This document shows positions 1 through 64,000 of a stretch of DNA of 64,000 nucleotides, one piece after another. The translations under genes were made by a program, and so were the position numbers. The stretch is taken from positions 1,426,001 to 1,490,000 of the forward strand of contig NZ_BBRI01000002.1 of assembly GCF_002090075.1 (NCBI RefSeq). Reading direction: 5' to 3'. A model generated the notes under the pieces. It searched no databases. It had not been told where the DNA came from and saw nothing but the letters and a program-made list of their open reading frames with translations. Each line of letters opens with the position of its first letter. The stretch's first letter is position 1. The DNA comes from Demequina sp. NBRC 110052 (GTDB lineage: Bacteria > Actinomycetota > Actinomycetes > Actinomycetales > Demequinaceae).

Positions 1-2
1 TC

Positions 3-410
3 GTGCTCGCGGAGGTATCGCTCGGCGATGCTGCGGTGTGGCCCGTGTGGGTCGCATTCGTGCTGTGGGGCATGGCCAGCCACGCCTTCGGTGCGGTGCA
101 GGACGTGAAGGCCGACCGCGAGGGCGGGATCTCCTCGATCGCGACCGTGCTGGGCGCGCAGCCCACGGTGTGGTTCTCGATGGCGGCGTATCTCGCGGCT
201 GCGGTCCTGCTGGTCCTGCTGCCCTGGCCCGGCACGCTCGCGGCCCTGCTGCCCCTGCCGTACGTGGCTTCCGTGTCCCGCTTCGCGCGCGTGACGGATG
301 AGACGTGCGAGGACGCGAACCGCGGATGGCGCACGTTCTTGTGGCTCAACCAGCCCGTGGGCTTCTTGGTGACGATGCTGCTGATCGTCGAGTGGAACGG
401 CTGGCTCTAG
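3..410 (+). CDS. UbiA-family prenyltransferase, C-terminal part (CrtEb-like)
   Basis: Only the C-terminal 135 residues lie in the window; the gene almost certainly starts before base 1. The fragment has a DVKADREGG motif, the second Asp-rich Mg-diphosphate motif of UbiA prenyltransferases, then three or four hydrophobic segments. The ending with WLNQPVGFLVTMLLI resembles actinobacterial lycopene elongases (CrtEb), which add C5 units to lycopene to make C50 carotenoids in the membrane; that assignment is by motif memory and is tentative. It converges with the minus-strand trpG gene, with a gap of only 23 bp. Other UbiA enzymes (menaquinone or chlorophyll type) remain possible. Confidence 0.65.
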   Translation: MLAEVSLGDAAVWPVWVAFVLWGMASHAFGAVQDVKADREGGISSIATVLGAQPTVWFSMAAYLAAAVLLVLLPWPGTLAALLPLPYVASVSRFARVTDETCEDANRGWRTFLWLNQPVGFLVTMLLIVEWNGWL

Positions 411-433
411 CCGCGCCGGGTACCCCCGACCGG

Positions 434-1060
434 CTACTTGCGCACGAGCGGGCTGAGGCCCGCGGACCGAGCCTCCGCGTCGGGCATGCCGCACACCTCG
501 AGCCAGTTCGCGAGGAGGCGGTGACCGCCCTCCGTGAGGACGGACTCTGGGTGGAACTGCACGCCGGCGAGCGGCAGGGTTCGGTGCTGCAGGCCCATGA
601 TGATGCCGTTGGCCGTGGAGCACGTGACCTCGAGCTCGTCGGGAACCGTGGGGTTCTCGACCGCGAGCGAGTGATACCGCGTGGCGGTGAACGGCGACGG
701 CAGGCCCGTCAGCACCGAGTCGCCGTGATGCGTGACCTCGGACGTCTTGCCGTGCATGAGCTCCGGCGCGTGGCTGACCACGCCGCCGAAGACCTCGGCG
801 AGCGCCTGGTGGCCCAGGCAGATTCCCAGCATCGGGATGCCGTACTCGGCGCACTGGCGGATGGCGTCCATGGACGAGCCTGCCTCCGCGGGAGTTCCAG
901 GCCCAGGGGAGACGAGCACGCCGTCGTAGTCGGTGACCGGACCGACGGTGTGCAGGGCGTCATTGCGCACCACCGTGATCTCGGCCCCCATCTGACGCAG
1001 GTAGCCGACGATCGTGTAGACGAAGGAGTCGTAGTTGTCGACGACGAGGATCTTCGTCAT
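434..1060 (-). CDS. trpG: Anthranilate/aminodeoxychorismate synthase glutamine amidotransferase
   Basis: A 208-residue class I glutamine amidotransferase that releases ammonia from glutamine for a chorismate-using partner in tryptophan or folate synthesis. It opens with the family signature VDNYDSF, has the nucleophile Cys81 in GICLGHQ, and His170/Glu172 in FHPES complete the triad. The ATG at 1060 is chosen because GGAGGG lies just upstream and the reading overlaps the TGA of the preceding small gene (ATGA). In actinobacteria a stand-alone copy beside crgA and sortase, without trpE or pabB, is usual, so it may serve both pathways (PabA/TrpG). No trp genes are nearby. Confidence 0.9.
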   Translation of the reverse strand: MTKILVVDNYDSFVYTIVGYLRQMGAEITVVRNDALHTVGPVTDYDGVLVSPGPGTPAEAGSSMDAIRQCAEYGIPMLGICLGHQALAEVFGGVVSHAPELMHGKTSEVTHHGDSVLTGLPSPFTATRYHSLAVENPTVPDELEVTCSTANGIIMGLQHRTLPLAGVQFHPESVLTEGGHRLLANWLEVCGMPDAEARSAGLSPLVRK

Positions 1061-1224
1061 GCTCCGCCCTCCACCGTCTGCTCCTGAATCGGCAGGTGCA
1101 CCGACACGTACGGGAAGACCCACTCGAAGAGCACGAGCACCATCGCAGCGAACGCGACAGCGAGGATCAGTGCCTTCATCCACGCGTTGCCGGGGAGCCG
1201 TCCCCAGACCCAGGTCGAGATCAT
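1057..1224 (-). CDS. Small single-span membrane protein
   Basis: A 55-residue protein with one central hydrophobic segment (ALILAVAFAAMVLVLFEW) and a short extracytoplasmic tail. It is held by ATGA overlaps on both sides: its ATG overlaps the sortase stop and its TGA overlaps the trpG start, so the three genes are translationally coupled. Similar tiny ORFs lie between sortase and trpG in other Micrococcales. No function can be assigned; the coupling suggests a role with the sortase at the membrane. Confidence 0.65.
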   Translation of the reverse strand: MISTWVWGRLPGNAWMKALILAVAFAAMVLVLFEWVFPYVSVHLPIQEQTVEGGA

Positions 1225-2066
1225 GAGAGGTCCTCCACCATCTCGGGCGGGATGCCCTGATCGAGCGGCGCCCAGTACTTCATCTCCGCGTGCACGATCC
1301 AGCGCTGCGCCGCCGAGTAGAGCGGGTGGCACGTGGTCATCGTGAGGTAGCGGCCGTCGGGTGCGACGCCGGGCTGGTTGGGCACGGGCGCGACGACCTG
1401 CACGTCGGTGGGGCGCACGATGTCGTACTCGTAGATCTCGTAGACGTAGTACGCCTCGTCGGTCTGGACGATGACCGAGTCACCGACCTCGAGCTCTGCG
1501 ACGCGGTTGAAAGGCTTGCCGTAGGTGGTGCGGTGGCCGGCGACCGCGAAGTTGCCCAGCCCGCCGGGCATGGCCGTGCCCTCGTAGTGGCCGATGCCGA
1601 GCACGTCCAGCACGGTGCGACGGTCGGTGCCCTGCGAGATCGGCTTGACATAGTCTTCGCCCCACCGCGGCACGTACATCACCGCGAACGTCTCGGCGTG
1701 GCCCGGCTCCGACATGACCGGGGGGTCATCCGTGAACTGGAACTCTGCCGGGATCGTCTGCACCACGTCGGGCGCCGAGACGTCGCCGCCCTGGCCGCTG
1801 CCCTGATCCGCCGTGATGGGCGCGATGAACTCCTCGACGATCTCGTCCTGCACCCGGTCGGCCTGCACGTCCGTGTAGAACAGCTGCCACAGCACGAACA
1901 GGCCCAGGATCACGCCGGCTGCGATGAGCAGCTCACCCGTGATGCCGAGGATGCGGTCCAGCACGCCCAGGCGGCGCGGGGCCTTCTCGCCGTCCACGGG
2001 GACGGGCTCACCCTGAGGCGGGGCCGCCGACGCGAGCCGGGCCTCGAGGTCGGAGTCGATCGCCAT
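1221..2066 (-). CDS. Class E sortase
   Basis: A 281-residue membrane-anchored transpeptidase that cleaves LAxTG-type sorting signals and joins surface proteins to the cell wall. A cytoplasmic N-terminus of about 40 residues precedes a single membrane segment (residues 42-63) and the sortase barrel. The catalytic triad is visible: His178 in AGHRTTYGKPF, Cys246 in LTMTTCHP, Arg255 in QRWIVHAE; HRTTYG and TTC are typical of class E (SrtE). The ATG at 2066 is chosen because the signal-anchor follows naturally; upstream codons look non-coding. It heads the sortase-small protein-trpG operon, divergent from crgA. A matching LAETG protein is encoded at 18417-20408. Confidence 0.92.
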   Translation of the reverse strand: MAIDSDLEARLASAAPPQGEPVPVDGEKAPRRLGVLDRILGITGELLIAAGVILGLFVLWQLFYTDVQADRVQDEIVEEFIAPITADQGSGQGGDVSAPDVVQTIPAEFQFTDDPPVMSEPGHAETFAVMYVPRWGEDYVKPISQGTDRRTVLDVLGIGHYEGTAMPGGLGNFAVAGHRTTYGKPFNRVAELEVGDSVIVQTDEAYYVYEIYEYDIVRPTDVQVVAPVPNQPGVAPDGRYLTMTTCHPLYSAAQRWIVHAEMKYWAPLDQGIPPEMVEDLS

Positions 2067-2163
2067 AGTGCCCCAGGGTACGCGAGCGCACGGGCGCAGC
2101 CCAGCCCCTGTGGGGACCGCACTGGCACCCCAGCTGTTCGCCTGAGGACGCCGCGTGTGCACG

Positions 2164-2267
2164 CGCCGCGGCTCCCGCACGCGGGTTGCCCATTCGCCGC
2201 GTGTCGACCCGCCGACGCGGAGCCAACACGCCGAGTGCACCACGAAGTGCGTGTGGGAGCCGCGGCG
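2164..2267. repeat. Long inverted repeat between sortase and crgA
   Basis: Two 19-nt arms, 2164-2182 and 2249-2267, are complementary with one G-T pair and enclose 66 nt. The enclosed part has its own smaller hairpins (2197-2220; GCAC/GTGC near 2237-2250). It fills most of the 328-bp divergent intergenic region (2067-2394) that must also hold the promoters of sortase and crgA. It could be a structured 5' leader, a small RNA or a mobile palindromic repeat; the sequence alone does not decide. Confidence 0.6.
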
Positions 2268-2394
2268 GCAACACTCACGCATGGTCCATTCGGCGGCTGG
2301 GCCCGGGGTCGCAGGCCGACGTTCTCAGCACTGGGTACCCTTGACCCAGCAGCCGTACACCGCGCGCGAGCGCGACGACCCCCAGGAGTGAGCC

Positions 2395-2652
2395 GTGCCC
2401 GAGTCCAAGAAGCGGACCAAGAAGAACAAGCCGCAGGTCTACAAGGCCCCCCGCAACCTCGGCAAGCCCGAGTCGGAGAACCCCAAGTGGCTCGTCCCCA
2501 CCATCGTCGCGCTGCTCGTCATCGGCCTCGGCTGGATCGTCGTGCACTACATCACGGCCGGCCAGTACCCGCTGCCGATCTACAACTGGAACGTGGGCGT
2601 CGGCTTCGTGTTCATGGCCGCGGCGATGGGCCTGCTGACGCGCTGGAAGTAG
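2395..2652 (+). CDS. crgA: Cell division protein CrgA
   Basis: An 85-residue membrane protein that helps coordinate septum formation with peptidoglycan synthesis, contacting FtsZ, FtsQ and penicillin-binding proteins in mycobacteria. A basic Lys-rich N-terminus (residues 1-30) is followed by NPKWLVPTIVALLVIGLGW and a second hydrophobic hairpin ending in GLLTRWK, the family's two-helix layout. The GTG start at 2395 has CAGGAG just upstream. Its position beside sortase/trpG and ppiA, at the gyrA side of the origin, matches actinobacterial synteny. Confidence 0.92.
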   Translation: MPESKKRTKKNKPQVYKAPRNLGKPESENPKWLVPTIVALLVIGLGWIVVHYITAGQYPLPIYNWNVGVGFVFMAAAMGLLTRWK

Positions 2653-2690
2653 TCCGCGCGCCGCAGACGCCGCGCCTCACCTCAGACGTC

Positions 2691-2724
2691 GAGCGCACCA
2701 GGGCAAGCCCGCCCTGGTGCGCTC
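2691..2724 (+). terminator. Intrinsic terminator after crgA
   Basis: Perfect 14-bp stem (2691-2704 with 2711-2724, arm GAGCGCACCAGGGC) and a 6-nt loop, 38 bp after the crgA stop. There is only a weak T-run (CGTTGT), as is usual in high-GC actinobacteria. Confidence 0.8.
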
Positions 2725-2828
2725 CGTTGTATCCGGGCGGGGTTCGCGCCGCGCTTCTCGATCTCCCGCGTCACGCTCCACAGGCACGCCCGACGCTGTG
2801 CACAAGTCGGCGCCCCCGCCCGCGATCC

Positions 2829-2906
2829 TGTGGATAACTGTGGGGATATGTGAATGACACTGCTGTAGTTATCCCCACCCATCTCCACAGTGGGGGATAA
2901 CTACAG
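2829..2906. promoter_or_regulatory. DnaA-box cluster with perfect inverted repeat
   Basis: The convergent gap between crgA and the rhomboid gene holds an exact DnaA box (TTATCCACA on the minus strand, 2829-2837) and near matches TTATCCCCA (2869-2877), ATCTCCACA (2881-2889) and TTATCCCCC (minus, 2892-2900). The last part is also a perfect 14-bp inverted repeat, CTGTAGTTATCCCC (2863-2876) against 2893-2906, with a 16-nt spacer. It may titrate DnaA, bind another regulator, or simply terminate the rhomboid transcript. Confidence 0.55.
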
Positions 2907-2929
2907 GGCTGTAACTAGCCCGAGTCGCG

Positions 2930-3709
2930 TCAGCGCCGCAGACCCTTGCGGTCCACCCAATGCAGCATCGCGAGCATGCACAGCGCGCCGCCGACGGCAC
3001 CGCCGAGGTGGGCCTCCCACGAGATGCCGGGGATCACGAAACCCAACACGAGCCACAGACCCGCGGTGGTGAGCACCGAGCGGTAGTCGAGCTTGAGCTT
3101 CCAGAGCACGACCGCGTACGCGGCGAAGAGGCCGAAGATCGCGCCGGAAGCGCCGCCGTGCACGCCTCCATTGGCGAGCAGCACCACGCTCAGCGAACCC
3201 CCGACGAGGGACACCGCGTACAGCGCGAGGAATCTGAGGCGCCCGAGGATCGGTTCGAGCTGCGTGCCGAACTGCCACAGCACGAGCATGTTCATGCCGA
3301 TATGCCACACGCTGAAGTGCAGGAAGCCTGAGGAGATCCAGCGGTACCACTCGGTGCCGACGCCGCCAAGCGCATCGCCAATCGCCGGCCAGAGTCCCCA
3401 GTCAATGATCCACACCTCGCGGCCGATCACGAGATAGCCCGCAGCGAAGGCGAGCACGTTGAGCGCGATGATCGCGTACGTGATGACTGGGGTGCCGAAG
3501 GCGGAGGTGAAGCCGAGGCGGTTCACGACGGGGCGCACCTGCTGGCGAGCCTCACGCTCGCAGTCGACGCACAGCACGCCGACGGGTGCCGGCACCTGGC
3601 ACTGGGGGCACGTGGGCCGGCCGCAGCGCTGGCAGGTGACGTAGGAGACGCGGTCCGGGTGGCGCGGGCAGACGGGCTCGACTGCGGCCGCGCCCCCCGA
3701 AGCGGTCAT
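2930..3709 (-). CDS. Rhomboid family intramembrane serine protease
   Basis: A 259-residue protein that should cleave membrane proteins within the bilayer. Residues 14-50 form a Cys-rich, zinc-ribbon-like module (CPRHPD, CQRCG, CPQC, CVDC) common in actinobacterial rhomboids. Six or so membrane segments follow. The catalytic Ser188 lies in GGASGAIFG, His234 in WEAHLGG, and oxyanion-hole residues His136/Asn140 in HIGMN. It follows ppiA directly (3-bp gap), so the two probably share a transcript. Substrates are unknown. Confidence 0.9.
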   Translation of the reverse strand: MTASGGAAAVEPVCPRHPDRVSYVTCQRCGRPTCPQCQVPAPVGVLCVDCEREARQQVRPVVNRLGFTSAFGTPVITYAIIALNVLAFAAGYLVIGREVWIIDWGLWPAIGDALGGVGTEWYRWISSGFLHFSVWHIGMNMLVLWQFGTQLEPILGRLRFLALYAVSLVGGSLSVVLLANGGVHGGASGAIFGLFAAYAVVLWKLKLDYRSVLTTAGLWLVLGFVIPGISWEAHLGGAVGGALCMLAMLHWVDRKGLRR

Positions 3710-3712
3710 CGA

Positions 3713-4261
3713 CTACTCGGCGATGGTGACGGACGTGATCATCACGTCCTCGACCGGGCGGTCGCCGGGACCGGTCTTGGTGGTGGCGATCTTGTCCACG
3801 ACGGCCTTGGACTCGTCGTCCGCGACCTTGCCGAAGATGGTGTGCTTGCCGTTGAGCCAGTCGGGGTTGGTCACAGTGATGAAGAACTGCGACCCGTTGG
3901 TGCCCGCGGGCTTGCCCGTGATCGGGTTGACGCGCTGGCCGGCGTTGGCCATCGCGAGGAGGTAGGGCTCGTTGAAACGCAGCTCGGGGTGGATCTCATC
4001 GTCGAAGGTGTAGCCGGGGCCTCCGGTGCCGGTGCCGAGCGGGCAGCCGCCCTGGATCATGAAGCCGTCGATGACGCGGTGGAAGACGAGGCCGTTGTAG
4101 AAGGGCTCGTGGCTGGCCTCGCCCGTGGCGGGGTCCTTCCACTCCTTCTCACCCGTGGCGAGGCCGACGAAGTTGCCGACGGTCACGGGCGCGTGGTTAG
4201 GGAAGAGCTCGATCCGGATGTCACCGGCGGTGGTCTCGAAGGTTGCAATCATGCTCGCCAT
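3713..4261 (-). CDS. ppiA: Peptidyl-prolyl cis-trans isomerase (cyclophilin)
   Basis: A 182-residue cytoplasmic cyclophilin that catalyses proline isomerisation during folding. It shows the cyclophilin sequence blocks FHRVIDGFMIQGG, NGSQFFITV and HTIFGKV; the Arg of FHRV and Phe/Gln of the later blocks form the active site. No signal peptide is present. The start may be the ATG at 4261 or the second ATG at 4252 (MIATFETT), which has GGCGAG before it. Location near crgA and gyrA matches ppiA of mycobacteria. Confidence 0.93.
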   Translation of the reverse strand: MASMIATFETTAGDIRIELFPNHAPVTVGNFVGLATGEKEWKDPATGEASHEPFYNGLVFHRVIDGFMIQGGCPLGTGTGGPGYTFDDEIHPELRFNEPYLLAMANAGQRVNPITGKPAGTNGSQFFITVTNPDWLNGKHTIFGKVADDESKAVVDKIATTKTGPGDRPVEDVMITSVTIAE

Positions 4262-4343
4262 TGTCGCATAGGGCCTCGCGATTGCACCCGAGAGGTGGCA
4301 CGATGGGTAAAAGGCTCACCAACTGGACGATGGGAGGCTCGCA

Positions 4344-5435
4344 ATGGGACGGGCGAAGTTCGAGATGGACCCCGAGCAGTACCGTAAGCAGGCCGAACAG
4401 GCCGCGGTCGCGGCTCGCGAGGCCGCCGACAAGGCGGCGCACGCGGCGGTCGATGCCGCCAAGCGTGCCAAGGAGTGGGCGGGTCCGCAGGCCGAGCATG
4501 CGGCCGAGTGGGCGGCGCCCAAGGTTGCGCAGGCGAGGGCCTGGGCCTCACCGAAGGCGAAGCAGGCGTACGACTGGGCGGCGCCGCGCGCCGAGGCCGC
4601 GTATCACGAGGGCGCACGCAAGGTCTCGCCTTACGCCAAGAAGGCCGGCGAGAAGGCGTCGCACTGGACCGATGTCGCGCATGGCGCGATCGTGGGTGCG
4701 GCCATCCCTGCGGTGGTCGCAGCCATTGAGGCCGCCGGTGAGGAGCCGGAGGAGAAGAAGGGCGGCGCCGGCAAGGTGCTGTTGCCGATCGCGCTCGCCG
4801 CGGCCGCCGGTGCGGCGCTCGTGGTGTGGGCGCGTCGCGACCCGGGCCGCGACGCCTGGGCCGGTGATGACGAGTGGGAGCTCGACGGCGACGACGGCTC
4901 CTTCACGGACCGGCTCCGTCACGACGTCAACAAGGCCACCGACATGACCTCGTCGGCCATGAAGAAGGCCTTCGCGACCGTGTCCGATGCGGCGCAGACG
5001 GCCTCGAAGCAGGTCGCCGACGCGGCCGGTCCCGCGTGGGACAGGGCCATGGAGCAGGTGGGCCCCACCTACGCGAAGGCGAAGGAGGCAGCGGGTCCGG
5101 CCTATGAGCGCGTCAAGGAGACGGCGCTTGAGGAGGCGAAGAAGATCCAGGAGGCCGCGGGCCCCGCGATCGAGCGCGTCAAGGAGACCGCCACGGCTGA
5201 GGCGAAGAAGTTCGCGAGCCAGGTGGACGAGGCGCGGCACAGTGCCGCGGTCGGCCTGGCTGGCACGATCGACGATGCCGAGGACGTCTGGGAGGACGAG
5301 GGCGGCACCGGCGAGGATGGGCTGACCGCCGAGGAGCGCAAGGACGAGGCGATGGCCAAGAAGGCGCCCGCCAAGTCCACGGCAGCGAAGAAGCCTGCGG
5401 CCAAGAAGCCCGCCACGAAGAAGACGGAGAGCTGA
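4344..5435 (+). CDS. Ala/Lys/Glu-rich amphipathic membrane protein
   Basis: A 363-residue protein of unknown function. Residues 1-110 are Ala-rich amphipathic helices with recurring W-A-P/S-P-K blocks; residues 145-162 form one membrane segment; residues 185-310 are a second helical region with two near copies of a block AGPA.ERVKETA..EAKK (about residues 250-285); the C-terminus is a histone H1-like tail of KKPAAKKPATKK. The start has GGGAGG nine bases upstream, and it is divergent from ppiA. Apolipoprotein-, phasin- or phage-shock-like envelope binding is imaginable, and the basic tail could touch DNA or polyphosphate; none of this is shown. Confidence 0.8.
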   Translation: MGRAKFEMDPEQYRKQAEQAAVAAREAADKAAHAAVDAAKRAKEWAGPQAEHAAEWAAPKVAQARAWASPKAKQAYDWAAPRAEAAYHEGARKVSPYAKKAGEKASHWTDVAHGAIVGAAIPAVVAAIEAAGEEPEEKKGGAGKVLLPIALAAAAGAALVVWARRDPGRDAWAGDDEWELDGDDGSFTDRLRHDVNKATDMTSSAMKKAFATVSDAAQTASKQVADAAGPAWDRAMEQVGPTYAKAKEAAGPAYERVKETALEEAKKIQEAAGPAIERVKETATAEAKKFASQVDEARHSAAVGLAGTIDDAEDVWEDEGGTGEDGLTAEERKDEAMAKKAPAKSTAAKKPAAKKPATKKTES

Positions 5436-5459
5436 GACCGCTCAGCCGACCACGCACGG

Positions 5460-5485
5460 ACGCCCCGGCCTCATGGCCGGGGCGT
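5460..5485 (+). terminator. Intrinsic terminator
   Basis: An 11-bp GC-rich stem (5460-5470 with 5475-5485) and TCAT loop followed by TCTGCT, 25 bp after the Ala/Lys-rich gene. Confidence 0.75.
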
Positions 5486-5495
5486 TCTGCTGGGT

Positions 5496-5562
5496 GGAGG
5501 CGTGAGGAGCCTGGCTGATGCGTGGGCCGCGTCTGCGGAGGCGTGAGGAGCCTGGCTGACGC
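5496..5562. repeat. Tandem 26-bp direct repeat
   Basis: Two copies of a 26-bp unit beginning GGAGGCGTGAGGAGCC lie at 5496-5521 and 5537-5562, differing at one base (GATGC/GACGC) and 41 bp apart start to start, in the convergent gap before mntP. Confidence 0.7.
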
Positions 5563-5581
5563 AACCGTCGGGCGTGTGCGG

Positions 5582-6157
5582 TCAGCCTGCGGCGAGGTGC
5601 TCGATGAGGATCTTGACGCCGATGCCGATGAGCACGAGGCCGCCGGCGATCTCGGCGTAGGAGCGCAGGTGCTGTCCCGCGTGGTGACCCAGCCGGTAGC
5701 CGGCCAGCGAGGCGACGAAGGTGATGACGCCGATCGCCACGACCGCGAACACGATGTCCACCTCGAGGAAGGCGAACGAGACTCCGACCGCGAGCGCGTC
5801 GATGCTGGTGGCGATGCCCAGCACGAGCAGTTCGCGCGCGCCGATGCGCACGTCGCCGTCCGGCACGTCGTCGACGTCGTCGTCGGCATGGCGCGATTCC
5901 CACAGCATTTTCGCGCCGATGGCCACGAGCAGGCCGAAGGCGATCCAGTGATCGAACGCCTGCACCTGAGAGGCGAACTGCGACGCGAGCGCCCACCCGA
6001 TCACGGGCATGAGCGCCTGGAGGAGACCGAACGTGATGGCGAGCTGGAGCGCCGGCTTCCACACGAGGCGTCGCAGGTGCATGCCCTTGCCGACGGACAC
6101 AGCGAAGGCATCCGCGGCGACGCCGAGGGAGGTCAGCAGGAGCGTGAGGAGTGACAA
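5582..6157 (-). CDS. mntP: Manganese efflux pump MntP
   Basis: A 191-residue inner-membrane exporter that removes excess Mn2+. It has six hydrophobic segments in two homologous halves; the conserved Asp motifs are seen as VAADAFAVSVGKG in the first helix and ATSIDALAVGVSFAF in the second half. A charged Asp-rich loop (ADDDVDDV) separates the halves. A yybP-ykoY-type manganese riboswitch lies directly upstream on the same strand, so expression should rise with intracellular Mn2+. Confidence 0.93.
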   Translation of the reverse strand: MSLLTLLLTSLGVAADAFAVSVGKGMHLRRLVWKPALQLAITFGLLQALMPVIGWALASQFASQVQAFDHWIAFGLLVAIGAKMLWESRHADDDVDDVPDGDVRIGARELLVLGIATSIDALAVGVSFAFLEVDIVFAVVAIGVITFVASLAGYRLGHHAGQHLRSYAEIAGGLVLIGIGVKILIEHLAAG

Positions 6158-6227
6158 CGGAAGGCACCTCGCGGTGTCGAATGGCCGTGTCGAGAGACTG
6201 TCAGGGGTCGCCTCGGCACGCTGAACG

Positions 6228-6345
6228 TGCCGAAGGTCTCGCTCACCCGGCAGTGCCAGGAATCCACCCCGGGCGCCGGAGCGCCAGTATGTCGACGTGG
6301 ATTCGGATCCTTGCGGATCGCTGGGAGCTACTCCCCTTCGTCGGC
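6228..6345 (-). promoter_or_regulatory. yybP-ykoY (Mn2+) riboswitch
   Basis: On the minus strand the leader of mntP contains the two conserved boxes of this class: GGGGAGTAGC (near 6336-6327) and CCGGGTGAGCGAGACCTTCG (near 6250-6231), spaced as in the two-legged aptamer, with a TGGCGCTCCGGCGCC hairpin between. A further hairpin GGCACG/CGTGCC (6215-6231) follows and may be the expression platform. The gene controlled, mntP, is the classical target. The aptamer begins just after the stop of the upstream regulator gene. Confidence 0.85.
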
Positions 6346-6346
6346 C

Positions 6347-6919
6347 CTAGTCTGGCACATCTGCCCGACGCATGACCAGCACCGCCTCGGCCGGACCGTC
6401 GAGCGCGGCGTAGCTGTGCGCGGAGTCCGACTCCCAGGCCACATGCTCACCGGGTCCGGCCTCGACTTCCTCGCCCGCGCGTCCGGCGCGCACCCGTCCG
6501 CGGGTGACGATGAGGTGCTCCACGACACGTGCGCCGTGGGCAGCCGAGCGGTGCACCTCGCCCGGGGTGAGGTGCAGGGTGTAGATCTCGACCGCGTCGG
6601 ATGCGGATCCGGTGGTGCCGAGTAGGCGCGTCGAGATACCGGGAGAGGAGACCTCCGCGCCTGGGCGTTCAGCCAAGAGCCACGCGAGCGGCAACTCAAG
6701 CGCGTTCGCGAGCGCGTACAGCGTGGAAAGGGTCGGGTTGCGGGCGCCATGCTCGATCTCGGACAGCGACCCCTTGCCGATGCCCGCCATGGTTGCGAGC
6801 GCGCCAAGCGAGAGACCGCGCTCCGCGCGGATCGCCCGCAGCCGTTCGCCGACGAGCGGGGCGATGTCCTCGGGTGCGGTCTGCGGAGGTGAGCCCGCGT
6901 GCGTGGCGTCGGTGTTCAC
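6347..6919 (-). CDS. XRE-family regulator with cupin domain
   Basis: A 190-residue DNA-binding regulator. Residues 24-80 form a helix-turn-helix (ERLRAIRAERGLSLGALATMAGIGKGSLSEIEHG); residues 110-185 form a cupin_2 barrel that in this family senses a small molecule. It is divergent from the BenE transporter with 55 bp between starts, and that gap contains a perfect 8-bp inverted repeat, so it probably represses itself and the transporter until a ligand binds. The ligand is unknown; an aromatic acid is a guess from the neighbour. Confidence 0.88.
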   Translation of the reverse strand: MNTDATHAGSPPQTAPEDIAPLVGERLRAIRAERGLSLGALATMAGIGKGSLSEIEHGARNPTLSTLYALANALELPLAWLLAERPGAEVSSPGISTRLLGTTGSASDAVEIYTLHLTPGEVHRSAAHGARVVEHLIVTRGRVRAGRAGEEVEAGPGEHVAWESDSAHSYAALDGPAEAVLVMRRADVPD

Positions 6920-6935
6920 CTTGCCAGCCTAACCA

Positions 6936-6955
6936 GTGTTCCGTTTGCGGAACAC
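6936..6955. promoter_or_regulatory. Probable operator of the XRE-cupin regulator
   Basis: Perfect inverted repeat GTGTTCCG-TTTG-CGGAACAC between the divergent regulator and benE genes. A second imperfect copy with GTTC/GGAAC half-sites runs over the benE start (about 6966-6982). Confidence 0.65.
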
Positions 6956-6974
6956 CTCGAGTACCGTTCTGTCT

Positions 6975-8150
6975 ATGGAACACGGCTTTCGGCACACCGT
7001 CGCGATGGGCCTCGTCACCGCACTCGTCGGCTTCGCAAGCTCGTTCGCCGTCGTACTCGCCGGACTCAAGGCCGTCGGTGCCAGCGATGCGCAAGCCGCC
7101 TCCGGCCTCGCGGCACTGTGTGTGACGCAGGCGATCGGCATGCTGTGGCTCTCGTGGCGTTACCGCACACCGCTCACGCTCGCCTGGTCCACACCCGGCG
7201 CCGCACTGCTCGCCACTCAGGGCTACGTGGAAGGCGGCTGGCCCGCCGCGGTCGGCGCCTTCGCGCTCACGGGTGCGCTCGTCGTCGCGACCGGGCTGAT
7301 CGCCCCGCTCGGCCGCCTCGTGTCCGCGATCCCCACCCCCATCGCGCAAGCCATGCTCGCCGGCGTCCTCGTGCCTCTGTGCCTCGCACCGTTCACGTCG
7401 CTCGCGTCGCAGCCGTGGCTCGTCGGCGTGCTCATCGTCACGTGGATCACCGTCCATGCGTTCGCGCCCCGCTGGGCCACGCCCGCGGCCTTCGCGCTCG
7501 CGCTGGTCATGATGGTCGTGGCCACGGCACGGTCCGGCAACCTCGCCCTCGCCACGCCCACGTTCACCCTCACGAGCCCGACGCTGTCGCTGGGCTCCGT
7601 ACTCGGCGTCGCCGTGCCGCTCTACATCGTCACCATGGCCTCACAGAACGTGCCCGGCGTGGCGGTGCTGCGCGCAGCAGGCTTCGAGACGCCATGGCGT
7701 CCGGCGATGCTCGTCACCGGCGTCGGCACCGTCCTGGGCGCCCCGTTCGGTGGGCATGCGATCAACCTCGCGGCCATCACCGCCGCATTGCCCGCCTCCC
7801 CCGAATCCCACCCCGACAAGTCCCGACGCTGGGTCGCCACCGCGACGGCCGGCGCCGCGTACCTGGGGATCGCCGCCATCGCCGCAACCCTCACCACGCT
7901 GGTGGCCGCTGCTCCCGCCGGCTTGCTCGAGGCCGTCGCCGGCCTGGCGCTGCTCACCACCTTCGCAGCCTCCACCTCCGGCGCCCTCACCGAGCCGAGC
8001 GACAGGATCCCGGCGGTGATCACCCTGCTGCTCGCGGCGTCGGGCGTCGCCATCGCCGGCATCGGCTCCGCGTTCTGGGCACTCATCGCCGGCCTCGCGG
8101 TCCGGTGGGTGCTCGCTCAGCGTGATCGCGGTGCCGTGACGGTACGGTGA
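6975..8150 (+). CDS. benE: BenE-family benzoate/aromatic acid transporter
   Basis: A 391-residue membrane protein with about twelve hydrophobic segments, resembling BenE benzoate:H+ symporters (GLVTALVGFASSFAVVLAGL at the N-terminus; AWSTPGAALLATQG; GAPFGGHAINLAAITAAL). The start at 6975 (MEHGFRH) fits the family; a longer frame from 6936 would run through the operator. No benzoate catabolic genes are in the window, so the real substrate is uncertain. Likely regulated by the divergent XRE-cupin protein. Confidence 0.88.
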   Translation: MEHGFRHTVAMGLVTALVGFASSFAVVLAGLKAVGASDAQAASGLAALCVTQAIGMLWLSWRYRTPLTLAWSTPGAALLATQGYVEGGWPAAVGAFALTGALVVATGLIAPLGRLVSAIPTPIAQAMLAGVLVPLCLAPFTSLASQPWLVGVLIVTWITVHAFAPRWATPAAFALALVMMVVATARSGNLALATPTFTLTSPTLSLGSVLGVAVPLYIVTMASQNVPGVAVLRAAGFETPWRPAMLVTGVGTVLGAPFGGHAINLAAITAALPASPESHPDKSRRWVATATAGAAYLGIAAIAATLTTLVAAAPAGLLEAVAGLALLTTFAASTSGALTEPSDRIPAVITLLLAASGVAIAGIGSAFWALIAGLAVRWVLAQRDRGAVTVR

Positions 8151-8185
8151 GGCGAGAGCACTGCTACAGGGTCAAGGGGGGACCG

Positions 8186-8539
8186 ATGACATACGGTGCG
8201 GCGTCCCAAGAGCCCCAGGCACCGCGTCGGCGCCGGTTCGCATGGCTGCACCTGCTATGGGCGATGCCCATCGCCACCGCGGCAGCCGCAGGGCCGCTCT
8301 TCATCGCCGCACTGTCGCAATGCGGCATCAGCGGATGCTCCGGCGGGGGATACGGCGTGTCGTACGGCGATCCCGGGGAGATCTTCGCCGAGGTGCTCCT
8401 GGCGGTGGCGATCCTCCTCACGCCGATCGTCGCGGTGCCGTGGGTGCGCTCGTGGAAGGCTCGGCTCGCCGTCGCCGTCGGCATCGGCGCCCCGTTGCTG
8501 ATCGTGCTCTTCAACGAACTCAAGCCTCCGGCTCACTGA
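8186..8539 (+). CDS. Small two- or three-span membrane protein
   Basis: A 117-residue protein with hydrophobic stretches near residues 25-45, 70-85 and 95-110 and a Gly/Cys-rich loop (CGISGCSGGGYG). AAGGGGGG precedes the ATG. It follows benE by 35 bp in the same direction and may be co-transcribed. I do not recognise the family. Confidence 0.6.
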   Translation: MTYGAASQEPQAPRRRRFAWLHLLWAMPIATAAAAGPLFIAALSQCGISGCSGGGYGVSYGDPGEIFAEVLLAVAILLTPIVAVPWVRSWKARLAVAVGIGAPLLIVLFNELKPPAH

Positions 8540-8599
8540 CCAGCCGGGCGCCCACGATCCCCCAGACGCAGAAGGCCCGGCGCGTGAGCGCCGGGCCGG

Positions 8600-8675
8600 T
8601 GGTGGAGCCTAGGGGACTCGAACCCCTAACCCCCTGCTTGCAAAGCAGGTGCGCTACCAATTGCGCCAAGGCCCC
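8600..8675 (-). tRNA. tRNA-Ala (TGC)
   Basis: The minus strand folds as a full cloverleaf: acceptor GGGGCCT/AGGCTCC with the G3-U70 pair that identifies tRNA-Ala, anticodon loop TTTGCAA on a CCTGC/GCAGG stem, T-loop GTTCGAGTC, and an encoded CCA end. Confidence 0.97.
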
Positions 8676-8769
8676 TTGCGGGTGATCCATCATCTCATGA
8701 GGATCTGTGGCTCGGAAGGGAGCGGCTGCGCCGCATCGACCATCCGACGCGACCTTCCGGTCGCTTCCG

Positions 8770-8843
8770 TGGGCCCAGGAGGACTTGAACCTCCGACCTC
8801 TTCGTTATCAGCGAAGCGCTCTAACCGCCTGAGCTATGGGCCC
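8770..8843 (-). tRNA. tRNA-Ile (GAT)
   Basis: Minus-strand cloverleaf with acceptor GGGCCCA/TGGGCCC, anticodon loop CTGATAA on a CTTCG/CGAAG stem, and T-loop GTTCAAGTC. No CCA is encoded. It lies 94 bp before tRNA-Ala, the common pairing downstream of gyrA/DUF3566 in actinobacteria. Confidence 0.97.
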
Positions 8844-8932
8844 GTTCTCCGCGGCGTGGCCGCGGCGATAAACCATACCAAACGCGAGGGGCGCGAACCA
8901 AACTGGCGGCGGCCCCGGCGTCGGGCGTGGGT

Positions 8933-9718
8933 TCAGTCGTCGGTGAGGGTGACGTAGAAGCCGCCGACGACGGCGGAGACGACGTTGTAGAGGAAAGCGC
9001 CGATGGTGGTGAGCGCGGTGAGCAGCACCACGTTGACCACGGCGATGAGCGTCGTGGCGGACATGACCTTGTCGATCTCCACGAACTGCAGCAGGTCGAG
9101 GTCGGTGTTCTCGGGGAACAGGCGCAGCACCCACTCGTTGATGAGCACCCACGTGCCCATCGAGTCGAGCACGTTCCACAGCACGTACATCGCGACGACC
9201 ATCATGATGCCGATCGCGATCGACAGCAGGAAGCCGATCTTGAGTGCCGACCACGGGTCGATGCGCGAGACGAGCACGCGGACCTTGCGGGGTCCGCCCT
9301 TCTTCTTGGACGCGGCGATGGGGTCGGCCGAAGCGATCTCTTCCTTCGCATTCGCCGCGGCGGACTTGATCTTGCCCAGGCCACGCCCGAACGCGGAGGT
9401 CGACTCCTCCTCGACGGGCGCTGCCGGCTGCTGCGGGGCAACGGGCTGGGCGCCGGTCGTCGGACGCGCCGGGAACGCCGTCGAGCCGGACTGCGGCGCG
9501 AAAGGGTTCGAGGCGGGGGCAGGGCTCGAGGTCGGGGCGCCGTTCGCTCCCGCTCCGGTCACCGGGGTGCCGCCGGTGAGCGGGGCGCGCGTGGGCACCT
9601 GTCCGGAGCGCAGCGGCGCGCGCTGCGGGGACACGCCCGACGCGGGGGTCACCGGGGCGGCCGACGCCGGGGCGTCGGTGGTGGGCTGCGTGGCGCGGTC
9701 GTCCGCGTTCATCGACAC
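8933..9718 (-). CDS. DUF3566 transmembrane protein
   Basis: A 261-residue protein: a Pro/Ala/Thr-rich disordered N-terminal half (residues 1-130), then the DUF3566 core beginning RKVRVLVSRIDPWSALKIGF, with two long membrane helices (about 158-185 and 225-255). Orthologs usually sit directly after gyrA and before tRNA-Ile and tRNA-Ala; here the tRNAs are in place but gyrA is nearly 14 kb away. In mycobacteria the homolog (CwsA neighbourhood) is tied to cell shape or division; the role here is inferred only from family and position. Confidence 0.88.
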   Translation of the reverse strand: MSMNADDRATQPTTDAPASAAPVTPASGVSPQRAPLRSGQVPTRAPLTGGTPVTGAGANGAPTSSPAPASNPFAPQSGSTAFPARPTTGAQPVAPQQPAAPVEEESTSAFGRGLGKIKSAAANAKEEIASADPIAASKKKGGPRKVRVLVSRIDPWSALKIGFLLSIAIGIMMVVAMYVLWNVLDSMGTWVLINEWVLRLFPENTDLDLLQFVEIDKVMSATTLIAVVNVVLLTALTTIGAFLYNVVSAVVGGFYVTLTDD

Positions 9719-9856
9719 TCCTTCGGGACGGCGACGCGCCGTCTCACGGGGTCCAGGGTACTTGAGGCGCAGCGAAGGCTCACTCCCGCCCCCTCAGGTT
9801 TCTCAACGTACCTGGATCGAGAAAGGTTGCCCCGGCGGCGGATCGGGTGGGAGGCT

Positions 9857-11404
9857 TCAGTGCCCGGCGCCCAGGTGACCCGTCATGCGGCCGTGGAACT
9901 CCTGCGACGCGTCGTTGAGTCCGACGATCTCGACGCTCTTGCCGTGCGTCGCGTACTTGTGCTCGATCGAGTCGAGCGCGGCGACGGTGGAGGCGTCCCA
10001 CACGTGCGAGTGCGTCATGTCGATCACGACCTTGTCCGGGTCTCCTGCATAGTCGAACTGCGAGTACAGGTCGTTCGAGCTCGCGAAGAACAGCTCGCCG
10101 CTCACGGTGTAGCGGCGCACGCCGTCGACGGGCTCCGCGCCCGTGACGTCGGCAATGTGTGCGACTCGGCGTGCGAACAACACCGACGCGAGCACGACGC
10201 CCGCGACCACGCCGTACGCGAGGTTGTGGGTCACCACGACGATCGCGACCGTCACGAGCATCACGGAGGTCTCCGAGCGCGGCATCCGCCTGAGCGTCGA
10301 GGGCCGAATCGAGTGCCAGTCGAACGTGGCCCACGAGACGAAGATCATGACCGCCACGAGAGCCGCCATCGGGATCATCGCGACCACGTCGCCCAGCGCG
10401 AGGATGAGGACCAGCAGGAACACGCCCGCCGCGAACGTCGACAGACGTGTGCGGGCACGGCCCACCTTCACGTTGATCATCGTCTGGCCGATCATCGCGC
10501 AGCCACCCATGCCGCCGAAGAAGCCCGTGATGATATTCGCGGCGCCCTGGCCCCACGCCTCACGCGTCTTGTCCGAGTGGGTGTCTGTGACGTCGTCCAC
10601 GAGCTTGGCGGTCATGAGCGACTCGAGCAGGCCGACGAGCGCGACGCCCAGCGCGTAGGGAGCGACGATCTGCAGCGTCTCGAACGTCAGCGGAACGTCG
10701 GGGAAGAACAGCGTCGGCAGGCCCTCGGGGAGCGCTCCCTCGTCGCCGACGGTCGGCACGGCGATGGACGCGAGCACGGTGACGAGCGTGAGCACGACGA
10801 TCGCGACGAGCGGCGCGGGGACCACGGTGGTGATCTTGGGCAGGAGCGCGATGATCGCGAGCCCCACGCCCACGAGCACGTACACGATCCAGTTGACGCC
10901 CGTGAGGTGCGGCAACTGGGCCATGAAGATGAGGATCGCGAGCGAGTTGACGAAGCCGATCATCACGGAGCGCGGGATGAACCGCATCAGCTTCGCGACC
11001 CCGAGCAGGGACAGCACCACCTGGAAGACGCCGCCGAGGATCACCGCCGCGATCAGGTAGTCGAGTCCGAAGTCACGCGCGAGCGGCGCGACGACCAGCG
11101 CCACCGCCGCGGTCGCCGCCGAGATCATGGCCGGGCGGCCGCCGAGGAACGAGATGGCGATCGCCATCGTGAACGAGGCGAACAGCCCGACGCGCGGGTC
11201 CACTCCCGCGATGATCGAGAACGAGATCGCCTCGGGGATGAGGGCGAGCGCCACCACGAGCCCCGAGAGGACCTCGGTGCGCATCACCTTGGGCGACAGC
11301 CAGTCGGGACGCTGCCACGAGCTGGGCCGCCACGGGATCCCAAAGCGATCGGTGACCTCGGGGACGCCGGTGGACGTGCGTCGGGCGGGCGCGGGCGTGC
11401 TCAT
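9857..11404 (-). CDS. SulP-family anion permease with STAS domain
   Basis: A 515-residue SLC26/SulP transporter: ten or more membrane helices from residue 45, with family blocks [27 protein letters not shown] in the first helices, then a C-terminal cytoplasmic STAS domain (about residues 410-505). Members carry sulfate, bicarbonate or other anions, usually with Na+ or H+. The start at 11404 (MSTPAPARR) is chosen because the membrane domain follows at the usual distance. It lies 150 bp after the BCCT gene on the same strand; substrate unknown. Confidence 0.92.
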
Positions 11405-11554
11405 GCGGGGTGCTCCTGACTGGCGGGGACATCGCTGCCAGGCAGGCGTGAGCACGCGCGTCAGCGCGTCGCTTCAGGGGTGGGGGGCCTGCCGTGGCCG
11501 CCTCAAGGGTACCGGAGGCTTCCCTGGGCGGTCACGGCACGTGACCTGCTGGGC

Positions 11555-13402
11555 CTACTGCTGCTCCCGGGGACCCGGCCCGCCCGGAGTGTCGTCAGTC
11601 GCGATCGGTGCCTCTGGGGCGCCCGACGCGTCGGCTGGGGGCGTCGCGGCAGCCGCCGGCGGCGCCTTCCTGCGCCCGGGCAGCGACGGCATCTGCGGCA
11701 TGCGGCGCCTCTTCACCGGAGGCGGGTCGGGCTGCGGCTGGTCGAGGCCGTAATGGTCGCCGATCTCGGAAAGCAGCTCCTGCCGGTCCTCGAACTCGTA
11801 GCGCAGATGCTCCTTGTGGAACATCTTCCACAGCGACACCACCATCAGCAGCATCACGATCGAGAACGGGAGCGCCGCAATGATGGAGGCCGTCTGCAGC
11901 GCGCCGAGGCCTCCCGCCACGAGAAGAGCGGCGGCGACAAGGCCCTCGGTGACGCCCCAGAACACGCGCACCCAGCGCGGCGGGTCATCGGTGCCGTCAG
12001 CCGTGAGCATGGACACCACGAGCGAGCCCGAGTCAGACGACGTGATGAAGAACAGCGCGATGAGGATGATCGCGCCGATCGACACGAGGTACCCGCCGGG
12101 CAGGTCGGCGAGCATCGTGAACAGCGACATCGTCGAGTCGACGGATCCGTCCTCGCCGATCAGCCCGCCCGCGCCGTAGATCTCGCGGTACAGCGCCGTG
12201 CCGCCCATGATCGAGAACCACAGGAACGTGATGATCGTGGGCACCGCGAGCACTCCCGCGACGAACTCGCCCACGGTGCGACCCTTCGAGATGCGCGCGA
12301 TGAAGATGCCCACGAAGGGCGCCCATGCGATCCACCAGCCCCAGTAGAACGTGGTCCAGCCCGCCTGCCAGTCCTCGCCCGCCTGGCCCTCATAGGCCGA
12401 GACGTCGAAGGTGAGGCCGATGAAGTCCTGGATGTACGTGCCGATGGACTGCACGAACTCGCGCTCGAGGAACAACGTGGGTCCCGCGATCAGCACGAAC
12501 AGCATGAGGCCCCCGGCGAGCACCAGGTTCGCGTTCGAGAGCCACTTGATGCCCTTGCCCACGCCGGACAGGAGCGAGGCGAGGGAGATCGTCGTGACGA
12601 TGCCGATGATGACGACCTTCGCGAGGTTGCCGGGGTTCGACAGCAGGTCCACCGCCTCCATGCCGGAGGCGATCTGGCTGACCCCGAGGCCCAGCGAGGT
12701 GGCGACGCCGAACAGGGTGCCGACGACGGCGGCCACGTCGATCGCGTGCCCGAGTCCCCCCTTGACGCGCTTGCCGAGCACCGGCTGCAGCGACCAGCGG
12801 ATCGACATCGGCTTGCCGAGGCGATGCACCGTGTAGGCGATCGCGGCGCCCACCACGGCGTAGATGGCCCACGCATGGATGCCCCAGTGCATGTAGGACT
12901 GGTTGATCGCCTGCTCGGCGATGTCTGCCTGCGGCAGGCCCGCCACCGCGGGACGCGGATTGGCGTAGTGGTTCAGGGGCTCGGCCACACCCCAGAAGAC
13001 GAGCCCGATGCCCATGCCGGCCGCGAACAGCATCGAGAACCAGGAGACCGTCGAGAACTCGGGGCGATCGGACTCCTTGCCCAGGCGGATGCGCCCGAAC
13101 CGGCTCAGGCCCATATAGAAGGAGAACGCGACGAAGATGGCGACGGCGAGGATGTAGTACCAGCCGAGCGCACCCACGATCGACCCGTTCACGCTCTCGA
13201 AGAACTCGCCTGCCGCGTCGGGCAGCGCCATCGCGAAGATCACGAAGCCCACGATGATCACCGCGGCCGGGTAGAAGACCCACGGCGTGATGCCCGCGTT
13301 GAGGCGCGCGAGCCACGATGAGGGTTCGGGAGGAGCGGCTCCCGCGGGCGCGGCCATGTCGTCGGTCTCGGTGGTCGTGGGGGAATCCGGCTCCTGGGAC
13401 AT
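11555..13402 (-). CDS. BCCT-family betaine/choline/carnitine transporter
   Basis: A 615-residue Na+- or H+-coupled transporter for quaternary ammonium compounds such as glycine betaine, used in osmoprotection. Twelve membrane helices are visible; the glycine-rich [16 protein letters not shown] and the [15 protein letters not shown] box are diagnostic. A cytoplasmic basic and Pro/Ala-rich tail (about residues 560-615) may serve in osmosensing, as in BetP. The start at 13402 (MSQEPDSP) avoids an upstream stretch covering the katA terminator. Exact substrate not evident. Confidence 0.93.
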
Positions 13403-13464
13403 GCATGTCACCGTAGCAATGTCGCATGGCCCATGCAGGATGGAACCTTTGCCTGGACATGACG

Positions 13465-13500
13465 AAGGCCGGACCTCCCGGGGACTGGAGGTCCGGCCTT
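13465..13500 (-). terminator. Intrinsic terminator after katA
   Basis: Perfect 14-bp stem AAGGCCGGACCTCC (13465-13478 with 13487-13500) and 8-nt loop. It lies downstream of katA on the minus strand and upstream of the BCCT start. Confidence 0.8.
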
Positions 13501-13556
13501 CGCGACGGCGGAGCCCTGGGCGGGCCCCGCCGTCAGGTGACGAGGCGCAGCGTCGG

Positions 13557-15071
13557 TCAGACGCTCGCGGGCTCCCACCCAGTGCCAGGCTCGCCGGCCT
13601 CGAAGGGCGCCTTGCCCGTGAGGTTGGCACGCAGCTGGGCGCCCAGGTCGGCATCCACATTGGTCCAGTACTGGATCGCGCGCTCACGGATGTCGTCCGA
13701 CTTCACGGCGCCCACGTGGCCGGTGATCTGCTCGAGGATGTGAGCCTTCTCCTGGTCATTGAAGACGTCGCGGTAGAGCGTGCCCGCCTGACCGAAGTCG
13801 TCGTCCTCGGCGTGGAGCGTCGCGGCAGCGCGCACCAGCTCGCCATCGGACTGCCAGTTGCCAGCATCGCCCGCCCGCTCGGCGTCGGCGTGAGCGCCGC
13901 CGTGCGAATTGGGCGCGTACACCGGGGTCTCGGGTGACGAGAACGAGTAGCGCATCGCGCCGTCCTTGGCGTACGAGTGACCGTGCGGGCTCGCCGCGTG
14001 CGGCGAGTTGACGGGAAGGTCGGCGTGGTTGGTGCCCACGCGGTAGCGATGGGCGTCCGCGTAGCTGAAGATGCGGGCCATGAGCATCTTGTCGGGCGAC
14101 GCGCCGATGCCGGGCACGAAGTTCGACGGCGCGAACGTGGCCTGCTCGATCTGCGCGAAGTAGTTCTCGGGGTTCTTGTTGAGCTCCATGACGCCCACCG
14201 GGATGAGCGGGTAGTCGCCGTGCGGCCACACCTTGGTGAGGTCGAACGGGTTGAAGCGGTACGTCTTCGCGTCCTCGTAAGGCATGACCTGCACGTAGAG
14301 GTCCCAACGCGGGTAGTCGCCGGCCTCGATGTGCTCGTAGAGGTCGCGGATGTGGTGATCGGCGTCCGAGCCTGCGAGCTGGCCCGCCTCATCGATGGTC
14401 AGACCGTGCACGCCCTGCTGGCTCTTGAAGTGGTACTTGACCCAGAAGCGCTCGCCGTCGGCGTTGATCCACTGGTAGGTGTGCGAGCCGTAGCCCTGCA
14501 TCTCGCGCCACGAGCGGGGCAGGCCGCGCTCGCCCATGAGCCAGGTGACCTGGTGGGCGGACTCGGGCTGCAGCGTCCAGAAGTCCCACTGCATGTCGTT
14601 GTCACGCAGGTGCGAGCCCGGCAGGCGCTTCTGCGAGCGGATGAAGTCGGGGAACTTGATGCCGTCGCGGATGAAGAACACCGGGGTGTTATTGCCCACG
14701 AGGTCGTAGTTGCCCTCGGTCGTGTAGAACTTCAGCGCGAAGCCGCGGGGGTCGCGCCACGTGTCGGGGGAGCCGTGCTCGCCCGCGACCGAGCTGAAGC
14801 GCGCGAGCATCTCCGTCTCGACGCCGGGCTGGAACAGCGCGGCGCGCGTGTACTTCGCGATCTCGTCGTTGGTGGTCGTGAACGTGCCGAACGCGCCGCC
14901 GCCCTTGGCGTGGACCACGCGCTCCGGGACACGCTCACGGTTGAACTGCGCGAGCTTCTCGACCAGGTAGTGGTCGGTGAGCGCGGTGACGCCGTCGTTC
15001 CCGACGGTCTGCGAGTGCTGGTCGGAGGCGACGGGCGCCCCCGAGTTGGTGGTGGTGAACTTGTCCGTCAT
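13557..15071 (-). CDS. katA: Monofunctional heme catalase
   Basis: A 504-residue small-subunit heme catalase that disproportionates H2O2. The catalytic His54 lies in [12 protein letters not shown], the distal Asn in [13 protein letters not shown], and the heme-ligand Tyr in [14 protein letters not shown]. Length is typical of clade 3 enzymes. It starts 39 bp after the Fur-family regulator gene and ends at a strong terminator, so the two form a furA-katA operon likely induced by peroxide. Confidence 0.96.
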
Positions 15072-15110
15072 GGCTGGCGGACCTCCTCTGCGTGGTGGGG
15101 ACGTGAGAGT

Positions 15111-15545
15111 TCAGTGGACAGTGGCGACGGAGGCCTCGCGGCACTCCGTGCACACTCCCCAGTAGGTGACCTCGGCCTCTGCGATCGCGAAGCCGTGGGT
15201 CTCGGAAGGTGTGAGGCAGGGCGCATGCCCGACGCTGCAGTCGACGTCGGCGACCTTGCCGCAGTGCGTGCAGACGACGTGGTGATGGTTGTCGCCCACC
15301 CGGAGTTCGTAGAGGGCCGGCGAGCCGGCAGGCTCGATCCGACGCGCGAGGCCGTGCGTGGCGAGGTCGCCGAGCACGTTGTAGACCGCCTGAAGCGAGG
15401 TCCGCGGAAGCGTCTCGCTGACCTTCGCGAAGATCGCGTCGGCTGCGGCGTGCGGCATCTCGACCAGGGCGTCGATCACCGCGACGCGAGGCGCGGTGAT
15501 GCGCAGGCCGGAGTCGGCCAGCATCGTGCGCGCGTCGAGGTCCAT
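15111..15545 (-). CDS. furA: Fur/PerR-family peroxide-responsive regulator
   Basis: A 144-residue metal-dependent repressor: winged helix (residues 10-75, LRITAPRVAVIDAL) and a dimerisation domain with HHHV at 87-90 and two CxxC zinc sites, Cys92/Cys95 and Cys132/Cys135. The start at 15545 gives a normal-length protein. An AT-rich palindrome resembling a Fur box lies 24 bp upstream of the start, suggesting autoregulation of furA-katA by oxidation-sensitive metal binding as in mycobacterial FurA. PerR-like peroxide sensing is inferred from the catalase neighbour. Confidence 0.92.
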   Translation of the reverse strand: MDLDARTMLADSGLRITAPRVAVIDALVEMPHAAADAIFAKVSETLPRTSLQAVYNVLGDLATHGLARRIEPAGSPALYELRVGDNHHHVVCTHCGKVADVDCSVGHAPCLTPSETHGFAIAEAEVTYWGVCTECREASVATVH

Positions 15546-15568
15546 GCCTCTGACACTAGCGGTCTCTT

Positions 15569-15586
15569 TTGAATTGATCAAATCAA
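15569..15586. promoter_or_regulatory. Fur/PerR-type operator
   Basis: TTGAATTGATCAAATCAA is an 18-bp near-perfect palindrome, conspicuously AT-rich in a high-GC region, just upstream of furA-katA. Confidence 0.75.
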
Positions 15587-15709
15587 ATGCCGCGGCGGCT
15601 CTCGCCCTGCAGCCCGGGTACAGACGGAGCATGCTGGGAGGCGAGGAAGGTGCGCGCCTGCCCGTCCTGACCCCAGCGTCGGCCGTCTCGGTGACCTAGG
15701 GCCCAGGCA

Positions 15710-15723
15710 TGCCCCCGGGGGCA
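15710..15723. repeat. Perfect GC palindrome
   Basis: TGCCCCCGGGGGCA, a perfect 14-bp palindrome 58 bp before the four-domain oxidoreductase; possibly a second regulator site with the C-tract/G-tract form bound by CsoR-type proteins. Confidence 0.4.
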
Positions 15724-15746
15724 GGCGTAGCCTCAAAGCAGGTCAA

Positions 15747-15762
15747 ATACCCCGGGAGGTAT
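15747..15762 (+). promoter_or_regulatory. CstR/CsoR-type operator overlapping the RBS
   Basis: ATACCCCGGGAGGTAT is an ATACC/GGTAT inverted repeat around a C/G core, the form of operators bound by the persulfide sensor CstR and the copper sensor CsoR. Its right half (GGGAGG) doubles as the Shine-Dalgarno sequence of the gene starting at 15768. Confidence 0.6.
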
Positions 15763-15767
15763 GAATC

Positions 15768-18266
15768 ATGAAGCTCGTCGTCGTCGGCGGAGTCGCCGCA
15801 GGAGCATCCACCGCAGCCAGGGCACGTCGCCTCGACGAGTCCGCCGAGATCGTCGTCTTCGAACGCGGCCACCACGTCTCGTTCGCGAACTGCGGCCTGC
15901 CGTACCACGTGGGCGAGGTGATCTCCGAGCGCTCCCGCCTGCTGCTGCAGACGCCTGAGAGCCTGCGCGAGTCCCTCGACATCGACGTGCGCATCGCCAC
16001 CGAGGTCGTCGCGATCGACCGAGAGGCAAAGACGGTCTCCGTACGCGAGGTGGACACCGGCAAGCAGTACACCGAGTCGTACGACAAGCTCGCACTCTGC
16101 ATGGGAGCCGAGGCGGTGCGTCCGCCGCTGCCCGGCATCGACCACCCCGCCGTGGAGGTGCTGCGTCGCATCGGCGACATGGACCGCATCAAGACCCGCC
16201 TCGACGCCGCCATCGACGCGCAGAAGGCGGGACGCCGCGGCACGGTCACCGCCGTGGTCGTCGGCGCAGGCTACATCGGACTCGAGATGGCCGAGAACCT
16301 GCACCACCGCGGGGTCAAGGTCGACGTGGTCGAGCTCGCGCCGCAGATCCTTCCCCCGGTCGACGCCGACATCGCCGCCCCCGTCGAGCGCCACCTGCGC
16401 ATGCGCGGCATCGGACTCCACCTCTCGACCGCTGCGGCGGCGTTCCAGCCGCTCGCCGACGCCGACGGCAATGACCGCGTGAGCGTCGAGCTCAACTCGG
16501 GGACCACGCTCAAGGCGGACCTGGTGATCCTCGCCGCGGGCGTCAAGCCTGCGGTGGAGCTCGTGAAGGACGCCGGGATCGAGCTCGGCGAGCGCGGCGG
16601 CATCAAGGTCGATACCCACATGCGCACCTCGGACCCGTCCATCTACGCCGCGGGTGACGCTGTCGAGACTCCGCACCCCGTGCTGCCCGGCGAGTTCCTC
16701 GCGCCCCTCGCGGGACCGGCGAACCGCCAGGCTCGCGTCGCCGCCGAGAACATGTGCGGTCGCGACTCCGAGTACAAGTCCACCCAGGGGACTTCGATCG
16801 TCAAGGTGTTCGACATGGTCGCGGGCGGCACCGGCGCCACCAAGCGTCAGCTCGAGGCCGCGGGCATCGACTACCGCGTGATCCACGTGCACCCGTCGGG
16901 CCACGCCGGCTACTACCCCGGCACAGCGATGATGCACATCAAGCTGCTGTTCTCGCCGAAGGACGGCGCGATCTACGGAGCCCAGGTGTGCGGCTTCGAC
17001 GGGGTCGACAAGCGCATCGACGTGTTCGCGATGGCGATCCGCGCAGGCCTCACCGTCTTCGACCTCGAGGAGCAGGAGCTCGCCTACGCGCCGCCGTTCG
17101 GCTCCGCGAAGGACCCCGTCAACATGGCCGGCTTCGTCGCGGCCAACACCATCCGCGGCGACTTCGACCTCTGGTACGCCGAGGAGTGGCCGCTCGCCGA
17201 CGGGACTCGCCTCGTCGACGTCCGCACTCCCGAGGAGTACGGCATCCACCACCTGCCGGGCGCCGAGAGCGTGCCGCTCGCCGACTTCCGTGAGGCCGTC
17301 AAGTCCTGGACCGACAAGGACCAGCCGATCCGCGTGTACTGCGCAGTGGGCTTCCGGTCGTACCTCGCGCACCGCATCCTCATCCAGAACGGCTTCACCG
17401 ACGTGAAGACCCTCTCGGGAGGCTCGACCACCTACGGTCATGTGCACGACAACCCCGCCGAGGAGTACAGCGCGCAGCCTCCGATGGAGAACTACGCGGA
17501 GAAGGTGTCCGTCGCGTCGGCGGTCGCCGCGGCGACCGGCAAGCAGACCGACCTGGACTGCACTGGCCTCGCATGCCCCGGCCCGATCATGCGGCTCGCG
17601 AACGCGATGAAGGCCGCAGATGCCGGCGACGAGATCCGCGTCACCGTCTCCGACCCGGGCTTCGCACTCGACGGACCTGCGTGGGCGTCCAAGAACGGGC
17701 ACACGCTCGTGTCGATGGACCCCAAGGGCCCCGGATTCGTCGCGACGTTCCGCAAGGGCGGCGTCGCCCCGGTCCAGGTGGGCGGCAGCAACGGCGGCAA
17801 CAAGCTGTCGATGGTGGTCTTCTCCGGCGACCTCGACAAGCAACTGGCGGCGTTCATCATCGCCAACGGCGCGCTGGCCATGGGCCAGGAGGTCTCCCTG
17901 TTCTTCACCTTCTGGGGACTCAACGCGCTGCGCCGCACTGACCCGCCCAAGCGCGACAAGTCCATGATGGACAAGATGTTCGGCGCCATGATGCCGAAGG
18001 GCGCTGAGAAGCTGACGCTCTCGCAGATGCACATGGCTGGCGCTGGCACCGCGATGATCAAGAACGTCATGAAGCAGCACGACGTGCAGTCGCTGCCCGA
18101 GCTCATCAAGAACGCGCAGGACGGCGGCGCCCGCCTGCTCGGCTGCACGATGACCATGGATCTGCTGGGCATGGCGCAGTCCGACCTCATCGAGGGCGTC
18201 GAGCTCGCCGGCGTGGCGACCTTCCTGGGCGAGGCCCAGGAGTCAGGAACCACGCTGTTCATCTAG
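15768..18266 (+). CDS. CoA-disulfide reductase-rhodanese-TusA-DsrE fusion protein
   Basis: An 832-residue cytoplasmic flavoprotein with four modules: FAD/NAD(P)H CoA-disulfide/CoA-persulfide reductase (1-450; GGVAAGA dinucleotide motif, active Cys42 in FANCGLPY); rhodanese (about 465-555; active Cys525 in VYCAVGFRS); TusA-like carrier (about 592-665; Cys598 and Cys603 in LDCTGLACPGP); DsrE/DsrF-like domain (about 678-832; Cys793 in LLGCTMTM). The cysteines suggest sulfane sulfur is passed along one chain: persulfide reduced, sulfur relayed to TusA and DsrE. The upstream CstR-like operator fits control by reactive sulfur species. A terminator follows at 18300. Confidence 0.9.
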   Translation: MKLVVVGGVAAGASTAARARRLDESAEIVVFERGHHVSFANCGLPYHVGEVISERSRLLLQTPESLRESLDIDVRIATEVVAIDREAKTVSVREVDTGKQYTESYDKLALCMGAEAVRPPLPGIDHPAVEVLRRIGDMDRIKTRLDAAIDAQKAGRRGTVTAVVVGAGYIGLEMAENLHHRGVKVDVVELAPQILPPVDADIAAPVERHLRMRGIGLHLSTAAAAFQPLADADGNDRVSVELNSGTTLKADLVILAAGVKPAVELVKDAGIELGERGGIKVDTHMRTSDPSIYAAGDAVETPHPVLPGEFLAPLAGPANRQARVAAENMCGRDSEYKSTQGTSIVKVFDMVAGGTGATKRQLEAAGIDYRVIHVHPSGHAGYYPGTAMMHIKLLFSPKDGAIYGAQVCGFDGVDKRIDVFAMAIRAGLTVFDLEEQELAYAPPFGSAKDPVNMAGFVAANTIRGDFDLWYAEEWPLADGTRLVDVRTPEEYGIHHLPGAESVPLADFREAVKSWTDKDQPIRVYCAVGFRSYLAHRILIQNGFTDVKTLSGGSTTYGHVHDNPAEEYSAQPPMENYAEKVSVASAVAAATGKQTDLDCTGLACPGPIMRLANAMKAADAGDEIRVTVSDPGFALDGPAWASKNGHTLVSMDPKGPGFVATFRKGGVAPVQVGGSNGGNKLSMVVFSGDLDKQLAAFIIANGALAMGQEVSLFFTFWGLNALRRTDPPKRDKSMMDKMFGAMMPKGAEKLTLSQMHMAGAGTAMIKNVMKQHDVQSLPELIKNAQDGGARLLGCTMTMDLLGMAQSDLIEGVELAGVATFLGEAQESGTTLFI

Positions 18267-18299
18267 CGTGCGATCCGCCCGAGCGCGGGCGCAGACATC

Positions 18300-18327
18300 G
18301 AGAGGCCCGGGGAGACCCGGGCCTCTC
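18300..18327 (+). terminator. Intrinsic terminator
   Basis: Perfect 12-bp stem GAGAGGCCCGGG (18300-18311 with 18316-18327) and GAGA loop, 33 bp after the persulfide-handling fusion gene. Confidence 0.85.
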
Positions 18328-18416
18328 GGCGTGTATGCGAGGTGCGCAGTGCTGCAGCATCGCGTAGCATCTCTGCAAACGGATAGTTCTCACCACTTAT
18401 CTTCGCTGGAGTCCCC

Positions 18417-20408
18417 GTGCCACATGCTCCCCTTCGAGTGCAGACCCACGTCGCGCTCGTCCTCGCGCTCGTCGCCTCTTTCGACATCCTCCCGGCCACC
18501 CCCGCAGCGGCCGCCACCGTGACGCAGGCCGGCATCACCTACGAGACCGCCGGCGACGGCACCGCCACGGTCACCGGCTTCGACGGGTCGAGCGCCTCGG
18601 TGACCATCCCGGACTCGATCACCGAGGCGGCAACCGAGTACCTGGTGATCGCCATCGCGGACCACGCCTTCGATGGGAATGCGTTGACCTCCGTGACGAT
18701 CGGCGACGAGGTGCGCCGCGTCGGCCGCAATGCCTTCTGGAACTCCGGAATCACCTCGCTCACGCTCGGCAGTTCCGTGGAGACGATCGCCTGGGCGGCC
18801 TTCGAAGGCACCAGCCTCGGCGACGTCGTCATCCCGTCCAGCGTCACCACCATCGAGAACTACGCCTTCGCAGGCTCGGGACTGACGAGCGTCACCATCG
18901 ACGGCGCCGACACCTCGATCGGCTACGAGGCATTCGCCCGCAACCCCGCCCTCGCCTCCGTCGACCTCGGCAACGGCGCCACCACCATCGGCGAGCGCGC
19001 ATTCCAGAACCTCACGAACCTCACCCACCTCGACCTTGGCGGCACCACCAGCATCGGCTACGCCGCCTTCGAAGGCACCCACCTCGGCAACCTCACCATC
19101 CCCGCCAGCGTCACCGCGATGGGCTCCTACGCGTTCAAGGACGCCGGCCTCACCAGCGTCGTCATCGAGAACGCTGCCTTCACCATCCCGGCTGAAGCGT
19201 TCTTCCTCAACCCCGACCTCGCCGTCGTGGACCTCGGCAATGCCGTCACCGGCATCGGACATCACGCATTCGCGGACGCATCGCTCTCCGAGGTCTCGGT
19301 GCCGGGCACCGTCGTCTCCATCGGCAACTTCGGGTTTGCAGGAAACGTGGGTCTCACGACGCTCTCGCTGGCACCCGGGCTCGAGACCATCGGCGATGGA
19401 GCCTTCGCCTACACCGATCTGCGGGAGGTCACCATCCCGTCCACGGTCACCACCATCGTCGACGGAGCCTTCCTATTGAGCGGGCTCACGTCCGTCACCA
19501 TCGACGATGCCGCCGTCAGCATCGGAAGGTTCGCATTCGGATACAACACCATCGAGTCGCTGGACCTCGGAAGCGCCACTGTCTCGATCGGTGCACGGGC
19601 GTTCCGAAACAACGCGCTCACCACGGTGACGCTGCCCGAGCAGGTCTCGATCGTCGGACCTGACGCTTTCGATGGCAACCCCTTGGAGACCGTGCGGGTC
19701 CTCGGACCTCTCGCCACCTACCCTGGCGGCTCGTCCTACGGCCCCTTCGGGCCAGGACTCGATCCGCTCATCCAGTTCTCCGAGGAGCATCGCGCGAGCG
19801 GCTACACGAGCCCTACCGTCACGCTTGGCGGCGCCACCTACCGCTCCGTCGGCCTGATCACGGTGTCCATCAAGACCAACCTGACGGCTGAGCCGACCGT
19901 GCTCGAGGTGCCGTCCGGCTGGGTGCTCGCGGCGCCTTCACTGGTCGAGGACGGCTACTGGCTCACGTCGCTCTCCACCATCCCCGCCGGGATCCAGGTG
20001 GGCGAGACACTCACACAGTCCGCGACGATCACGGCGGAACTCGCGCCGACCGCCGTGTCCGGCGCCGCGTCGGCCGTGCGGGGCGAGCCGTATCGCGTCG
20101 AGGTCACCGGGGTGCCCGATGGTGGACGGGTCGCGGTCGAGCTCCACTCGGCGCCCGTGGACCTCGGCACGCACGAGGTGGTCGACGGCGCCGTGACCGT
20201 CACGATCCCCTCCGACGCCGAGTTCGGCGCGCACGACCTCGTCGTGACCGGCGAGCAGTACGGCACCGCAGTCGGCACGGTGCAGCTCACCGTCGTCGAA
20301 CCGCTGGCCGAGACAGGGCCCGACGGCGCATCGCGAACCATGGGGCTCGCGCTGGTGTGCGTGCTGATGGGCGTCGCCGCACTGTTCGGACGACGCCTCC
20401 GGTACTGA
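18417..20408 (+). CDS. Secreted BspA-like leucine-rich-repeat protein with LAETG sorting signal
   Basis: A 663-residue surface protein. Residues 1-33 form a signal peptide ending in PAAAA; residues 55-440 contain about sixteen LRR_5 (BspA) repeats of 22-25 residues with the phrases LTSVTI, TIG..AF; residues 535-625 look like an Ig-like domain. The C-terminus has LAETG (630-634), a hydrophobic stretch and RRLRY, a sortase signal. LAxTG is the preference of class E sortases, one of which is encoded at 1221-2066. The GTG start follows GGAG. BspA-type proteins often bind host or matrix proteins; the role here is unknown. Confidence 0.9.
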   Translation: MPHAPLRVQTHVALVLALVASFDILPATPAAAATVTQAGITYETAGDGTATVTGFDGSSASVTIPDSITEAATEYLVIAIADHAFDGNALTSVTIGDEVRRVGRNAFWNSGITSLTLGSSVETIAWAAFEGTSLGDVVIPSSVTTIENYAFAGSGLTSVTIDGADTSIGYEAFARNPALASVDLGNGATTIGERAFQNLTNLTHLDLGGTTSIGYAAFEGTHLGNLTIPASVTAMGSYAFKDAGLTSVVIENAAFTIPAEAFFLNPDLAVVDLGNAVTGIGHHAFADASLSEVSVPGTVVSIGNFGFAGNVGLTTLSLAPGLETIGDGAFAYTDLREVTIPSTVTTIVDGAFLLSGLTSVTIDDAAVSIGRFAFGYNTIESLDLGSATVSIGARAFRNNALTTVTLPEQVSIVGPDAFDGNPLETVRVLGPLATYPGGSSYGPFGPGLDPLIQFSEEHRASGYTSPTVTLGGATYRSVGLITVSIKTNLTAEPTVLEVPSGWVLAAPSLVEDGYWLTSLSTIPAGIQVGETLTQSATITAELAPTAVSGAASAVRGEPYRVEVTGVPDGGRVAVELHSAPVDLGTHEVVDGAVTVTIPSDAEFGAHDLVVTGEQYGTAVGTVQLTVVEPLAETGPDGASRTMGLALVCVLMGVAALFGRRLRY

Positions 20409-20414
20409 CGCCGC

Positions 20415-21518
20415 TCAGGCCACGCCGGTGAGCGTGCGCTCGAGATGTTCCACGTGGAACGTCGTGCCGCCGCGCGCGTCGAAGCGCTCCGCGAGGTGAC
20501 GGGCTGCCGCCACCGCGCGCGGCGCGGCCTGTGCGACGGTCCAGGGTTGATGGCCGGTCGGTAGCAGGCGCCCGACGCGGGGGTCACCTGCCGTGCTCAG
20601 CGGCTCGGATCCCAATCCGGCGGCCTCCAGACCTGACAGCACGGCCGCGAGCTCTCGCAGCGCAGACATGCGCAGGTGCGTCGCCAGTGCTGAGCCCATC
20701 GCCCACGGCAGCGCGGACTCGACATGCTTGAGCGCCTCGTCGAACCGCCCGGTCGCGAGCGCGTAGCGGGCGAGCCGCCCCAGCACCTCGGGCGTCGTCG
20801 GCCGCGCCTGCACACGACGCGACGCCGAGGCATACGCGGCCTCCGCGTCGGGCATGCGTCCCATCGCGGTCCACGCGAAGAGGCCCCGGCTCAGCGCGGA
20901 GGCGGGCTGGTCGGCGTCGACGCACGGCTCAGCGGCGTAGTCATCACACGCTGCAATCGCCGCCTCGACGCGCCCCGCGGAGTCGGCGATCTGCGCGGCG
21001 ATGTCACGCGTGCATCGGATGCAGTGCGTCATCGCGTCGCCCGGAGTCAGGATCGCCTCGTCGATGTGCGCGGCGGCCGCGTCAGCGTCGCCGAGCGCCC
21101 ACGCGTGCAGCGCGCGCAAGACGGAGACCGCATGCGGACCCGTGCCCGCAAGGCGACGTTCGTGCGCATCGATCAGCTCCGTCACCCGCGCCGGCGCGAG
21201 TGCATCTGAGAGCGCGAGCTGTCGCAGGGCCCAGTCCTCGAGATAGAGCACGTCCTCCGTGCGATCGAGTCGGCGCGGATGCGAGGCAGGGTCATCATCG
21301 TGCCTCGCGACACACCAGGCGAGGTGCGTCACCGCCTCGGAGACCTCGAAGCGCATCGCAGCGTTCGGCACCGCGCGCAGCCGTGCCGCGTACTCGACGC
21401 CGGCGTCGTTCGCCTCGCGCGCGAGCGCGATCGACTCGTCGAGGAGCATCGCCTGGGCGCGCAGCTCCCAGGTCCGATCCGCGCGCTCGATCAGCTCGAG
21501 CGCCCTCGCGACGGTCAC
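20415..21518 (-). CDS. Helical-repeat (TPR-like) protein coupled to HSP90-like gene
   Basis: A 367-residue, almost all-helical Ala/Leu-rich protein with TPR-like pairs (RALHAWALGDADAAAAHIDEAI; RLARYALATGRFDEALKHVESAL). Its GTG start overlaps the TGA of the HSP90-like gene (GTGA), giving translational coupling. A long open frame continues upstream inside the HSP90 gene but lacks protein-like composition, so 21518 is taken as the start. Probably a partner or adaptor of the GHKL ATPase; no catalytic motif is visible. The last 25 codons contain a parS-like palindrome. Confidence 0.78.
   Translation of the reverse strand: MTVARALELIERADRTWELRAQAMLLDESIALAREANDAGVEYAARLRAVPNAAMRFEVSEAVTHLAWCVARHDDDPASHPRRLDRTEDVLYLEDWALRQLALSDALAPARVTELIDAHERRLAGTGPHAVSVLRALHAWALGDADAAAAHIDEAILTPGDAMTHCIRCTRDIAAQIADSAGRVEAAIAACDDYAAEPCVDADQPASALSRGLFAWTAMGRMPDAEAAYASASRRVQARPTTPEVLGRLARYALATGRFDEALKHVESALPWAMGSALATHLRMSALRELAAVLSGLEAAGLGSEPLSTAGDPRVGRLLPTGHQPWTVAQAAPRAVAAARHLAERFDARGGTTFHVEHLERTLTGVA
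20446..20461. promoter_or_regulatory. parS-like palindrome (off-cluster)
   Basis: TGTTCCACGTGGAACG has a perfect 14-bp palindromic core GTTCCACGTGGAAC, resembling the ParB site TGTTTCACGTGAAACA with compensated changes on both arms. It lies about 15 kb from the main parS group, on the other side of oriC. Confidence 0.5.
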
Positions 21519-23356
21519 GCGAAGTCCTCGGGACGCAGCTCGCCGAACCCTTCCAGGCCGACTTGCAGGGCAATGAGCTCCTGAAGCGCGTCGCCGAGCG
21601 CGCGGCGGTCGCGGCCCTCGAGCGGGTGGTGCCCGGCGAGGAGCGCGGTGACCAGCAGCACCTGAACCACGCGGACGAACACCGCTTCGTCGCTCAGCCG
21701 CGCGAGCGCCCGCACGGTCGTATCGTTCCAGTTCAGGCACAGTCGAGCGACGGGCGCGTCGCTGCGGTCGGCGGCCTCGGCTCGCTCGACTGCATCGAGC
21801 ACCTCTGTCCAGGGATTCGGCATCGACCATGCGTAGCCTTCGCCGCGAGCTCGGCGGCGGTCGGCCGCGCGAAGCGCCTCGGCGTCCTGCACGTACAGCG
21901 CCGGCACCTCGAGCTGGGGGATGCTTCGCACCTCGACCTGCAGTCCGCCGCGATCGGCAAGCACGTCCGAAGCGCGCCGCGCGACCTCGCGAGCCAGGGC
22001 GGCGTCTTCCCCCGACGGCGGGGCAAGCGTGTCGATCAGCGTCGCGACGTCCACCTCCTCGGTCGGCACGATCCCCAGTCGGCCAGCCAGGCGCAGAATC
22101 GCCTCGTCGTACGCATGACCGGCGTTCACGAGCAGGCCAGGGGTGAGCCCTGCTGCCTGACGGAACTCGTCCACGGTCGGCGCGTAGTGAACCGTCTGGC
22201 CGAGCGAGGCGAGATCGGCAAGCGTGCGCTCGCCCTCCGTGGTCGGTACGACCAGATGCGGAAGGACGACGTGCGCGAGCGGCACGTCCACGAGGCACAG
22301 CTGCTTGAGCGCCATCCCGTGCACCGCCACGAACATGCGCAGCAGCCCGGGATTCTCGTCAGCGGTGACGCGGATCCAGCTACGCAGAGACCGATCGATC
22401 GCCTCGCGCGTGGCGGTGAGCGCGTCGTCGTCCACGAGCGCCTCGCGCGACGCGGTCGGGGTGAGTCCCGTCGAGTCCACGACCACGGCCACGAAGAATG
22501 ACCACTCCGGGAGCAGCCGCTCGACGCGGTCACCCACCAGCATCCCGCCCAGGTACACGCGCGCGGGAGGCGCCGCACCGGGAGGCGGAGGGGTGGGAAG
22601 CACATACGCCGTGCCGAAGGTTCCGGTCTCCGGCACGGCGAGCGCGATCGTCGCGAGCGGCGCCGCGCCCAACAAGCTCTCGCCGTACAGCTCTCGGTCC
22701 ACCGGGTTCGCGAGGAACGGCGCCGCGCTCGTCACCTGCGCCCAGCCGACGCTGGGTTCGGCGATCCTCACCGTCACCTTCAGGTGCGCCGCGAAGCGCG
22801 CCGCCGCATGGCGCACGAACAGGTCGTCGACCAGCATCCGCGCATCGGGCCGAGGGCGCACCGTCACCGTGGAACCCACGGGAACCGCGTCGGCCTCCGC
22901 CGCCTCGAGCTCCGTCACGGTGAACGTGCCGTCGGACCGGCCCGTCCACACGCACGGCGGCGCTCCGGTGATCGAGCGCGACACCACCTCGATCTGGTCC
23001 GCCACCATGAACGCGCTCAGCAGTCCCACGCCGAACCGTCCCAGCCGGTCGGTGCGCGGCAGGTCGAGCAGATCCTTCTTGGAGGACCTGCCCACGGTGG
23101 CGAGCAGCTCACGCGCTTCGGACGCGGTGAGCCCGACGCCGTCGTCGGTGATCACCAGCGCGTCACCGTCGTGCCTGGCCGGCGTGATCGACACAGCGCC
23201 TTCATGCCCGGGCTCGATTTCCGCCCGAGCCGCCACGGCGTCGGCCGCGTTCTGGATCAGCTCCCGCAGGTACACCCGCGGCGACGAGTACAGCGACCGC
23301 CCGAGCAGGTCCACGACACCTGCGAGGTCCACCTGGAAGCGCTCGGGCGCGGTCAC
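21515..23356 (-). CDS. HSP90-like GHKL ATPase
   Basis: A 613-residue protein with an HtpG-type N-terminal ATPase: Glu32/Asn36 in LRELIQNAADA, ITDDGVGLT (Asp71-72), and the lid motif GRFGVGLLSAFMVAD (about 107-120). The middle domain (about 230-480) is recognisable; the C-terminal dimerisation region is divergent. It starts at a GTG only 3 bp after gyrA and is coupled to the following helical-repeat gene. Whether it is a general chaperone or a specialised machine (some actinobacterial HSP90-like/TPR pairs have no known role) is open. Confidence 0.85.
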   Translation of the reverse strand: MTAPERFQVDLAGVVDLLGRSLYSSPRVYLRELIQNAADAVAARAEIEPGHEGAVSITPARHDGDALVITDDGVGLTASEARELLATVGRSSKKDLLDLPRTDRLGRFGVGLLSAFMVADQIEVVSRSITGAPPCVWTGRSDGTFTVTELEAAEADAVPVGSTVTVRPRPDARMLVDDLFVRHAAARFAAHLKVTVRIAEPSVGWAQVTSAAPFLANPVDRELYGESLLGAAPLATIALAVPETGTFGTAYVLPTPPPPGAAPPARVYLGGMLVGDRVERLLPEWSFFVAVVVDSTGLTPTASREALVDDDALTATREAIDRSLRSWIRVTADENPGLLRMFVAVHGMALKQLCLVDVPLAHVVLPHLVVPTTEGERTLADLASLGQTVHYAPTVDEFRQAAGLTPGLLVNAGHAYDEAILRLAGRLGIVPTEEVDVATLIDTLAPPSGEDAALAREVARRASDVLADRGGLQVEVRSIPQLEVPALYVQDAEALRAADRRRARGEGYAWSMPNPWTEVLDAVERAEAADRSDAPVARLCLNWNDTTVRALARLSDEAVFVRVVQVLLVTALLAGHHPLEGRDRRALGDALQELIALQVGLEGFGELRPEDFA

Positions 23357-23359
23357 TGC

Positions 23360-27980
<4,621 letters not shown>

Positions 27981-28162
27981 GTAGATCGCCTTTCAAGCCC
28001 CTGACGCGACCTCAGATGGCTCGCGTCATATCCTGGATCATTCTAGTGGCCCTGAGAGGCTTTCTGGGCCTGTTCACAGGGGTTTTCCGGCTTTCGCTCG
28101 GAGTACATGATCGAGGTTCGCAACGGCGATCCCCGCGAGCGGGTGGATCGGGGCCTCTCGGC

Positions 28163-28693
28163 TCACCCGTAGGTGTCGCGTGGACCGCGGCCGCGCACCG
28201 TGCGCGGACCCTTCGTCCACGTGCGCGCCGTCGGCCCGAGCACGGTCAGCTCCTTGACGAGGTCGCGCCCGAGCTCCTCGTTCAGGCGGTGCATGAGCTG
28301 ACCCTTCATCAGGGTCAGCTGCGTCGCCCATGCGGTCGAGGTTGCCTTCACGGTGAGCACGCCGTCCTCGAACCCGAGGGGCTCGCAGCGATCGGCGATC
28401 TGGTCTCCCACCACCTCGCGCCAGCGCGCCGTCACCGACGTGATCTCGATCTGCTCGGCCCAGCCCATGCGACGCAGGAGCGTGGTGACCGCATCCGACA
28501 TCGGGCGCGGGTCCCGGCCCGCGCCGAAGGGCTGGGGATCCCGGTCCAGCTGGGCGCGTTTCTCGTTCCTGTCCCGACGCGCCGCGCGAGGTGACGTACG
28601 TCGCGCGCCTCGTTCTCGAGCGGACGCCCGCGCGCGTTCCATGGCCTCGCGCGCGAGGTCTGCCGCGGAGGTGATCGGCTCCTCGTCAGGCAT
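28163..28693 (-). CDS. dciA: DUF721/DciA-like helicase-loading protein
   Basis: A 176-residue protein with a basic, disordered N-terminus (1-60) and a DUF721 domain (about 65-155: GWAEQIEITSVTARWREVVGDQIADRCEPL). DciA proteins load the replicative helicase DnaB in bacteria lacking DnaC. It overlaps recF by 8 bp and sits in the standard recF-DUF721-gyrB order. Helicase loading is known for the family, not shown here. Confidence 0.9.
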   Translation of the reverse strand: MPDEEPITSAADLAREAMERARASARERGARRTSPRAARRDRNEKRAQLDRDPQPFGAGRDPRPMSDAVTTLLRRMGWAEQIEITSVTARWREVVGDQIADRCEPLGFEDGVLTVKATSTAWATQLTLMKGQLMHRLNEELGRDLVKELTVLGPTARTWTKGPRTVRGRGPRDTYG

Positions 28694-29927
28694 GGTCGGC
28701 CCCCGCAGCCGCGGTCTCCGGCACCGCGACGCCCATGGTCACCCGCACGACCGAAGATCCGGCGGGGTGACTCGCGAGGGCTTCCGGCACATCGGCCGCG
28801 ACCGCAGCGGTGATGAGCACCTGGCTCGCCTCGGCCAGCCGTGCGGCCAGGGCATCGCGGCGGCCAGCATCCAGTTCGGCGAACACGTCATCGAGGATCA
28901 GCACCGGCTCGCCGTCGGGGTCGCCATCGGGTCCGCCTTCGGCGGTGAGCAGCGCGTACGTCCCGAGCCTCAGTGCCAGCGCGCACGACCAGCTCTCGCC
29001 GTGGCTCGCATACCCCTTCGCGGGCATCTCGCCCAGGCGGATCTCGAGGTCATCGCGATGCGGGCCGACCAGGCTGACGCCCCGCTCGATCTCCGTGGGA
29101 CGCAGATCTCGCATCCGCGCAAGCATGACTTCGGCCAGGCGCGCCGCCTCGACGTGCGACCCCGGACCGTCCTCCTCTGGCGACGCGTGCTGCTCGGTCC
29201 GTTCAGCGTCGGGCCTGCCCGACGCTGGGCTCAGGTCCTCCTGCCAGGTCGCCCGGTACGAGACGAGGCAGTCACCGCCGTCCGGCGCGACGTCGGTGTA
29301 GGCGTCCCGGACGTGTGGGGCGAGAGCGGCAACCGCCCGCCGACGTGCGGCCACGATGCGACCGCCGAGCTCAGCCAGCTTCTCGTCCCAGATGTCGAGC
29401 ATCGTGAGATCGCCGCGTGCGTTGCGGGCCGTCTTGAGCATCGAGCCTCGCTGCCGGAGCACGCGCTCGTAGTCGGCGAGGTCGCCCGCCATGGCGGGTT
29501 GCAGGCCGACGACCAGTTCGTCCATGAACTGCCTGCGCCCACCAGGATCGCCCTTGACCAGCGCGAGATCTTCGGGAGCGAACACCACCGTTCGGAGGAT
29601 TCCCACCAGATCGCGAGGTCGCGCCTGGCCCCTATTGAGACGCGCGGTGTTCGCCTTGCCTGGCACGAGCGTCACCTCGATAGCCAGCGCGCGGCCCGCC
29701 TTCTCTATGCGTGCCCCGACGATCGCGCGCGGCGCGCCGAAGCGGATCAGTGGCGCATCCGAGGCGACCCGATGCGAGGACAGGGTCGAGAGATAGCGCA
29801 CGGCTTCGACCACATTGGTCTTGCCCTGACCGTTGCGCCCGACGAGCGTCGTCACCCCTGGTTCCAGCGGCAGATCCAGATGCTCGTAGCTGCGGAAGTC
29901 GGCGAGCTGGAGGTGGGTGACGCGCAT
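28686..29927 (-). CDS. recF: DNA replication/repair protein RecF
   Basis: A 413-residue SMC-like ATPase that helps load RecA at gaps. Walker A is GRNGQGKT (about residues 30-37), the signature motif region is around 300-330 and Walker B is LILDDVFAELD. It begins 3 bp after dnaN ends and overlaps dciA. Confidence 0.96.
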   Translation of the reverse strand: MRVTHLQLADFRSYEHLDLPLEPGVTTLVGRNGQGKTNVVEAVRYLSTLSSHRVASDAPLIRFGAPRAIVGARIEKAGRALAIEVTLVPGKANTARLNRGQARPRDLVGILRTVVFAPEDLALVKGDPGGRRQFMDELVVGLQPAMAGDLADYERVLRQRGSMLKTARNARGDLTMLDIWDEKLAELGGRIVAARRRAVAALAPHVRDAYTDVAPDGGDCLVSYRATWQEDLSPASGRPDAERTEQHASPEEDGPGSHVEAARLAEVMLARMRDLRPTEIERGVSLVGPHRDDLEIRLGEMPAKGYASHGESWSCALALRLGTYALLTAEGGPDGDPDGEPVLILDDVFAELDAGRRDALAARLAEASQVLITAAVAADVPEALASHPAGSSVVRVTMGVAVPETAAAGADHA

Positions 29928-29930
29928 GCC

Positions 29931-31058
29931 CTACGAGGCGATGCGGATCGGCACCAGCAGGTACCGGAACGCGGAGGCGAGTTCACCGTCGGGCTTGTCC
30001 AGCCCGATGAACTCGACCGGCTTGGTCTCCTGAGTGAAGCCGAAGCGCACGTACTCGGTGCCGAGGGCGCCGAGCCCGTCGAGCAGGTACTGCGGGTTGA
30101 AGGCGACAGTGATATCGCCGCCCTCGACAGTGGCCTCGAGCGCCTCAGACGCCTGGGCGTCCTCGCTCTGCCCGGCATCGAGCGTGACCTCGCCCTCGGC
30201 GAAGGCGAGACGCACCGAAGAGTTGCGCTCGGCGACGAGCGACACGCGTCGCGTCGCGTCGATGAGGTCCTGGGTCCGCACGACCGCCGTCAGCGGGCTC
30301 TCGTCGGGGAAGAGTCGGCGCACCTGCGGGTAGTCGCCGTCCATCAGTAGCGAGGTGGTCACCAGACCGCCGGCCTCGAAACCGACCAGGTCCACGCCCT
30401 GACCGGAGCTCAGGGCAACGGTCACGTCCCCCGCGCCGAGAGCCTTGGCCGTCTCGCTCAAGGTCTTGGCCCGCACGAGTGCGACCGAGGAGATGTCGGA
30501 CGCGGACGGCTTCCAGCTCAGCTCGCGCAGCGCGAGACGGTAGCGATCGGTGGCGAGCAGCGAGATCTGAGAGCCCTCGATCTCGACGCGCACGCCCGTG
30601 AGGATCGGCAGGGTCTCGTCGCGCGATGCCGCGACGGAAACCTGAGCGACTGCGTGCTGGAACTCGGTGCCGTCGATCGTGCCCGACTGCTCAGGCATGG
30701 AAGGCAGGTCCGGGTACTGGTCCACGGGCATGGTGGCGAGCGTGAAGCGCGAGGCGCCGCAGGTGACCGAGACCTTGGTGCCGTCCAGCTCGAACTGGAC
30801 CGGCTTGTGCGGAAGCGCGTTCGCGATGTCCCGCAGCAGACGGCCCGAGACGAGCACCTCGCCCGCGGACTCCACGTCGGCAGGGAACTCCCCGCGCGCG
30901 GACACCTCGTAGTCGAAGCTGGACAGACGCACGGTGCCCGAGGCGTCGGCCTCGAGGTGGACGCCGGCGAGGACCGGAACGGGCGGACGCGCCGGGACGG
31001 CGCGCGAGGTCCAGGCCACGGCGTCGGTGAGCACGTCGCGGTCGACGGAAAACTTCAT
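29931..31058 (-). CDS. dnaN: DNA polymerase III sliding clamp (beta)
   Basis: A 375-residue ring-forming clamp that tethers polymerase III to DNA. Three repeated clamp folds are recognisable; the start MKFSVDRDVLTDAVAW is typical. GGAGAG precedes the ATG. It is separated from dnaA by the oriC region and followed closely by recF. Confidence 0.97.
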   Translation of the reverse strand: MKFSVDRDVLTDAVAWTSRAVPARPPVPVLAGVHLEADASGTVRLSSFDYEVSARGEFPADVESAGEVLVSGRLLRDIANALPHKPVQFELDGTKVSVTCGASRFTLATMPVDQYPDLPSMPEQSGTIDGTEFQHAVAQVSVAASRDETLPILTGVRVEIEGSQISLLATDRYRLALRELSWKPSASDISSVALVRAKTLSETAKALGAGDVTVALSSGQGVDLVGFEAGGLVTTSLLMDGDYPQVRRLFPDESPLTAVVRTQDLIDATRRVSLVAERNSSVRLAFAEGEVTLDAGQSEDAQASEALEATVEGGDITVAFNPQYLLDGLGALGTEYVRFGFTQETKPVEFIGLDKPDGELASAFRYLLVPIRIAS

Positions 31059-31516
31059 CGGGTTCTCTCCTTGGCTTCTGGGGGAAAGACTACGCCAGAT
31101 GGGACGCGCGTCCAGGGGGTGGTGAGAGCGCGTCCGATGCGCGGGGCGCGGCGCGTCATGAAGGTCGGATGGGGATGGATAACAAGAAAGTACGGGAAGT
31201 AGTCATAGGGGCGGTGGAATCTGGGGAGAACCTGCGATCGCCCAGGTACGGATGCGAATCATGATGTGCATGAAACGTGGATCACGCTGCGGATGGGTCG
31301 CAGGAGGTGGTGGAAGGCGTCACGCGAATCACAGGTTCCTGTCATTTCTCCACACTTCGTCCCTGGTGGATGACTGTGTCGTTCACAAGTACTCACAGGG
31401 TTTTCCACATCTGTGCAAGGCGTACCTGACTGTGGTATTGCGACAAGTGTGGGAAAGCGGCGGGACCGCCATGGAACTCCGCAACAGCGTCGGGCGCAGC
31501 CGGGAAGCGGCGTGGC
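31059..31516. other. Probable chromosomal origin oriC
   Basis: The 458-bp gap between dnaA and dnaN, the usual actinobacterial origin position, contains no gene but several DnaA-box-like 9-mers: GTTATCCATC (minus, 31174-31183), TGATCCACG (minus, near 31276), TTCTCCACA (31346-31354), TCATCCACC (minus, near 31366), TTTTCCACA (31401-31409) and TTTCCCACA (minus, near 31449). All are degenerate, as in other high-GC origins. Confidence 0.8.
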
Positions 31517-32938
31517 TCAGCTGCGCGACTGCTGCTTGATGCGCGCGTGGATCTCGTTGACCTGGTTGTACATCTGACGACGCTGCGCGATCTGGTCCTC
31601 GACCTTCTTGACCGCATACATGACCGTGGTGTGGTCCTTGCCGCCGAAGCTCTCACCGATCTTCGGAAGTGAGAGGTCCGTGAGCTGGCGGCACAGGTAC
31701 ATGGCGATCTGACGCGCCGTCACGAAGACTCGCGATCGTGAGGTGCCCGTGAGCTCCTCGATCGAGATCCCGAAGTAGTCGGCGGTCATGCCGATGATCG
31801 CTCCCGCGCTGATCTCCGAGTCGTCGTCGCTGATGAGATCCTTCAGCACCACCTGCGCCAAGGTCAGATCGACGGGCTGCTTGTTCAGTGCCGCGAACGC
31901 GGTGACTCGGATCAGCGCACCCTCGAGCTCGCGGATGTTGCTCGTGATGTTCGAGGCGATGTACTCGAGCACGTCTCCGGGAGCCGCCACGTCGTCCGCC
32001 TGCGCCTTCTTGCGAAGGATCGCGATGCGGGTCTCGAGGTCCGGCGGCTGCACATCGGTCATGAGACCCCACTCGAAGCGGGTGCGCATGCGCTCCTCGA
32101 TGCCGTCGAGGTTGCGAGGGCTGACATCCGAGGTGATGACCACGTGCTTCCCGGCGTTGTGCAGCGCGTTGAACGTGTGGAAGAACTCCTCGAGCGTCTG
32201 CTCCTTGCCCTGCAGGAACTGGATGTCATCGATGAGGAGGACATCGACCTCGCGATACGTGCGTTTGAACGTCAGGGAGCGGTCGTCGCGGATGGAGTTG
32301 ATGAAGTCGTTGGTGAACTCCTCCGAGTTCACATACCTGACCCGGGTCTGCGGCTTGATCTGCCTCGTGTAGTGGCCGATCGCGTGGAGCAGGTGCGTCT
32401 TGCCCAAGCCGGAGTCGCCGTAGATGAAGAGGGGGTTGTACGTCTTGCCCGGGCTCTCGGCCACGGCGAGCGCCGCGGCATGAGCGAAGCGATTGGACGA
32501 ACCGATGACGAACGTGTCGAACGTGTACCGCGGGTTCAGGTGCGGGTCCGGCACCGGCTCGGCCTCCCGGGCGAGAGACTCGCGCCGAAGTCTCTGATCC
32601 ACAGGAGGTGGTGGCGTCTGGTCGCCGCCCTCAGGAACGGGAGTCTCACTCGGAGTCAGTGAGCTGTCCACCGTGACGGCGATGCGGATGTCGCGCCCGA
32701 TCACCTCGGACAGCGCCTCGGTGATCGGACCGCGTAAGGTCGTCTCCACGTAGTTCTTCGTGAAGTCCTCGGCGACGGCGAGGAACACGTTTCCCTCGAC
32801 CACGACGAGGGGAGTGACGAGCCTCAGGAACGAGCGGTGCTGCGTGGAGATCGAGTCGTCGGCCGCCAGCAGCGTCAGCGCGCTCTTCCACACCTCTTCG
32901 ATGCTGGGTGTGGCGGCCTCATCGGTCACCCGAACCAC
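31517..32938 (-). CDS. dnaA: Chromosomal replication initiator DnaA
   Basis: A 473-residue AAA+ initiator. Domain I (1-90) begins [12 protein letters not shown]; domain III has Walker [18 protein letters not shown] (about 175) and Walker [16 protein letters not shown]; domain IV ends with the DNA-binding signature [11 protein letters not shown]. Domain II is short and Pro-rich. The start is the GTG at 32938; a second in-frame GTG lies three codons in. It is co-directional with dnaN across oriC and divergent from rpmH. Confidence 0.98.
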
Positions 32939-33171
32939 TCCTTCTGCTTAGTCGTCCACAGGTTTGTGCACAGGCCGTTGAGACTACGTCATAGAGTCGT
33001 AACCCGGGAAGCGGCGTGTCGCTCCCTACCCCTCAAGCCATTGTGCGGGAGCCTATACGTTTCGGGTCATCCCGGCGATGGGTGCTGTGCAATTTGACCC
33101 AGGCGGTCCTGGCGCGTAACGTTGGTGCGCTGATGTGACCTCATCCCCCTGAACTTTCTTGGAGTACTGCC
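32939..33171. promoter_or_regulatory. Divergent dnaA/rpmH promoter region
   Basis: A 233-bp gene-free spacer. A DnaA-box-like TCGTCCACA lies near 32952, so DnaA autoregulation is possible. No clear -35/-10 pair could be fixed with confidence. Confidence 0.5.
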
Positions 33172-33309
33172 GTGAGCAAGCGGACCTTCCAGCCGAACAA
33201 CCGCAAGCGCGCTAAGACGCACGGCTTCCGCCTGCGCATGCGCACCCGTGCCGGCCGCGCGATCCTCGCGTCGCGTCGCCGCAAGGGCCGCGGCAACCTC
33301 TCGGCCTAA
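33172..33309 (+). CDS. rpmH: 50S ribosomal protein L34
   Basis: A 45-residue, Arg/Lys-rich protein of the large ribosomal subunit, starting at GTG 33172 with TTGGAG upstream. The sequence [19 protein letters not shown] followed by [11 protein letters not shown] is unmistakable. It begins the rpmH-rnpA-yidD-yidC-khpB operon. Confidence 0.98.
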
Positions 33310-33654
33310 GTGCTGGCGGCCGGCACTCGACTGCGGACGGCGGCGGACTTCGAGTCCGTGATGCGCCGCGGGTCGAGGTCCGGACGCAGGACCGTCGTGG
33401 TCTACCTCGCGCAAACCGGCGATGCCTCGAGCATGGCCGGTTTCGCTGTTTCCAGAGCAGTGGGGGGCGCCGTGGTACGCAATCGAGTCAAGCGGCGACT
33501 CCGCGCGATCGCCGCCGATCTTCTTCCCACCCTCCCCGCCGGAACGGGCCTCGTGGTGCGCGCGCTGCCCGCGTCGGCGTCGGCGTCGTTCGCCGCACTC
33601 CAGAGGGACGTGTCCGACGCGGCTTCCTCCGCCCAGCGAAAGGCCCGCCAGTGA
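33310..33654 (+). CDS. rnpA: Ribonuclease P protein component
   Basis: The 114-residue basic protein subunit of RNase P, which matures tRNA 5' ends. It has the RNR motif [11 protein letters not shown] (about residues 55-65). Its GTG start immediately follows the rpmH stop, and its end overlaps yidD by 4 bp. Confidence 0.95.
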
Positions 33655-33992
33655 ACACCGTCCGACGCGTGCTTCACGGCATCGCCGCAGTGCCGCGGCT
33701 CGTCCTCATCGGCCTGGTACGTGTCTACCAACTGGTGGTCTCGCCACTGCTCGGACCCCGCTGCAAGTACTACCCCTCGTGCTCCCACTACGGTCTCGAA
33801 GCGCTCCGTCGCCATGGAGCTCTCAAGGGCACGGCACTCGCGACGTGGCGAGTGCTGCGCTGCAACCCCTGGAGCCACGGTGGCGTCGACGACGTCCCTC
33901 AGGTGGGGGAGCCGTTGTTCAGGCGCGCCCCCGCCGCTCCTCATCAGGACCTCCACGCTGTAACCTCGACGCCAGTCGACCTCAACGAATAG
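33651..33992 (+). CDS. yidD: Membrane protein insertion efficiency factor YidD
   Basis: A 113-residue membrane-associated protein that assists YidC. The family signature [15 protein letters not shown] and [14 protein letters not shown] are present. ATGA overlap with rnpA and a 12-bp gap to yidC. Confidence 0.95.
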
Positions 33993-34004
33993 GCACACTT
34001 CCTC

Positions 34005-35051
34005 ATGGCATTCCTTGACACGATCCTCTACCCGCTCGAGTGGGTGGTCGCCAACGTGATGGTGATCTGGCACCAGATCCTCGAGTTCCTCGGACTCGAT
34101 CCGGCCGCGGGCATCACCTGGGCGCTCTCGATCGTGGGACTCGTCGTCACGATCCGCATCGCCCTGATCCCGCTGTTCGTGAAGCAGATCAAGGCATCCC
34201 GTGCCATGCAGGTGATCGCGCCGGAGCTGCGCGAGATCCAGAACAAGTACAAGAACAAGAAGGACCAGGCGTCCCGCGAGGCCATGAGCCGCGAGACCAT
34301 GGAGCTCTACTCCAAGCACAAGACGAACCCCTTCGCCTCGTGCCTGCCGATGCTCATCCAGGCCCCGATCTTCTTCGCGCTGTTCCGCGTCCTCAACTAC
34401 TACCTCGAGGGGGACAAGGGCGAGATCGGTCTGCTGACCCAGAACCTCATCGACCAGGCAGCATCTGCCACGCTGTTCGGCGCGCAGCTCAACGAGACCT
34501 TCCTGACCCCCGGCAGCAGCACCGAGGCGAAGATCCTCTCGGCGGTCCTGATCGTCGCGATGGTCGCCACCACCTTCCTCACGCAGCGTCAGCTCACGCA
34601 GAAGAACATGCCCGCCTCCGCGCTCGAGGGCCCGATGGCTCAGCAGCAGAAGATCCTCATGTACGTGCTGCCGTTCATCTTCGTCATCTCCGGACCTAAC
34701 TTCCCGGTCGGTGTCCTCATCTACTGGACCACCACCAACCTGTGGACCATGGGGCAGCAGTTCTACGTGATCCGACGCAACCCCACGCCCGGTTCCGAGG
34801 CCGAGCGACGGCTCAACGAGCGCAAGGCAGAGAAGGCGCGGCGCAAGGGTCTAACCATCGAGGGCACAGGCTTCGACATGACGGCCGAGACGGACACCAA
34901 GCCCACCGGCGGACAGCGCCAGCAGCCCAAGCGCAAGAACCGCAACAAGGGCGGACAGCGCCCGCAGCAGGGCGGCGGCAAGCCCGATGCGGGCACGGGC
35001 GACGACGCGAACGGCGACGGTTCGGACGGCGACTCCGGCAAGTCCAGCTGA
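34005..35051 (+). CDS. yidC: Membrane protein insertase YidC
   Basis: A 348-residue insertase for inner-membrane proteins. It has the five-helix YidC core (residues 10-250), with the conserved Arg of the hydrophilic groove in VTIRIALIPLF and the CLPMLIQAPIFFALFRVL segment; no large periplasmic domain, as expected for Gram-positive bacteria. A Lys/Gly-rich cytoplasmic tail (about 270-348) probably contacts the ribosome. Confidence 0.96.
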   Translation: MAFLDTILYPLEWVVANVMVIWHQILEFLGLDPAAGITWALSIVGLVVTIRIALIPLFVKQIKASRAMQVIAPELREIQNKYKNKKDQASREAMSRETMELYSKHKTNPFASCLPMLIQAPIFFALFRVLNYYLEGDKGEIGLLTQNLIDQAASATLFGAQLNETFLTPGSSTEAKILSAVLIVAMVATTFLTQRQLTQKNMPASALEGPMAQQQKILMYVLPFIFVISGPNFPVGVLIYWTTTNLWTMGQQFYVIRRNPTPGSEAERRLNERKAEKARRKGLTIEGTGFDMTAETDTKPTGGQRQQPKRKNRNKGGQRPQQGGGKPDAGTGDDANGDGSDGDSGKSS

Positions 35052-35120
35052 TCCAGATTCAGACCACGCGCGCCACGCGCGCCACAGACCGCCGCGAGGA
35101 CGCGGCAGAAGCGAGACAAC

Positions 35121-35606
35121 ATGAGTGACGAGAGCATCAAGCGGCTCGAGGCAGAGGGCGACGCTGCGGCAGACTTCCTCGAGGAACTGCTCGACATCCT
35201 CGACATGGACGGCGACATCGATATCTCCGTCGAGGCCGGCCGTGCGAAGGTCGCGGTCGTGCCGGACGGGCCCAGCCAGGACCTCAAGCGGCTCGTGGGT
35301 CCCGAGGGCGAGGTGCTCGACGCGCTGCAGGACCTCGCGCGGCTCGCCGTGCAGTCCGAGACGGGGGAAGTCAGCCGGCTGATGCTCGACATCGCCGACT
35401 TCCGCGCGGGACGGCGTGAGAAGCTCGCTGAGCAGGCCCGTGAGGCCGTCGCGAAGGTGCAGGAGTCGGGCAAGCGAACTGAGCTGCCGCCCATGAATGC
35501 CTTTGAGCGCAAGGTTGTCCACGACGTCGTGCTCGCGGCCGGGCTGGGCTCGGAGTCGGAGGGCGAGGACCCGCAGCGCTACGTGGTGGTGCTCCCGGCC
35601 GAGTAG
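35121..35606 (+). CDS. khpB: KH-R3H RNA-binding protein KhpB/Jag
   Basis: A 161-residue RNA-binding protein with a KH domain (about 18-90, LVGPEGEVLDALQDLARLAV) and an R3H domain (about 95-160, ELPPMNAFERKVVHDVV). It lacks the N-terminal Jag extension seen in Firmicutes. The partner KhpA is not in the window. It is the last gene of the yidC operon before a parS site. Confidence 0.92.
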   Translation: MSDESIKRLEAEGDAAADFLEELLDILDMDGDIDISVEAGRAKVAVVPDGPSQDLKRLVGPEGEVLDALQDLARLAVQSETGEVSRLMLDIADFRAGRREKLAEQAREAVAKVQESGKRTELPPMNAFERKVVHDVVLAAGLGSESEGEDPQRYVVVLPAE

Positions 35607-35700
35607 CCATCGGAGGTGATCGCGTGACGCGGTCGCTCCAGTCGATTCGTTCGTTGCTTGCGCGCCGTCGGCCCGAAACCCCGGGCTGGCGGCGCGCTAG

Positions 35701-35716
35701 TGTTTCACGTGAAACA
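35701..35716. promoter_or_regulatory. parS site
   Basis: Exact TGTTTCACGTGAAACA, the consensus ParB-binding palindrome, immediately before the rsmG ribosome-binding site. Confidence 0.95.
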
Positions 35717-35727
35717 GGAGGATGGGA

Positions 35728-36402
35728 ATGACTGACGATCGTGCACCGGGCGACGAGATCGATCCTGCGCTGCGCACGCTCGACGGCGACCCTCTGCATG
35801 GAGCGGCCGCGGTGCGCGACTACTTCGGCGACGTCTACCCCCGAGTGCTGGCCTTCACGGAGATGCTCGCCGACCAGGGCGTGCTGCGCGGCCTCATCGG
35901 CCCGCGCGAGTTGACCCGCGTGTGGGAGCGGCACATCCTCAATTCCGCCGCAGTGGTGCCATTCCTTGGGCCTGGCGTCACGGCAGATGTCGGCTCCGGG
36001 GCAGGCCTTCCAGGGATGGTCATCGCCGCCATGGAGCCTGAGCGGTCCGTGGTGCTGATCGAGCCCATGGAACGCCGGGTGCAGTGGCTCCTGGAGTCCG
36101 CGCGGGAGTGTGGCATTGAGAACGTGACTGTGCTGCGCGGTCGTGCGGAAGAGGTGCGCGAGTCCGTCGAAGCAGACGTGATCACGGCGCGGGCGGTGGC
36201 GAGCATCGACAAGCTGGTCAAGTGGTGCGCTCCCTTGCTGTCGGAGCACGGCAGCATGGCACTGCTCAAGGGGCGGTCCGCGGCCGATGAGCTCGAGCGC
36301 GCGAAGTATGCGCTACGCAAGCATCACCTGGCAGGAGAGGTGCTGTCGGCCCCGACTCTCGAGGGACTCGAGCCGACCACGGTGGTGCGGCTGAGTCGCT
36401 GA
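35728..36402 (+). CDS. rsmG: 16S rRNA (guanine-N7) methyltransferase RsmG
   Basis: A 224-residue AdoMet-dependent enzyme that methylates G527 of 16S rRNA (GidB). The cofactor loop is ADVGSGAGLPGMVIA. AGGAGG abuts an ATG at 35722, too close to be used, so the in-frame ATG at 35728 is preferred. It stands between khpB and parA, the usual place, with a parS site just upstream. Confidence 0.95.
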   Translation: MTDDRAPGDEIDPALRTLDGDPLHGAAAVRDYFGDVYPRVLAFTEMLADQGVLRGLIGPRELTRVWERHILNSAAVVPFLGPGVTADVGSGAGLPGMVIAAMEPERSVVLIEPMERRVQWLLESARECGIENVTVLRGRAEEVRESVEADVITARAVASIDKLVKWCAPLLSEHGSMALLKGRSAADELERAKYALRKHHLAGEVLSAPTLEGLEPTTVVRLSR

Positions 36403-36530
36403 ACTCAGCGCGGAGCGCTCGCTGGGAGCGCTGCGGTGAGAGGTACGCGACGACCGCGCAGGAGGATGACGTTGATTCTGGGCTCCGGAGTCCGCGCAGC
36501 CCGAGTCGGCTGTCCGTCTCAGATAGCGAA

Positions 36531-36546
36531 TGTTTCACGTGAAACG
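36531..36546. promoter_or_regulatory. parS site (one mismatch)
   Basis: TGTTTCACGTGAAACG, matching the consensus at 15 of 16 positions, between rsmG and parA. Confidence 0.88.
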
Positions 36547-36811
36547 CGCGGGCACCGGGGTTGTTCCCCTGGATTCTCCACCGAGATATCCACAGCGCAT
36601 CTGTGCGGGAAACGACGGTTGTGCACCGTCTCTGTCCACAGACGTGGGCGGGGGCCTGGCACCGGGAGGGGCCGCGAGGAAGATAGCCGGAGCGCGTCGA
36701 GGTCCGCCGTCAGGAGCGCGCGGACCCCACTGCGCGATAGTCTGACTACCCCAGTGGCGTCGGTCGTTGACGTCCATGCTTCGGCTTTCCCGCTGGGTGG
36801 CGCGCGCTGAC

Positions 36812-36827
36812 TGTTTCACGTGAAACA
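36812..36827. promoter_or_regulatory. parS site
   Basis: Exact TGTTTCACGTGAAACA upstream of parA. Confidence 0.95.
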
Positions 36828-37030
36828 TGGCGCGCGGATGGGCGGAGCGATGAGGTCACCAGTCCTCAGTGCTTCGCGACACGAGGGGGCGTCCGAGAAT
36901 GGCGTTCCTCCGAGTTGAGTGTGAGTGGGCGCGCCGCGATAGACGCGGTCAGCGCCGGGAGAGGGGCTGCATGTCCGGCCGCCCGATGGACACGATCGGC
37001 ACTGCAGTGGAGAGATGACGAGGAGCCTGT

Positions 37031-38110
37031 GTGACTGACAACCACGAGAACGCCCCGGTGAGTGGCGCAGCTGACGCATGGGCGGGTGACGTGGCGCGCC
37101 CCGTGGTGCCTTCGGCGCCGAACCGACGGCCGTCGGACTCGGGCTACGGCGCGCCTGCCTCGGGCACGGGGAATCTTCCGCGCGAAGGCGGCGGTGTTTC
37201 ACGTGAAACCACGGAGTTTGTGCCGGGGGACGACAGCCCCGTGGGGCGTGAGCTGTGGGAGACCGAGCAGTTGCGTCGGAGCCTTGAGGATGCAGATTTC
37301 CCCCGCCCGTCGTCACCGCGCGTGATCACCGTGTCAAACCAGAAGGGCGGCGTCGGCAAGACCACCACGTCCGTGAACGTTGCCGCGGCTCTGGCCAGCC
37401 GGGGAGCGAACGTGCTGGTGATCGACGCGGATCCGCAGGGAAATGCCTCGACCGCATTGGGAGTGGAGCACCGCTCGGGGACACCCTCGATCTATGACGT
37501 GCTTCTCGACGACGTGCCACTGTCTAGGGTCGCGCAGCGCTGCCCGGATGTGCCCACGCTGTGGTGCGTGCCAGCGACCATCGACCTTGCGGGAGCGGAC
37601 ATCGAGCTCGTCTCGGTGGTGCGTCGCGAGTTCCGTCTCCACGACGCCGTGCAGCAGCTGCTCAAGGGCGCGGGCAAGGATCTCGACTACATCTTCGTCG
37701 ACTGCCCGCCGAGCCTGGGCCTCCTCACGCTGAACGCCATGGTCGTCTCAACCGAGGTGCTGATCCCCATTCAGTGCGAGTACTACGCGCTCGAGGGCCT
37801 CACACAGTTGATCAAGACCGTGGAGATGGTGAAGAAGCACCTGAACCCGCAGATCCATGTCTCGACGATCGTGCTCACGATGTTCGATGGACGCACGAAC
37901 CTGGCCCGTGAGGTCGCGGGAGAGGTGCGCTCGCACTTCCCCGAGCAGACGCTCGAGCAGACAGTGCCGCGTTCCGTGCGCGTGTCAGAGGCCCCGAGCT
38001 TCGGACAGACGGTCATCACCTACGATCCCGCGTCGAGCGGTGCCGTGGCCTATCTTGCGATCGCGCGTGAAATCGCGGCTCGCCACTTTGCCAAGGAAGG
38101 ACAGCAGTGA
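37031..38110 (+). CDS. parA: Chromosome partitioning ATPase ParA
   Basis: A 359-residue Walker-type ATPase that moves ParB-parS complexes and so segregates origins. The deviant Walker A KGGVGKT lies at residues 105-111 and the [15 protein letters not shown] motif follows. A Pro/Gly-rich N-terminal extension of about 95 residues precedes the ATPase and contains the codons VSRET that form a parS site. GTG start with AGGAG upstream; GTGA overlap with parB. Confidence 0.97.
37195..37210. promoter_or_regulatory. parS site inside parA (one mismatch)
   Basis: TGTTTCACGTGAAACC, 15 of 16 matches, lies within the coding sequence of the ParA N-terminal extension (residues VSRET). Confidence 0.85.
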
Positions 38111-39123
38111 GCAAGCCGAAGCGTGGCCTCGGACGGGGCCTCGGAGCACTGATCCCCACGGAGGCCGAGGAGACCGCGGCGCCGTCGCAGCGCCCCTCCG
38201 ATGTGTTCTTCGCCGGCACCGGCGCGATTCCCCAGGTTTCCGATGACTCGCGTCCAGTGGCGTCCGACGTGGACGAGGAAGACGCCCCGGACCTCGTGCC
38301 CGTTCCGGGAGCGCGGTTCTCACACATCGATCCGCATGCCGTCGTGCCGAACCCGCGCCAGCCGCGCACGGTCTTCGACGAAGAGGCGCTCGCTGAGCTC
38401 GTGGGGTCGATCAAGGAGATCGGCGTCCTGCAGCCCATCGTGGTGCGGCCGAACCCTGCGGGTGAGGGCTACGAGCTGATCATGGGCGAGCGGCGTCTGC
38501 GCGCGTCGAAGGAGGCGGGTCTCGCGCAGATTCCTGCGATCGTCCGCAGCACGGATGACGTGGACATGCTCCGAGACGCGCTCGTGGAGAACCTGCACCG
38601 GAGTCAGCTCAACCCGCTCGAGGAGGCGGCTGCATATCAGCAGCTCCTCGATGACTTCGGTATCACTCATGAGCAGCTCGCGACCCGCATCAGCCGCTCT
38701 CGCCCGCAGATCTCGAACACGCTGCGTCTGCTGCGCCTGCCCCCTCTGGTCCAGCGCCGAGTCGCAGCCGGCGTGCTCTCGGCGGGGCACGCGAGAGCGC
38801 TGCTCGGCCTCGACGATCCCGCGGCCATGGAGCACCTCGCGCAGCGCATCGTCGCGGAGGGCCTCTCGGTCCGCGCCACGGAGGAGGCGGTGACGCTCGG
38901 CGTCGCTGCGCCCAAGGAGAAGAAGGGTGCGGTGAGGGCCGGAACCCGCACGCCCGCGCTCGACGACCTGAGCGCGCGTCTCGGCGACCGTCTGGACACG
39001 CGTGTCAAGGTGCAGCTGGGACGTTCGCGAGGAAAGGTGACGATCGACTTCGCCACGGTCGAGGACCTCAACCGCATTCTGGGAATCATCGCGCCGGAAG
39101 ACCCGGGAGTCTTCCAGGGCTGA
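38107..39123 (+). CDS. parB: Chromosome partitioning protein ParB
   Basis: A 338-residue CTP-dependent DNA clamp that loads at parS. It starts [16 protein letters not shown], the ParA-stimulating N-terminal box; [21 protein letters not shown] and [12 protein letters not shown] belong to the CTPase/N-domain; a helix-turn-helix ([23 protein letters not shown]) and a C-terminal dimerisation domain follow. Coupled to parA by GTGA. Several parS sites lie within 3 kb. Confidence 0.97.
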
Positions 39124-39175
39124 CCCGTGTTCAAGGACTGACTGAAGACCGTTCCCCTACCAGGGGCGATGGACG

Positions 39176-40114
39176 TCAGGCGCCGCGGTGGAGCGCCGTC
39201 TCGAGCATGTCGCGGTACAGTTCGCCGAGGTCCAGACCTGCGGCTTCGGCCGCCTGCGGGAAGAGCGACGTCTCCGTCATGCCGGGCGTGATGTTGATGT
39301 CGATCACCTGCGCGCGACCCTCCTCGTCGAGGATGATGTCCACGCGCGAGAGGTCGCGCAGATCCATGACGCGGTGTGCGGTCAGCGCTGCTTCGGAGAC
39401 GGCGTCGGCTTGAGCGGCGTCGAGCCGTGCGGGCGCGTAGTACTCGACGCGGCCAGGGTTGTAGCGCGCGTCGTAGTCGTAGGAGCCGTCGTAGACGACC
39501 TCGACGCCTGGAAGCGCGTGGGCGTCCTCGCCGGTGCCCACGATGCTCACTGCCACCTCGGTGCCCTGGACTGCGTGCTCGATGAGCGCCATGTCTCCGT
39601 ACGCGTAGCTGTGCACCATCGCCTTGGCGAGCTCGTCGCGCGTGCGAACGATGCTCACACCCAGGGCCGAGCCGCCGCGGGCTGGCTTCACGACCAGGGG
39701 TAGGTCGAACCGCGCGACGATGGCGTCGAGCATCTGCTCGGCGCCCACCTCGCGGAACAGCGACTGGGGGAGGGTGACGTAGTCAGGCGTGTGCAGTCCG
39801 TGGCGGCTCATCACGGCCTTGGCCACTGCCTTGTTCCACGCGACGCGCGCGGCCTTGGACGAGGTGCCGACGAACGGCACGCCCAGCACCTCGAGGAGCG
39901 CCTGCAGCGACCCGTCCTCGCCGGATGCGCCGTGCAGCAGCGGCCAGACGATGTCGACGCCCGAGTCGCGCAGGTCAGGAATGAGCGCGTGGTCCACGTC
40001 GTGGATCGAGATCTCATCGACGTGGGGCCGCAGCGCCTCCTGGACGCGTCGCCCCGAACGGATGGAGACGTCGCGCTCGTGGGACAGGCCGCCTGCCAGG
40101 ATCATCGCGTGCAT
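39176..40114 (-). CDS. ddl: D-alanine-D-alanine ligase
   Basis: A 312-residue ATP-grasp enzyme joining two D-Ala for peptidoglycan precursors. Seen are GGLSHERDVSIRSG at the N-terminus, LHGASGEDGSLQALLEVLGVPFVG, the ATP-binding KPARGGSALGVS, and DINITPGMTETS near the C-terminus. It is the compact DdlB-sized form. Convergent with parB and 33 bp after the aminotransferase gene on the same strand. Confidence 0.88.
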   Translation of the reverse strand: MHAMILAGGLSHERDVSIRSGRRVQEALRPHVDEISIHDVDHALIPDLRDSGVDIVWPLLHGASGEDGSLQALLEVLGVPFVGTSSKAARVAWNKAVAKAVMSRHGLHTPDYVTLPQSLFREVGAEQMLDAIVARFDLPLVVKPARGGSALGVSIVRTRDELAKAMVHSYAYGDMALIEHAVQGTEVAVSIVGTGEDAHALPGVEVVYDGSYDYDARYNPGRVEYYAPARLDAAQADAVSEAALTAHRVMDLRDLSRVDIILDEEGRAQVIDINITPGMTETSLFPQAAEAAGLDLGELYRDMLETALHRGA

Positions 40115-40147
40115 GTCGGGTCCTCTCGGGGCTTCTTCGCCGGGTCG

Positions 40148-41449
40148 TCAGTTGAGGTCGGGTGCGGGGAAGTCGACGGTCTCGCCCGTCGGGCCGCCGG
40201 AGGTGCCGAAGATCTCGACCGTCTCCATCTCGGCGTCCACGACGGTGGCGAGCCGCCGGATGCCCTCGCGGATGCGCTCAGGCGTGGGATAGCAGTACGA
40301 GAGGCGCATGTGGTCGGTTCCGGAGCCGTCGAAGAAGAATGCGGAGCCCGCGACGTAGGCGACGCGGGCCGTGATGGCGCGCGGCAGCATGGACTTCGCA
40401 TCGAGGCCCTCGGGGAGCTTGACCCACACGTAGAAGCCGCCGTCAGGAACGTTCCAGGTGGCCTCGGGGATGTGCTCCTGGAGCGCGGAGATCGTGGCGT
40501 CGCGTCGCTCGCGGTACTGCTCGCGGAAGCTCTTGATCTGCCCCTGCCAGTCGTGGTGGTCGAGGTAGCTGCGGATGGCGAGCTGGCTCGCGTTGGAGGG
40601 CGAGAGGATCGCAGCCTCGGAGGCGAGCACGAGCTTCTCGCGGACGGCGTGCGGCGCCACGGCCCACCCGACGCGGAAGCCAGGCGCGAAGGTCTTGGAG
40701 AAAGACCCCAGGTAGATGACCCCTTCGGGGTCCATCGAGCGCATCGCGGGCAGCGGATCGCGGTCGAATCCCAGCAGTCCGTAGGGGTTGTCCTCGAGGA
40801 TCAGCACGCCGTGGCGACGGCAGATCTCGAGCACCTGCACGCGCCTCTCGAGCGACAGGGTCACGCCAGCGGGGTTGTGGAAGTTCGGCACGGTGTACAG
40901 GAACTTCACGCGGCGGCCGGCGGCCGCGAGGCGGGTCAGTGTGTCCTCCAACGCGGAGGGGATGAGCCCGTCGGCGTCCATGGGGACGTGCACCACCTCG
41001 GCCTCGCGAGCGCGGAAGACCCCCAGCGCGCCCACATATGAAGGTGCCTCGGCGACGATGACGTCGCCTGGGTCGATGAATATGTTGGTGACGAGGTCCA
41101 GGGCCTGCTGCGATCCGGTGGTGACGACGACGTCGTCGGGATGCGCGGAGATGCCCTCGAGCGCCATGACGTCGAGGATGCGCTCGCGCAGCCCCTCGTC
41201 GCCCTGCCCGGAGCCGTACTGGAGCGCGACCTCGCCCTGCTCGACGACGAGACGGCGCATCATCTCGCCGAGCTCCTCGAGTGGGAGGCCCCCGATGTAC
41301 GGCATACCGCCGGCCAGCGACACCACCTCGGGGCGGCTGGCGACGGCGAAGAGAGCTCGGATCTCGGACGCGCGCATCTGATGTGCGCGTGCCGCGTAGG
41401 ACCCGTACCAGGGGTCGAGCCGCGTGCCGCCGGTGTCCGAGGTGCTCAT
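40148..41449 (-). CDS. PLP-dependent class I/II aminotransferase (2-aminoadipate type)
   Basis: A 433-residue fold-type I aminotransferase of the LysN/ARO8-like group related to MocR C-domains. It has VVTTGSQQALDL, the Asn-Pro block TVPNFHNPAGVT, and the PLP-binding lysine in LGSFSKTFAPGFRVGW. No DNA-binding domain is fused. The start at 41449 avoids an upstream palindrome. The amino-donor and substrate are unknown; aromatic, branched-chain or 2-aminoadipate are possible. In actinobacteria such a gene often lies beside parB. Confidence 0.88.
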   Translation of the reverse strand: MSTSDTGGTRLDPWYGSYAARAHQMRASEIRALFAVASRPEVVSLAGGMPYIGGLPLEELGEMMRRLVVEQGEVALQYGSGQGDEGLRERILDVMALEGISAHPDDVVVTTGSQQALDLVTNIFIDPGDVIVAEAPSYVGALGVFRAREAEVVHVPMDADGLIPSALEDTLTRLAAAGRRVKFLYTVPNFHNPAGVTLSLERRVQVLEICRRHGVLILEDNPYGLLGFDRDPLPAMRSMDPEGVIYLGSFSKTFAPGFRVGWAVAPHAVREKLVLASEAAILSPSNASQLAIRSYLDHHDWQGQIKSFREQYRERRDATISALQEHIPEATWNVPDGGFYVWVKLPEGLDAKSMLPRAITARVAYVAGSAFFFDGSGTDHMRLSYCYPTPERIREGIRRLATVVDAEMETVEIFGTSGGPTGETVDFPAPDLN

Positions 41450-41509
41450 GTGCGCAAGTCTCGCACGTCGGCGCCGGTGTCCAGTAGTCGGCACATGGGC
41501 CGCAAAGCA

Positions 41510-41543
41510 GCGAGGTGGCACCTCATGTGAAGTGCCACCTCGC
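41510..41543 (-). terminator. Intrinsic terminator after the trxBA fusion
   Basis: Perfect 12-bp stem GCGAGGTGGCAC (41510-41521 with 41532-41543) and 10-nt loop, 34 bp after the stop of the thioredoxin reductase-thioredoxin gene. Confidence 0.8.
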
Positions 41544-41576
41544 ATGCCCGACGCTCGGGCAGGGTCATGCCTGCGT

Positions 41577-42911
41577 CTACGCGGAGGCGGGGGCCCCCGC
41601 GAGCACCTCGTCGAAGAGACTCACCAGGGCGGGCTTGGGCTTGGCGCCCACGACGGAGCGCACGAGCTCGCCACCGGCGAAGAAGGAGAGCGTGGGGATC
41701 GACGTGACGCCGTACGCCTGCGCGAGCGAGCCGTTGGCGTCGGTGTCCACCTTGACCACCTTGATGCGTCCCGCGTACTCGGATGCGAGCTCCTCGAGGA
41801 TCGGCGCGACGGCGCGGCACGGCCCGCACCACGTCGCCCAGAAGTCGACCACGACCGGGAGGTCGGACTCCAGGACCTCGGCCTTGAACGTGTCCACGGT
41901 CGCGGCGACGGGAACCGCCGGAGCGGCCGCGGCGGGCGCCTCGACCGGGGCGACGACCTCCGCAGGGTCGCCGGCAGCGTCGGCCAGAGCGTCCAGGTAG
42001 TGCTGGGCGTCAAGCGCGGCCGCGCAGCCCGAACCGGCGGCAGTGATGGCCTGGCGGTACCGCGAGTCGACGAGGTCGCCGCACGCGAACACGCCGTCCA
42101 CGTTGGTGGCCGTGGTGCGGCCCTGCACCTGGACGTAGCCGGCCGCGTCGGTGTCGATGACGTCCTTGACGAGCTCGGAACGGGGGATGTGACCGATCGC
42201 GACGAACAGTCCGGTGGCGGCCAGCGTCGTCTCCTCGCCGGTCTTGACGTTCGCGACGCGCACGCCCGCGAGCTTGTCGCCGCCGTCCAGTCCGACGACC
42301 TGGGAGTCCCACACGAACTCGATCTTGGGGTCTGCGGCGGCGCGGTCGGCCATGATCTTCGAGGCGCGCAGCTCGTCGCGGCGGTGCACCAGGTAGACCT
42401 TGCGGGCGAAGCGCGTGAGGAACGTGGCCTCCTCGACGGCGGAGTCGCCGCCGCCCACCACGACGACGTCCTGGTCGCGGAAGAAGAAGCCGTCGCACGT
42501 GGCGCACCACGAGACGCCCTTGCCGCTCAGTCGCTTCTCGTCATCGAGCCCGAGCTCGCGGTACGCGGAGCCCGTGGCGAGGATGACGGCGTTGGCCGTG
42601 TAGGTCTTGCCCATGCCGGTGGTCACGGTCTTGACGGGACCCTCGAGCGCGAGCTCGGTCGCGTCGTCGAAGATGACCTCGGCGCCGAACCGCTCGGCCT
42701 GCGCCTGCAGCGTCTCCATGAGCTCGGGTCCCTGGATTCCCTCCACGAAGCCGGGGAAGTTCTCCACCTCGGTCGTGTTCATCAGCGCGCCGCCCGCGGT
42801 GATGGAGCCCGCGATGACCAACGGCTCGAATCCTGCGCGCGCGGCGTAGATCGCGGCGGTGTAGCCGGCGGGGCCGGAGCCCACGATGATCAGGTTGCGG
42901 TTGTCGCTCAT
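41577..42911 (-). CDS. trxBA: Thioredoxin reductase-thioredoxin fusion
   Basis: A 444-residue bifunctional redox protein. Residues 1-305 are an NADPH-dependent thioredoxin reductase (FAD motif GSGPAG at 11-16; redox Cys136/Cys139 in CATCDG; NADPH motif GGGDSA). An Ala/Pro-rich linker (about 306-338) leads to a thioredoxin domain (339-444) with active site WCGPC (Cys362, Cys365). Separate trxB and trxA are the norm at this place; fusion is known in some actinobacteria such as Mycobacterium leprae. It reduces cytoplasmic disulfides. No frame break occurs at the linker, so the fusion is real. Confidence 0.95.
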
Positions 42912-43074
42912 GCTGTACCTCACGTATCGAATGGCGCCGATGGATGCGCCACGGTCTCCAACAGATGCTAGTCGGCGCGTGTTCCCGAGCCGACCCTCGG
43001 GCGCAAGATTCACTCAATCATCATTGAGCGTCCCCGATGATTCGTCGCCCCCGCGCGCGCGGATGGGGCGCGAC

Positions 43075-44475
43075 TCACTCCTCGGGGGCTGGTGACGCCG
43101 AGGGCTCCGGCTGCGGCGTGTAGGTCGTCGCCGGGTACGTGAACTCGGGGTAGGGGTTGGACGGGCCCGACGGTCTGTCGTCGGGCGATCCCTCAGGCAT
43201 CTGCCCGAGCGCGTAGACGAAAGCGAGCACGACGCCCAGCAGCCCCAGCCCGATGATGATGGGTGCGCCGACAAGAGGACCGGGCCGGCGCGCGCGCGTG
43301 CTCGCCTCCTGCACCCGCGCCGCGAGCTGGTCCGACTGCGGCCACCGCCGTTGCAGGCGCCGCATGAACGCCTCCCATGCGGACGGCGGCACGGACGCGT
43401 TCTGCACCTCGGCGATCACGTCCCATGACTGCAGGTCATCGAACTGCTCGCGCTCCTCGCGCGTCGGGCCGGCTGCGGCGCGCGCCGCGGCCGCCGCCTC
43501 GCGGGCAGCACGCGCCTTGCGGGCGCGCTCGTCCTCGAGAAGGGGGCGTGTCACCTCGTCGAGACGCTCCGACGCGACCGCGAGACCCACGACGCCGTCA
43601 CACAGCCCCAGCGCGACGTCCCTCTCGGCCACCCGGCGGGCGCGTGCGAGCACCGCGTCGGACGCGACCTCGGCGCCCGATCGCCCGAAGGCCCCCTGGA
43701 TGTCCTGCGCGAGCACCTCGCGTCTCACGGGGAGCGCTCGCACCTGCGCGGCGAAGTCACGCAGTGCCGCGCGGGACCCTCCCAACGCCGTGGACAGCTC
43801 CTGGAGCCTCGCGGGCGCGTCACCCGCGATCGTGCGCACGGCGAGCGCCCAAGCCGAGCGCGGAAGGCCGCGCGGCAGGTCGTCCTCGGAGGCGTCGCCC
43901 GCCTCACGTCCTGTCAGCGCGAGCACGTAGAGCCCGGCGAGCGCGGCAGCGTCCGCACGCTCGGTCATTCCGACGCCCTCGCCCGCCTGGGCGCGCAGCT
44001 CGCCGTCGACTCCCAGACCGGAGAGCAGCACCGAGCCCGCGTCAGTGACAGTCACGGCCGACGCGCGGATCGCGCCGTGGTGGAGTCCGCGCGCGGAGAG
44101 AGGCCTCAGCGCCTGAGCCAGGCTTCCGACGAGGGCAGCCGCGATCGGATGCGACAGATTGCGGCGCGGGAGGATGTCCCCCAGCGGACGACCCTCCGCG
44201 CGCTCGACCACCACGTAGGTGACGCGCTCGTCGGCACCGGCGCCAGCGTCGGACGTGCCCGCGGCGAGCACGCGTGCGAGGCGAGGATCGCCGATGCCCG
44301 ATGCGCGGCTCGCAGACCGGCGGACCGCAGACGGCGCGACCGACGTCACCACGAACACGGTCACCTTGCGCCGCAGGCGCTCGTCGCGCGCGAGCCAGCG
44401 CTCCACGCCCGGAACGTCGTGATCCTCGGGCGACACCAGCACGAAGCGGCGCTCGAACGTCGCTCCTGACCTCAC
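43075..44475 (-). CDS. Membrane-anchored pseudokinase, MurJ partner candidate
   Basis: A 466-residue protein with a degenerate kinase-like domain (about 20-230): the HRD motif is replaced by HHGAIRASAV and DFG by SGLGVDG, so catalysis is unlikely. A coiled Ala/Arg/Glu-rich stretch (330-360), one membrane helix (about 402-424) and a short Pro/Ser-rich outside tail follow. It lies 53 bp after murJ. In mycobacteria MurJ (MviN) carries a C-terminal pseudokinase that binds FhaA after PknB phosphorylation; this gene looks like that domain on its own. The function is inferred from this comparison. Confidence 0.82.
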   Translation of the reverse strand: MRSGATFERRFVLVSPEDHDVPGVERWLARDERLRRKVTVFVVTSVAPSAVRRSASRASGIGDPRLARVLAAGTSDAGAGADERVTYVVVERAEGRPLGDILPRRNLSHPIAAALVGSLAQALRPLSARGLHHGAIRASAVTVTDAGSVLLSGLGVDGELRAQAGEGVGMTERADAAALAGLYVLALTGREAGDASEDDLPRGLPRSAWALAVRTIAGDAPARLQELSTALGGSRAALRDFAAQVRALPVRREVLAQDIQGAFGRSGAEVASDAVLARARRVAERDVALGLCDGVVGLAVASERLDEVTRPLLEDERARKARAAREAAAAARAAAGPTREEREQFDDLQSWDVIAEVQNASVPPSAWEAFMRRLQRRWPQSDQLAARVQEASTRARRPGPLVGAPIIIGLGLLGVVLAFVYALGQMPEGSPDDRPSGPSNPYPEFTYPATTYTPQPEPSASPAPEE

Positions 44476-44528
44476 GTCATGACCCCCTGGTGGCGCGCCT
44501 GGTCAGGCGCAAAACTGTGGTGTGTAGA

Positions 44529-46238
44529 TCATCGTACGCGCCGCACGCGACGCAGAATCGGCCTCAGCACCTGCTCCAGCTCCTCAACGCGCAGGAGTCG
44601 CAGGACGGTTCCATAGACGAGCGCCATGGCCGCGGCGACCAGACCCCCATAGCCCAGCGAGCTGACAGACGTGAGGGCCCCTCCCAGGCTCGTGAACCAC
44701 TCGGGGTCGGGCCCCAGCACCATCAGGCCGGCACCCGCTGCCGCTGCCGGAATCGCCCCCACGAGCGCCTTGAGATGGAGGATGGCCGTCCTCCCGGCGT
44801 CGATGCCGCCCAGCCGGCGGTGGAGCGTCACCCCACGCACCAGCACGGCAACCACGTTCGAGACCACAAGGCCTGCCGCGACGCCCGCCGCCCACCAGCG
44901 GGGATCCGCGAGCGCCTGCACGCCGTACGCCACCGCGAGCCACGCCAGCGTCATCGGGATGTGGATGAGGAACACCGAACGCGCGTCCTCCATCACGAAC
45001 AGCACACGCTTGACCAGCACGCTCAGGCCGAGAGGCACGAGACCGAGCGACAGCACCCACACGACCTCGGTCACCGAGCGCGCCTCAGGGTTCGAGGCGG
45101 TCGGGAGAAGTGCGCGCACCACCAGCGGACCGATGACCAGCATCATCGCCGTCGCGTAGACGGTGAAGACGCCGATGAGTCGCGCTCCACGGGAGATCTC
45201 GCTGCGCAGTCCGCCGATGTCACCGTTCGCATAGAAACGGGACATCGTCGTGAACAGGGCGGTGAGGATCGAGACCGTCACCAACGAGTGCGGGACGAGA
45301 TAGACGGTGAGCGCGCTCGTGTACGCGGCGTTGCCCGCGATGCCAATGGCCTCGCCGTCGGGGTTCGCCGCCGACGCCACCTGCGTGGTCAGTGCGACAC
45401 CGATCTGCTCGACCACGACCGCAGCGAGCGCCCACGACACGATGCGTCGCAGCGTGGCGAGCTCCCCTCGCGGCCCTGACCAGCGCCACTTCCAGCGGTA
45501 GCCGCCCCTCACGAGCGGGATGACGAGGATCAGCGCCTGCGCGGCGATGCCGAGAGTCGCGACGCCGCCCAGCAGCGCGATGCGCTCCGGAGTCCAGTCG
45601 GAAGGCACGAACTCGCTGCCGGTCACGTACTTGCCGTAGATCGCGATGTATGCGACGAGGCCCGCGATGCCGATCACATTGTTGAGCACCGGCGCCCACA
45701 TGAACGGACCGAACTGCTCGCGTGCGTTGAGCACCTGCCCGAGCAGCGTGTAGAGGCCGTAGAAGAACAGCTGCGGGATGATCCAGTACGCGAGCCCCGT
45801 GGCGAGCGCGAGCAGCTCGGGGGACCAGTCCTGCGAGTAGACCTGCACCATGATCGGCGCCGCGATCGTGAGCACGGCGGCCGCGCCAGCGGAGATGACC
45901 GAGCCGATCGTGACGATCCGGTCCACGATGCGCTTGCCATCAGCCTTGCCGAACGCCTTGACGATCTGCGGCACGAGCGCCGAGTTCAGGACGCCAGCGG
46001 CGAGCAGCGCGAACATCGCGTTGGGGATCTTGTTCGCGACGTCGTAGGCGTTCGCTCCCGCAGCGTTGACGCCGAGTGCCGCCACGAGCAGCATCGTGCG
46101 CACGAAGCCGAGAATTCGCGACACGAGCGTGCCCGAGGCCATCACGAGGGTCCAGCGGCCCAGGTTGCCTCGACCCTCTCGGCCCCCGGGGGCGATCTGC
46201 CGCTCGACTTCGTCGCCGGTGTCAGTCACGTCAGTCAT
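44529..46238 (-). CDS. murJ: Lipid II flippase MurJ (MviN)
   Basis: A 569-residue MOP-superfamily protein with about fourteen membrane helices that flips lipid II for wall synthesis. Family blocks VMASGTLVSRILGFVRTMLLVAALG and ANKIPNAMFALLAAGVLNSALVPQ are clear. It lacks the C-terminal pseudokinase and sugar-binding domains of mycobacterial MviN. ATG at 46238 overlaps the stop of the DUF6049 gene. Confidence 0.94.
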   Translation of the reverse strand: MTDVTDTGDEVERQIAPGGREGRGNLGRWTLVMASGTLVSRILGFVRTMLLVAALGVNAAGANAYDVANKIPNAMFALLAAGVLNSALVPQIVKAFGKADGKRIVDRIVTIGSVISAGAAAVLTIAAPIMVQVYSQDWSPELLALATGLAYWIIPQLFFYGLYTLLGQVLNAREQFGPFMWAPVLNNVIGIAGLVAYIAIYGKYVTGSEFVPSDWTPERIALLGGVATLGIAAQALILVIPLVRGGYRWKWRWSGPRGELATLRRIVSWALAAVVVEQIGVALTTQVASAANPDGEAIGIAGNAAYTSALTVYLVPHSLVTVSILTALFTTMSRFYANGDIGGLRSEISRGARLIGVFTVYATAMMLVIGPLVVRALLPTASNPEARSVTEVVWVLSLGLVPLGLSVLVKRVLFVMEDARSVFLIHIPMTLAWLAVAYGVQALADPRWWAAGVAAGLVVSNVVAVLVRGVTLHRRLGGIDAGRTAILHLKALVGAIPAAAAGAGLMVLGPDPEWFTSLGGALTSVSSLGYGGLVAAAMALVYGTVLRLLRVEELEQVLRPILRRVRRVR

Positions 46239-48288
46239 CTTGCCGGTCCGGCTGCGCTTCCGCCTCGTCACCCGCGCAGGTCACGTCACTGTCGCCCGGC
46301 GCGGCGGCCTGCTCCGCGCGTGCTGGGCCGAGGCGCGTGTCGCGGCGGCCACGGCGGATCGTGCGCACGACGCCGCCCACGAGCAGAAGCACCAGCAGAG
46401 CGGAGAAGACGAGCGTCGCCGCGTTTCCCCAGTCGGCGCGCACGCGCACCGTGAGCGACTGCGGCGGTGCGAGGAGCTCGCCGTCGAGCGTGGTGGCGCT
46501 GGCCGAGACGTCGACGTTGGCGGTCGAGACCGCAGAGAACGGCACCTGAACCGCGAGCTCGCCGCCTGCGGGCACCGTGGCTCCGGGAGAGCCTTCGACC
46601 CGCAGATTCACGGCCGAGGACTCGACGACCACGCGCACCGTCACCGCCTGGTCGAGCCCGTTGCGCACGGTGATCGGCAGGAATCCCTCGGCGGCGATGA
46701 GGTTCAGCTCGGACGAGGTCGCGACGGAGATCGCATTCGCCGTCTCGGTGGCCGCCTCGATGGCGTTCTCCACGAGCGACTCCCGCGAGTGGGGCGTGCC
46801 GCGGCTCACAAGCGAGGCCGCGCGCAGGATGTCCCGTGCGTGGTCGGCGAGGAGCTCGTCGGGACGCTCCGCCGCCGACGCCACCACCGCGACGTTCTCG
46901 TACGCGTTCCCGAGGCGCACCACATCGGGGCGCGACAGATCGTCCTCCGCACCGCCCGACGCGAACGTCGCCTCGACACGACCCGTGTCGGAGAGCACGG
47001 TCGCGAGGGGTACGGGCCGCACCCAGGGTGTGCTGAAGAGCGTCGTGATCGACGAGGACGCGATGGCGGAGTCGATCTTCCAGGACTGGCCAGGCGCGAT
47101 CACTACGGGGTCGCTCTCGCCCGAGCCCGCGATCAGTGCGGATTCCGCCACGAGACGGAACGTCGCCGTCGGCGAGCCGGTCCGGTACGACCCGAGCGTC
47201 TCTGTGAGCGTCGCATCGGGCTGGATCACCGCGACCGGTCCCTCGGACGTCTGCACCTGCGCGACCGTGGCCGACTTCGCGCCGGGAAGCGCCTCCGCGG
47301 CGAAGCGGGGCTCGAGCAGCACCGCCGTCGCACCAGCGCTTGCGGCCGCGGCGAGCGTGGGCTCATCCGCGATGGCAACCGGAGCGATCCACGGCAGCGT
47401 CGCGAGGTCGGGCTCACCGGAGGTCAGCGGCCCGGTCAGTGCGACGTCCAGCAGACGAGTGTCACCCGCGTGGGCCAGCGAGGTGAGGTCGACGTCAGCC
47501 GCGGGAACGCGGAAGGCCTCGTGATCCTCCACTGTGTCGTCGTCCGCGCTCGCGGGATCGACCAGGAGCGTCACCCTCGAGTCGGATGCGGCGGCGAGCG
47601 TCATCTCCGCCCGTGCGGTGGCGCCCGTCACCGTGGCAGCCACATTCACGGAGAGCTCGGGCACCTCAGCGTCCGCCCAGGTCAGCACCATGGCATCGAG
47701 CGTGGTCGCGCCGGTCGCGTCGACGCGAGTCACCGACAGTCCGTACACGCCCCACGAGCCGCCGGGCAGTGCGAGCGACGAGGCGGGCAGCGCAAGGCTC
47801 ACCGCATCCATCGCCCCCGCGAGGAGTCGCCCGCCCGCGCCGAAGGGCGCCGTCGCGACGGTCGTGCGGGGGAACGCTCCGGGGTCGGCGAGGAACGCCT
47901 CGAGCTGCCTCTGATCCGTGAGAGGAGCCGACGTGAGGCGGATGTGGAGCTCGGCGCCCGTCACGGCGGCATCCGTGTCGTTGTTCAGCGCCACGGTCAG
48001 TCGCAGCGTCGATGACGGCATCACCACCGCAGGGCTCGCCCCCGTGATCTCCGCCGACACCATGCCCGCCGTGGCCATGCGCGCTTCCGACGACTCCGTC
48101 GGCGCCGCGAGGAGCGCGGGCACACCGCCCGAGCCGAGCGTGACCGGTGGCGACGCGACGAGTGTGGGCACGACGGGCTCGTCGGCGGAATCGAGAGGCA
48201 CATCCCCCGCGGTGGCGGCCACGGGAGTCGCGAGTGCGGCGACGGCCGCAAGGCACAGTGCCGCCAGGCCCTGACGAGTCAGTCTCAC
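46231..48288 (-). CDS. DUF6049 exported membrane-anchored protein
   Basis: A 685-residue protein resembling Rv3909 of M. tuberculosis in size, topology and position. It has a signal peptide (about 1-28), several Ig-like beta-rich regions, and a single C-terminal membrane helix (about 628-650) with a basic cytoplasmic tail. Coupled to the Nudix gene (GTGA) and murJ (8-bp overlap), so it probably acts outside the membrane in the same wall-synthesis process. Function unknown. Confidence 0.85.
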   Translation of the reverse strand: MRLTRQGLAALCLAAVAALATPVAATAGDVPLDSADEPVVPTLVASPPVTLGSGGVPALLAAPTESSEARMATAGMVSAEITGASPAVVMPSSTLRLTVALNNDTDAAVTGAELHIRLTSAPLTDQRQLEAFLADPGAFPRTTVATAPFGAGGRLLAGAMDAVSLALPASSLALPGGSWGVYGLSVTRVDATGATTLDAMVLTWADAEVPELSVNVAATVTGATARAEMTLAAASDSRVTLLVDPASADDDTVEDHEAFRVPAADVDLTSLAHAGDTRLLDVALTGPLTSGEPDLATLPWIAPVAIADEPTLAAAASAGATAVLLEPRFAAEALPGAKSATVAQVQTSEGPVAVIQPDATLTETLGSYRTGSPTATFRLVAESALIAGSGESDPVVIAPGQSWKIDSAIASSSITTLFSTPWVRPVPLATVLSDTGRVEATFASGGAEDDLSRPDVVRLGNAYENVAVVASAAERPDELLADHARDILRAASLVSRGTPHSRESLVENAIEAATETANAISVATSSELNLIAAEGFLPITVRNGLDQAVTVRVVVESSAVNLRVEGSPGATVPAGGELAVQVPFSAVSTANVDVSASATTLDGELLAPPQSLTVRVRADWGNAATLVFSALLVLLLVGGVVRTIRRGRRDTRLGPARAEQAAAPGDSDVTCAGDEAEAQPDRQDD

Positions 48289-48827
48289 GAGGGTGCCAGC
48301 AGGGCGGCCGCCGCCTGTGCCATCTTGCGCTCATTGGGGAACGCGAGACGCTGCACCAGTTGCGTCACCGGAATCCAGTCGGCGACCTCGGCCTCATGGT
48401 CGGGATCGTTCTCCGTGGTGATGACGCCGCCGCGGGCCTCGAGCAGGTAGTGGTGCACAGTCTTGTGCACACGCCGGTCCTCGCCCGTGAACCAGTAGTC
48501 GATCACGCCGATCGGCTGGATGATCTCGGCATCGATGCCGGTCTCCTCCGCGATCTCGCGCACTGCGGCGATCTCGGGCGTCTCTCCGTGCTCGATGTGC
48601 CCCTTCGGAAGGCACCATTCCAGGCGCCCCGCCCGATTGCGACGGCCGATGCACGCCGCGTAGGCCACGCCGTCCTCGACCTTGATGGCGATACCGCCCG
48701 CCGACACCTCGTTGCTCACGGGCAGATGCGATCCGCGCCCGCCCGAGCCATCGCGCCGGCGCCGCAGCGAGGCCCCGCCGGGCGGCATGGGCGCCGGGCT
48801 GGGTCGCGGGACGGGCGGCACGGGCAT
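48285..48827 (-). CDS. Nudix hydrolase (MutT4-like)
   Basis: A 180-residue Nudix protein. The 23-residue Nudix box runs from the G of GHIEHGE to EETGI with REIAEE at its centre, so the Mg-binding glutamates are intact. A Pro/Arg-rich N-terminus of about 40 residues precedes it. Substrates of close relatives include nucleotides and Ap(n)A; not predictable here. First gene of the Nudix-DUF6049-murJ-pseudokinase operon, divergent from pcnA. Confidence 0.9.
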   Translation of the reverse strand: MPVPPVPRPSPAPMPPGGASLRRRRDGSGGRGSHLPVSNEVSAGGIAIKVEDGVAYAACIGRRNRAGRLEWCLPKGHIEHGETPEIAAVREIAEETGIDAEIIQPIGVIDYWFTGEDRRVHKTVHHYLLEARGGVITTENDPDHEAEVADWIPVTQLVQRLAFPNERKMAQAAAALLAPS

Positions 48828-48927
48828 GCCGCAATGCTAACCGGGGCATGTGTCCCCTCTGTGACCGCGCGCGCGAGTCATCCCCAGCCACAGCGTCGGG
48901 CGGGCGATCTCTGGGAGACTGTTCTCC

Positions 48928-50388
48928 ATGCCTGAGCCCACCGCGCCCGATCGGGTGCCCCTCGACGTGCTCCGTCGCCGCGCCGTCGGCCTGTGGACCG
49001 CGCTGCCCTCCGAGGTCGGTGAGCTGGGCGCGCTGTTCGCGGACGCCGGGCACGAGCTCGCACTCGTCGGAGGGCCCGTCCGGGACGCGTTCCTCGGGAG
49101 GTCGAGCGCCGACCTCGACTTCGCCACCTCAGCGTCGCCTGACGAGACCGAGGCGTTGCTCAAGCGCTGGACCAGCGCCACCTGGGACATGGGGCGCGAG
49201 TTCGGCACCATCGGCGGGCGACGCGGCGACGTGGTGGCGGAGATCACCACGTACCGGGCCGATGAGTATGACGGCGCCACCCGCAAGCCCGTCGTCGCCT
49301 TCGGCGACTCGCTCGAGGGCGATCTCGCGCGGCGCGATCTGACGGTCAATGCGATGGCTGTGCGCGTGCCTTCGCTCGAGTTCATCGACCCGTTCGGGGG
49401 GCTCGAGGACCTCGCAGGGGGGCTCCTGCGCACACCGATCGACCCCGCCGTGTCCTTCGGTGATGACCCGCTGCGCATGATGCGTACCGGACGCTTCGCC
49501 TCGCAGCTCGGCTTCGACATCGAGCCAGCGACGTTCTCCGCGATGCATGCCATGGCGGACCGGATCTCGATCGTGAGCGCCGAACGCGTGCGCGACGAAC
49601 TCGTCAAGCTGCTCCTCGGCGCCGATGTGCGCGCTGGGCTGACAGCGCTCGTCGACTCAGGGCTCGCACAGCGCGTGCTGCCCGAGCTGCCCGCGCTCAA
49701 GCTCGAGGTCGACGAACACCACCACCACAAGGATGTGTACGAGCACACGCTCACCGTCGTGGAGCAGGCGATCGACCTCGAGACCGATGCGGACGGGCCC
49801 GTGCCGGGACCCGACCTGGTGTTGCGCCTCGCGGCGCTGCTGCACGACATCGGCAAGCCCGCGACGCGACGTCACGAGCCGGGGGGCGGCGTGAGCTTCC
49901 ATCACCACGAGGTCGTGGGCGCCAAGCTGTCCACCAAGCGCCTCAAGGCATTGCGCTTCGACAAGGACACCATCCGTGCCGTGCATCACCTCGTCGAGCT
50001 GCACCTGCGGTTCCACGGATACGCGGACGCCCGCTGGTCGGACTCGGCGGTGCGCCGCTACGTCACGGATGCGGGACCCGAGCTCGAGAGGCTGCACCGG
50101 CTCACCCGCGCCGACGTGACCACGCGCAACCGCCGCAAGGCCGAACGCCTCTCCTTCGCGTACGACGACCTCGAGCAACGCATCGCCGAGCTGCGCGAGC
50201 AGGAGGAGATCGACGCGATCCGGCCAGACCTGGACGGCACGCAGATCATGGAGATCCTCGGAATCGCGCCGGGCCGCGAGGTGGGTCAGGCGTACAAGCA
50301 CCTGCTAGAGCTTCGGATGGAGCATGGTCCGCTCGGCACCGAACGCGCCGAAGCAGAACTGCGCGCCTGGTGGGATGCGCGCGGCTGA
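48928..50388 (+). CDS. pcnA: CCA tRNA nucleotidyltransferase
   Basis: A 486-residue class II nucleotidyltransferase that adds CCA to tRNA 3' ends; needed here because tRNA-Ile lacks an encoded CCA. The head has LVGGPVRDAFLG and DLDFATSA (catalytic Asp pair), then RRDLTVNAMAV, and an HD domain AALLHDIGKPATRR (about residue 310) that may give phosphohydrolase activity. Divergent from the Nudix gene, as in mycobacteria. Confidence 0.95.
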   Translation: MPEPTAPDRVPLDVLRRRAVGLWTALPSEVGELGALFADAGHELALVGGPVRDAFLGRSSADLDFATSASPDETEALLKRWTSATWDMGREFGTIGGRRGDVVAEITTYRADEYDGATRKPVVAFGDSLEGDLARRDLTVNAMAVRVPSLEFIDPFGGLEDLAGGLLRTPIDPAVSFGDDPLRMMRTGRFASQLGFDIEPATFSAMHAMADRISIVSAERVRDELVKLLLGADVRAGLTALVDSGLAQRVLPELPALKLEVDEHHHHKDVYEHTLTVVEQAIDLETDADGPVPGPDLVLRLAALLHDIGKPATRRHEPGGGVSFHHHEVVGAKLSTKRLKALRFDKDTIRAVHHLVELHLRFHGYADARWSDSAVRRYVTDAGPELERLHRLTRADVTTRNRRKAERLSFAYDDLEQRIAELREQEEIDAIRPDLDGTQIMEILGIAPGREVGQAYKHLLELRMEHGPLGTERAEAELRAWWDARG

Positions 50389-50656
50389 ACGCCCGGCTGC
50401 TCCTCCCGACCGTCAGTCCCCGCCGCCCTCCCTCCACGGCCCCCGCCACCACTGCCCCCGCCGCCCCCACCGACCTCGCCCTCCCCAGCCAGGGCGCTCA
50501 TGCCTCCCGCCGGAGGGTTTGAATGCTGATCCAGGGCGTTCATGTCTCCTCGGACAATCCGGCCATCATCGTCCCCAGGTCCGGAGCTCCTGCGCCCTTT
50601 CCACAGTTCTGTGATCCCGTGCGACCGCCAGCCTGTCAAGACATGAGCATCGGCGC
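50389..50656. other. Strand-asymmetric C-rich spacer
   Basis: 268 bp without a convincing gene. Bases 50395-50490 are nearly pure runs of CCGCC, CCCTCC and CCCCCAC on the plus strand with few G, unlike flanking DNA. No clear terminator could be defined. Confidence 0.5.
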
Positions 50657-51298
50657 GTGTCCATGGCAGACCTCACACGCGTGACCACCCGTTCCTTGGG
50701 GCCCTTCTCGTATGCGCAGCTCACCGCGCTCGCGAGTCGCAAGGGAGTCGACGCCGCCATCTCGCGCAAGGAACTGATCCGGCTGCTTCCGAATCGGTAC
50801 TGCAACGCGCTGCACTGCGAGTCATGGCTGGTGCGAGCCCTTGCGGCTGTCGACTGGTCGGGTGGAGCGCTCGCGGGCCAGTCGGCGCTCGCCATGGCCG
50901 GTGCGGGTGAGGAGCCGACCGCGATCGACGTCGTGGTCAAGCCTGGTCTGCATCGGGCTGGCCCCGACTGGGTGAGGGTGCGTTCCACGGTCAACGCCAC
51001 ACCGACCTTCCATGCGCTGGGGCGCTCGGTCGTGACACCGGCCGCGGCTGTTGTGCAGGCGTTCGCGTGGGCGCCGGCGGATCGGCGGGCTGGGCTGATC
51101 CTTGAGGCATGCCGACGCGGAGTGTCGCCCGAGCATGTGCTTGCCGCGTCGGAGTCATATTCGCGGTTGCCCGGGCGCGCGGAGTTGACGCTCATGGTGT
51201 GGCTTCGTTCGCTTGGTGGCGGGGTTTTTGCAGCGCTCCGTGGCGGTCTTGTTGCCGCGATCACGCAGGACTGGCTGCAGGTAGGTGTCGCGGTCTGA
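50657..51298 (+). CDS. AbiEi-like hypothetical protein, possibly truncated
   Basis: A 213-residue protein with a winged-helix-like N-terminus (residues 8-55: SYAQLTALASRKGVDAAISRKELIRLLPNRY), then ALAGQSALAMAGAG and VRSTVNATPTFHALGRSVVTPAAAVVQ, phrases reminiscent of actinobacterial AbiEi antitoxin-domain/DUF559 proteins. It is shorter than those (about 300 residues) and lacks the nuclease-like end. GTG 50657 or ATG 50663 may start it. No AbiEii toxin is adjacent, so toxin-antitoxin function is doubtful. Confidence 0.55.
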   Translation: MSMADLTRVTTRSLGPFSYAQLTALASRKGVDAAISRKELIRLLPNRYCNALHCESWLVRALAAVDWSGGALAGQSALAMAGAGEEPTAIDVVVKPGLHRAGPDWVRVRSTVNATPTFHALGRSVVTPAAAVVQAFAWAPADRRAGLILEACRRGVSPEHVLAASESYSRLPGRAELTLMVWLRSLGGGVFAALRGGLVAAITQDWLQVGVAV

Positions 51299-51347
51299 AC
51301 CGAGAGGGGTGCGCCCGGTCGGGGCCGTTTGGATCGCTGCCGCTACG

Positions 51348-51950
51348 TCAGAGTCCGAAGGCTCCGCCGCTGACGAGGATCACGATGCCGAGGCCGATGA
51401 GAACGATGGGGAAGAGGATGTGCTCCCAGCGTTCGAGCACTTCGGCGATCGGGGGGCGGGTGGCGACGAACTTTGCCAGGGCCACCAGGACCGCGACGAG
51501 CGCGAGGAAGACGATGCAGTAGGCGACTACTGCGAGAGGTTCCACGCCGAGGAAGACAGGGGTGTAGACGCCGATGTTGTCGCCGCCGTTGGCAAGGGTG
51601 ACGCCTGCGACTGTCCACACGCCGACCTTCTTGCCGGCAACCTTGGCCTCGTCGTCATCGTCGTCATCGTCTCCGCGCCAGGCCTGCCATGCGGCCCAGA
51701 GGCCGAGGCCCAGAGGGATGAGACCGAAGTACGGGATGGCTGCCGAGGGCAGGAATGCTCCGGCACCGATGGTCACCAGGACCGCGGCACCGAGGATGCC
51801 GGCGAATCCGAGGTACTGGCCGGCCAGAATGCGGGCGGTAGTGCCGCGCTGGCCTGCCCCTCGCGCGAAGAAGAGGGAGAGCACGATGATGTCGTCGATG
51901 TTGGTCGCTGCGAACAGGCCCATCGCCTGCAAGACCGAGGTGAGGATCAT
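51348..51950 (-). CDS. cadD: Cadmium resistance transporter CadD
   Basis: A 200-residue membrane protein of the CadD family, with five or six hydrophobic segments, TNIDDIIVLSLFF at the first and ANGGDNIGVYTPVF in the fourth; acidic DDDDDDD loop in the middle. It removes Cd2+ (perhaps Zn2+) from the cell. The start at 51950 overlaps the stop of the cmtR-like regulator (ATGA), forming a two-gene resistance operon. Confidence 0.92.
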   Translation of the reverse strand: MILTSVLQAMGLFAATNIDDIIVLSLFFARGAGQRGTTARILAGQYLGFAGILGAAVLVTIGAGAFLPSAAIPYFGLIPLGLGLWAAWQAWRGDDDDDDDEAKVAGKKVGVWTVAGVTLANGGDNIGVYTPVFLGVEPLAVVAYCIVFLALVAVLVALAKFVATRPPIAEVLERWEHILFPIVLIGLGIVILVSGGAFGL

Positions 51951-52306
51951 GCGCCCTCCCCAGCTGCGTCGCATCCGGGAAGCGAGCAGGCGGGATCGAT
52001 GCACGGGGCGTCTTCGTCCACTGCCAGGGTGGCATCGACCAGTGCCGTCAGCGCCTGCGCCAGGTGCGAATCGGCGATCTCATATCGTGTCCGACGACCC
52101 TCGGGCTCGGAGACGACGATCCCGCAATCGCGCAGGCATGCCAGGTGGTTGGACACGTTCGGGCGTGTCAGGTCCAGATCTCGGGCCAGTTCCGCCGGGT
52201 AAGCGGGATGGTCGAGCAGGGTCAAGATGATCCGGGATCGAGTGGGGTCGGCCAGTGCACGACCCAGGCGGTTCATCACGTCGAGACGCGAAGCAATAGT
52301 CAGCAT
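51947..52306 (-). CDS. cmtR: CmtR-like Cd/Pb-sensing ArsR repressor
   Basis: A 119-residue winged-helix metal sensor. Cys57 and Cys61 in NHLACLRDC and Cys102 in DAPC lie at the same residue numbers as the Cd-binding cysteines of M. tuberculosis CmtR; flanking text (RLGRALADPTRSRI, TRPNVSNHL) is also close to it. Two more cysteines follow (107, 112). It should repress cadD until Cd2+ or Pb2+ binds. Start at 52306 (MLTIASR) fits the family. Confidence 0.93.
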   Translation of the reverse strand: MLTIASRLDVMNRLGRALADPTRSRIILTLLDHPAYPAELARDLDLTRPNVSNHLACLRDCGIVVSEPEGRRTRYEIADSHLAQALTALVDATLAVDEDAPCIDPACSLPGCDAAGEGA

Positions 52307-52392
52307 GGACTGAACTATACAGCGCGCACGGAACACTCGGTCACAGGCGTCAGCCCAGATCGCATGCCCGTAAGGGGAACCCTCACCGGACA

Positions 52393-52405
52393 CCACCGCT
52401 ACTTA
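52393..52405 (+). repeat. Putative left terminal inverted repeat
   Basis: CCACCGCTACTTA, matching the reverse complement of 55490-55502 at 12 of 13 positions. Confidence 0.45.
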
Positions 52406-52456
52406 TCGAGAGGAACGTGTGAGTCGCATCGCTTGGTGGCGTGCTTCTGGTAGCGG

Positions 52457-53356
52457 TCAGTGGCCGATGAGGAGGGCTTCTCTGGCGGCGCCGACGAGCT
52501 CTGGGGTGAGGGTGTGGAGGTCGTTGATGGTCTGGATGCGTTCGATCTGGGTGGCCAGGCGGTCCAGGAGCCGGAAGTTGCCTGCGGTGATGCGAGCGAT
52601 GGTGGCCAGGGCGGTGGCGTGCGCGATCGGGTCGTGGTCGGCGTGCTGGGCGGGTAGGCGCGTGGTGAGGACAGCGGTGAGCTCGTCGGGGCCGAGGGGT
52701 CTGTACTCGTGGGCGAAGCCGATGCGGCTGTAGAGCTGGGGATAGCGCGCGAGGCGCTTTTCGATGCCTGGCATGCCGATGAGGATGACGCCCATGTGGT
52801 GGCGGTCGTAGTAGTCGCGGACTTGCTCAAGACCGGTGCTCTTGAGCCTGTCGGCTTCGTCGATGATGAGCAGCTCGGTGCGCCCGGAGGAGCGTGAGGC
52901 GTCGTGAACGTAGGGGTCGACGAGTCCGAGCTCGTCGTAGTCGATCGCGTAGGAGATCGCTTGGCAGGCTCGGGGTAGGCCTTGGTCGATCTGCTTGATG
53001 GTGGCGGCCACCGTGGGGGTGTAGAACGCGGTGCGTACTTCCAGGACCCGTGGCGGCACGGGTCCGACCGTGTCGCCGACGTCGTATTGCCATCGCTCCC
53101 AGGAGTCGACGCCGGCGTAGTGGCGGGCTGAGAGTGTCTTGCCTATCCCGGGCGGGCCCCAGCACAGTCCGATGTAGCGGTGGGTGCGCACGGTGTCGGC
53201 GAACTCGGTGAACCGCCGGTGCTCGCGGGTGCTGTAGAAGGACGGGACGGGGTGAGGGTGCGGGGCGGCGGAGTTGACCTCGTCGAAGGTTCCGGTGAGG
53301 AACCGCCGGCCGTCGTCGTCTTTGCCGAGCACGGAGAGCTTCTTAGTCGGTGGCAT
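52457..53356 (-). CDS. tniB: TniB-like AAA ATPase
   Basis: A 299-residue transposition ATPase that helps choose the target and activates the transposase, like MuB/TniB. Walker A GPPGIGKT is at 67-74; Walker B is LLIIDEADRL; IGMPGIEKRLARYPQLYSRIGF is the sensor region. ATG at 53356 (MPPTKKL) overlaps the transposase end by 14 bp; ATG 53371 is possible. Confidence 0.9.
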   Translation of the reverse strand: MPPTKKLSVLGKDDDGRRFLTGTFDEVNSAAPHPHPVPSFYSTREHRRFTEFADTVRTHRYIGLCWGPPGIGKTLSARHYAGVDSWERWQYDVGDTVGPVPPRVLEVRTAFYTPTVAATIKQIDQGLPRACQAISYAIDYDELGLVDPYVHDASRSSGRTELLIIDEADRLKSTGLEQVRDYYDRHHMGVILIGMPGIEKRLARYPQLYSRIGFAHEYRPLGPDELTAVLTTRLPAQHADHDPIAHATALATIARITAGNFRLLDRLATQIERIQTINDLHTLTPELVGAAREALLIGH

Positions 53357-54794
53357 ACAGACGCAGTCCATGTCGTGGTCGGGGCTCAGGAGCCGGTGGC
53401 GGTGCTGTGTCGTCGGTGCTGACTGCTGGTGGGGCGTATCGGGTATCGCTGGGCAGGGCGCTGGCGAGGGTGCGGTGTTGGCGGAGCTGGTCCTTGAGGT
53501 CGCGGCGGCGTTGACGGCGGGCGGCTTGGAGCTGGTCGAGGGAGATCGACTCGGCGGACAGCTCAGGGGCGATCGCCCGGCACAAGAACTCGTCGTTGAA
53601 GTACACGCGGATCTCCCCGACGTCGCGCGGGTTGAAGCGGACGGTGACCTGCTCCCCGACGTAGGCGGCCAGGACTGTGGACAGGTAGCGGGTCGAGGCG
53701 AACTGGATGCCGTCGCGCTGGACCTTGCGGGTGGTGGCCGCGGTGAGCAGGAGCAGGTCGAGATCCTCAGGGTGGGCGGGGCTGCGCGGGATGAAGCCGC
53801 TCGCGCTCCACCGGACGGTCGGCCCCTGGTGGGTCTGGGAGTGGGGGCGGGCGTTGTACTCGGCAACGACGTACTGCTCGAGGATGGCGTCGAGGTCTTC
53901 GAGCGAGAGCGACGGGGAGGTGACCGGTGCGCCGTTCGTGCCGTGCGGGATGTACCCGGGCAGGTGCGGCAGGAGCTCGGTGGTGACGGTCCGGTAGAAC
54001 CGCTCGATCTTCCCCCGCCCTTGAGGCACCCCGACCCGGGAGTGGATCAGCCGGATGTGGGTGTCCAGGCACACCTGCTCCAGGCGAGCGGAGGTGAAGT
54101 CCGAACCGTGGTCGCTGTAGAGGACCTCGGGCAGCCCACAGACCGGCCAGCCCGGGTTCGCCTTGGCATTGACGGCCTGGTGCAGGGCGAGCGCCGTCTG
54201 CTCGGCCGAAGGTGCGCCGAGGAAGAGGGTGTAGCCGACCACGGCGCGGGAATAGTCGTCCAGGACCACCGTCAACCAGGGGCGCACCTGGGTGCCCTTG
54301 GCGTCGAGGATCGCCACGTCCAGGAGAGTGTGGTCGACCTGCCACTGCTCGTTGGGGCGCTCGGCCGAGCGCCGTAGCACCAGCTCGAACCTGTCCCGGT
54401 ATCCCGCGTCCCCGTGCTCGGCCAGAGCGCGCAGCCCGGGATCGATCCCGGCGACCAGGCTCCGGACGCTGGAGTAGCTGGGGGCAGACAGGCCGCGATC
54501 GTGTGCGATGCCGGCCACGCGGCGGTGGATGAACGCCACTGTCGGAGTCGGCATTGCCAGGGCGAGAGCTTCGACTACCTCGATCAGCTCTGCCGGGATT
54601 CGACGCCGGCCATGATCGCTGCGTTGGCGCCGAGCGAGGCTGTGTGAGGTGGGGTCAGACCGATAGGCGCGCGCCCAGCGCGAGAGGGTGCGCAGCGGGA
54701 CCCCCGACTCGGCTGCCAGCCGCGTCCATGGGACACCGTCGTCGTGGCGGCGCAGGAGAGCGATCTTGTCCGAGACCTCCCACCGCGCCGGCAC
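53343..54794 (-). CDS. tniA: Mu/Tn552-type DDE transposase (TniA-like)
   Basis: A 483-residue transposase with an N-terminal helix-turn-helix (about 8-45), second DNA-binding region, integrase catalytic core with Asp154 (QVDHT), Asp228 (YSDHGSDF) and Glu264 (GKIERFYR) in a D,D(35)E arrangement, and a Mu-type C-terminal domain. Intact. GTG start with GAGGGG upstream, 6 bp after the resolvase stop. Confidence 0.93.
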   Translation of the reverse strand: MPARWEVSDKIALLRRHDDGVPWTRLAAESGVPLRTLSRWARAYRSDPTSHSLARRQRSDHGRRRIPAELIEVVEALALAMPTPTVAFIHRRVAGIAHDRGLSAPSYSSVRSLVAGIDPGLRALAEHGDAGYRDRFELVLRRSAERPNEQWQVDHTLLDVAILDAKGTQVRPWLTVVLDDYSRAVVGYTLFLGAPSAEQTALALHQAVNAKANPGWPVCGLPEVLYSDHGSDFTSARLEQVCLDTHIRLIHSRVGVPQGRGKIERFYRTVTTELLPHLPGYIPHGTNGAPVTSPSLSLEDLDAILEQYVVAEYNARPHSQTHQGPTVRWSASGFIPRSPAHPEDLDLLLLTAATTRKVQRDGIQFASTRYLSTVLAAYVGEQVTVRFNPRDVGEIRVYFNDEFLCRAIAPELSAESISLDQLQAARRQRRRDLKDQLRQHRTLASALPSDTRYAPPAVSTDDTAPPPAPEPRPRHGLRLYATD

Positions 54795-54800
54795 GTCCCC

Positions 54801-55367
54801 TCACATCGGCCGTGCGTCTTGGGCGAGGTGGCGGTAGATCGTGCCGCGCGAGACCCCGAAGGTCTCAGCGATCTGCTGGACCGTGTAGGATTTCTCGTCA
54901 TACATCGCCCTGGCCTGACGCGCCTTCGTCGCCGTCATCTTGAACCGGCCCCCACCCTTGCGACCTCTCGCGCGGGCAGCGGCAAGACCATCCTGGGTCC
55001 GCTCGACGATCAGGTCATGCTCGAACTCGGCGATGGCCGCGAGCATGTGGAAGAACAGGCGGCCACCCGGTGTCGTGGTGTCGATCCCCTGAGACAGTGC
55101 CTTCAGCCCAATGCCCCGCTGCTGCAAAGTCTCGACGACTTCCTTGAGGTTGCGCACCGATCGACCAAGCCGGTCGAGCTTGGTCACCACGAGGGTGTCA
55201 CCTGAGCGCAGGTAGTCCAGAGCATCGTCGAGCGCGGGCCGCTTGGCCAGCACACCCGAGGCGTGCTCGACGAACACCTTCTCGCACCCCGCGGCGGCGA
55301 GCAGGTCCGTCTGCCCGTCCGGATTCTGCTCCCGGGTCGAAACGCGCGCGTATCCGATCGAAGCCAT
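54801..55367 (-). CDS. tniR: Serine resolvase/invertase
   Basis: A 188-residue small serine recombinase. Nucleophile Ser10 in GYARVSTREQN; VVTKLDRLGRSVRNL holds the catalytic Arg residues; a C-terminal helix-turn-helix (about 145-185, TVQQIAETFGVSRGTIYRHL) binds the res site. It resolves transposition cointegrates. A likely res subsite lies just upstream (55375-55403). Confidence 0.94.
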   Translation of the reverse strand: MASIGYARVSTREQNPDGQTDLLAAAGCEKVFVEHASGVLAKRPALDDALDYLRSGDTLVVTKLDRLGRSVRNLKEVVETLQQRGIGLKALSQGIDTTTPGGRLFFHMLAAIAEFEHDLIVERTQDGLAAARARGRKGGGRFKMTATKARQARAMYDEKSYTVQQIAETFGVSRGTIYRHLAQDARPM

Positions 55368-55374
55368 CACCCGA

Positions 55375-55403
55375 ATGTACCGACAACGTGCCTCGCGGTA
55401 CAT
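55375..55403. promoter_or_regulatory. Putative res subsite
   Basis: Inverted repeat ATGTACCG-13 nt-CGGTACAT (29 bp in all), directly before the resolvase start; size and symmetry suit a resolvase dimer site. Confidence 0.6.
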
Positions 55404-55489
55404 AGGTCTCGGACACGGCCCATGAGACACGACGCGCGGTGCAGCACCGTTGTGACTCCCGGCGGAAGTTGGCGGGCTCCTGCCGGGAC

Positions 55490-55502
55490 TAAGTGGCGGT
55501 GG
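55490..55502 (-). repeat. Putative right terminal inverted repeat
   Basis: TAAGTGGCGGTGG, inverse partner of 52393-52405; the copC remnant begins directly after it. Confidence 0.45.
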
Positions 55503-55785
55503 GCTGGCCGGGCGTTCGATCCGCTGACCAGCTGGCCGTGGGTGCCGTCGTCGCGGTGAACGGACCTGACGGGCAGGAGTGGGGCGACGGAGCCACGACG
55601 GTGTCCGGCGCCACTGTTACCCAGCGCCTTGGCGATGGCCTCCCGGCCGGGGACTTCCAGGTCGCTTGCGCTCCGTGTCCGGTGACGGCCACCCTGTCGA
55701 CGGGACCTTCCGCTTCACCGTTGAGGCGGCGCCTGAAAGCGCGAGCACATCTGAGCCGTCGCCCGAGCGTGCCGACGAAGGGGCG
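55503..55785 (+). pseudogene. copC: copC remnant, truncated and frameshifted
   Basis: Translation gives pieces of a CopC copper-binding domain in more than one frame: ADQLAVGAVVAVNGPDGQEW and DGLPAGDFQVA in one, then WRSVSGDGHPVDGTFRFTV after a one-base loss near 55669 (GCTTGCGC where GCTTGGCGC would keep frame). A further shift near 55516 separates FDP from ADQ. The signal peptide and the first His-containing strand are absent; the left limit coincides with the transposon end. CopC normally binds periplasmic copper and works with CopD. Confidence 0.75.
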
Positions 55786-55913
55786 ACACCGACCTGGCCG
55801 CCTACAACGCGATGCTCGCACGCCTGGCCCGGCGCGCCGATGCCACCGCCCCTGGGCGCACCCAGCAACCAGGGGCCCCCCAAGCGCTCGGCGGAGGTGT
55901 CGAGGGACTGAGC
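55779..55913 (+). pseudogene. Possible C-terminal fragment of a second ctaG
   Basis: One frame reads GDTDLAAYNAMLARLARRADA, like the tail of the intact CtaG at 57337-58329 (ADAELEDYNAYLARLNG). Nothing of the membrane part remains. The end overlaps the CDF gene's 3' side. The fragment is short, so the call is tentative. Confidence 0.45.
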
Positions 55914-55915
55914 GG

Positions 55916-56830
55916 CTACCAGGTCAGGTCTGAGCACTCGTGCTGCTGCTGGGCCGTCTCCACCTGGAGCGTGGCGTGGGCGATGCCGAAGCGATCCCGC
56001 AGGATGTCCCGCGCGGCGGCCAGGACCGCGGCGTGATCCGATCCGCTGCTCGCGACGAGGTGAGCGGTGGCGACGTTCATCCCGGAGGTCAGCACCCACA
56101 GGTGCAGGTCGTGGATGGCGCTCACGCCGGGCACGGCGCTCAGCTCTCGGCTGACGGCCTCCGGGTCGATGCCGGCGGGTGCGTGCTGGCCGAGTACCGC
56201 GAGGACCTGCCGCCCCAGGGTGACGGCACGCACGATGACGAAGACGGCGATCGCCAGGGCGACGACGAGGTCCCAGACCGGCCGCCCGGTGGCGATGATC
56301 AGGACACCGGCGACCATGACGCCGACGGAACCGGCAGCGTCGGCCACCACTTCGAAGTAGGCGCCCCGGACGTTGAGGCTGTCCTTGGACCCGCTGCGCA
56401 GCAGCAGCATGGAGACAAGGTTGATCACCAGGCCCACGAAACCGACCGCGAGCATCACGCCCGAGGGTAGGGACGGGTCCTCGCCGATCCGGCTGATCGC
56501 CTCGACGACCACGTACACCCCGACGCCGAGCATGATCAGCACGGTCAGGCCGGAAGCGAACACTTCCGCGCGGTACGAGCCGTAGGTTCTTCTTCCGGTG
56601 GGGTCGGGGCGGGTGGCGATCCGGGTGGCGAGCAGGGCCGCCCCCAGTGCCACGACGTCGGCGGCCATGTGCCCGGCGTCGGAGATCAGCGCGAGGGAGC
56701 CGGAGATCAGCCCGGCCGCCAGCTCGACGGCGAAGAACGTCGCGGTCAGGAAGAACGCTGCGGCGAGGCGGCGGCGGTAGCGCCCGCCGGCGTGCTCCGC
56801 GACGGGGCCGTGACCGTGCCCGGCGCCCAT
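55916..56830 (-). CDS. CDF-family divalent metal exporter (CzcD-like)
   Basis: A 304-residue cation diffusion facilitator that exchanges Zn2+/Cd2+/Co2+ for protons. Six membrane helices (residues 20-200), then the cytoplasmic dimer domain (to 304). The helix-2 site is SDAGHMAADV; in helix 5 the usual HxxxD is ExxxD (FEVVADAAGS). His-rich N-terminus GAGHGHGP. Its ATG overlaps the stop of the ArsR regulator, so metal-induced co-expression is likely. Confidence 0.92.
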   Translation of the reverse strand: MGAGHGHGPVAEHAGGRYRRRLAAAFFLTATFFAVELAAGLISGSLALISDAGHMAADVVALGAALLATRIATRPDPTGRRTYGSYRAEVFASGLTVLIMLGVGVYVVVEAISRIGEDPSLPSGVMLAVGFVGLVINLVSMLLLRSGSKDSLNVRGAYFEVVADAAGSVGVMVAGVLIIATGRPVWDLVVALAIAVFVIVRAVTLGRQVLAVLGQHAPAGIDPEAVSRELSAVPGVSAIHDLHLWVLTSGMNVATAHLVASSGSDHAAVLAAARDILRDRFGIAHATLQVETAQQQHECSDLTW

Positions 56831-57213
56831 CAGCGGCTGCCCTCGTGTCCGGTGTGCTCGCGGCACACGTCCAGCAGCATCCGCACGTGGGCGTCGGCCA
56901 ACCGGTAGTACACCCGGCGGCCCTCACGCCGGTTGTCCACCACCGCCGAGGCCCGCAGTAGACGCATCGTCTGGGACACCGACGCCTCTGGGACCTGCAC
57001 CGCTGCGGAGATGTCGCACACGCACAGCTCACCGGCCTCCAGCAGCGCGTACAGGATACTGGTGCGCCGCACATCACCGAGCAACCGGAACAGCTCGGCC
57101 AGCGCACCTGCCTCGGCGTCGTCCGGGACGCTGGCACGAATCAGTGCCACACGTTGGGACTGCGGATCACCACCGACGCAGCCGTCCAACGGCAGGACCC
57201 GACCCATGGGCAT
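56830..57213 (-). CDS. ArsR/SmtB-family metal-responsive repressor
   Basis: A 127-residue winged-helix repressor with two candidate metal sites: CxC at Cys64/Cys66 in ELCVCDIS (alpha-3 type) and DAH...REH around Asp107, His109 and His120 (alpha-5 type, as in SmtB/CzrA for Zn2+). It should sense Zn2+ or Cd2+ and control itself and the coupled CDF exporter. N-terminus of 30 residues is poorly conserved. Confidence 0.9.
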   Translation of the reverse strand: MPMGRVLPLDGCVGGDPQSQRVALIRASVPDDAEAGALAELFRLLGDVRRTSILYALLEAGELCVCDISAAVQVPEASVSQTMRLLRASAVVDNRREGRRVYYRLADAHVRMLLDVCREHTGHEGSR

Positions 57214-57219
57214 CTCCTC

Positions 57220-57239
57220 ATCTGCGCGGATCTTCAGAT
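57220..57239. promoter_or_regulatory. Possible ArsR operator
   Basis: ATCTG-10 nt-CAGAT inverted repeat just upstream of the ArsR start, where an ArsR dimer site is expected. Confidence 0.35.
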
Positions 57240-57336
57240 AAGGTCACCCTAGCGCTGCGCTCGCCGTGAGTCGCAATCTGGTCGATCGCCTTCACACCCA
57301 TGTCGCTGTGAGGGGGCGAAGGCGGAGGAGGAGCGG

Positions 57337-58329
57337 ATGCAGGACGACCCGGGCGTCACGGGGCCGGTGTGGCTGCCGACCGCACCACCGTCCCTGGAGA
57401 CGATGCTGGCCCCGACGCTGCAGCCCGTGCCGGTCCTTCCGGCGCTGGCCGCGGTGCTGCTGGTGCTGTACCTGGCGGGCGCGTGCCGGCTGTGGCTGCG
57501 AGGGCGGCGCTGGTCGATCGGTGCGACCATCTCGTTCACGGTGGGCTGTGTGGTGCTGGCGCTGGTGACCGGTGCGGGCATCGAGGGGTACGGGTTGCGG
57601 CTGTTCTCGGCGTTCATGTTCCAGCAGCTGACGTTGATGATGCTCGTCCCACCGCTGCTGGTGCTGGGGCGGCCCGGCACGTTGCTGCTGCGCGCGACCC
57701 CGCACCGGGGGGTGGGCACGGTGGTGCTGGTCACGGCGCGGCGGGCCCTGCGCAGCCGGGTCAGTCGGGTGGTGCTGCACCCGGCGGTGATGGTGCCGTT
57801 GTTCCTGCTGGCGTTCTACGGGCTGTACCTGGCCGAGCTCGCCGACCCGCTGCTGCGCACCTGGACCGGGCACCTCGCCCTGGAGGTGGGGTTCCTGGTG
57901 GCCGGTCTGCTGTTCACCGTGCCGGTGCTGTCCACCGACCCGTTGCCGATCCGGCAGACCCATCATGGCCGGGCACTGGACCTGGTGCTGGAGATGCCCC
58001 TGCACGCGTTCTTCGGGGTGATCGTGATGATGGCCACCGCGCCGATGGTCCCCTTGTTCGCCGCGCCGCCGGCCGGCTGGGGGATCGATCCCCTGCGCGA
58101 CCAGCAGCTGGCCGGTGGGCTGGCCTGGTCCTACGGGGAGGCGCCGGGACTGCTGATGCTCCTGCTGATCGCCAGCAGGTGGCAGCGCAACGACACCGAG
58201 CGGTCCAGAGCCCGAGACCGGCAGATCGACCGCGACGGCGGCGCCGACGCCGAGCTCGAGGACTACAACGCCTACCTCGCGCGCTTGAACGGCTCGCGGC
58301 CCTCGGGGGCGCCACCTGCACAACCGTGA
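57337..58329 (+). CDS. ctaG: CtaG-like cytochrome c oxidase assembly factor
   Basis: A 330-residue membrane protein of the caa3_CtaG family with about seven helices (residues 30-285), including FMFQQLTLMMLVPPLLVLGRP and the HH pair in QTHHGRALDLVLEMPLHAFFG. It is linked to copper delivery or assembly of cytochrome oxidase. GGAGGAG precedes the ATG. Divergent from the ArsR-CDF pair; converges with lnt. Confidence 0.9.
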   Translation: MQDDPGVTGPVWLPTAPPSLETMLAPTLQPVPVLPALAAVLLVLYLAGACRLWLRGRRWSIGATISFTVGCVVLALVTGAGIEGYGLRLFSAFMFQQLTLMMLVPPLLVLGRPGTLLLRATPHRGVGTVVLVTARRALRSRVSRVVLHPAVMVPLFLLAFYGLYLAELADPLLRTWTGHLALEVGFLVAGLLFTVPVLSTDPLPIRQTHHGRALDLVLEMPLHAFFGVIVMMATAPMVPLFAAPPAGWGIDPLRDQQLAGGLAWSYGEAPGLLMLLLIASRWQRNDTERSRARDRQIDRDGGADAELEDYNAYLARLNGSRPSGAPPAQP

Positions 58330-58340
58330 TGGTCGGAGCC

Positions 58341-60191
58341 TCACAGGACCTCGGCATCGGAGGTTGCCGACACCGCGGTGGTGGTCTTCTCGACGATGTC
58401 CTGGCCGAGCCGGATCCCGGTGTAGGCCGCGACAGCCATCAGCGCGAGGAACCCGACGATCAGGCGCCCCTCCAGCCACGAGGGCCACACGCGGGTCACC
58501 CACACCCGGCCCGGCACCCGCAAGGCGCGCACCCGCTGGGCCCGCACCCCCAGCCTCGGGGCCTGGGCCTCCGCCGCGCGGAGCCGCCGCGGGAAGGGGC
58601 GGCGGCTGCGGTCACGGCCGGGTCGCCGACTGCCTACCAGCGCACCGCTGACGACAGCGGCCGCCGCCAGGACGTAGACGGCGGTCTGCGGCGTGGTGCC
58701 CAGTCGCGCCGCCGGGGTGAGCGTGCTGCGCAGCGGCAGCGAGGCAATGAGCTCCTCATCGGTGAACAGACCGGTCCGCGCCACGACCGCCCCGTCCGGC
58801 ATGATCATCGCGCTGACGCCGACGGTGGAGACCTGGACGGTCGACCTGCCGTGCTCCACCGCGCGGAAGCGGGACATCGCCAGCTGCTGGGTCGACTCCG
58901 GAGTGCGCCCGAACGAGGCGTTGTTGGTCGGGATGACGATTAGCTCTGCCCCGTCGAGGACCCCTTCGCGGATGAGGTCTGCGTAGGCGACCTCGAAGCA
59001 GATCCCGGTGGCCAGGCGCACGTCACGTCCAAGCGCGTCGATCCACACGTCCATGACGGCGGGGTCGCCGCCGGCTGCCATGTCCGTGGCGACCCGGTCG
59101 ACGAGCGGAGTGAGCTGGCGGAAGAACGCGCGGAAGGGGACGTACTCCCCGAAGGGCACCGGGTGCTGCTTGGCGTAGGCGTCGCCACTCCCCGCACCGG
59201 CGGTCCAGGTGATGATCTCGTTGTAGCGGATGTCCTGCCCGTCGGGAAACCGCTGGGTCCCCAGCAGCAGGGGGGCGCCAACCGCTGCGGCGGCGCGCTC
59301 CACGGCCGAAGCCTGCGCCAGGTCGGTGCGGGGGTCAATGTCGGCGGCACTCTCCGGCCACACCACCAGGTCCAGCTGGCGCCCTCCGGCGGTCGCCGCG
59401 AGCCGCTCGGTGCCTTCGGCGTGGTTGGCCGTGACGTCGCGGGCCTGCTCGGCCCAGTCGGCGCCCTGCTGCGGGACATTGCCCTGGACGGCGCCGACCA
59501 GCAGTGAGCCGTTCTCCGGGCCCGCGGTCAGGGGAAGCAGGCCCGGGACACCCGCCAGGAGCACCGCGGCGAGCAGCGCCCGAGCCGCGGGGATAACCGC
59601 GGTGCGGCGCAGGTACTGCAGCGCCAGCGCGATCAGCGCCCCCGTCACGGCGACGAACGCGGAGACCAGGACCTCCCCTCCGTAGGGCGCGAGACGCAGC
59701 AGGGGCGCCTCGGTCTGGGAGAACGCCAGGAAGCCCCACGGGAAGCCCCCGAAGGGCCAGGAGCTGCGGACCTGCTCGATGGCGACCCACAGCACGGCTG
59801 CGGTGACCGCCTGGGCCAGCGGGCGACCGGTGAGCCAGACGGCCCTGCGCGCGTACGCCCACAGCGCACCAAAGCCGGCGACGTACAGCGCCTGGAACAC
59901 GCTGAGCGCGACCCACGGGAGCGCCGATCCGGTGGCCTGCACTGCCCAGTGGACCAGCGGCAAGAAGAACGTCAGCCCCCAGACCAGGCCGATGCCTGCG
60001 GCGCGGACCGGTGACGCGCCGCGCATCGCGAGCAGCAGGCACGCCATGCCGGCGTAGGCCAGCGGCCACCATCCCCGGTCAGGAAACGCGAGACTCATCG
60101 CCCAGCCACCCACGCCTGCTCCGACCAGCACCAGCCCCGGCAGCATGAGGCCAGGTAATGAGGTGCCACCGTTGCGGCGTCGCGCATTCAC
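58341..60191 (-). CDS. lnt: Apolipoprotein N-acyltransferase with C-terminal extension
   Basis: A 616-residue enzyme that N-acylates the lipoprotein Cys. Membrane helices occupy residues 10-200, then the nitrilase domain with Glu in VVWPESAAD, Lys in YAKQHPVPFGEYVP and Cys in ATGICFEVAY. After the usual last helix (about 520) there is an Arg-rich segment and one more membrane helix (about 580-597), some 80 residues beyond normal length. The GTG at 60191 is preferred because AGGAGG stands 8 bases upstream; the frame is open further up without an RBS. Confidence 0.9.
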   Translation of the reverse strand: MNARRRNGGTSLPGLMLPGLVLVGAGVGGWAMSLAFPDRGWWPLAYAGMACLLLAMRGASPVRAAGIGLVWGLTFFLPLVHWAVQATGSALPWVALSVFQALYVAGFGALWAYARRAVWLTGRPLAQAVTAAVLWVAIEQVRSSWPFGGFPWGFLAFSQTEAPLLRLAPYGGEVLVSAFVAVTGALIALALQYLRRTAVIPAARALLAAVLLAGVPGLLPLTAGPENGSLLVGAVQGNVPQQGADWAEQARDVTANHAEGTERLAATAGGRQLDLVVWPESAADIDPRTDLAQASAVERAAAAVGAPLLLGTQRFPDGQDIRYNEIITWTAGAGSGDAYAKQHPVPFGEYVPFRAFFRQLTPLVDRVATDMAAGGDPAVMDVWIDALGRDVRLATGICFEVAYADLIREGVLDGAELIVIPTNNASFGRTPESTQQLAMSRFRAVEHGRSTVQVSTVGVSAMIMPDGAVVARTGLFTDEELIASLPLRSTLTPAARLGTTPQTAVYVLAAAAVVSGALVGSRRPGRDRSRRPFPRRLRAAEAQAPRLGVRAQRVRALRVPGRVWVTRVWPSWLEGRLIVGFLALMAVAAYTGIRLGQDIVEKTTTAVSATSDAEVL

Positions 60192-60365
60192 GCGCTCGAC
60201 CTCCTGCCGGGGCGACCCGACGTCGACGCGAGGATCCCCGCCGACCACACCAGCTGGACCGGGCCGCGCGGCCGACAAGGAAGGGCGGTCCGGAGCCGTG
60301 CTCACCCAGCGCCTCCCGATGGGTCGTCACGCACCTGCCGGGCGCACATCGGCGTCGGCCGGTCC

Positions 60366-61352
60366 TCAGACGCCGGCATAGGAGTGCAGGCCCGTGATGA
60401 ACAGATTGACGCCGACGAAGTTGAACCAGAACGCGGCGTATCCGGCCAAGGCGAGCCACCCGGCCTTCCTGCCCCGCCACCCGGCGGTGGACTGGGCGTG
60501 CAGGTAGGCGGCGTACAGCACCCAGGTGATGAAGGCCCAGGTCTCCTTGGGGTCCCAGCCCCAGTACCGGCCCCAGGAGTCCTCGGCCCAGATCGCACCG
60601 GCCAGCACGGCGAACGTCCACACCGGGAAGGCGAACAGGTGGGCGGTGTGGGCGACGCGCTCCAGGGTGGCGCCAGCCGGCAGCCGGCCGGCGTAGCCGC
60701 GGGTCGCCTGCCCGCCGGCATCGCGCGCGTCGGCGCGTCGGCGCGTCAGGTACAGGCCGGTAGCAGCTGCCCCGACGGTGAAGACACCACCGGCGATGAT
60801 CGCCGCCGCGACATGGATGACCAACCAGTACGAGTTCAGCGCCGGGACCAGGTCCCCCGCGGGGGTGTAGAGCACCGTCACGGCCAACCCCAGGCACAAG
60901 GTGACCAGAGCAAGGACCCACACACCCAGGTCCCGAACCGGCTGGCCGCGGCGCAGGAACACCAGGTAAGCGGCCGTGGCGGCCAGTGTGGCGGCGGTCG
61001 TGAACTCATACATGTTGCCCCACGGCGCCCGGCCCACGGCCAGACCCCGGGCGACGACCCCGGCCACGTGCAACACGAACGCGAGCGTGGTCAGTGCCGC
61101 CGCGATCCGCTCCGTGCGACGCGCGGCTGCATCGCGGATCGCGGGCCGGCCCCCAGCGGTCGGCGGCTGCGGGTCGGGAACGGCGGCATGTGCGCCGGCG
61201 GCGTCCGGCTCGAGGCGAGGCGCGTCCTCAGGCACCGGGTGCGACCGGCGGGCCGCCTGGTAGGCGTAGGCGAGCATCGCCAACGCATAAACCGCGATGG
61301 CGCTGTAGATGAGCCGGTCGCTCAGCTCGGCCAGGAGGTTGGGGATGGGCAC
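60366..61352 (-). CDS. ccsB: Cytochrome c biogenesis protein CcsB (CcsA/CcmC family)
   Basis: A 328-residue system II heme-handling protein with eight or so membrane helices. The tryptophan-rich heme motif YWGWDPKETWAF is near residue 255, with conserved His residues in flanking helices. With ResB it moves heme out and attaches it to apocytochrome c. Starts 2 bp after resB ends. A 174-bp gap to lnt follows. Confidence 0.93.
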   Translation of the reverse strand: MPIPNLLAELSDRLIYSAIAVYALAMLAYAYQAARRSHPVPEDAPRLEPDAAGAHAAVPDPQPPTAGGRPAIRDAAARRTERIAAALTTLAFVLHVAGVVARGLAVGRAPWGNMYEFTTAATLAATAAYLVFLRRGQPVRDLGVWVLALVTLCLGLAVTVLYTPAGDLVPALNSYWLVIHVAAAIIAGGVFTVGAAATGLYLTRRRADARDAGGQATRGYAGRLPAGATLERVAHTAHLFAFPVWTFAVLAGAIWAEDSWGRYWGWDPKETWAFITWVLYAAYLHAQSTAGWRGRKAGWLALAGYAAFWFNFVGVNLFITGLHSYAGV

Positions 61353-61354
61353 GT

Positions 61355-63064
61355 TCAGTCCTCTCGGTCGTGCGGGGAAGCGTCTGCGCCGCCCGGTTCA
61401 GCGCCTGGCAGGGCGGCGAGCAGCGACGAAAGCTCGCCAGGGACCGGCTCACGGCGGGTCAGCGCGTAGCTGGCTGCCTCGACAGTCGCGGCGCCGCCTG
61501 CGGACGCTGCGCTGACACGGACCCAGACCCGGCGTCGGCGGACCGCCAGTGAGACCGTCAGGCCCAGCAGGAGGGCGACCGCGGCGACCAAGGAGAGCTC
61601 CTTGCCGGGGTCGTGGGCGATCTGAAAGTTCGCGAACCGCGAGACCGACTCGAACGTCAAGGTGCCCTGCCCGCCGGGCAACGTCATCGACTCACCAGGT
61701 CGCAGAGCGCGCGCGAACGGCTCGTCCCCGACCATGACCTGGCTCAGATCGGTCTTGTCCAGGCGGAAGACCGACTGCGGTGCGCCGTCACCCAGGCCGA
61801 GGTCACCGGTGTAGGCGGTCAGCAGCAGCTGGGGATCGACCAGGTCCGGGTACAGCGATCGAGGGCCGGCCGCGGGGTCGACGGAGGCGGTGGGCAGGAA
61901 GAACCCTTCGAACCCCAGCTGCGTCGGCTGCCCGTCCGGGACCTTGATCACGCCCTCGGAGGACAGGTTGCCGTCGAAGGGCACGAACACCACCGGCCCG
62001 GAGAACACCGTCTGACCCCGGCCATCGATGACGCTGACCACCGGGGCGTAGCCGTGGCCGGTGAGGAACATCTTGGTGCCCTCCACCTGCAGCGGGTGGT
62101 TCACCTCGACGGTGACCTTCTCCGCAGGGCCGCCGGGGGTGCGCAGCACGGTCAGGTCGGCCTGGAAGTCCCGGGCGCTGCCGCGTTGGGGGCCGGCCGT
62201 CTCGAACCTGGCAGTGAAGTCGTCCAGCGTGACCGAGAACGGACTCAGGCCCGCGGCGTCAGTCAAAGGCCCGGGAGTGAACTCGTCGTACTGCAGCCGC
62301 GTGTTCGTGAAGGAAGCACCCTCCACGACGATCACCCGCCCCTCGAAGCCGAAGAGCGACCCGATCGCGACGCCGAAGAGCAGGGCCAGAAGTGACAGGT
62401 GGAACACCAGGTTGCCGGCCTCGCGCAAGTACCCCTTCTCCGCCCGCACGGAATCGTCATCGACGACGACGCGAAACCTCCGGGCCCGCAGATGAGAGGC
62501 GGCTGCCTGCAGGATCTGCGCCGGCTCCGCGGCCACGGTCGCACGACGGTGGTCGTCCAGGCGCGCGAGGTTCGTCGGTGCCCGTGGGGGTTCAGCGCGC
62601 GCCGACTGCCACAGGCGCGCCGCGCGCGGCAGGACGCATCCAGTCATGGAGACCATGAGCAGCAGATAGATCGCGGCGAACCAGGGCGAGGAGTACACCT
62701 CAAAGAACCCAAGCCGGTCCAACCACGGGCCCACCACCGGGTTGTCAGCCAGGAAGCGGGTCACGGCGCCGGGGTCGAACGCGACCCCGCGCTGGGGAAG
62801 CAACGACCCGGGCACGGCAGCCAGGGCCAGCGCCAGCAACAGCAGCACTGCGGTCCGCATGGACGTCAGCGTCCGCCACGCCCACCTGGCCCATGCCACC
62901 AGGCCCTGCCCCGTCGGGCGCGGTGGCACCGCCATCACCCCAGGGCGAGCCGCCTCCTCGAGACGGTGGCTGAGCGCAGTGTCCTCGAGCGTGTCCTCGG
63001 CTGGCCGGGATGCCGTGGCCTCGGCGACGGCGTTACCGGGCCAGGCGCCGATTGATTCGGTCAC
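61355..63064 (-). CDS. resB: Cytochrome c biogenesis protein ResB (Ccs1)
   Basis: A 569-residue partner of CcsB: three N-terminal helices with FEVYSSPWFAAIYLLLMVSMTGC, a fourth near 230, a large extracytoplasmic domain, and a last helix near 500. The GTG start overlaps the DUF305 stop (GTGA). The C-terminal tail is acidic. Confidence 0.92.
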   Translation of the reverse strand: MTESIGAWPGNAVAEATASRPAEDTLEDTALSHRLEEAARPGVMAVPPRPTGQGLVAWARWAWRTLTSMRTAVLLLLALALAAVPGSLLPQRGVAFDPGAVTRFLADNPVVGPWLDRLGFFEVYSSPWFAAIYLLLMVSMTGCVLPRAARLWQSARAEPPRAPTNLARLDDHRRATVAAEPAQILQAAASHLRARRFRVVVDDDSVRAEKGYLREAGNLVFHLSLLALLFGVAIGSLFGFEGRVIVVEGASFTNTRLQYDEFTPGPLTDAAGLSPFSVTLDDFTARFETAGPQRGSARDFQADLTVLRTPGGPAEKVTVEVNHPLQVEGTKMFLTGHGYAPVVSVIDGRGQTVFSGPVVFVPFDGNLSSEGVIKVPDGQPTQLGFEGFFLPTASVDPAAGPRSLYPDLVDPQLLLTAYTGDLGLGDGAPQSVFRLDKTDLSQVMVGDEPFARALRPGESMTLPGGQGTLTFESVSRFANFQIAHDPGKELSLVAAVALLLGLTVSLAVRRRRVWVRVSAASAGGAATVEAASYALTRREPVPGELSSLLAALPGAEPGGADASPHDRED

Positions 63065-63747
63065 CGGCCCGCAGACCCGGCTTCCCGCGCGTCGAGCATG
63101 TCATTGAGTACCGCGAGCTCGGCGGTCTGGGAGCTGACGATCGCCTGGGCCAGACGACGCACGTCCTGGTCCCCGACCAGGTCGAGGGCCGCCTGAGCCA
63201 TGGCCACGCCGCCTTCGTGGTGCGCCACCATGAGCCGCAGGTACAGAACCTCAGCATCGAGCCCTCCCGCCTCGGCGAGCCTGCCCAGGTCCTCATCACT
63301 CGCTATCCCGGGCATCACCTCATCGGATCCCGGCCCCCCGGTCGCGTCAGCACCGTCGCCCATGGACCCCATGCCGGAGCCGGGTTCGCTCATCCACTGC
63401 ATCGGCGCGGCCAGGCTGGCCTGCGGAAGGTCCCACTGCTCCAGCCAGCCGTACATCTGCCCAGCCTGCTGCTGCTGGGTCAGCAGGATGTCCAGCGCCA
63501 GGGACCGGACCTCGGGATCCTCCGTGCCGTCGCGCACCATCGTGGACATCTCCACCGCCTGGGCGTGGTGCGCCTGCATGTCGCGGGCGAACCCAGCCTC
63601 GGCTGACCCCTCGGCCGGCCGCGAGACCCGCTCGCCTGCGCTGGTGAGGGCCGAACCGGCGACCAGGCCGGCGACGCCCACCACGGCGGCCACCAGGATC
63701 ACCACCGCAACGGTCGGGAGCCTGCGTGCGCCAGCGCTCTCGCTCAT
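63061..63747 (-). CDS. DUF305 membrane-anchored metal-binding-like protein
   Basis: A 228-residue protein with an N-terminal signal-anchor (about 13-35) and a ferritin-like helical DUF305 domain with two HH-containing repeats, MQAHHAQAVEMS and VAHHEGGVAMAQ. Met/His-rich features and frequent co-occurrence with copper genes suggest extracytoplasmic copper binding; unproven. ATG 63747 overlaps the DUF3105 stop. Confidence 0.9.
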   Translation of the reverse strand: MSESAGARRLPTVAVVILVAAVVGVAGLVAGSALTSAGERVSRPAEGSAEAGFARDMQAHHAQAVEMSTMVRDGTEDPEVRSLALDILLTQQQQAGQMYGWLEQWDLPQASLAAPMQWMSEPGSGMGSMGDGADATGGPGSDEVMPGIASDEDLGRLAEAGGLDAEVLYLRLMVAHHEGGVAMAQAALDLVGDQDVRRLAQAIVSSQTAELAVLNDMLDAREAGSAGR

Positions 63748-64000
63748 CACGCGTCCACCCCGCCCGTGCACGGCGCACCCGGCTCCGGTGTCTGCTCACC
63801 CTGCTGGTACTTGACCAGGAACTGCTCCAGGCGCGGGTCATCCGCGGTTTCCAGCGCCAGCTGGGTCCCCCAGGCGCTGGCCACCACCGGCTCCTCGGGC
63901 ATGCCATCGAAGGGGCTGAGCAGGACGTACGCGTTGCCCTCAGCCAGCTCGGCGAGCCGCTGCACCTGCTCGGCCGGCAGGTCCGAGCTATAGGTGATCC
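63747..64000 (-). CDS. DUF3105 protein, C-terminal part
   Basis: The gene enters from beyond base 64000; about 83 residues are visible, ending VVASAWGTQLALETADDPR and TPEPGAPCTGG, the typical end of DUF3105 extracytoplasmic proteins often found with DUF305. The reading frame stays open to the window edge. Function unknown; copper or redox role is a guess from context. Confidence 0.8.
   Translation of the reverse strand, partial: ITYSSDLPAEQVQRLAELAEGNAYVLLSPFDGMPEEPVVASAWGTQLALETADDPRLEQFLVKYQQGEQTPEPGAPCTGGVDA

What the first reader, a model, noticed from the sequence alone, without database searches (positions are those of the whole stretch)
2829..2906. DnaA-box cluster inside a perfect inverted repeat 28 kb from oriC
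An exact TTATCCACA and three near matches lie within 72 bp between convergent genes, and two of them are the arms of a perfect 14-bp inverted repeat. The boxes are closer to consensus than those in the dnaA-dnaN gap. A datA- or DARS-like site that binds DnaA away from the origin would be new here.
Basis: partly seen in the sequence, partly recalled or inferred. Interest (0 to 1): 0.65.

Follow-up and report, generated by a model that had tools for sequence, protein, structure and literature searches.

The report
DnaA and McdR site beside crgA
Near the replication origin of this actinobacterium lies a short non-coding element where predicted binding sites for the replication starter DnaA interlock with sites for the cell-cycle regulator McdR; it recurs beside the same gene in many families of the class and may link cell division to the start of DNA replication.

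Summary
Of 86 near-consensus DnaA boxes in the 2.6-Mb genome, only two neighbouring pairs lie closer than 500 bp: this one (40 bp) and one beside dnaA (55 bp). The 14-bp inverted repeat is perfect. It is not a terminator: among 36 Demequina loci 17 pairings break and none is compensated.

The repeat is more than DnaA boxes. Each arm is half of a palindrome, AATnACAnnnnTGTnATT, the published operator of McdR/ResR, sharing two bases with a DnaA-like box. The 36 loci each carry two such palindromes 46-49 bp apart, facing each other across the boxes. Beside crgA the operator recurs in 53 of 90 genomes of the order and 60 of 85 outside it (control motifs: 0-1). There, 49 of 53 and 53 of 60 have DnaA boxes within 70 bp; operators at whiB (0 of 14) and DUF3263 (0 of 21) genes have none.

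DnaA binding at the equivalent mycobacterial place (Rv0010c-Rv0011c) is published. New here: the McdR operator, the class-wide conservation and the fixed register. Best reading: an origin-proximal DnaA-binding site gated by McdR. Function in Demequina is untested.

The parts
2395..2652 (+). crgA, cell-division protein gene; conserved neighbour
   Evidence: Pfam CrgA E 2e-22; found by tblastn in 30 of 30 first loci
2691..2724 (.). Separate perfect 14-bp hairpin with 6-nt loop, probable crgA terminator (inference); not part of the DnaA/McdR element
   Evidence: I2; the T-run scan found no consensus terminator in 2600-3000
2829..2837 (-). Exact DnaA box TTATCCACA
2853..2870 (.). McdR/ResR-type palindrome P1 AATGACACTGCTGTAGTT (11 of 12 specified positions of AATnACAnnnnTGTnATT)
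   Evidence: motif from PMC9040748
2869..2877 (+). DnaA-like box TTATCCCCA, sharing 2 bases with P1
   Evidence: place of P1
2881..2889 (+). Central DnaA-like box ATCTCCACA (2 mismatches)
   Evidence: sequence; the middle of the element holds TCCACA or TGTGGA in many congeners
2892..2900 (-). DnaA-like box TTATCCCCC (2 mismatches), sharing 2 bases with P2
   Evidence: sequence; place of P2
2899..2916 (.). McdR/ResR-type palindrome P2 AACTACAGGGCTGTAACT (10 of 12), starting 46 bp after P1
2863..2906 (.).
   Evidence: I3
2930..3709 (-). Rhomboid-family protease gene, convergent neighbour
   Evidence: Pfam Rhomboid E 2.6e-30
31517..32938 (-). dnaA; boxes beside it at 31346-31354 and 31401-31409 mark the probable oriC
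   Evidence: TIGR00362 E 1.4e-159

Best explanation
The element is an origin-proximal, non-promoter control site at which DnaA and the MerR-family cell-cycle regulator McdR (ResR, Rv1830 type) bind interlocked sequences. Shown by sequence: a DnaA-box cluster, two McdR-type palindromes flanking it in Demequina, two shared bases between palindrome and box, a recurring place beside crgA across the class, and an McdR-like gene in this genome. Shown by others in mycobacteria: DnaA binds the equivalent gap; McdR binds this motif at promoters; McdR overproduction raises DNA copy number near the origin; variants of that gap mimic dnaA variants. Inferred: the cluster holds DnaA near oriC; McdR, bound across the edge of the boxes, displaces DnaA or re-orders the complex, so that more DnaA can act at oriC; the same regulator meanwhile represses whiB2 and thus division.
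For: Density outlier. The 36 Demequina loci keep two palindromes (each 10-11 of 12) 46-49 bp apart and facing boxes (the pair was picked by best score at 42-51 bp). With the published motif, 53 of 90 genomes of the order and 60 of 85 outside it score at least 10 of 12 within 1 kb of crgA; about 0.4% of dinucleotide shuffles do, and five control motifs give 0-1 hits per set. DnaA boxes lie within 70 bp in 49 of 53, 53 of 60 and 27 of 36 Demequina, against 0.7-1.7% of shuffled flanks, 0 of 14 whiB and 0 of 21 DUF3263 operators. Box positions are in register: -2/-1, +12 and +21/+22 relative to the palindrome's end outside the order. Own genome: an FHA-like frame (by eye), ftsR and an McdR-like MerR gene in a row; operators at a whiB gene and at DUF3263 (11 of 12), matching two of the three McdR targets named in M. 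smegmatis (MSMEG_0833/Rv0430 being a DUF3263 gene is recalled). In mycobacterium-like genomes the palindrome (12 of 12 in three, 11 in one) ends 66 bp before the next start codon in a 155-156-bp gap; PMC7738170 gives 65 bp and 155 sites. Another paper found the M. tuberculosis gap with the pattern ATCAC(N)4-7GTGAT (PMC11205783, passages), which an AATCACAnnnnTGTGATT palindrome fits. McdR overproduction raises origin-near copy number (section 6 of PMC9040748).
Against: No binding was measured in Demequina. Most arm boxes here are TTATCCCC(A), not the consensus. 37 of 90 order genomes and 25 of 85 others lack the palindrome at crgA, although 110 of 118 class genomes have a strong McdR-like match (E 2.4e-41 or better). 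Conversely six palindrome-bearing genomes (G197, G226, G239, G248, G254, G266) have no such match; five are at most 80% complete, G226 is 96%. The text of the McdR paper names three promoter targets out of five DIP-seq peaks and not this site (its tables were not read). Box and palindrome edges lie within 3 nt in only 25 of 53 and 21 of 60 sites. Another regulator, HigA2, binds the palindrome of the M. tuberculosis gap in EMSA. Direction of the effect (titration and release, reactivation, or inactivation) is inference.
Confidence: 0.65

Rival explanations
1. DnaA-only titration or DARS/datA-like site; the palindrome is just a way to pair two DnaA boxes (the reading given for the mycobacterial palindrome in PMC7738170).
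For: DnaA binds the mycobacterial gap; 18 of 25 palindrome-less class genomes still have 2 or more boxes within 600 bp of crgA (but only 4 of 37 in the order).
Against: The palindrome matches the McdR operator in sequence and in spacer length; spacers of 3, 5 or 6 give 0-1 hits. The same palindrome without any DnaA box sits at whiB and DUF3263 promoters.
Confidence: 0.15
2. Regulatory site of a local transcript (promoter or operator of an unannotated RNA, or of the next gene).
For: McdR-type operators at whiB and DUF3263 are promoter sites; in mycobacterium-like genomes the next gene reads in crgA's direction; Rv0010c expression changed in a higA2 mutant (PMC11205783, passages).
Against: In most other genomes the next large ORF is convergent: 47 of 53 and 49 of 58 by an ORF heuristic. 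No sigma-70-like promoter in 2600-3000, though that scan covers one promoter type only. PMC7738170 reports no change of Rv0010c or Rv0011c expression in dnaA mutants.
Confidence: 0.1
3. The palindrome serves another regulator than McdR, such as a HigA2-type antitoxin, which binds the M. tuberculosis gap.
For: EMSA with HigA2 on the Rv0010c site (PMC11205783, passages).
Against: The HigA2 consensus has the form ATCAC(N)6GTGAT; Demequina P1 (AATGACA...TGTAGTT) and P2 (AACTACA...TGTAACT) do not fit it but fit the McdR motif at 11 and 10 of 12. Operators at whiB and DUF3263 genes match named McdR targets.
Confidence: 0.05
4. Intrinsic terminator or structured RNA between convergent genes.
For: Convergent genes, perfect inverted repeat.
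Against: No compensatory pair change, 17 broken cells, 15 of 36 loci with a broken pair; no T-run terminator; 16-nt loop; another strong hairpin at 2691-2724.
Confidence: 0.03
5. Mobile or repetitive palindromic element (REP or MITE type).
For: Inverted repeat in a gap.
Against: Single exact place in the genome; same place in congeners.
Confidence: 0.01

Closest known systems
Cryptic DnaA interaction site Rv0010c-Rv0011c of M. tuberculosis and its M. smegmatis homologue (PMC7738170; section 9 and passages read)
   Same: Gap directly beside crgA (that Rv0011c is crgA is recalled), DnaA-box cluster with a palindrome; spacing matches in mycobacterium-like genomes.
   Different: There read as two sequences resembling DnaA boxes, with no obvious correspondence in other species; here the palindrome is identified as a McdR/ResR-type operator, doubled and inverted in Demequina, and found across the class.
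McdR/ResR operators (PMC9040748; abstract, sections 6 and 7 and passages read)
   Same: Motif AATnACAnnnnTGTnATT; own genome also has it at a whiB gene and at DUF3263.
   Different: Those operators lack DnaA boxes; this one lies between convergent genes and is full of DnaA-like boxes.
E. coli datA, DARS1, DARS2 and the origin-near DnaA-box density (PMC12371093; abstract and section 6 read)
   Same: Non-coding DnaA-box clusters outside oriC, here joined to a second protein's site as datA and DARS2 are to IHF or Fis (titles and abstracts listed).
   Different: Partner would be a MerR regulator; no sequence relation shown; activity unknown.
Streptomyces DnaA-box cluster about 78 kb from oriC (recalled; the paper was not among those listed)
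   Same: Actinobacterial DnaA-box cluster outside oriC reported to affect initiation (recalled).
   Different: Different distance and place; no McdR link known to me.

Membership tests
Rv0010c-Rv0011c-type DnaA site | Lies in the gap directly downstream of crgA, near oriC | tested here: met
   28.4 kb from the boxes beside dnaA
Rv0010c-Rv0011c-type DnaA site | Cluster of DnaA-box-like sequences with a palindrome | tested here: met
Rv0010c-Rv0011c-type DnaA site | Measured DnaA binding | not testable with these tools
   Published for two mycobacteria
McdR/ResR operator | AATnACAnnnnTGTnATT with spacer of exactly 4 | tested here: met
   Met with 1 and 2 mismatches: P1 11 of 12, P2 10 of 12; altered spacers give 0-1 hits per set
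McdR/ResR operator | Genome encodes an McdR-like MerR protein | tested here: met
   MerR_1 E 8.4e-15, next to ftsR; the link to Rv1830 rests on this gene order (recalled) and the operator match, not on a direct comparison
McdR/ResR operator | McdR binds this DNA | not testable with these tools
   -
datA or DARS | DnaA-box cluster outside oriC | tested here: met
datA or DARS | Promotes DnaA-ATP hydrolysis or nucleotide exchange, with IHF or Fis | not testable with these tools
oriC | Beside dnaA | tested here: not met
   dnaA at 31517-32938
Intrinsic terminator | GC stem followed by a T run; pairing kept by compensatory change | tested here: not met

The most novel reading that the evidence does not exclude
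An ancestral checkpoint element of the actinobacterial class: McdR/ResR gates DnaA at a site beside crgA (and, in some lineages, at the dnaA and ribonucleotide-reductase promoters), raising initiation while it represses division through whiB2. The palindrome under convergent selection in M. tuberculosis would be a ResR operator, so that dnaA, resR and the Rv0010c-Rv0011c gap would be parts of one circuit.
Probability: 0.5. Interest if true: 0.9.

Novelty: new variant of a known kind. Interest (0 to 1): 0.8.

Why it matters
How actinobacteria time initiation is poorly known, and no datA or DARS counterpart is established there (my knowledge). This site gives a concrete, conserved candidate. It offers a mechanism for the observation that McdR overproduction raises origin-near copy number, and it suggests what the palindrome in the DnaA-binding gap of M. 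tuberculosis is. In the library, one paper holds both Rv0010c and Rv1830, as separate entries of a candidate list, and none of the 14 papers listed (of 15 found) holds Rv0010c together with ResR or McdR. One of them ties the gap's palindrome to another regulator, HigA2. Subscription papers, among them the one that named ResR (recalled), are not in the library, so the link may exist there.

Tried and rejected
DUF3263 as the palindrome's binder: it first looked autoregulated, but family f4 keeps the palindrome in 2 of 4 genomes examined and none of its 10 genomes has a DUF3263 match; the McdR literature then named a binder. FtsR, the neighbouring MerR regulator: its motif is a different 25-bp repeat (passages of PMC6683498). 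MtrA: direct repeats (passages of PMC6265350). HigA2: see rivals. Hairpin or terminator: rejected. Mobile repeat: rejected. My first orientation of the 30 loci L080-L109 was unreliable; counts are from the corrected run. The first palindrome model was made by eye from these sequences; the final counts use the published motif instead. NCBIfam gave no McdR or WhiB family name; those names rest on Pfam, gene order and operator. The solved-structure search of the McdR-like protein gave two other MerR-type regulators only.

Samples: the order sample used 90 of the 148 genomes with crgA (the 11 of the genus itself were left out of it, other genomes were not fetched); the class sample used 85 of 104 genomes outside the order with crgA. 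The 36 Demequina loci are those of 37 genus members with a rhomboid match, the window's own included; G018 has none and was not examined. The whiB controls (14) were themselves found through the palindrome, so they test the boxes only. Mended on checking: an earlier count said 16 of 28 strict-pattern matches lie by crgA; the recount gives 15.

Full report
What was claimed and what is there. All of that is in the sequence. The genes are crgA and a rhomboid gene; dnaA lies at 31517-32938, so the site is about 28.4 kb from the boxes beside dnaA.

Is it more than chance? Of 86 hits to TTATCCACA with up to one mismatch in 2.6 Mb, the closest neighbours are 40 bp apart (this site) and 55 bp apart (beside dnaA); the next closest are 537 bp apart. 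Exact TTATCCACA occurs twice in the genome. An exact search for the arms facing each other in the collection of 84,980 species genomes gave 23 stretches: 20 in Demequina, one in an actinobacterial metagenome genome, two in gammaproteobacterial symbionts (records of or near the window's own genome may be left out there).

Conservation in the genus. crgA and the rhomboid gene keep their order in the first 30 loci and in six further congeners. Aligned over these 36 loci the gap reads palindrome, TTaTCCCC (variants at the third base), about 14 nt often holding TCCACA or TGTGGA, GGGGAtAA, palindrome, with palindrome starts 46 (26 loci), 47 (9) or 49 (1) bp apart; each pair was picked by best score at 42-51 bp and each member scores 10 or 11 of 12. 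The stem was tested pair by pair: of 468 cells 450 are unchanged, 17 broken, 1 G-U, none compensated, and 15 of 36 loci have a broken pair. Selection is on sequence, not on a hairpin. No consensus terminator lies in 2600-3000, and a different perfect hairpin lies nearer crgA (2691-2724).

The palindrome has a name. A pattern made from these sequences hit, in the window's genome and its relatives, promoters of whiB genes, of DUF3263 genes and, in two other families, the gap upstream of dnaA (read by eye). A literature search then gave the operator of McdR (Rv1830, also ResR), AATnACAnnnnTGTnATT, shown by DIP-seq, EMSA and mutation with M. smegmatis and M. tuberculosis promoters; whiB2 and MSMEG_0833 are among its targets (PMC9040748). 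The text, with misprints, pairs MSMEG_0833 with Rv0430; that this is a DUF3263 gene is recalled. P1 matches 11 and P2 10 of the 12 specified positions. The window's genome encodes an FHA-like frame (by eye), FtsR and an McdR-like MerR protein in a row, and has the operator at a whiB gene and at DUF3263.

How far the site reaches. With the published motif I scanned 1 kb downstream of crgA. A score of at least 10 of 12 is found in 53 of 90 genomes of the order and 60 of 85 genomes of the class outside it; dinucleotide shuffles reach it in about 0.4%. Motifs with swapped or reversed halves or with spacers of 3, 5 or 6 give 0-1 hits per set. By family it is 13 of 17 and 24 of 32. All 60 hits outside the order lie within 300 bp of the crgA stop; 44 genomes of the order have one within 300 bp. 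Against this, 37 of 90 and 25 of 85 lack it; 4 of those 37 and 18 of those 25 still have two or more DnaA boxes within 600 bp. A strong McdR-like match exists in 110 of 118 class genomes; six palindrome-bearing genomes lack one, five of them at most 80% complete and one (G226) 96%.

DnaA boxes belong to this site and not to McdR operators in general. Within 70 bp of the palindrome, boxes with up to one mismatch occur in 49 of 53 order sites, 53 of 60 class sites and 27 of 36 Demequina sites, against 0.7-1.7% of shuffled flanks. Operators at whiB (0 of 14) and DUF3263 (0 of 21 found among 30 loci) have none. Outside the order the boxes sit at set distances: start at -2 or -1 (20 boxes), +12 (21) and +21 or +22 (37) from the palindrome's end; in the order a mirrored box overlapping by 2 nt is the commonest (19). 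Palindrome and first box thus often share two bases: an edge within 3 nt in 25 of 53 and 21 of 60.

A strict pattern (box half, 0-4 nt, palindrome) has 28 matches in 27 of 118 class genomes and none for the reversed pattern. Compared with the crgA places, 15 lie within 300 bp of crgA. The 13 others were fetched (L353-L365). Eight have NrdR by tblastn; one is the rpmH-dnaA gap and one lies beside a rhomboid gene; one sits among unrelated-looking genes; two (L355, L356) were not resolved, but share flanking sequence with L354 of the same genus.

The experimental counterpart. In M. tuberculosis DnaA binds five regions in vitro, among them Rv0010c-Rv0011c, and ChIP-seq in M. smegmatis found homologues of the same five (PMC7738170, section 9). 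The convergent clinical changes in that gap fall, all but one, in a small palindrome 65 bp upstream of Rv0010c, which the authors read as two sequences resembling DnaA boxes; three constructed variants of the gap gave longer cells, as dnaA variants do. In four genomes with mycobacterium-like gene order (crgA, then a bPH_6 protein, and CwsA; Pfam on one genome each) the gap is 155-156 bp and the McdR palindrome (12 of 12 in three, 11 in one) ends 66 bp before the start codon; the paper gives 155 sites and 65 bp. A third paper reached the same gap of M. tuberculosis with the pattern ATCAC(N)4-7GTGAT and calls the DnaA site and its HigA2 site the same (PMC11205783, passages); AATCACAnnnnTGTGATT fits that pattern. 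I conclude, as inference, that the palindrome of M. tuberculosis is a ResR/McdR operator. I did not read its own sequence. HigA2 binding shows that one palindrome can serve more than one protein in vitro; the Demequina palindromes do not fit the HigA2 form.

Mechanism. McdR overproduction in M. smegmatis raises copy number near the origin (section 6 of PMC9040748), and changes in the gap act like dnaA variants. Both fit a site that holds DnaA and lets it go, or activates it, when McdR binds. Sharing of bases between operator and box makes competition the simplest step. This is inference; a DARS-like exchange site or a datA-like inactivating site with McdR as partner is not excluded.

Membership and novelty. 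It is a counterpart in place and anatomy of the mycobacterial cryptic DnaA site, and by motif an McdR operator; whether it is a datA or DARS analogue is not testable here. New are the identity of the second binder, the class-wide conservation, the register and the doubled inverted form in Demequina. The library searches on DnaA box with crgA (2 papers), on DUF3263 (1 paper), on Rv0010c with Rv1830 (1 paper) and on Rv0010c, ResR, DnaA and McdR showed no paper that makes this link; most hits were seen as listings, and passages were read in PMC6265350, PMC8613195, PMC10336103, PMC11205783, PMC13284343 and PMC9579286.

Noticed in passing
L354, L357-L359, L362-L365 (centre of each locus): DnaA-box half plus McdR palindrome next to an ACTAGATGTAGTGG-like repeat (resembles an NrdR box, recalled) at nrdR and ribonucleotide-reductase genes. 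DnaA and McdR may meet there too.
   Followed up: partly
L353 about 1535; L215 about 2063; L225 about 2006: McdR-type palindrome beside DnaA boxes upstream of dnaA in other families (L353 by tblastn; L215 and L225 by eye).
   Followed up: partly
crgA-downstream stretches of family f37, e.g. L289, L295, L303, L304: A variant palindrome, GTTGACGCCGGTGTGACT type, after CTGTGGATAAC is visible in 6 of 7 genomes; it may be the same site with changed specificity.
   Followed up: no
L361 about 1517: In one small genome of family f44 the composite lies beside the rhomboid gene while crgA is elsewhere.
   Followed up: no
L039 4352-4387 and L040 2134-2169: Exact copies of the facing arms (GTAGTTATCCCC...GGGGATAACTAC) in two gammaproteobacterial symbiont contigs.
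   Followed up: no
window 2691-2724: Perfect 14-bp hairpin with 6-nt loop just after crgA, probable terminator without a T run.
   Followed up: no
L367 (own genome C2:1130295): The only other exact TTATCCACA of the genome, ahead of a possible open frame that was not identified.
   Followed up: no
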